Part shown: in pieces, positions 1 to 22,251 of the stretch
Layout of the letters: every line of letters begins with the position of its first letter
Numbering within the stretch: position 1 is the stretch's first letter
Source: a virus
Strand: one strand, 5' to 3'
Length of the DNA stretch: 22,251 nt
Virus record (IMG/VR): IMGVR_UViG_3300020160_002033
Span: 1-22,251 of that record
Notes under the pieces: model-generated
Databases searched by the model: none
What the model saw: only the letters and a program-made list of their open reading frames with translations
What the model was told of the DNA's origin: nothing
Translations under genes and position numbers: made by a program

Positions 1-53
1 ACCTTGAGGGAAACATAAATTTCAATAGTCATTTTAGGCTTGGCTTGTGTCAT
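1..53 (-). CDS. Start of an unknown leftward gene (cut by window edge)
   Basis: On the minus strand an ATG at 53-51 opens a frame that stays open to the window edge, giving about 17 residues beginning MTQAKPKMTIEIYVSLK. The upstream leader reads CCTTCCCTCACT then ATG, almost the same as the leader of the next gene upstream (start at 287). That resemblance is the main reason to call this start. No Shine-Dalgarno sequence is visible. It sits 18 bases after the stop of the 72-287 gene, in the same direction, so it is probably the next gene of that operon. The visible part is too short to suggest a function. Confidence 0.4.
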   Translation of the reverse strand, partial: MTQAKPKMTIEIYVSLK

Positions 54-71
54 AGTGAGGGAAGGTTAGAA

Positions 72-287
72 TTAAGCAGAAAGAAGAGAGTAAGCAACGG
101 GTTTATCATTCGTTGATAAGCCTGCATAAAGAGCAGCGCAAGAGATAGCATCATTCAAAGCTTCATCATACGCGGGATGCTTGCGCCATGCCTTGGGGTA
201 AAAGGGCAGGCTTACGGCGCGCTTCATTGGAGCTTGTCCGCTGAATTGGATATAAAGAGTAAGAGCCTTGAATTGGATGCTTTTCAT
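72..287 (-). CDS. Small protein of unknown function (71 aa)
   Basis: The frame encodes 71 residues with no recognised family. It is mixed hydrophobic and basic in its first half (FYPKAWRKHP) and more alanine-rich in the second, with no signal peptide or membrane span. It lies in a leftward run of small genes, 45 bases after the stop of the 333-530 gene. The leader has no Shine-Dalgarno sequence but a pyrimidine-rich stretch (CCTCCCTTCCCTACT) directly before ATG, and a GC-rich hairpin further upstream. The rightward frames across this stretch give low-complexity, implausible proteins. Its position in a packed leftward cluster suggests an early accessory gene, but this is inference. Confidence 0.5.
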   Translation of the reverse strand: MKSIQFKALTLYIQFSGQAPMKRAVSLPFYPKAWRKHPAYDEALNDAISCAALYAGLSTNDKPVAYSLLSA

Positions 288-301
288 AGTAGGGAAGGGA
301 G

Positions 302-319
302 GGGAGGCTTGCGCCTCCC
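302..319 (-). other. GC-rich hairpin with GCAA tetraloop between two small genes
   Basis: Bases 302-308 (GGGAGGC) pair with 313-319 (GCCTCCC). On the leftward transcript the loop is GCAA, a GNRA-type tetraloop that stabilises RNA hairpins. It lies between the stop of the 333-530 gene and the ATG at 287. On the leftward transcript the hairpin is followed by CTCCCTTCCCTACT rather than a run of U, so it is not a standard intrinsic terminator. An RNA-processing, stability or translation-control element is possible. Confidence 0.5.
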
Positions 320-332
320 GTAGAGTAGCAGG

Positions 333-530
333 TTACTGGATTTGGTCAATGAAAAGATTTTTTGTTTCTTCCTTGTCGTCAACCTTCACAATGAAGGTCG
401 CGTATTCCTTGCCACTCTTCTTAGAGAGCTTGACGCCTTCAAAGCGGACAACGTTGTATTCACGCAGTCCATCTTCTTTTTCATAGCGAACAGTGGTGAG
501 AGTAGCGAGGTGGGAGGCGATTGGATTCAT
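333..530 (-). CDS. Small charged protein of unknown function (65 aa)
   Basis: I place the start at ATG 530-528, giving a 65-residue protein beginning MNPIASHLATL and ending LFIDQIQ. The frame stays open further upstream to about 722, but that extension has poor protein character and crosses the direct repeats and a promoter candidate. The protein alternates charged and beta-prone segments (RYEKEDG, YNVVRFEGVKL, YATFIVKVDDKEE), consistent with a small beta-rich fold. No family is recognised. It is the first gene of the leftward run, behind a sigma70-like promoter candidate at 564-591. The leader (CATCCTCTCTT then ATG) is pyrimidine-rich and lacks a Shine-Dalgarno sequence, like the two genes after it. 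Confidence 0.55.
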   Translation of the reverse strand: MNPIASHLATLTTVRYEKEDGLREYNVVRFEGVKLSKKSGKEYATFIVKVDDKEETKNLFIDQIQ

Positions 531-563
531 AAGAGAGGATGTGTTAGATTCGACTGACAAATG

Positions 564-591
564 ATAATACCACACCTCCCCAGACCTGCAA
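564..591 (-). promoter_or_regulatory. Candidate leftward promoter
   Basis: On the minus strand TTGCAG (591-586) and TATTAT (569-564) are separated by 16 bases, close to the sigma70 consensus boxes and spacing. Transcription would start near 557 and give a leader of about 27 bases before the ATG at 530. Seen by eye only. Confidence 0.4.
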
Positions 592-639
592 ACGAAAGTT
601 TCATTTTTTGCGATTATTTTTTTCGATGGGATAGCGCCC

Positions 640-716
640 CCCATTAAGCTTTTGAAAAACAAATGGTTAGACTGGCACCCATTAAGCTTTTCTATTGACG
701 CGCATCTGGTTAGACT
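640..716. repeat. Composite direct repeat, two copies
   Basis: CCCATTAAGCTTTT occurs at 640-653 and again at 678-691. TGGTTAGACT occurs at 664-673 and again at 707-716. The two words come in the same order in both copies, with 10 and 15 bases between them, so this is a duplicated composite unit of about 34-39 bases. It lies in the divergent intergenic region between the leftward small genes and the rightward HNH gene. AAGCTT in the first word is itself palindromic. A protein-binding site or the scar of a duplication are both possible. Confidence 0.65.
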
Positions 717-773
717 ACCCACCCCATTTCCAGGAAACTCTGTTGCCCAGGCGTTTGGGAAACCCGCCAGGGG

Positions 774-905
774 TACTATTTTTCAATCTCTCAACCAAAA
801 ATCAAAATACCCTCTCCACCCCCACCCCCATTTCTCCAAAGACTCAGCAAAAAACCTCAACCAAAAAAACCTTAACTTCAAAAAAATCCAAGCCCCTCTT
901 TCGTA
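774..905 (+). other. G-depleted, C/A-rich leader tract upstream of the HNH gene
   Basis: Bases 774-840 contain no G on the plus strand, and 774-900 contain only three. C runs include CCACCCCCACCCCC near 817-830. Strand asymmetry this strong is unusual in this window. C-rich, G-poor RNA is the signature of Rho utilisation sites, so premature termination upstream of the endonuclease is one possibility. Otherwise I see no gene in 531-915 beyond the promoter candidate and repeats listed separately. Confidence 0.45.
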
Positions 906-915
906 TATAGGAAAC

Positions 916-1674
916 ATGAAAACAAAAAAACCAACCTCCAAAAAATGCTCAATCTGCGGAATTAAAAAACCATTAAGCCGATTTAATAAAAACCCTAGAA
1001 CAGAAGACAAGGTTGTTAATAAATGTAGGCTTTGTGTTGGCACTCCTGCACAGCCTAAACCACCTAAGTCTCCCAAGCCTCTCAAAAAAATCAAATCTCT
1101 AACCTCAAAAAAATGCTCATGCTGCAAAGAGGAGAAGCCCTTATCTAGTTTCTACCCCAAAAAAAAATCAAAACCAGAAGATCTAAATTGCTACTGCAAA
1201 TTCTGCCTCTACTCAAAAAGAACAAATTACACTGAATATTCTAGCGGCAAAAATGAAGACCCTGCAAGCCATCCTAAACGCAGCGGGTTTATTCGACAGC
1301 AAATAGCAATACAAACACTAGCAGCGTCGAAAATGCGCAACCCAAAAATGAATCATTATAGCGTGAGAATTGGCTGCACCGCAGAAGCTTTTAGAGATTA
1401 TATAGAATCAAAGTTTCAAGAAGGCATGTCTTGGAGCAATTATGGCGGCAAAAATGGTTGGGTATTGGATCACATTAAACCACTGTGTCGTTTCGACTTG
1501 TCAACTGATGAAGAAATCAATAAGGCTAGTCACTACTCCAATGTGCAGCCCTTGTGGCCCTATCAGAACAGCGCAAAAAGAGACTACTATACGCCAGGAC
1601 ATCCTATGGGTTGGTCAGGCTTTGACGTTTTATTAGAGCGCCAGGCATATTTAACGCCTATTAGTGTAACTTAA
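916..1674 (+). CDS. HNH endonuclease with two zinc-ribbon-like units (free-standing homing endonuclease candidate)
   Basis: The chosen start is ATG 916, preceded by AGGAAA; the frame is open upstream, but that part is low-complexity and crosses repeats. The 252-residue protein has two N-terminal Cys4 units of similar sequence: C11/C14 with C37/C40, and C67/C70 with C94/C97. Each begins SKKCS and has KPLS a few residues later. A Pro/Lys-rich linker separates them. The C-terminal part is an HNH nuclease: DH at 165-166 (GWVLDHIKPL), then H186 and N189 (ASHYSNVQPLW), N198 and K201. This matches the W-x-LDHI-x-PL ... NxQPL ... N-x-x-K pattern of phage HNH enzymes. Such genes commonly act as selfish homing elements that cut phage DNA. 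It lies directly before the tube-like gene. Its N-terminal coding region is rich in A and C and poor in G, unlike its neighbours, which may mark recent acquisition. Confidence 0.85.
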   Translation: MKTKKPTSKKCSICGIKKPLSRFNKNPRTEDKVVNKCRLCVGTPAQPKPPKSPKPLKKIKSLTSKKCSCCKEEKPLSSFYPKKKSKPEDLNCYCKFCLYSKRTNYTEYSSGKNEDPASHPKRSGFIRQQIAIQTLAASKMRNPKMNHYSVRIGCTAEAFRDYIESKFQEGMSWSNYGGKNGWVLDHIKPLCRFDLSTDEEINKASHYSNVQPLWPYQNSAKRDYYTPGHPMGWSGFDVLLERQAYLTPISVT

Positions 1675-1695
1675 TATTAAAGGTATAAAAAGTCA

Positions 1696-2610
1696 ATGTC
1701 CAAATTCATTCAATACACAAACGTTCCAGTATTTGCCAATTTTAGCAATATAGACACAGCACCAACTACTGGCGGCATTAGTGTGACAAGCGATTTGTTA
1801 GCGGCTAATAGTGTAAGCATAAATTTTGACACGCAATTAGAGCCGCGAAAATACTTGGGTAAAAATCCCATCAGCAATGACTATGCGCCCACTGGACCAT
1901 TACAAGCAAAGATTAGTCTTTCTTGGTTTCCTCTCATTGGTGAGAACGCTGCTTCTAGGCTCATCTCTCAAACAGGAGTATTAGCTTTAACAGGGGATTT
2001 TGTTAGCGGTCATCAGATTCGCGTTGGAAATTTCTTGTTTAAAGATTGTTACTTGAATTCTTATTCTATTCAAATTACCCCTTACCAACCTGTTTCCTTT
2101 ACTGCTGATTTTAACAGCTTTAATGTTAACGATATTGAGGGCACAACGTTCACTGGAATGGCTGGTGCGCCATCTCTACTCTCAGCGGCTGGAACAGGCG
2201 CTTATTTCGACGCTATGCACGCCCTAGCGGTAGGCATAGACGGAAGCTTACAACCTTTGCCGCAATCAAAGAAAAGCGTGCAAATTAGCACTAGCTGTTC
2301 TCGCTCAGCAGTCTATACTATTGGCAACAAGATTCCCGAAAGAGTTATTTTAAACAGTGTAGAAAGAACAGTAACAGTAGAGGGCGAGAACGTAGGAAAC
2401 ATTATTGATTTTAATGGTTCTGGAGACGGCACAAGTGTTAATTTTAAATTTTCACCTTTTAGGTATGTAGTTACTGGAAATAATTTTAATCCTACTGCTG
2501 ATTATAAGCTGCAAATATCGGTGAGTGGAAAGATTTCCGCACAGTCTCTCTCTGTTCAGCCAGGAAATACTTTAAATGGAAGCGTAACTATTAGGGAAAA
2601 TATTTTCTAA
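1696..2610 (+). CDS. Tube-like tail protein with two related halves (304 aa)
   Basis: Beta-rich, Ser/Thr/Asn-rich structural protein without signal or membrane segments. Two stretches resemble each other: residues about 39-82 (NSVSINFDTQLEPRKYLGKN onward) and about 193-234 (KSVQISTSCSRSAVYTIGNK onward). Each is followed, later in its half, by a similar strand pair (LNSYSIQITPYQPVS near 120-134; GKISAQSLSVQPGNT near 278-292). This suggests a duplicated tail-tube-type fold. The leftward gene at 16555-17709 shows the same arrangement, including a related segment (FITNYSVDASVGNFPS). Tail tube proteins stack as rings forming the tail lumen; assignment here rests on this pattern and phage context, not a search. 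AAAGG lies upstream of the ATG. The gene sits between the HNH gene and PhoH, apart from the other tail genes. Confidence 0.5.
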   Translation: MSKFIQYTNVPVFANFSNIDTAPTTGGISVTSDLLAANSVSINFDTQLEPRKYLGKNPISNDYAPTGPLQAKISLSWFPLIGENAASRLISQTGVLALTGDFVSGHQIRVGNFLFKDCYLNSYSIQITPYQPVSFTADFNSFNVNDIEGTTFTGMAGAPSLLSAAGTGAYFDAMHALAVGIDGSLQPLPQSKKSVQISTSCSRSAVYTIGNKIPERVILNSVERTVTVEGENVGNIIDFNGSGDGTSVNFKFSPFRYVVTGNNFNPTADYKLQISVSGKISAQSLSVQPGNTLNGSVTIRENIF

Positions 2611-2628
2611 ATGTGTAATCATTAATGA

Positions 2629-4413
2629 ATGGCTAAACCTAAAAAATCAGTGGACAATTCTGTTGAGATTGGTTCAATGGAACGTAAGATAGACTTCAAA
2701 CAGCGCAAGTTTAAATTCTCTTCTAAACAAAAAGAATTATTGGAAATTTGCCTCAACCCTGACACAAAAGCGATCTTTATCGCTGGGCCAGCGGGAAGTT
2801 CTAAAGCTCAACCTTTATCAGAACCTATTTTAACACCTAATGGGTGGGTAAATATGGGAGATATTAAAAAGGGCGATTTAGTAATGACTCCCCATGGAAC
2901 TCCTACAGAAGTGGAGGGAGTTTTCCCACAAGGAAACAAAGAAGTATTTAAAATAGAATTTAATGATGGATCATTCACTCATTGTTGTGATGACCATTTA
3001 TGGTTGACTCAAACTAACGCGGAAAGATACAATCGAAAAAAAGTAAAGGGCAGTAGAATCAAAAATGAGAAGATCGGTCAAGTTAGATCTTTAAAGGAGA
3101 TTAGAGAATCTTTATATGTTTCTGGAAGCACTCGACTGAATCATTATATCCCTATTACTAAACCAGTTCAATTTGAACCTAAACAGCATTTGATTCATCC
3201 ATACCTTTTAGGAGCTTTAATTGGAGATGGAGGTTTAACAGTTGGCACAAGATTCACAACAGCAGATCAAGAAATTGTAGAATCATTCGAAAAATTACTG
3301 CCCAATAATCATTCTATTCACCCATATAAAGATCAATACGCCTTTTCGATTGTAGGCAAAAATCAAAAAAATCTTTGCTGGGATGAAATAAAAAAGATGG
3401 GTTTAAATACCAAAAGTTATCTTAAATTTATTCCTGAAAATTATTTAATAGATTCTGTCGAAAATAGAGTATCTTTATTACAAGGATTAATGGATACTGA
3501 TGGCCATACAGATTCTCAAAAAGGTAGAGCTATTTATACCACAACTAGCCAAAGATTAGCTTTTGATGTTAAAGAATTAATAGAATCTTTGGGTGGAGTA
3601 GCAAGAATAACTTCATTTAGTCCTAAGTTTACTTATTTAGGCGAAAAGAAAATTGGAAAAATAGCTTACAAAGTAAATGTATCGTTACCCGCTCATATCA
3701 TTCCATTCTCTCTAAAAAGAAAAGTTGAAAAATATAAACCTTTAACTAAATATCTGCCAGCAAGAGCCGTCCGTTCTATCGAGCTTATTGGAGAGGAAGA
3801 GTGTCAATGTATTATGGTTAAAGATGATTCTCATTTGTATTTAACCAAAGATTATATTGTTACTCACAATACATACATGGCAATCTATGCAGCGCTCAAT
3901 TTACTTGCTTCTAAAAGAGAGTTAGAAATGACTTATATTCGCAGCATTGCTGAAAGCGCCGACAAAGGCATCGGCAGCTTGCCAGGAGATGTAAACGAAA
4001 AGTTTCTCCCTTTCTCTATTCCCCTGGACGATAAGCTGGAGGAGATTATTACTACTCCTACAGCAATTAATATGAAAAAAGATGGAGTCATTGGAGTCAT
4101 GCCAATCAACTTTGTTCGCGGCTCTAGCTGGACTAACAGAGTGGTTGTTGCTGACGAATCTCAGAACTTTTCTCATAAGGAATTAGTTACTCTTATTACT
4201 CGCATCGGTGAGAACGCAAAACTATTTATTTGCGGCGATTTAATGCAGAGCGATATTCGCATGAGCGGCTTTGAAGAAATGATTGAACTCTTTGACGATG
4301 AGGATAGTAAGTCTAAAGGTATTCATGTTTTTAAATTCGGAAACGAAGATATTTATCGTAGCGAAATTTTAAGATTTATCGTGGCTAAATTGGAGACTTT
4401 GCGCAAGCGTTAG
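2629..4413 (+). CDS. phoH: PhoH-like P-loop ATPase interrupted by an intein
   Basis: A 594-residue precursor. Residues 1-59 and 415-594 are host protein, and 60-414 is an intein. Removing it gives a 239-residue PhoH-like ATPase, a usual size for phage PhoH. The spliced P-loop is GPAGSSKT, with the intein between K59 and T415, so the uninterrupted ATPase cannot form without splicing. Walker B is VVADESQN (506-513), preceded by the conserved RGSSW (497-501); FICGDLMQ follows. PhoH proteins are cytoplasmic ATPases with a helicase-like core, widespread in phages, whose exact role is unsettled. The start ATG 2629 has no good Shine-Dalgarno sequence but a TGTGTAAT element 10-17 bases upstream. The small membrane-protein gene follows 13 bases after the stop. 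Confidence 0.92.
   Translation: MAKPKKSVDNSVEIGSMERKIDFKQRKFKFSSKQKELLEICLNPDTKAIFIAGPAGSSKAQPLSEPILTPNGWVNMGDIKKGDLVMTPHGTPTEVEGVFPQGNKEVFKIEFNDGSFTHCCDDHLWLTQTNAERYNRKKVKGSRIKNEKIGQVRSLKEIRESLYVSGSTRLNHYIPITKPVQFEPKQHLIHPYLLGALIGDGGLTVGTRFTTADQEIVESFEKLLPNNHSIHPYKDQYAFSIVGKNQKNLCWDEIKKMGLNTKSYLKFIPENYLIDSVENRVSLLQGLMDTDGHTDSQKGRAIYTTTSQRLAFDVKELIESLGGVARITSFSPKFTYLGEKKIGKIAYKVNVSLPAHIIPFSLKRKVEKYKPLTKYLPARAVRSIELIGEEECQCIMVKDDSHLYLTKDYIVTHNTYMAIYAALNLLASKRELEMTYIRSIAESADKGIGSLPGDVNEKFLPFSIPLDDKLEEIITTPTAINMKKDGVIGVMPINFVRGSSWTNRVVVADESQNFSHKELVTLITRIGENAKLFICGDLMQSDIRMSGFEEMIELFDDEDSKSKGIHVFKFGNEDIYRSEILRFIVAKLETLRKR
2806..3870 (+). mobile_element. Class 3-type intein with LAGLIDADG endonuclease in phoH
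   Basis: The element is 355 codons, in frame, inserted between Lys59 and Thr415 of the PhoH precursor. Intein residue 1 is Ala, not Cys/Ser, and the +1 extein residue is Thr. The C-terminus is VTHN, with penultimate His354 and terminal Asn355. The class 3 signature (Trp in block B, Cys in block F, Thr in block G) is present as W66 (DDHLWLT), C335 (QCIMV) and T353. Two LAGLIDADG motifs, LLGALIGDG (134-142) and LLQGLMDTDG (224-233), keep their acidic residues D141 and D232, so the homing endonuclease looks intact. Known class 3 inteins splice by attack of the block F Cys on the N-terminal junction. Assignment is from motifs; splicing was not tested. Confidence 0.9.
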
Positions 4414-4426
4414 TGTAATTAATTAC

Positions 4427-4693
4427 ATGCCTCCAAAAATCACATTCGACTGGTTTAACGCTGTTAAAACTGGATCTCTCGCTGTCGCTGCAATTGCCGT
4501 TTTGTGGTTAAATACTAATTATGCTTCTGTTCCCGATTTAAAAAATTTAGAATTAAAAATAGACCAATCAGAGGAAAAAATTTTAATCTTAGATGAAAAA
4601 ATGAAATCCATTGTTGAATTAATCAATACCAAACTTGATTATATTAAGCGAGACACGGACGAAATTAAAAAAAGGATAGAACAAATTAAATAA
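4427..4693 (+). CDS. Small single-span membrane protein with coiled coil (88 aa)
   Basis: No family recognised. Residues about 15-30 (GSLAVAAIAVLWLNTN) form one hydrophobic segment suitable for a membrane span. The rest, from about residue 35, is a charged heptad-like coiled coil rich in Leu/Ile, Lys and Glu. This resembles many small phage inner-membrane proteins, and a role in lysis (holin or spanin-like) is conceivable. Against it, there is only one span, no partner gene and no lysis enzyme nearby. It starts 13 bases after phoH and ends 3 bases before the zinc-ribbon gene, so all three are probably co-transcribed. A TGTAAT element overlaps the phoH stop just upstream. No Shine-Dalgarno sequence is seen. 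Confidence 0.7.
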   Translation: MPPKITFDWFNAVKTGSLAVAAIAVLWLNTNYASVPDLKNLELKIDQSEEKILILDEKMKSIVELINTKLDYIKRDTDEIKKRIEQIK

Positions 4694-4696
4694 CTT

Positions 4697-5077
4697 ATGG
4701 CATCATGTTTTTGTACTAATTGTGGAAGTAAATTGGAATACAGCTTTGCTGCTCCAAATTTTTGTAATAAATGTGGTACAAAGTTAAACGCTTCTGCCGC
4801 TTCGCCAATTAATGCTTCCACTCCTAAAGTTCAAAAGAACACTGCAAGAGAAGACGATGACTTTAATGACGAAGACGAATTAGAGGGAAGCAATGATGAA
4901 TTCTCAAATGCAAGAGAAGTGCCAATCATTAGAAGTTTTGCTTATGAAGTTGAACACGAACTAGGAAATCGTACATACAAATTAGGGGATTTATTTGGTA
5001 GCCCCCAGCCTCCTGATAGAAAAAGTCGCTCCGTCTCTCTAGATGACTTTAAAAATAGAGATGGACGCCGTAAATAA
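4697..5077 (+). CDS. Zinc-ribbon protein with acidic tail (126 aa)
   Basis: The N-terminus carries a zinc-ribbon pattern: CTNCGSKL near residues 6-13, then CNKCGTKL near 23-30, two CxxCGxKL knuckles that would bind one zinc ion. The middle is an acidic, disordered-looking stretch (EDDDFNDEDELE). The C-terminus is basic, ending NRDGRRK. Zinc ribbons of this type mediate protein or nucleic-acid contacts and do not by themselves give a function. The gene starts 3 bases after the membrane protein, and its end overlaps the start of the sigma-factor gene. That overlap suggests translational coupling and perhaps a joint role in transcription, which is inference. Confidence 0.75.
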   Translation: MASCFCTNCGSKLEYSFAAPNFCNKCGTKLNASAASPINASTPKVQKNTAREDDDFNDEDELEGSNDEFSNAREVPIIRSFAYEVEHELGNRTYKLGDLFGSPQPPDRKSRSVSLDDFKNRDGRRK

Positions 5078-5747
5078 AATTTCTTTCGAGGAAAAACTGC
5101 CAATCATATCCACTGAAATTCGGAAACGAAAAAACAAGTGGCAACTCAGCATTCTCAAATGGTTATCGTTTGAGGATGTCGAACAAATCATCACTATTCA
5201 CATCTATAAGAAGTGGGACATGTGGGATCAGAGCAAACCCCTTGAACCTTGGGTTTCTAGAATCATCTCTAATCAGATGAGAAATATTATTCGTAATAAT
5301 TACACGAATTACGTTAAACCCTGCGCTAATTGCGTGCATAATTTAGGAGAAAACCATTGCGCTATTAATCGCAGCGGTTTACAAACAAAAGAGTGTTCCT
5401 TGTATGGCACTTGGGAAAAAAGCAAGCAGCACGGCTACAATATAAAGCTTCCTTTGGAACTAGAAAATCACGCTCGCGAAGTTGAGTCTATCTCTAGTCA
5501 TAATTTGGATTTTGATGAAGCTATTTTGAGCCTTAACGTGGAAATGAAAAAGATTTTATCAGCCAATTATTATACTGCTTATTGTATGCTTTATTTCGAG
5601 AAGAAGAGCGACGAGGAAGTAGCTATTTTCTTAGGCTATCGCAGCAGCGAAAAAAATCGCAAAGTTGGATACAAACAGATTAAAAATCTAAAAAAATTAT
5701 TCAAAGACAAGGCTGTAGAAATATTAAAAAATAAGGATATTATATGA
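5061..5747 (+). CDS. Phage RNA polymerase sigma factor candidate with Cys cluster
   Basis: A 228-residue protein from ATG 5061; an in-frame ATG at 5043 would add six residues, and neither start has a clear ribosome site. Residues about 27-82 resemble sigma70 region 2: FEDVEQIITIHIYKKW, then WVSRIISNQMRNIIRNNY, the helix that contacts the -10 element and core polymerase. A cluster C88-x2-C91-x8-C100-x11-C112 follows, a likely zinc site between the sigma regions. Residues about 171-215 (DEEVAIFLGYRSSEKNR and the following helix) resemble a region 4 helix-turn-helix. Phage sigma factors such as T4 gp55 redirect host polymerase to late promoters. That role is plausible here given the recurring TGTAA element upstream of structural genes. 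The gene ends in ATGA overlap with the next. Confidence 0.65.
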   Translation: MDAVNKISFEEKLPIISTEIRKRKNKWQLSILKWLSFEDVEQIITIHIYKKWDMWDQSKPLEPWVSRIISNQMRNIIRNNYTNYVKPCANCVHNLGENHCAINRSGLQTKECSLYGTWEKSKQHGYNIKLPLELENHAREVESISSHNLDFDEAILSLNVEMKKILSANYYTAYCMLYFEKKSDEEVAIFLGYRSSEKNRKVGYKQIKNLKKLFKDKAVEILKNKDII

Positions 5748-6796
5748 ACGAACTGACGCCAGATCAAGAACAATTCATTCGCGACAATTACTCTAAAATG
5801 TCGGACTTGAATGAGCTTACTCGCAACTGCTACAACGATCAATCTTTAGATGGCCGCACAAAAGAGGGCCGTTTAGTGCGCAAATTTTTAATTGACAACA
5901 AATTCCAATACAGCACTACTAAAAAAATAAAAAGCGATGAGATTGGTTTGAGCAATGCCCAGAAAGAATTTATTTTGCTTCAAACACAGTCTGGGGTCTC
6001 TTCTTTTAGGATTGCGGAAATGGTTTTTAGCGATAGGGAGGTTAAGAAACTTGGGTTAGAGCAAAGAACGGTATTAGAATATATTCGATCAGTTAATCCT
6101 GATTTTGTTATTGGTAGTGAGAATGCTTCTCTTACAGAGTATTCACCGCCAAAAGCTTTTGGCCGAATTCTCAAGAAGATCAATGACGCTACTGGTTTAA
6201 AACTAGAAGAAGATAAAGTCTCTCGACAGTATCGCATGTGCGTGGATAAGCTGGGTATTAATCTTGCTAATTCGCGCTTTGTGGCAATTATTAATAATTA
6301 TATTTCCGTTAAAGATCGTTATTTGTTTGAGGAGGAATTTGTTCGTTTAACTTGGGACAAGCCAGACCTTTCCGCAGATGAGTTGAATCTTTACATGAAC
6401 GTTTGCAAAGAAATCATTAACCTAGAAGTTATTGGCAAACATTTAAATAAACTGAATGACCAGTTTGACGATATTGACGACCAGCAAGACATGACTGTTC
6501 GTTTAGCAGAAATCATTAAAGCAAAATCTGGCGAATACCATCAGTGCGAAGGTCGAATCGAAAACCTTACTAAAAAACTACAAGGTGATCGCGCAGAAAG
6601 AATGAAAAGCAAGTTTAAAGATAATGCTTCTATTATTTCTTTGGTTCAGCTATTTCAAGACGAGGAAGAACGTAAGAATATGGTGAATATTGCAGAGATG
6701 CAAAAACAAATCGTTTCTGACGAGGCTAATCGTTTAGAAAGTATGGGAGAATGGAAAGCAAGAGTTTTAGGAGTCGCAAAAGAAGATGTTATTTAA
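5744..6796 (+). CDS. Tandem helix-turn-helix protein (small terminase or regulator candidate, 350 aa)
   Basis: No family recognised with certainty. Two N-terminal repeats of about 50 residues resemble each other: near 4-52 (LTPDQEQFIRDN ... NDQSLDGRTKEGRLVRKFL) and near 69-118 (LSNAQKEFILLQ ... SDREVKKLGLEQRTVLEYI). Each is helical and fits a DNA-binding winged or helix-turn-helix unit. The C-terminal third is charged and helical, consistent with a coiled coil. The start overlaps the sigma gene by ATGA, with AAGGAT upstream. The gene lies two genes before terL, where small terminase subunits often occur, so a DNA-recognition role in packaging is one reading. A transcription regulator is the other. 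Confidence 0.5.
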   Translation: MNELTPDQEQFIRDNYSKMSDLNELTRNCYNDQSLDGRTKEGRLVRKFLIDNKFQYSTTKKIKSDEIGLSNAQKEFILLQTQSGVSSFRIAEMVFSDREVKKLGLEQRTVLEYIRSVNPDFVIGSENASLTEYSPPKAFGRILKKINDATGLKLEEDKVSRQYRMCVDKLGINLANSRFVAIINNYISVKDRYLFEEEFVRLTWDKPDLSADELNLYMNVCKEIINLEVIGKHLNKLNDQFDDIDDQQDMTVRLAEIIKAKSGEYHQCEGRIENLTKKLQGDRAERMKSKFKDNASIISLVQLFQDEEERKNMVNIAEMQKQIVSDEANRLESMGEWKARVLGVAKEDVI

Positions 6797-7709
6797 ATGT
6801 TTAGAATGTGGTGCTGAGTTTGACTCAGAGAGAAGCCTTCATGCTCATATAAAAAAGCATGATATGTTTCTTCATGATTACTATACAAAGCACTATCCCC
6901 GTAGAGATTTGCATACAAAAGATTTACTGCCTTTCAAAAACAAAGATCAGTATTTTAATGCTTATTTTTTAAACAAGGAAAATCAAAAAGCTTTTTTTGC
7001 CAACAAGCCAAGCAGAGATTGGAGTTGTTCCGCTGTATTAATGGACATGTTGGAATACAAAGTGAAAGATGGCGTTGCTCCTAGTGAGGTTGAGTTGCAA
7101 AGTTACGGCTTACCGACAATCTCCACATATAAAAGATTTTTTAATAGCTATGTAGAGGCATGTAAAAATGTTAACGCCTCTCCAAAGTTTTCCGCGCATC
7201 TCACTAAAGACTTCTCTAATAAAATTGATGCTAAAATCTTTATTGATACTAGAGAGCAGCAGCCATTAGATTTTAGTCGCAGCGAATCAATGAAATTAGA
7301 CTTGGGAGACTATGCTATAGAAAACCAATACTTTAGCTATACGTTCGTTGACAGGAAGAGTGAGGGTGATTTCAAGTCTACACTCAGCCAAGACAATCTA
7401 GACCGCTTTAAACGCGAACTACAGCGTGCGCGTGGTCAAAGCTCTTTTATCTTTGTGGTTATAGAGAGCGATATAGACAAAATCGAAAAAAACAACGCAA
7501 GAACCTCTCATAAATGCAACCTCTCATATATCTATCACAATATGAGAGCCGTTCAGAATGAGTTTAAGGATTGCTGTCAGTTTGTTTTTTCAGGAAGCAG
7601 GGAAAATAGTCAAAAGCTTATCCCTAGAATACTATTCCATGGTAGAAAATTATGGAACGTAGATTTACAATTTTACATTAACGAAGGAATATTAAATGGC
7701 TTGGATTGA
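6786..7709 (+). CDS. C2H2 zinc-finger ERCC4/XPF-type nuclease
   Basis: A 307-residue protein. It begins with a classical C2H2 finger: C5-x2-C8-x12-H21-x3-H25. A middle region (SYGLPTISTYKRFFNSYVEA, near 106-125) resembles the small repeats found in homing endonucleases. From about residue 148 a nuclease domain of the ERCC4/XPF type is visible: DTRE at 154-157, GD at 174-175, then D189-R190-K191 and D195, followed by RFKRELQRAR. The family motif is GD-Xn-ERK-X3-D; here E is replaced by D. ERCC4 nucleases cut branched or flap DNA using metal ions. The gene overlaps its neighbours on both sides (11 and 14 bases) and immediately precedes terL. A role in resolving branched DNA before packaging is therefore attractive but inferred. 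Confidence 0.75.
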   Translation: MLFKCLECGAEFDSERSLHAHIKKHDMFLHDYYTKHYPRRDLHTKDLLPFKNKDQYFNAYFLNKENQKAFFANKPSRDWSCSAVLMDMLEYKVKDGVAPSEVELQSYGLPTISTYKRFFNSYVEACKNVNASPKFSAHLTKDFSNKIDAKIFIDTREQQPLDFSRSESMKLDLGDYAIENQYFSYTFVDRKSEGDFKSTLSQDNLDRFKRELQRARGQSSFIFVVIESDIDKIEKNNARTSHKCNLSYIYHNMRAVQNEFKDCCQFVFSGSRENSQKLIPRILFHGRKLWNVDLQFYINEGILNGLD

Positions 7710-9558
7710 AGGAAACCAAAAACGACGTAAGCATTTTCAAGGTATCAATAATGAGATTCTTGCAATGGAAGGCTATCTTGAAGAGAAAGATGCTAAGATA
7801 TTGTTTTATAAATTCTTAAAAGAAAACCCCTCTTTTACTTGCGAGCTACTAACTGGTGTTAAACTATTCCCCTTTCAGCACATGGCGATTAAGTCTATGA
7901 TGCTTACTGATTACTTCTTAGGGATTTGGAGCCGAGGTCAAAGTAAATCATTTACAACTGGTATTTTTGCAGCTTTAGATGCTGTGCTTCACCAAGGTGT
8001 TCATATTGGTATTATTTCCAAGTCGTTTCGACAAAGCCGAATGATCTTTAATAAAATTGAAGACATTATGAAAACCCCTAAAGCCTCTATGTTCTCTGAG
8101 GCTGTTACAAGAGTTTCCAAAAACAATGACCAGTGGGTCATGGAGATTGGCCGAAGCAAAATTACAGCGTTGCCTCTAGGAGATGGCGAAAAGTTGCGCG
8201 GTTTCCGTTTTCAACGAATGATTATTGATGAGTTCTTGCTTATGCCCGAACGAATCTATAACGAAGTTATTGTTCCTTTCCTTTCTGTTGTAGAAAACCC
8301 AACAGAACGTCAAGAAATCTACAATCTAGAAACTCAATTGATTGACAAGGGAGAAATGACTGAAGAAGATCGAAAACAATGGCCAAACAATAAAATCATT
8401 GGCTTGTCTTCTGCCTCTTACAAGTTTGAATATTTATACAAGCTATATCAGCGCTATGAGAGTTTAATCTTGACTCCTGAAAAGTCAGATATTGCTCATC
8501 GTGTTATTATGCATTTGAGTTACGACTGTGCGCCTACACAATTGTACGATCAGTCATTAATTCAACAAGCTAAATCAACCATGAGTCAATCTCAGTTTGA
8601 TCGAGAGTTTGGATCTTTGTTTACAGACGATTCTAGCGGTTACTTTAAGGTTAGTAAAATGGCAGCTTGCACAGTTATCGACGGTGAGGGTCAAGCAGTT
8701 GAAGTTGCAGGCGAACCAAACGATGAATACCTATTATCTTTTGACCCATCTTGGTCTGAGAGTGAGAGTTCAGATGACTTTGCTATGCATGTTCTTAAAC
8801 TCAATAAAGACACTAGAAAAGCTACTCTTGTTCATAGTTATGCCATGCCTGGCACTGCGCTGAAAGAGCATATTTTTTACTTTCTTTATATTTTAACTCA
8901 TTTTAATATCGTGTGTATTATTGGAGATTATAACGGTGGCGTGCAATTTTTAAACGCAGCTAATGAGAGTGAAATGTTCAAAGAGGCTGGAATTAAAATC
9001 AATTTGTTCGACGCTGATTTCGACAATGTTCAAGATTATCAAACAGCCCTAAGAGAAGCGAGAAATCAATACAATCTAGAAGAAAAAAGAATCTGTTATT
9101 TGCGCAAACCTACTTCTTCTTGGATTCGGTCTGGGAATGAAATGTTGCAATCAGCTATTGACCATAAAAGTATTTGGTTCGCTTCTTCCGCAATTAACGA
9201 TGACTATCAGCGTCAGCGCTCTAAGAAAATTCCTATTGAAAAAATAAAATTCTCTCGTTTTATTGATGTGGACGAGAAAAATTCTGCCGCTAAAATGATT
9301 GACTTTATTGAGCACCAGAAAGATATGATTGACCTTACTAAAGCTCAATGCGCTTTGATTCAAATCTCTAGTTCAGCACAGGGAACTCAATCTTTTGATT
9401 TGCCATTAAATCTTCGCCGCCAATCTGGCCCAGATAAAGCTAGACGAGATTCTTACTCAGCATTGGTATTAGGAAATTGGATGGTCCAAACATACTTTGA
9501 TATTATGAATCAAAATCAAGAAGAAACAATGACTACATTTGAGCCAATGTTGTTTTAA
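7696..9558 (+). CDS. terL: Terminase large subunit
   Basis: The DNA-packaging motor, docking on the portal and cutting concatemers. The 620-residue length is typical. The ATPase domain has a Walker A-like SRGQSKS (79-85), Walker B RMIIDEF (174-180) with the catalytic acid after Asp, and coupling motif GLSSAS (236-241). The C-terminal RNase H-like nuclease shows D350 (LLSFDPSWS), D411 (IIGDYNGG) and D585 (ARRDSYSALV), a plausible metal-binding triad. The ATG at 7696 has AAGGA at 7684-7688, one of the better ribosome sites in the window, and overlaps the nuclease gene by 14 bases. The gene ends at the phased repeat array before the portal gene. Confidence 0.95.
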   Translation: MAWIEGNQKRRKHFQGINNEILAMEGYLEEKDAKILFYKFLKENPSFTCELLTGVKLFPFQHMAIKSMMLTDYFLGIWSRGQSKSFTTGIFAALDAVLHQGVHIGIISKSFRQSRMIFNKIEDIMKTPKASMFSEAVTRVSKNNDQWVMEIGRSKITALPLGDGEKLRGFRFQRMIIDEFLLMPERIYNEVIVPFLSVVENPTERQEIYNLETQLIDKGEMTEEDRKQWPNNKIIGLSSASYKFEYLYKLYQRYESLILTPEKSDIAHRVIMHLSYDCAPTQLYDQSLIQQAKSTMSQSQFDREFGSLFTDDSSGYFKVSKMAACTVIDGEGQAVEVAGEPNDEYLLSFDPSWSESESSDDFAMHVLKLNKDTRKATLVHSYAMPGTALKEHIFYFLYILTHFNIVCIIGDYNGGVQFLNAANESEMFKEAGIKINLFDADFDNVQDYQTALREARNQYNLEEKRICYLRKPTSSWIRSGNEMLQSAIDHKSIWFASSAINDDYQRQRSKKIPIEKIKFSRFIDVDEKNSAAKMIDFIEHQKDMIDLTKAQCALIQISSSAQGTQSFDLPLNLRRQSGPDKARRDSYSALVLGNWMVQTYFDIMNQNQEETMTTFEPMLF

Positions 9559-9610
9559 AGTACTTTTAAAGTAACTTTAAAGTTGGATTTTAAAATTTGT
9601 TGTGTAATAT
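9553..9610 (+). promoter_or_regulatory. Phased TTTAAAGT array and promoter-like element before the portal gene
   Basis: TTTAAAGT occurs at 9554-9561, 9565-9572 and 9576-9583, an exact 11-base period, followed by TTTTAAAA at 9588-9595. Palindromes AAAGTACTTT (9557-9566) and AACTTTAAAGTT (9573-9584) are embedded. TGTGTAATATAAT follows at 9601-9613, just before ATG 9617. Helical phasing upstream of a -10-like sequence suggests an activator or repressor array, or a curved UP-type element. If TAATAT is the -10 box, transcription would begin at or near the start codon. Confidence 0.6.
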
Positions 9611-9616
9611 AATCAA

Positions 9617-11635
9617 ATGGCAAGATCATACAATAAAAAGTCAGATTACTGGACTAAATTCGAACGTCAATCTCAATCAAATGTTGTGATTCAACAGCAG
9701 GCACAGATTTTTGCCCAGTCTAATTTTGACCCTGCTCTGACTGGAGAACCCTTTTACACATCAGACGCTTCTTCTATGATGTTTGCAAAAGCTTCTCGCG
9801 ATGGATTGACTAGATCTGAGTCTACAGGGTCTAGAGTGAATCGCGCTGCCTTAGCACCTACGTTTGATCGTTACAGCAGCATTCGCGCAGGTATGCTTCC
9901 ATATAGTTTTTCTAATGATGGAGTTTATATTAGAGAAGCTATTGAACTCTGTCAAAAAGCATACGCAAATGTTCCTGTTTTTCGTAATGCTGTGGATCTA
10001 ATGTCTGAATTTTCTAATGGAGACATTTATCTTGAGGGCGGAACAGACAAATCAAAAGATTTCTTCTATCGCTGGATGCGTAAGATTAAAATGTGGAATT
10101 TAAAAGATCAGTTTTTCCGTGAATACTATCGCGGCGGAAATATTTTCATTTATCGCACAGATGGCAAGTTTGATATTGAAGATTTCAAAAAACTTTCTAC
10201 AATGTATGCGGCAGAGGGAGATATTGGACAGAACACTATTCCAATCAAGTATATCTTGCTTAACCCTTTTGATATTGTTGCAAAAAGAGCTACCACTTTT
10301 AACGCTGTAGCTTATGAGAAAGTTCTTTCTGAATATGACTTAGAAAGACTGCGTCACCCTCAAAGCGAGGACGATAAAGACTTGCTTGCTTCTTTCCCAG
10401 AAGACGTACAGAAGCAAATTAAAAATGGAAGTTTCGCTAAGAATGGCTTAAAAATTCTAATCGACCCTAATCGTCTTCATTTCGCTTTTTATAAAAAACA
10501 AGATTATGAACCTTTTGCTATCCCTTTTGGCTTCCCTGTTCTTCAAGACATCAATGCCAAGCTTGAACTCAAAAAAATGGATCAAGCCATTACCAGAACA
10601 GTTGAGAACGTCATTCTACTTATCACAATGGGCGCGCCCCCAGACAAGGGAGGAATCAATCACCACAATCTCAAAGCCATGCAAGACTTGTTCAGAAACG
10701 AGTCTGTTGGAAGAGTGCTCATCTCAGACTACACAACAAAAGCTGACTTTATTATTCCAGACCTTAACAAAGTTCTTGGGCCAGCAAAATACGAAACATT
10801 AAATAAAGACATTGAGCAAGGTTTGCAAAATATCTTCTTTGGCGACGATAAGTATGGTAATATCGCCACAAAGATCGACATGTTTGTTGACCGCTTAAAA
10901 GAAAGCCGCTTGGCTTTTATTAATGAATTTTTACAACCAGAAATTAAACGTATTTCCAAGGCTCTTGGTTTTCGTTCTTACCCAGAGGCTAGATTTAAAG
11001 AGATTGACTTCAAGGACAACACTCAGTTACTGCGCGTAACTACTCGCCTTATGGAATTGGGAGTTATTACTCCGCAGCAAGGTCTTACTGTTTTCAATAC
11101 AGGTAGATTCCCTCAAGCAGATGAGATCTCTCCTGCTCAACAGACTTTTGTTGATGATCGTGAAAAAGGATTTTACAATCCGTTGGTTGGTGGAGTGCCA
11201 GTTATTGCTCCACCCGCGCCTCCACAACCAAAAGGCGGTAGTAAAAATACCAAGAGTCAACCAGTTCAAAACAAAACTCCTAAAAGCGCTGGTCGCCCAC
11301 AAGGAGCAATGACTGAAGCTCATTATTCCCGCAAAGGCATTCAAGATATTATTTATAAAATTGAAGCTTTGGATTCCTCTATTAAAGCCAGCGCAAAACA
11401 AACTCTTGGATTAAAGAAACTGTCTAAACAGCAGCACGGAGCTTTAGAAGAGCTTTGCAAAAAGATTATTTGCGCCTACGAAATAGATAATTGGGAAACA
11501 AAAGCTTTGGAATGTGTAAAAGACTTTGATCAAATCGAATCCCTAGAACTTCTTGACGAAGTTTTAGAAATTTCGGACGCTCACGAATTAGATTCTTATT
11601 CCGCCGCAATTCTCTATCACAGTAAAAAATCATGA
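9617..11635 (+). CDS. Portal protein
   Basis: A 672-residue protein directly after terL and before the protease-scaffold gene, the standard place for the portal, the dodecameric ring at one capsid vertex. Supporting text includes an early region with AIELCQKAYANVPVFRNAV, the aromatic/Gly patch FREYYRGGNIFIYR, and the long helical stretch EQGLQNIFFGDDKYGN with a following DMFVDRLKESRLAFINEF, all typical of the T4-like portal pattern. The core seems to end near residue 520. A Pro/Gln/Lys-rich linker (about 532-565) then leads to a charged helical tail of roughly 100 residues. No Shine-Dalgarno sequence precedes the ATG. The stop overlaps the next gene as ATGA. Confidence 0.85.
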   Translation: MARSYNKKSDYWTKFERQSQSNVVIQQQAQIFAQSNFDPALTGEPFYTSDASSMMFAKASRDGLTRSESTGSRVNRAALAPTFDRYSSIRAGMLPYSFSNDGVYIREAIELCQKAYANVPVFRNAVDLMSEFSNGDIYLEGGTDKSKDFFYRWMRKIKMWNLKDQFFREYYRGGNIFIYRTDGKFDIEDFKKLSTMYAAEGDIGQNTIPIKYILLNPFDIVAKRATTFNAVAYEKVLSEYDLERLRHPQSEDDKDLLASFPEDVQKQIKNGSFAKNGLKILIDPNRLHFAFYKKQDYEPFAIPFGFPVLQDINAKLELKKMDQAITRTVENVILLITMGAPPDKGGINHHNLKAMQDLFRNESVGRVLISDYTTKADFIIPDLNKVLGPAKYETLNKDIEQGLQNIFFGDDKYGNIATKIDMFVDRLKESRLAFINEFLQPEIKRISKALGFRSYPEARFKEIDFKDNTQLLRVTTRLMELGVITPQQGLTVFNTGRFPQADEISPAQQTFVDDREKGFYNPLVGGVPVIAPPAPPQPKGGSKNTKSQPVQNKTPKSAGRPQGAMTEAHYSRKGIQDIIYKIEALDSSIKASAKQTLGLKKLSKQQHGALEELCKKIICAYEIDNWETKALECVKDFDQIESLELLDEVLEISDAHELDSYSAAILYHSKKS

Positions 11636-12204
11636 AGCCAGAAGACGTACCCACTCCATTAAAAAAGACAGTTGAATATAAAAACGGAGTGGCAGAAGTA
11701 TCGCTTTCGTGCATGTGTATGGATGAGCATGAAGATTATGTGTATCGACACTTTATGAGCGCTTGTGTCATGGACCCAATGGCTTTTACTCATACTCACA
11801 ATTTAGACATGCCAACATCCATGGGTAAATGTAAAGCTGCTTATGGAAACATGAGAGATACTTTGCTTGAAAAAACTGAAGGCGGACAATTAACTACAGA
11901 ACAGCTCAAGCTGCCTGTTGATATGCAAAAAGCATTGCTGCGCAAAATGGATAAACCTAGCGATCCATTGAGTCATGAGATTAAAGAGAGCGACACTATG
12001 GAAGATATTGAAGAAAGCGATTCTGCGCAAAAATCCCAAGAGAAAATGCAATATCGCGATTTAATTAAAAAAACTCCAACAAATAGTTTGACCGTTATCA
12101 CTCAAGAGCAAATCAAGAAAGCCGAGGATGAGGAGAAAAACGAAACTCCAGAAGAGGAACGCGCTGAAACTAAAGAGGTTTGGAAAAACACTATCGACTT
12201 ATAA
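11632..12204 (+). CDS. Unknown head-region protein, Cys/Met/His-rich (190 aa)
   Basis: No family recognised. Residues about 27-60 hold several possible metal ligands: CMCMDEHED, then YRHFMSAC, then FTHTHNLDM. The second half is highly charged (Glu/Lys) and probably disordered or coiled coil. The ATG overlaps the portal stop (ATGA), and the stop overlaps the start of the protease gene (TAATG), so translation is likely coupled across all three. In T4 the small core proteins gp67 and gp68 lie between portal and protease. A core or assembly role is therefore a reasonable positional guess, but no sequence similarity to them is claimed. Confidence 0.7.
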   Translation: MKPEDVPTPLKKTVEYKNGVAEVSLSCMCMDEHEDYVYRHFMSACVMDPMAFTHTHNLDMPTSMGKCKAAYGNMRDTLLEKTEGGQLTTEQLKLPVDMQKALLRKMDKPSDPLSHEIKESDTMEDIEESDSAQKSQEKMQYRDLIKKTPTNSLTVITQEQIKKAEDEEKNETPEEERAETKEVWKNTIDL

Positions 12205-13736
12205 TGGACTTTAAATATAAAACATCTTTTAATATTCCCTTGCGCCAATGTTCTATTGGCGAAGACTCTTTTATCTCAAGAGCTTCTTTAAACAATCTCA
12301 AAGATCTTTTGCCCAGTAACAAAATTGATTTGAGCAAAAACATTGATCTTATGGGAGTGGCTTTTGACGCTGCTGTTGTTAATCAGTTTAATAAAAATGA
12401 TGACGGCATTGATTCTGAAACTGCCGTTAGAATTGCTCCATATTTTATGCATAAGCCAACCAATATTGAACACAACAAACAAAAGATTGTTGGTCATATT
12501 GTTTCTGCTGGTTTTAGTTCTTGGGGCGAAAATGTCCCTATGAGTAATGAAGAGGTTCTTGACACTAATGGTCTTGTTAACTTATCTCTAGGCTCTGTTA
12601 TCTATAAACTAATTGATCCTAAATTCACTGATCTTGTTTATAACTCAACCAACGAAGGAGACGGTTTATTTAATACTGTTTCTGCTAGCTGGGAACTGGG
12701 TTTCACAGAATATGTTTTGGCTCTTGGAAGCACTGATTTAAAGGACGCGGAAATCATTTCCAATCCTAAACACATTGAAGAATTTAAAGGTAGATTACGC
12801 GCTTATGGCGGTAATGGTAAAACCGAAGATGGCTCTAAAATTTATCGCCTTGTTAAAGGCAATGTTTACCCATTAGGTATAGGTTTTACATCTACTCCAG
12901 CCGCTAATGTCAGAGGGTTATTACTCGATGATACTGAGGTCGAAGACAATATTTCATTTAAAGACAAACGCGATAAAAAAGTATTTGCGATAAATAATGA
13001 AAAAATAATTTCACAAATTAACTTAAACAATGTAAACATCAAAAAATCTATGGATTTAGAAAAATTTCTCACAGAATTAAAGTCTTCTCTACATGAGAAG
13101 AAATTCTCCGAAGAAGCAATCGCTAACATGACAAGTACTTTTACCGAAGCAATTCGCCAAAAGGATGAGGAATATCGCACTGCTAAATTGGAGAAAGAGG
13201 CTTCTGAAACTAAGACCAAGGAGCTTGTAGCTTCCGTCGAAGGTCTTCAGAAAGAACTTTCAGATACTAAAGTTAAACTTCAGGAAATCGAAGCTAATCA
13301 AGACGCTGAAAAAGCCCTTGCTCGTTTTAATTCCCGCATGGAAGTTGTTGATAACGCTTACTCTCTTGAAGATGCGGATCGTCAGATCCTCGCTTCTGAG
13401 CTTAAAGTTCTCGACATTTCCGATGAAGCTTTCGCATCTTATCAAGAAAAGCTCGCTGTTATTTGGAAACACAAAAACAAAGAACACGCGGCTCGTCTTG
13501 CTGAAGAAGCAGAGGCTCGCATCAATGCAGAAGTTGAAAAGCGTTTAGTAGAGTTAAATAAGTCAAATGCTTCGGTTACTAAAACCGACGCTGAATTGGC
13601 TGAAGAGGCTCTAGAAAATGCTAAAGCATCTGCAAAAGAAACAGTACCAAACAACAACGGAGACTCTACTGAAGGCAAGTCCTTCAAGGAGAAATTCGCT
13701 TCCGCTTTCTCTCGCGAGAATATCACCATTTCCTAA
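12204..13736 (+). CDS. Prohead protease fused to scaffold
   Basis: I choose ATG 12204, which overlaps the preceding stop as TAATG; a TTG at 12180 is in frame but has no support. The 510-residue product has an N-terminal serine-protease region of the phage prohead type: PTNIEHNKQKIVGH gives candidate catalytic H90, and NTVSASWELGF gives candidate Ser at 160 or 162. The C-terminal half from about 280 is a long Lys/Glu/Ala-rich helical region (about 300-470), as expected of a scaffold. The tail, KFASAFSRENITIS, is a plausible capsid-binding end. Such proteins guide shell assembly and are then degraded by their own protease. An internal in-frame ATG at 13050 could produce scaffold alone. The head-associated gene follows after 20 bases. 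Confidence 0.8.
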   Translation: MDFKYKTSFNIPLRQCSIGEDSFISRASLNNLKDLLPSNKIDLSKNIDLMGVAFDAAVVNQFNKNDDGIDSETAVRIAPYFMHKPTNIEHNKQKIVGHIVSAGFSSWGENVPMSNEEVLDTNGLVNLSLGSVIYKLIDPKFTDLVYNSTNEGDGLFNTVSASWELGFTEYVLALGSTDLKDAEIISNPKHIEEFKGRLRAYGGNGKTEDGSKIYRLVKGNVYPLGIGFTSTPAANVRGLLLDDTEVEDNISFKDKRDKKVFAINNEKIISQINLNNVNIKKSMDLEKFLTELKSSLHEKKFSEEAIANMTSTFTEAIRQKDEEYRTAKLEKEASETKTKELVASVEGLQKELSDTKVKLQEIEANQDAEKALARFNSRMEVVDNAYSLEDADRQILASELKVLDISDEAFASYQEKLAVIWKHKNKEHAARLAEEAEARINAEVEKRLVELNKSNASVTKTDAELAEEALENAKASAKETVPNNNGDSTEGKSFKEKFASAFSRENITIS

Positions 13737-13756
13737 CAATTTCAATCAAATAAAAT

Positions 13757-14392
13757 ATGTCAAATCGACTACTCCCATTCCGTCAATATGATGATAACGA
13801 TGTTATCAACATGTATGCACTTGTAGACGCAGCTATCAACGACAACGTCACTGGCGTTGGCTCTGGCGATGCTGGCGTTTTCGTTAAAGTTTCCGCTGGT
13901 AACTTTGACCTTGACCCCGTAAGTTATGGCTCCAACAGCTACCTCGGCAAAACCGACTATCCTTTTGTTGGCGCTAATAGCTATCCTTCTGTCAACCTGA
14001 AAGTTACTCCTGCTGCTTCTGGCGACTTGACGAACGTTCTTGGTATCACTCTTCGCCAGACTGCAAAGTTTGACGAAAACGGTGAGAAACTGCTCTACTA
14101 TCGTCAAAAGGCTGAAGAGCTTATGTGCGTACTTCCTGGACAAGCTGTTCCAGTAGCTACTCGCGGTATGTTCTCTCTTTCTAACGCAGCTTTCGGTGGC
14201 ACTACTGCCGTTCTGAATAACCTCGTTGTTGGCAGTGGCTTTAAGCTCTCCGCTACTCAGGGTCAAATCACTGGTTGTTTACCTAGCGATGCTGGTAAAA
14301 TCGGCCTTGTTCTTGGCACTGGCTCCCGCACATCCCAAACAACCACAGATGCATTCGCAGGTAACTTTGTTATCGTCGGACTCCGCATGTAA
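13757..14392 (+). CDS. Head-associated (decoration-type) protein candidate (211 aa)
   Basis: A Gly/Ser/Thr/Ala-rich beta protein lying between the scaffold and the major capsid gene, where decoration or head-stabilisation proteins are often encoded. The sequence has N-terminal RLLPFRQYDDNDVINMYAL, a basic-aromatic middle (KLLYYRQKAEELM), a VLPGQAVPVATRGMF segment and a C-terminal Gly-rich beta region ending FVIVGLRM. The segment around the VATRG motif resembles the barrel found in small capsid-associated proteins, but I cannot assign a family. Codon choice is richer in C than in genes upstream, like the capsid gene, suggesting high expression. No Shine-Dalgarno sequence is seen. Confidence 0.6.
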   Translation: MSNRLLPFRQYDDNDVINMYALVDAAINDNVTGVGSGDAGVFVKVSAGNFDLDPVSYGSNSYLGKTDYPFVGANSYPSVNLKVTPAASGDLTNVLGITLRQTAKFDENGEKLLYYRQKAEELMCVLPGQAVPVATRGMFSLSNAAFGGTTAVLNNLVVGSGFKLSATQGQITGCLPSDAGKIGLVLGTGSRTSQTTTDAFAGNFVIVGLRM

Positions 14393-14422
14393 TCTTAACA
14401 AAAGGAGAACAAAAAATTTAAT

Positions 14423-15535
14423 ATGAAAATCTCTCTCAAAAGAACCCCAGAACAGGTCGAACTAATCAAGGCTATGGCTTCCCGCAACCGTCAGGTCGCT
14501 TACGAAGCTCAAGTTGCCCTTGCTGAATTCATCGGCCCAGTTCTCGCTGAAGTCATCAACAATGCACCTACGCTCAGTAATCTCTTTACTCAGCTTCAGT
14601 TCAACGCCGATGATAATCCATCCATTCCTCTTGACTTGTACTATGATATTTCCGATGAGGACTATATCACTGTGTACAGCCAGAGCGCTGCTGGTGGTCT
14701 TCCCCAGAACCAAGTCCTTCCGACTGTTTCTGAAATGAAGATTGCAACCTACACCCTTGATTCTGCACTTAGCTTCGACCGTCGCTATGCTGCTAAGAGT
14801 CGCATGGATGTAGTGAGCAAAACCTTCACTCGTATGGCTCAGGAAATCCTTCTCAAGCAGGAGCGCACCAGCGCCAACCTGTTGATGGGCGCTCTTGGTA
14901 ACGCTTCCACTAACGGTTTGTCGCATATTCTTTCGGCAACAACCGCTGGAGCCTTCTTGCTCAACGATTTCAACAACCTTATTAACCGTGCTCGCCGCAT
15001 CAACACATCGTTCTCCAAGGGTACTCCTGAAGGCGCTGCTGGTTCTAACGGTATCACTGATTTGATCATCTCGCCAGAAATTGAAGCTTCGCTTCGCTCA
15101 ATGGCTTATAATCCAATCAACACCAAAGGCGCTGGTGGTCTTGCTCTTAGCGCAACCCAGCCTGCTTCCAACGGTATTGCTGCTCCAGACGCTATGCGTA
15201 TGGCTCTGTACAATAGCGCTGGCTTGCCAGAATTCTATGGTGTTTCTCTCATGGTTATTAACGAACTTGGTCAGAACCAAAAGTATAATACTATCTTTGA
15301 TACCCTTTATACTGGCACCTTTGATGGCGCTTCTCAGGAAATCGCAGTTGGTCTTGACCGCACTCGCGAATCCCTGATCCGCGCTACTGCAATCGACGCT
15401 GACAGCGGTTCTGAATTCAGTCTCATCGCTGATGACCAGTACAGCATCCGTCAGAACAAGATCGGCTACTTCGGCTCGCTTGAAGAAGGTCGTATGGTTC
15501 TCGACAACCGCGCCTTGCTCGGTGTGATCGTCTAA
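14423..15535 (+). CDS. Major capsid protein, HK97-fold
   Basis: A 370-residue protein in the standard place after protease-scaffold. An N-terminal helical arm (residues about 5-50) precedes an E-loop/P-domain-like region (DISDEDYITVYSQSAAGGLP onward). A long central helix region (AKSRMDVVSKTFTRMAQEILL) and an A-domain-like part (TDLIISPEIEASLRSM, EFYGVSLMVINELG) follow. The C-terminus, GRMVLDNRALLGVIV, is typical of such proteins. The predicted role is the icosahedral shell. AGGAG at 14403-14407 is a good ribosome site but 15 bases from the ATG, which is long. A TGTAAT element overlaps the upstream gene's stop. A strong terminator follows 17 bases after the stop. Confidence 0.85.
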   Translation: MKISLKRTPEQVELIKAMASRNRQVAYEAQVALAEFIGPVLAEVINNAPTLSNLFTQLQFNADDNPSIPLDLYYDISDEDYITVYSQSAAGGLPQNQVLPTVSEMKIATYTLDSALSFDRRYAAKSRMDVVSKTFTRMAQEILLKQERTSANLLMGALGNASTNGLSHILSATTAGAFLLNDFNNLINRARRINTSFSKGTPEGAAGSNGITDLIISPEIEASLRSMAYNPINTKGAGGLALSATQPASNGIAAPDAMRMALYNSAGLPEFYGVSLMVINELGQNQKYNTIFDTLYTGTFDGASQEIAVGLDRTRESLIRATAIDADSGSEFSLIADDQYSIRQNKIGYFGSLEEGRMVLDNRALLGVIV

Positions 15536-15552
15536 TAGGAACAAATAACTTG

Positions 15553-15583
15553 GGGGTTGCCTGAAAGGGCAACCCCTTTTTTG
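15553..15583 (+). terminator. Intrinsic terminator after the major capsid gene
   Basis: GGGGTTGCC (15553-15561) pairs perfectly with GGCAACCCC (15568-15576) around the loop TGAAAG, followed by TTTTTTGTTT. It ends the rightward head operon and would isolate the highly expressed capsid gene from the next unit. Confidence 0.92.
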
Positions 15584-15595
15584 TTTATTTTTTAA

Positions 15596-15613
15596 ACTTT
15601 AAATGTATAATAA
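15596..15613 (+). promoter_or_regulatory. Promoter-like element abutting the 15617 start
   Basis: ACTTTAAA (15596-15603) is directly followed by TGTATAATAA (15604-15613). TATAAT at 15606-15611 is a perfect -10 word, only five bases before the ATG at 15617, and lies after a terminator. The implied transcript would be leaderless or nearly so. The CTTTAAA word resembles the array before the portal gene. Confidence 0.5.
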
Positions 15614-15616
15614 TAT

Positions 15617-15985
15617 ATGGACCCTAAAAATGAATTAAATAATATCGAGCATATCAATGGTAAAGAGTTCAAAGAAAAGATTTTGGAATTAGAAAAAATT
15701 CTTGGAGTGCAAGAAGTTAATCCGTTCAAGACTACAGAATTGTCGATTTTTGAAGACCGCTTGGCTGACATGAATTACTCAGAAATGCAAAGCCTAGCAA
15801 TGAGAGTTGGCGTAAGCCCTTATATTCAACGCCCTAATCTTAAAAAAGCTTTGATCAAAGAGTTTAGGAATTACAACTTAAATACAAAAGGCAAACTTCT
15901 CCCTTTGACAACCAATAGCATCAAGCTGGATAAAAACAATCCACAGCATCAAAAGACCCTTAAAATTTTAGGAGATTTTAAATGA
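15617..15985 (+). CDS. Unknown small protein with a SAP-like helical segment (122 aa)
   Basis: The protein is helical and charged. Residues about 43-75 (FEDRLADMNYSEMQSLAMRV onward to LKKALIKEFRNYN) fit the helix-extended-helix pattern of SAP/HeH-like DNA-binding motifs (short helix, GV-S-P turn, second basic helix). The remainder is unrecognised. It is the first gene after the capsid terminator and ends in ATGA overlap with the next gene, with which it is probably co-translated. The short region before the ATG has no Shine-Dalgarno sequence but a -10-like TATAAT. A DNA-binding or head-completion role is possible but unproven. Confidence 0.65.
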   Translation: MDPKNELNNIEHINGKEFKEKILELEKILGVQEVNPFKTTELSIFEDRLADMNYSEMQSLAMRVGVSPYIQRPNLKKALIKEFRNYNLNTKGKLLPLTTNSIKLDKNNPQHQKTLKILGDFK

Positions 15986-16491
15986 GCGTATACTCTGATT
16001 TAGCACACGATATTTTTTCTGTAGAATTCGACTCTAATACTGACGTTGCTTCCTACACACAGATTAGTGGATGGTTTTCGACTAATTTAGGAACGCTTAA
16101 TAACTTGATTTATAGTAATTTTACTGGCTCTGATCCTAGTCTCGGAGATGAGGAGAAGGCTATTTATAAAGAGCTTTATTTAAGCAGTTATTATTCAAAG
16201 CAAGCTCGAAATACTTTGCGAGGCATTGTTGCCACAAGCAATAATGGAGATAATATTCTTTCTGTTTCTGATGGAGATAATAGCATCTCTTTTATTAACC
16301 GAAATGAAGTGAGTAAAGTGTACAGAGGTCTTGCAACAGACTCTCAAGCGCGTTTAAAAGACCTTGTAGCCACCTACAATAGCTACAAGGCTGAACCTCG
16401 TCAACTAGGCGGTATTGAGGCTGGATTCCCAAGTGGAAGTGGCACTTATTACGCTTATCCTTTTGGGTATTATCCTGGCGGTTACTTGTAA
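15982..16491 (+). CDS. Head-tail connector candidate (169 aa)
   Basis: The N-terminal two thirds is helical and acidic (YTQISGWFSTNLGTLNNLIY; EEKAIYKELYLSSYYSKQAR). The C-terminus is a Gly/Tyr-rich tail (GTYYAYPFGYYPGGYL). Lying just downstream of the capsid gene and followed by connector and tail genes, it fits a head-completion adaptor position, as in many phages. The helical core is typical of such adaptors, but sequence alone does not prove it. The ATG overlaps the preceding stop (ATGA). It ends 20 bases before the bidirectional terminator. Confidence 0.5.
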   Translation: MSVYSDLAHDIFSVEFDSNTDVASYTQISGWFSTNLGTLNNLIYSNFTGSDPSLGDEEKAIYKELYLSSYYSKQARNTLRGIVATSNNGDNILSVSDGDNSISFINRNEVSKVYRGLATDSQARLKDLVATYNSYKAEPRQLGGIEAGFPSGSGTYYAYPFGYYPGGYL

Positions 16492-16507
16492 GAGGAGATG
16501 TATAAAT

Positions 16508-16538
16508 AAAAAACCCGCCCCTTTCGGAGCGGGTTTTT
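16508..16538. terminator. Bidirectional intrinsic terminator between convergent genes
   Basis: CCCGC (16514-16518) pairs with GCGGG (16529-16533), extended inside by CC/GG, flanked by a run of A on the left and T on the right. The rightward transcript ends in U6 and the leftward one also reads a U run. It lies between the ends of the rightward 15982 gene and the leftward 16555 gene. Confidence 0.9.
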
Positions 16539-16554
16539 TGTATTCTAATTAGTA

Positions 16555-17709
16555 TTAGACGAATGCGCGATCAGAAGATCCAGAGAAGAAGATCCCGTGA
16601 ACCGTATCGTTAGGACCACCAATCTGAGTCGAGAAACTAAGATCAACGCTCTTGTTTGAACCAATATCCGAACTGAAGCCTTGGCTGTCAAAACGAGCAG
16701 CTTTAAAGGTGTATTTAACAGCAGGGGTTGAGGTGCCAGGGGCGTTGATCGTAAGAGTAATATCTCTTTCGGTACCATCGTCGATCATATCTGCTAAGTT
16801 ACGAGCCTGCTGCTCATTAACAAGAGCGTTTACAGTCATAGTGGAAACGATTGGGAAATCAACAACGCGAGCGAAAGCGAAACGGCTTCCAAGACGTTCA
16901 ATAGGAGTACGGCTCATTGGTAAGCTAAGGCTAACGCTTTGAATATTGATTGAATCCGCACCATTACTGACTACGTTAACCGAAGGTGTTGCGCCAGTAC
17001 CAGTGAATCCGCCAAAGCTTAAAGTAATATCGCCAGGGCGTAATGCAGTTACCCCGTCGCCTGAGCTTGGATTTGGAAGCATAACATAATTGCTTACTCC
17101 AGTAGTTAATTTAGTGCCGTCGGCTGGGTTAATGGCTGGAGTAGGAACTCCTGTGGCGTTACCAGTAATGTCATAAGAGCTAACGTTAAATCCAAGACCT
17201 TCGACAGAAACTTTCACACTTGGGAAGTTACCGACAGAAGCGTCAACACTATAATTAGTAATGAAACCGTTACCAACACCAATAACACTTTTGCCGCTAA
17301 GAGCAGTCGCAGAGCTATTTTCAAAGTTTAAATCTGAACCTTCTGATGTGGTCACGATATAGAAATTTCTACCAGAAGAGCTAATCATTTGACCAGAAGC
17401 AAAGTTACCTTCTGTCACTGAGCCTTTATTGCCAACGCCATTGCCCTGCATATAGAAACCCAAAGCGCTCTCATTGAAACCATCAGCTAAGTAATAGTCT
17501 AAATCCAAGCTAACTGTTGGAGACTGAAGAACAAGAGCGTCAATACGAGCAAGTTGGCCAAATTGATTAACATCTTGACGAGCGATTTCGAAGCTATAGT
17601 TTGCGCTCTGAACACGCTTTAACTGCTTGTGTTCACCTGAGCTTTTAGAATTAAGACCGCTGCTAGTATACAGCCCTTCTGATTGATAAATTACACGATT
17701 TCTGGACAT
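16555..17709 (-). CDS. Tube-like tail protein with two related halves (384 aa)
   Basis: Beta-rich, Gly/Ser/Asn-rich protein without signal or membrane segments. Residues about 32-75 (RVQSANYSFEIARQDVNQFG onward) and about 247-290 (QSVSLSLPMSRTPIERLGSR onward) resemble each other. Both have the pattern S-x-S-x-x ... R-x-x-x-x-x-(L/F)G, then a strand. FITNYSVDASVGNFPS (149-164) matches LNSYSIQITPYQPVS in the 1696 gene, linking the two proteins. Between the halves is a Gly/Pro/Ser-rich stretch (about 180-240), perhaps an insertion or surface domain. A tail tube role fits the fold pattern and its place in a connector-tail operon, but is inferred. The gene is last of the leftward block and ends at the bidirectional terminator. 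A TGTAAATA word lies at 17726-17733 before its start. Confidence 0.6.
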   Translation of the reverse strand: MSRNRVIYQSEGLYTSSGLNSKSSGEHKQLKRVQSANYSFEIARQDVNQFGQLARIDALVLQSPTVSLDLDYYLADGFNESALGFYMQGNGVGNKGSVTEGNFASGQMISSSGRNFYIVTTSEGSDLNFENSSATALSGKSVIGVGNGFITNYSVDASVGNFPSVKVSVEGLGFNVSSYDITGNATGVPTPAINPADGTKLTTGVSNYVMLPNPSSGDGVTALRPGDITLSFGGFTGTGATPSVNVVSNGADSINIQSVSLSLPMSRTPIERLGSRFAFARVVDFPIVSTMTVNALVNEQQARNLADMIDDGTERDITLTINAPGTSTPAVKYTFKAARFDSQGFSSDIGSNKSVDLSFSTQIGGPNDTVHGIFFSGSSDRAFV

Positions 17710-17725
17710 AATAGAAAGTTTGACG

Positions 17726-17733
17726 TATTTACA
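17726..17733 (-). promoter_or_regulatory. TGTAAATA element before the leftward tube-like gene
   Basis: On the minus strand TGTAAATA lies 16 bases before the ATG at 17709, within a 45-base gap, the only sizeable gap in the leftward block. It matches the recurring element discussed in the findings. It may give the tube-like gene its own transcript. Confidence 0.35.
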
Positions 17734-17754
17734 GCTAAAACTATCAAATGGGAA

Positions 17755-18627
17755 TTAAGTATTTGGGTTTCTAATGATTGAAACATCGAAATCAATAAAG
17801 CCAACATAAAGATCATTTAATAAAGATTTTCTTTCTTTGTCATTTAGTTTTGACGTTACAACTTTATCAACAAAGAATTTTGGTTGATCAACATATTTTG
17901 TTTTCAAAGATTGGTAGTTATAAAAACCGCTTTTTAAATCTCCATATTCTGTGTAAGCAGATTCTGCATACGGAATATTAACAATAGATTGGTTAAATGA
18001 ATCCGCGAAAATAGAAAGAACTCCATCCAAGTGATAAGGATCTTTTGTAATTACAACAGCATTCATGCTTGTGTTTGTTTGGTTGGTTCCGCCAAAAGCA
18101 AAAGGTTCGTTTTGAATGGAAGCGTTATTAATGTAAATAGCGGGAACCATTTGATCATAAGGAGTCACATAAGTAACAGCCTCATTTGTGCCAACAGCAT
18201 TGTTTGTGGAAAATTTTCGATCTAAAATTAGGTCTTCCTCTGTATCGTTAGTATAGTAGACGTTGAAATCTTTAACCGCGAAAGATCCTGTGACAATCGC
18301 AGCAGCAGAAACGCCGCTTAATAAAGCTCGGCCATTATCAAAATCTAAAATGTTTGAAGACGTTGTGTTGGAAACTCCTGTTGCTCTACCTTTAAATGCC
18401 CCATTTACAAACACTCCAGAAGGAACGGTTGCGCCACTTATTGAATAGTCAGAAACCCACTGCTTGTAAGAAGAGCCAAAAACTTTATAGACTGATGGGA
18501 TTCTCTCATCTTCGTAGTTATAAAATACGCCTGTTGTATTAGTGAAAGCTTGACCTTTAGTAAGCAAGTAATTGTCAAACCACATCATGAATGAAGATGT
18601 TAATTGGTGCTGGAATTGTGGAATCAT
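17755..18627 (-). CDS. Neck/tail-terminator candidate (290 aa)
   Basis: The N-terminus is aromatic and helical (QLTSSFMMWFDNYLLTKGQAF), followed by beta-rich sequence. SFAVKDFNVYYTNDTEEDLI (about 115-134) resembles a segment seen in structural proteins next to tube genes, though I cannot name the family. The C-terminus is charged (SKLNDKERKSLLNDLYVGFI) and ends with a short strand. It sits between a tail-completion-like gene and the tube-like gene. That order suggests a neck or tail-terminator protein, and the assignment rests on context. The start overlaps the previous stop as ATGA. Confidence 0.5.
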   Translation of the reverse strand: MIPQFQHQLTSSFMMWFDNYLLTKGQAFTNTTGVFYNYEDERIPSVYKVFGSSYKQWVSDYSISGATVPSGVFVNGAFKGRATGVSNTTSSNILDFDNGRALLSGVSAAAIVTGSFAVKDFNVYYTNDTEEDLILDRKFSTNNAVGTNEAVTYVTPYDQMVPAIYINNASIQNEPFAFGGTNQTNTSMNAVVITKDPYHLDGVLSIFADSFNQSIVNIPYAESAYTEYGDLKSGFYNYQSLKTKYVDQPKFFVDKVVTSKLNDKERKSLLNDLYVGFIDFDVSIIRNPNT

Positions 18628-19250
18628 AATGTTTTAGAAATAACTATTGTTTTGTCAATGTTTTGAAATTTTTTAGTATATTCGGTTATCAACGCGGATA
18701 TATATTTAACAGGTTTATATTTGCCTTTTCTAAGATTAGATTTTACTTGGATGCCTGTTCCAGAGTTACTATTGTTAAGATTTTCTCTGTTTAAATAATA
18801 ACCTAATCCTGATATTCCTCTTTCTATTGCTTCTGACCAGCTTCTGCCGCTTGCCCAAGGCAAAGGAGTAGCGGCGAAAATAGCTTGTTTAGATGGGATA
18901 GAGATAGTAAACATAATGCCTGAATTAGAGGTGTTTGAAGAGCGTATTTCACTGTTGTTTAACAAGTCTAAAATAGCTTCGATAGGATCGTCTCCTTTAT
19001 TAAAACCAATAAAAGAAAACAAATTTCCATACCCGTCTAAAGTGCCGCTTTCGTTAGAAGCGTCTGGACCGCCTAAGATTTCTCTCGTTACTGGATGATT
19101 CATAAATTGTAAAATCATTTCGCGTTTGATTTTCTCAAAAGCTTTCGTCACTTGAGTTTGAAACTTAGACTTATTCTGTTTCATAGTTTCTTTTACTATG
19201 AAAGAGGCAAGTTGTTTTTCTACTTCTTTATTGGAGATTTTACCAGCCAT
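18624..19250 (-). CDS. Tail-completion/connector candidate (208 aa)
   Basis: The N-terminal part is helical and basic (KQLASFIVKETMKQNKSKFQ; FEKIKREMILQFMNHPVTRE). A Gly-rich loop follows (NESGTLDGYGNLFSFIGFNK), then a beta region with FTISIPSKQAIFAATPLPWA and the SGRSWSEAIERGISGL helix. The first-helix, beta, then basic-tail order resembles HK97 gp10-type tail-completion proteins, but is longer and not certain. Translation is coupled on both sides: TAATG with the upstream gene and ATGA with the downstream one. The C-terminus (KKFQNIDKTIVISKTL) is basic. Confidence 0.45.
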   Translation of the reverse strand: MAGKISNKEVEKQLASFIVKETMKQNKSKFQTQVTKAFEKIKREMILQFMNHPVTREILGGPDASNESGTLDGYGNLFSFIGFNKGDDPIEAILDLLNNSEIRSSNTSNSGIMFTISIPSKQAIFAATPLPWASGRSWSEAIERGISGLGYYLNRENLNNSNSGTGIQVKSNLRKGKYKPVKYISALITEYTKKFQNIDKTIVISKTL

Positions 19251-19714
19251 TATTCGTCACTAGGTATTAATATGAATTCATAATATTGAGGACCAAACAT
19301 GCCTAACGGTTTAGCATCACTTTTAATAGAAAAACGGCGACCATCAAATTCTATTCTTTTTGCTTCTTTGATGTAATTGTATCCCGCTAAATTGACTTTA
19401 ATCTTCACAGTGCCAACGGGTAAAATGATTTTATCTTGCGCGTTGCGCGTTCCCTTTTGCCCTGAACCTCTGTCTGTTAACAATTCCTCTTCCATATCGA
19501 CATACTTGATTCGCGCTTCAAAGGTTTGAGAAACAGTTGTTGTTGACGTGTTTGCAGACTGTTGTTTGTAAACATGGTTATAATTATTAGATGAGGCGAC
19601 TACTGTTCTAGTGCCTATCTTAAACACTGTGATTGTTCGCGCAAAAGTATCATGAATGCGGTCAATAACGTTTTCTATGTTCTTTTTTTGATTTGGTGTA
19701 AGAAATCCAGCCAT
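19250..19714 (-). CDS. Head-closure (stopper) candidate (154 aa)
   Basis: A beta-rich protein of about the usual length for head-closure or stopper proteins. The N-terminus is helical (NQKKNIENVIDRIHDTFART), then strands with a short conserved-looking run: IILPVGTVKIKVNLAGYNYI and KRIEFDGRRFSI. The latter resembles the barrel core of head-closure proteins that seal DNA in the capsid. It is the first gene of the leftward block, and its leader faces the divergent promoter region. No Shine-Dalgarno sequence is seen; the leader reads GTGTAAATATATAATAAT up to the ATG. Confidence 0.5.
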   Translation of the reverse strand: MAGFLTPNQKKNIENVIDRIHDTFARTITVFKIGTRTVVASSNNYNHVYKQQSANTSTTTVSQTFEARIKYVDMEEELLTDRGSGQKGTRNAQDKIILPVGTVKIKVNLAGYNYIKEAKRIEFDGRRFSIKSDAKPLGMFGPQYYEFILIPSDE

Positions 19715-19763
19715 ATTATTATATATTTACACTTCTGAATTTATTATAATAAAGGTATAAGGT
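19715..19763. promoter_or_regulatory. Compact divergent promoter region
   Basis: This 49-base gap separates the leftward connector block from the rightward tail block. On the minus strand GTGTAAATATATAAT (from 19732) leads into the ATG at 19714. On the plus strand TTATAATAAAGGTATAAGGT leads into the ATG at 19764, with TATAAT at 19745-19750 and an AAAGG ribosome-type site. Both promoters would therefore share a very short space. Confidence 0.5.
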
Positions 19764-20054
19764 ATGAACGCAAAAAAAATTCTCGCTAGACGAGCAAATG
19801 ATAATGTTTCTTTTTTATTTAAAGGCTTCTTGAGAATCTTGGAAGACCTAAAACAAGAACACGATACAGCCTATCGAAAGCTATACGCTAACATTCCAGA
19901 AGAGCATTTCCCAGTTTTGAATGTGGGAAACTATTTCGATAACGATAAAATGGCATGGCTTCGAAAAAGAATTTTAGACTTGGGTAATGAAACTTTACGA
20001 TCAAACGATACAGAATTAAATAATTTTACTGTAAGTTTCGTTTTTAAAGATTAA
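19764..20054 (+). CDS. Small protein of unknown function (96 aa)
   Basis: Charged and helical N-terminus (MNAKKILARRANDNVSFLFK; ILEDLKQEHDTAYRKLYANI), a central aromatic and acidic part and a C-terminal beta-like end (NNFTVSFVFKD). No family recognised. It starts the rightward tail block. The AAAGGTATAAGGT leader resembles those of the 1696 and 21893 genes, supporting the start. A tail or head-tail accessory role is the only hint from context. Confidence 0.65.
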   Translation: MNAKKILARRANDNVSFLFKGFLRILEDLKQEHDTAYRKLYANIPEEHFPVLNVGNYFDNDKMAWLRKRILDLGNETLRSNDTELNNFTVSFVFKD

Positions 20055-20056
20055 TA

Positions 20057-20075
20057 TATAATACAGGTCTAAGGA
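20057..20075 (+). promoter_or_regulatory. TATAAT and ribosome site before the 20082 gene
   Basis: TATAAT (20057-20062) overlaps just after the stop of the previous gene, and AAGGA (20071-20075) lies seven bases before ATG 20082. No clear -35 box is visible. This could be an extra promoter inside the tail block. Confidence 0.4.
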
Positions 20076-20081
20076 ACTATT

Positions 20082-20894
20082 ATGGAAATCAAAGAAATTA
20101 AAGAAATTTACAGTTTCAATGTTTATGAAACTAAAGAGGTGTCTGTTGAAACCGATTCTACAGATGAAAATGGCAACGCCATTACTATCACTAAGAAAGT
20201 TAGTGAACAAGTGCCAATCAAGGTTATTCTCAAGAAGCCTTCTCGTCGTCAAATCGAAGAAGCTGATCTTGAGTATAGCGTAGAAATGTCTCGCTGTGTC
20301 AAGAAAGGTATTCTCACTAAAGCTATGTTAGTGAAGAAGTATTCTGACACTGGCGGTTTAATGAGCGAAACAGAAGCCAAGAGTCTTTATCAATACTATC
20401 AGAAACTTGGTGAACTGCATCGCGAATACAGTGAAAACCAAATCCTCACAAAGGATGAAAAGAGAGACAAAGAGCTTACTCTAGAAATGGCAGAGATTCG
20501 CGATAAGATTGTCAAGATTGAGATGGCTTATCAGAATCTTTTTGAGCACACGGCTGATATGAAGGCTCAGAATCGCTTGCTTCTATGGTATATCCTGAAT
20601 CTGACAATGATTCAAGGAGAATCTGATAAAGCTCCTAAACTATATTTCAAAGGAGATTCTTTTGAGAGTCGCTTGGACGATTATTACGACAAAGAAGAGT
20701 CTGAGGACACTCAGTACTTCTTGATTACTAAAAAGATTTCAACTATTGCTGCTTACTGGTTCTACAATCAAGCCTCTAACAAAGAAGAGTTTGATAAACT
20801 GTTTGCAGAGCAAGATTCAGAAACGGAAAAAGCTCCAGAAGCAGAGCCTGAAAAGAAGAAAGAGAAAAAGAAAAAAGCTGAGCCTAAGTCTTGA
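20082..20894 (+). CDS. Tail assembly chaperone-position protein (270 aa)
   Basis: Highly charged helical protein. A beta N-terminus (FNVYETKEVSVETDS) is followed by KVILKKPSRRQIEEADLEYS and a long helical centre (YYQKLGELHREYSENQILTK onward). The C-terminus is a Glu/Pro/Lys-rich disordered tail ending KKKKAEPKS. Its place, two genes before the tape measure, is where tail assembly chaperones are found in long-tailed phages, so that role is inferred. No -1 frameshift product is available: the -1 frame meets TAA at 20885-20887. AAGGA at 20071-20075 supports the start. Confidence 0.5.
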   Translation: MEIKEIKEIYSFNVYETKEVSVETDSTDENGNAITITKKVSEQVPIKVILKKPSRRQIEEADLEYSVEMSRCVKKGILTKAMLVKKYSDTGGLMSETEAKSLYQYYQKLGELHREYSENQILTKDEKRDKELTLEMAEIRDKIVKIEMAYQNLFEHTADMKAQNRLLLWYILNLTMIQGESDKAPKLYFKGDSFESRLDDYYDKEESEDTQYFLITKKISTIAAYWFYNQASNKEEFDKLFAEQDSETEKAPEAEPEKKKEKKKKAEPKS

Positions 20895-21865
20895 AAAATG
20901 ATCATTACATAGAGTTAATTGACGAAATTTTTAGCGGATACTCACGGTTTGACTTTGAAGGTCAAGCCGTGTTTTTGCGTCATTTTACTTTTAAGGATCA
21001 GAAATTTTTACAGAATAGTTATGATCGGCATCACGCAAAAGCCGCGTCCAAAGGTATTCGCGACGAGGAAGAGTTGCTCAAAGAATTAATCAAAGACGAA
21101 ACTTGGACAAGCGAAGAAGAAAACGAGCTGCTAGAATTAGAGTCTTACATCTCTAACTTGGAAAAAAGCTTAACCAAGATCATCTTACCGTCTCATCAAG
21201 AGTCTCATAAGAAATTGATTCTAGAAGAGAAGATTAAACTGCATGTCTTAAAGACAAAAAGAAAAGAATTGATTGGCAGAACTGCGGCTGAGTATGCTGG
21301 CAACAGATCCAATGAGGATTTCCTTTGCAACTTGCTGTATAAAGACGAAGAATTAAAAACTTTGTTCTTTTCCGAAGATGAGTTTGGAGAATTGGACGAT
21401 TCTCAATTGAGTTTTTTAATGCAAAAATATTATGGATTCATGACTAAATTTTCAGACTTGAATATTCAAAAAGCTTCACTAGAAGATTGCTTTAGTTTAT
21501 TTTTGCCACATTGCGAAAAGCCTTATGATGTTTTCGGTAAACCAATGTATTTGTTTACCCTGTATCAGTTAAAGCTTTTGGCTTACGGAAGAATGTTCTT
21601 ACATATTTTCCAGAATGTAGATAAGATTCCTGACTATATTCGCAAAGACCCTGAAGCTTTGATTAGTTTCTCTGAAAGTAGCCGTAACAAAGAAACTTTG
21701 ACTAGCAAAATGAAAGACAATTCTGCAACAGCAGTTTTCGGCGCTACAAAAGAAGATTTAAATTATCTCGATCCAGAAGCTAAACAAGTTTCCTTGTCAG
21801 AATTGCTTGCAAAAAATAATGGGCAATTAAATATGGAACAAATGATGGAAGTTATGGGTCAATAA
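20891..21865 (+). CDS. Second tail chaperone-position protein (324 aa, TTG start)
   Basis: The frame opens with TTG at 20891 in a TTGA overlap with the stop of the previous gene; no nearby in-frame ATG precedes the conserved-looking start (KNDHYIELIDEIFSGY). The first part (RFDFEGQAVFLRHFTFKDQK) and middle (charged helices) are followed by an aromatic-rich region (YQLKLLAYGRMFLHIFQNVD). The C-terminus is acidic with Met/Gln (QLNMEQMMEVMGQ). The family is not recognised. Between the previous gene and the tape measure it fits a chaperone or tail-assembly role, by position only. TTG is the only non-ATG start I propose. Confidence 0.55.
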   Translation: MKNDHYIELIDEIFSGYSRFDFEGQAVFLRHFTFKDQKFLQNSYDRHHAKAASKGIRDEEELLKELIKDETWTSEEENELLELESYISNLEKSLTKIILPSHQESHKKLILEEKIKLHVLKTKRKELIGRTAAEYAGNRSNEDFLCNLLYKDEELKTLFFSEDEFGELDDSQLSFLMQKYYGFMTKFSDLNIQKASLEDCFSLFLPHCEKPYDVFGKPMYLFTLYQLKLLAYGRMFLHIFQNVDKIPDYIRKDPEALISFSESSRNKETLTSKMKDNSATAVFGATKEDLNYLDPEAKQVSLSELLAKNNGQLNMEQMMEVMGQ

Positions 21866-21892
21866 GTGTAAGTACCATTTAAGGAATAAGGT

Positions 21893-22251
21893 ATGGCTAT
21901 TAATGTCCCTCTCAACGCACAGCTTCAAAACGCAACCCAACTTCAACAGCAAATTCAGAATGCTGTTAATTCGGTTCAATTAAACTTGGGTGGAAGCGGA
22001 GGCAAAAGGGCGCTTAATTCCTTATCTCAGCCTCTTGGCCGTTTGACTGGTCAAGCGGATGAGTTCACTAAATCTTTAGACGCCGCTAATGCTCGCGTCT
22101 TGGCATTCGGAGCGTCTGTGGGCGTTCTTAATGCCATCACAAATGCGTTTAAAGCCATGGTGAATACTACCATTATGGTTGAAAAAACCTTGGCTGATAT
22201 TAACGTTGTTTTTAATAAAAGCTCTTCAGAAATTAAAAATTTTGGAAAAGG
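21893..22251 (+). CDS. Tape measure protein, N-terminal part (runs off window)
   Basis: The ATG at 21893 opens a frame of 119 complete codons that continues past the window end. AAGGAATAAGGT precedes it. The protein begins MAINVPLNAQLQNATQLQQQ, then LGRLTGQADEFTKSLDAANA and RVLAFGASVGVLNAITNAF, then MVEKTLADINVVFNKSS. The LxxLTGQADEF and AARV-AFGAS helix patterns are typical of tape measure N-termini, which set tail length and run along the tail lumen. It follows two chaperone-position genes, as expected. It is likely to be one of the largest genes of the genome, but only its start is seen here. A TGTAA element overlaps the upstream gene's end. Confidence 0.75.
   Translation, partial: MAINVPLNAQLQNATQLQQQIQNAVNSVQLNLGGSGGKRALNSLSQPLGRLTGQADEFTKSLDAANARVLAFGASVGVLNAITNAFKAMVNTTIMVEKTLADINVVFNKSSSEIKNFGK

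Follow-up and report, generated by a model that had tools for sequence, protein, structure and literature searches.

The window analyzed here is the entire 22,251-base IMG/VR virus record IMGVR_UViG_3300020160_002033 (positions 1 to 22,251). It contains an open reading frame (2629-4413, plus strand) encoding 594 amino acids, of which residues 414-586 match the Pfam PhoH family above the cut-off (PF02562, 5e-34). The frame carries an insert of exactly 355 codons, which starts with AQPL, ends with VTHN, and is followed by a threonine (Thr+1). This insert splits the Walker A motif between its lysine and its threonine (GPAGSSK/T, with the slash marking the junction), and its excision in silico yields a PhoH of 239 amino acids carrying GPAGSSKTYMAIY, with Walker A restored as GPAGSSKT. 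A LAGLIDADG_3 domain (PF14528) was matched within the insert together with a pair of LAGLIDADG motifs, LLGALIGDG and LLQGLMDTDG; the catalytic Asp is intact in both, although the first Asp position of LLGALIGDG is degenerate, a trait shared with the other relatives. The cysteines of the insert are Cys60, 61, 191, 333, and 335. Of these, Cys61 lies in block B, three residues ahead of His64, at a position taken by Asp (DxxH) in the class 3 intein of M. smegmatis, which is a point against the class 3 reading. The features are collected in Table 1.

Table 1. Features of the interrupted phoH gene, with the counts in the family alignment given per 95 inteins.
Feature	Position	Strand	Basis
N-extein of PhoH, 59 aa, ends GPAGSSK	2629..2805	+	Layout as in intein-free L001, L016
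Full-length class 3-type intein, 355 aa, A1 to N355	2806..3870	+	Sequence, PDB alignment, Pfam, family alignment, model
Ala1, no N-terminal nucleophile	2806..2808	+	A1 in 61/95
His64, block B catalytic His	2995..2997	+	95/95; aligns with DnaBi1 His65
Trp66, block B Trp of WCT triad	3001..3003	+	94/95; aligns with DnaBi1 Trp67
First LAGLIDADG motif LLGALIGDG, Asp141	3205..3231	+	D141 in 90/95
Second LAGLIDADG motif LLQGLMDTDG, Asp230 and Asp232	3475..3504	+	PF14528 4.4e-9; D230, D232 in 95/95
Cys335, putative block F nucleophile of WCT triad	3808..3810	+	95/95; aligns with DnaBi1 Cys118
THN: Thr353 (WCT), penultimate His, terminal Asn	3862..3870	+	T 89 and S 6 of 95; N 95/95
C-extein of PhoH from Thr+1 (Walker A Thr), including stop codon	3871..4413	+	PF02562 5e-34

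Upstream of phoH, at 652-1671 on the plus strand, lies an Endonuclease VII / HNH-like reading frame (PHROG 1035, 8e-18). No match to it was found in 13 related contigs, some of which carry the neighboring gene, and it is possibly a free-standing mobile nuclease.

Two sister viral contigs, L001 and L016, harbor intein-free alleles with the exact empty site, each encoding a 239-residue PhoH with GPAGSSKTYMAIY. Their products are 95.4% (L001) and 96.2% (L016) identical in amino acids to the spliced window PhoH, the gene-wide DNA identity is 91-92%, and the downstream gene order in L001 is the same as in the window. The empty site thus fixes the boundaries of the insert independently of any intein motif. 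An initial annotation, made from the window alone, had described this insert, and its coordinates and residue numbers were all correct; Ala1, the THN end, and Thr+1 are present in the translation of the 355 codons, the Asp that it had called intact in the two LAGLIDADG motifs is kept in both (D141 and D232, with the PF14528 match), the interruption of GPAGSSK/T agrees with the empty site, and the intein-free alleles that it had proposed to look for in related phages exist. Silent differences are clustered beside the insertion site (window 2770-2810, GGAAGTTCTAAAACA versus GGTAGTAGTAAAACC in L001 and L016), which is suggestive of flank co-conversion but not significant: 4 such differences fall within 18 nt at the junction, and 6-9% of stretches elsewhere contain at least that many. 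The sister alleles also bear on the possibility that the intein is dead, or splices too poorly, and that PhoH has been lost or replaced by another copy. Class 3 inteins recognized in silico can indeed be non-functional, as is exemplified by Arthrobacter Arth_1007, which is reported to be a pseudogene (PMC3196547), but here the frame is open over all 355 codons, the catalytic residues and both endonuclease Asps are intact, and both exteins are still 95-96% identical to those of the intein-free sisters, which makes such decay very unlikely.

Class 3 inteins are defined by the WCT triad, formed by a Trp in block B, a Cys in block F, and a Thr in block G (PMC5050341, PMC6195587); in M. smegmatis DnaBi1 (6bs8) the triad is Trp67/Cys118/Thr137 (PMC6195587). 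A sequence search of the PDB aligned W66, C335, and T353 of the window intein with these three residues, and the splicing region matched solved inteins with E-values of 3e-10 to 5e-7, the best match for the N-terminal block region being gp41-1 (3e-10, best chain 6riz). The HINT splicing blocks are in frame and are completed by the C-terminal Asn and a +1 nucleophile, as expected of an intein, and position 1 is without a Cys, Ser, or Thr nucleophile while the WCT triad is complete, as expected of class 3. The AlphaFold model of the intein (mean pLDDT 94.1) matched the folds of PI-SceI (1e-19), of the class 3 structures 6riy, 6rix, and 6bs8 (4e-6 to 2e-5), and of I-DmoI; with two motifs bearing the catalytic Asp and a matching fold, the central part qualifies as a LAGLIDADG homing endonuclease.

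Residue conservation was considered in a family sample of 95 inteins; besides that of the window, it holds 89 inteins of viral contigs, a single Vibrio phage intein, and four found in phoH genes of mycobacteria. Cys335 is invariant, and no more than seven inteins have at position 1 a residue that might act as a nucleophile (Ser or Cys); the +1 residue is Thr in 81 and Ser in 14. One of the two family search patterns contained ECQCI and was therefore biased toward C335. However, residue 333 is Ala, Val, Thr, Ser, or others in most of the 95, with C335 still kept, so most members did not enter the sample through that pattern. Since the neighboring cysteines are not conserved (C333 in 28/95, C61 in 35/95), C335 is the likely functional cysteine. 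Chance is excluded as a source of the similarity by the E-values quoted above and by the hundreds of relatives. The assignment of the insert to class 3 is well supported by these alignments, and the initial annotation, which had made this call, was borne out: W66 and C335 fall inside blocks B and F, respectively, in the 6bs8 alignment, their lying outside being an outcome that it had named as fatal. Two further inteins, in L223 and L229 (each from 2501), start with Cys1 and yet retain both the THN end and the Cys of block F; such inteins could be intermediates between class 1 and class 3, bearing on the origin of class 3.

The same residues might in principle serve a class 2-like route, in which the first nucleophile would be Thr+1, in direct attack on the Lys-Ala1 bond, and not the Cys of block F. 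Such a route is known for inteins without Cys or Ser at position 1 (PMC7664689), and Ala1 with a +1 nucleophile would fit it too. We consider it very improbable here, however, with the class 3-defining triad complete, C335 invariant in all 95 inteins, and class 3 DnaB inteins among the closest solved mini-inteins by both sequence and fold. A WCT triad engineered into a class 1 intein did not by itself give class 3 splicing (gp41-1_WCT, PMC7664689), so that the triad is a requirement for the mechanism and not a demonstration of it. The gp41-1 intein (6qaz, 6riz) is class 1 in its native form (Cys1, Phe65, Asp107), unlike the window intein, and the best-matching chain, 6riz, is an engineered WCT mutant. 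The mycobacterial DnaB inteins of class 3 (MsmDnaBi1, 6bs8; MchDnaB1, 6rix and 6riy) share with the window intein the WCT triad, Ala1, the block B His, the THN end, the P-loop insertion, and the HINT fold. In contrast, they are mini-inteins without an endonuclease, reside in a replicative helicase, and have Ser+1, whereas the window intein is full-length, carries LAGLIDADG motifs, resides in PhoH, and has Thr+1.

Our preferred reading, which we regard as highly probable, is that the Walker A motif of this phage PhoH hosts a mobile class 3 intein, equipped with a LAGLIDADG endonuclease and acting through Cys335 chemistry, splicing, and homing. Of this reading, the anatomy of the insert, its conserved residues, its fold as modeled, the existence of empty alleles, the sporadic distribution, and a phoH-associated lineage were shown directly, whereas the chemistry, splicing, and homing of the window intein are taken by analogy from characterized class 3 inteins. 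Cys335 of block F, aided by His64 and Thr353, would attack the Lys59-Ala1 bond to form a branched thioester, the N-extein would be transferred to Thr+1, cyclization of Asn355 would free the intein, and an O-to-N shift would leave GPAGSSKT in an intact 239-aa PhoH. With its Walker A Lys and Thr held apart by the insert, the precursor is expected to be unable to bind ATP normally and should be inactive before splicing. During co-infection, the endonuclease would let the intein spread to the phoH alleles of other phages that lack it; such LAGLIDADG-driven homing is likely by analogy, and the P-loop DNA is the putative recognition target of the endonuclease. As a special case of this reading, splicing might be conditional, with Cys60, Cys61, or Cys333 forming a redox switch with Cys335 that gates PhoH maturation. 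M. smegmatis DnaBi1 has such a Cys toggle and conditional splicing was proposed for it (PMC6195587), and the window intein has five cysteines (60, 61, 191, 333, 335), but the possible partners are not conserved in the family (C61 in 35 and C333 in 28 of the 95), and we regard the switch as improbable.

A scan with the family alignment found at least 593 confirmed relatives in viral contigs. The insertion is mostly between the P-loop Lys and Thr of ATPases, helicase-like and terminase-like ones among them; a Lys precedes the intein in 80 of the 95 sampled members and a Thr follows it in 81. The initial annotation had called the mechanism rare, which is not supported: WCT inteins are very common at phage P-loops, and the window intein, although genuine, is nothing unusual within a large family of phage inteins. 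Class 3 inteins at the P-loops of phage terminases, helicases, and other ATPases (such as L002-L011 and L168) resemble it in their AQPL...ECQCI...THN/T layout, in bearing an endonuclease, and in their placement after the P-loop Lys. Their extein proteins, however, are not PhoH, and the window intein groups with PhoH P-loop inteins.

A search for the THN/TYM junction and the family scan revealed, among the matches listed, nine viral contigs with a further complete PhoH P-loop intein (L162, L128, L153, L165, L164, L167, L179, L192, L204). A Vibrio phage carries another, which brings the total besides the window to ten, and a partial one is present in L159. PhoH was confirmed by Pfam in those hosts tested. 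These inteins agree with that of the window in class and site and are 36-52% identical to it; the L162 intein is 52% identical and of equal length, and that of L164 has Ser+1. In Vibrio phage 1.161.O (MG592529; L015 3242-5689) the interrupted protein, NVP1161O_150, is a PIN-PhoH fusion, as is the host protein in L179, and is annotated only as a 'hedgehog/hint domain protein'. Phage searches that used two other PhoH-intein proteins as queries found no annotated PhoH P-loop intein beyond that of Vibrio phage 1.161.O. Several candidates were rejected: L147, L149-L152, L154-L155, L157-L158, L160, and L163 share THN/TYM, but their C-exteins are not PhoH; the junction matches in L156 and L161 are due to chance; and the match in Acinetobacter phage TaPaz (H9) is an intein in a protein annotated as a terminase, not PhoH.

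PhoH inteins were also found at other positions. In L205 (ORF 565-2637) and L220 (ORF 1442-4150), a class 3-type intein starting with Pro1, not Ala1, follows the PhoH motif GFLPG, which is a third insertion site beside the P-loop and MRGR. Class 3 inteins in mycobacterial PhoH were published for M. fortuitum and M. xenopi (PMC6195587), which answers in part the question raised by the initial annotation: PhoH is a known host for this class, but in the mycobacterial genomes read the site is MRGR/T, not the P-loop. In these five genomes (L341-L345) the inteins lie at YMRGR/T; they share with the window intein the class, the host family, the AQP start, the THN/T end, and an endonuclease, but form a separate branch (100/100). 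Assuming that the inteins of M. fortuitum and M. xenopi match these relatives, the published kind of PhoH intein occupies another site. The PhoH P-loop was not found as an intein site in the literature searched, a scope outside which the surveys of Tori and Perler 2011 and Novikova 2016 fall.

Among the matches listed, the nearest relatives of the window intein are other PhoH P-loop inteins. It pairs with that of L162 (99/97 in a 40-row tree and 98 in an 86-row tree), and a supported group of the 86-row tree (96) has nine PhoH P-loop inteins among its eleven members; deeper relations are not resolved in the 40-row tree. The inteins of L204 and the Vibrio phage are placed elsewhere, in a group with strong support, and monophyly of the eleven PhoH P-loop inteins was rejected (p-AU 5e-7). 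Judged by these trees, PhoH P-loop inteins form at least two separate lineages. Close intein-free partners exist in three PhoH subclades (window/L016, L162/L124, and L128/L129 with L087), and the inteins are scattered across the PhoH extein tree, which gives presence and absence, not gain versus loss. Homing inteins are usually recognized by this pairing of intein-bearing genes with close intein-free relatives, and the scattered distribution suggests, in the same sense, a homing element. On balance, we favor the view that the PhoH P-loop is a recurrent, previously undescribed class 3 site, colonized at least twice and independently, with one phoH-specialized lineage moving between distant phages and with at least three class 3 sites in PhoH (P-loop, GFLPG, and MRGR).

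The understanding of class 3 chemistry is unchanged by the window intein. What it does is to extend the hosts of class 3 P-loop inteins to PhoH, a phage auxiliary ATPase. The phoH gene is in use as a marker of phage diversity, and its most conserved motif can be split by an insert of 1 kb, with possible failures of amplicon surveys or of annotation; the risk for the annotation of split phoH genes is illustrated by the Vibrio phage protein labeled only by its hint domain. Finally, the window and its sisters L001 and L016 provide natural intein-plus/intein-minus pairs for work on homing and splicing.
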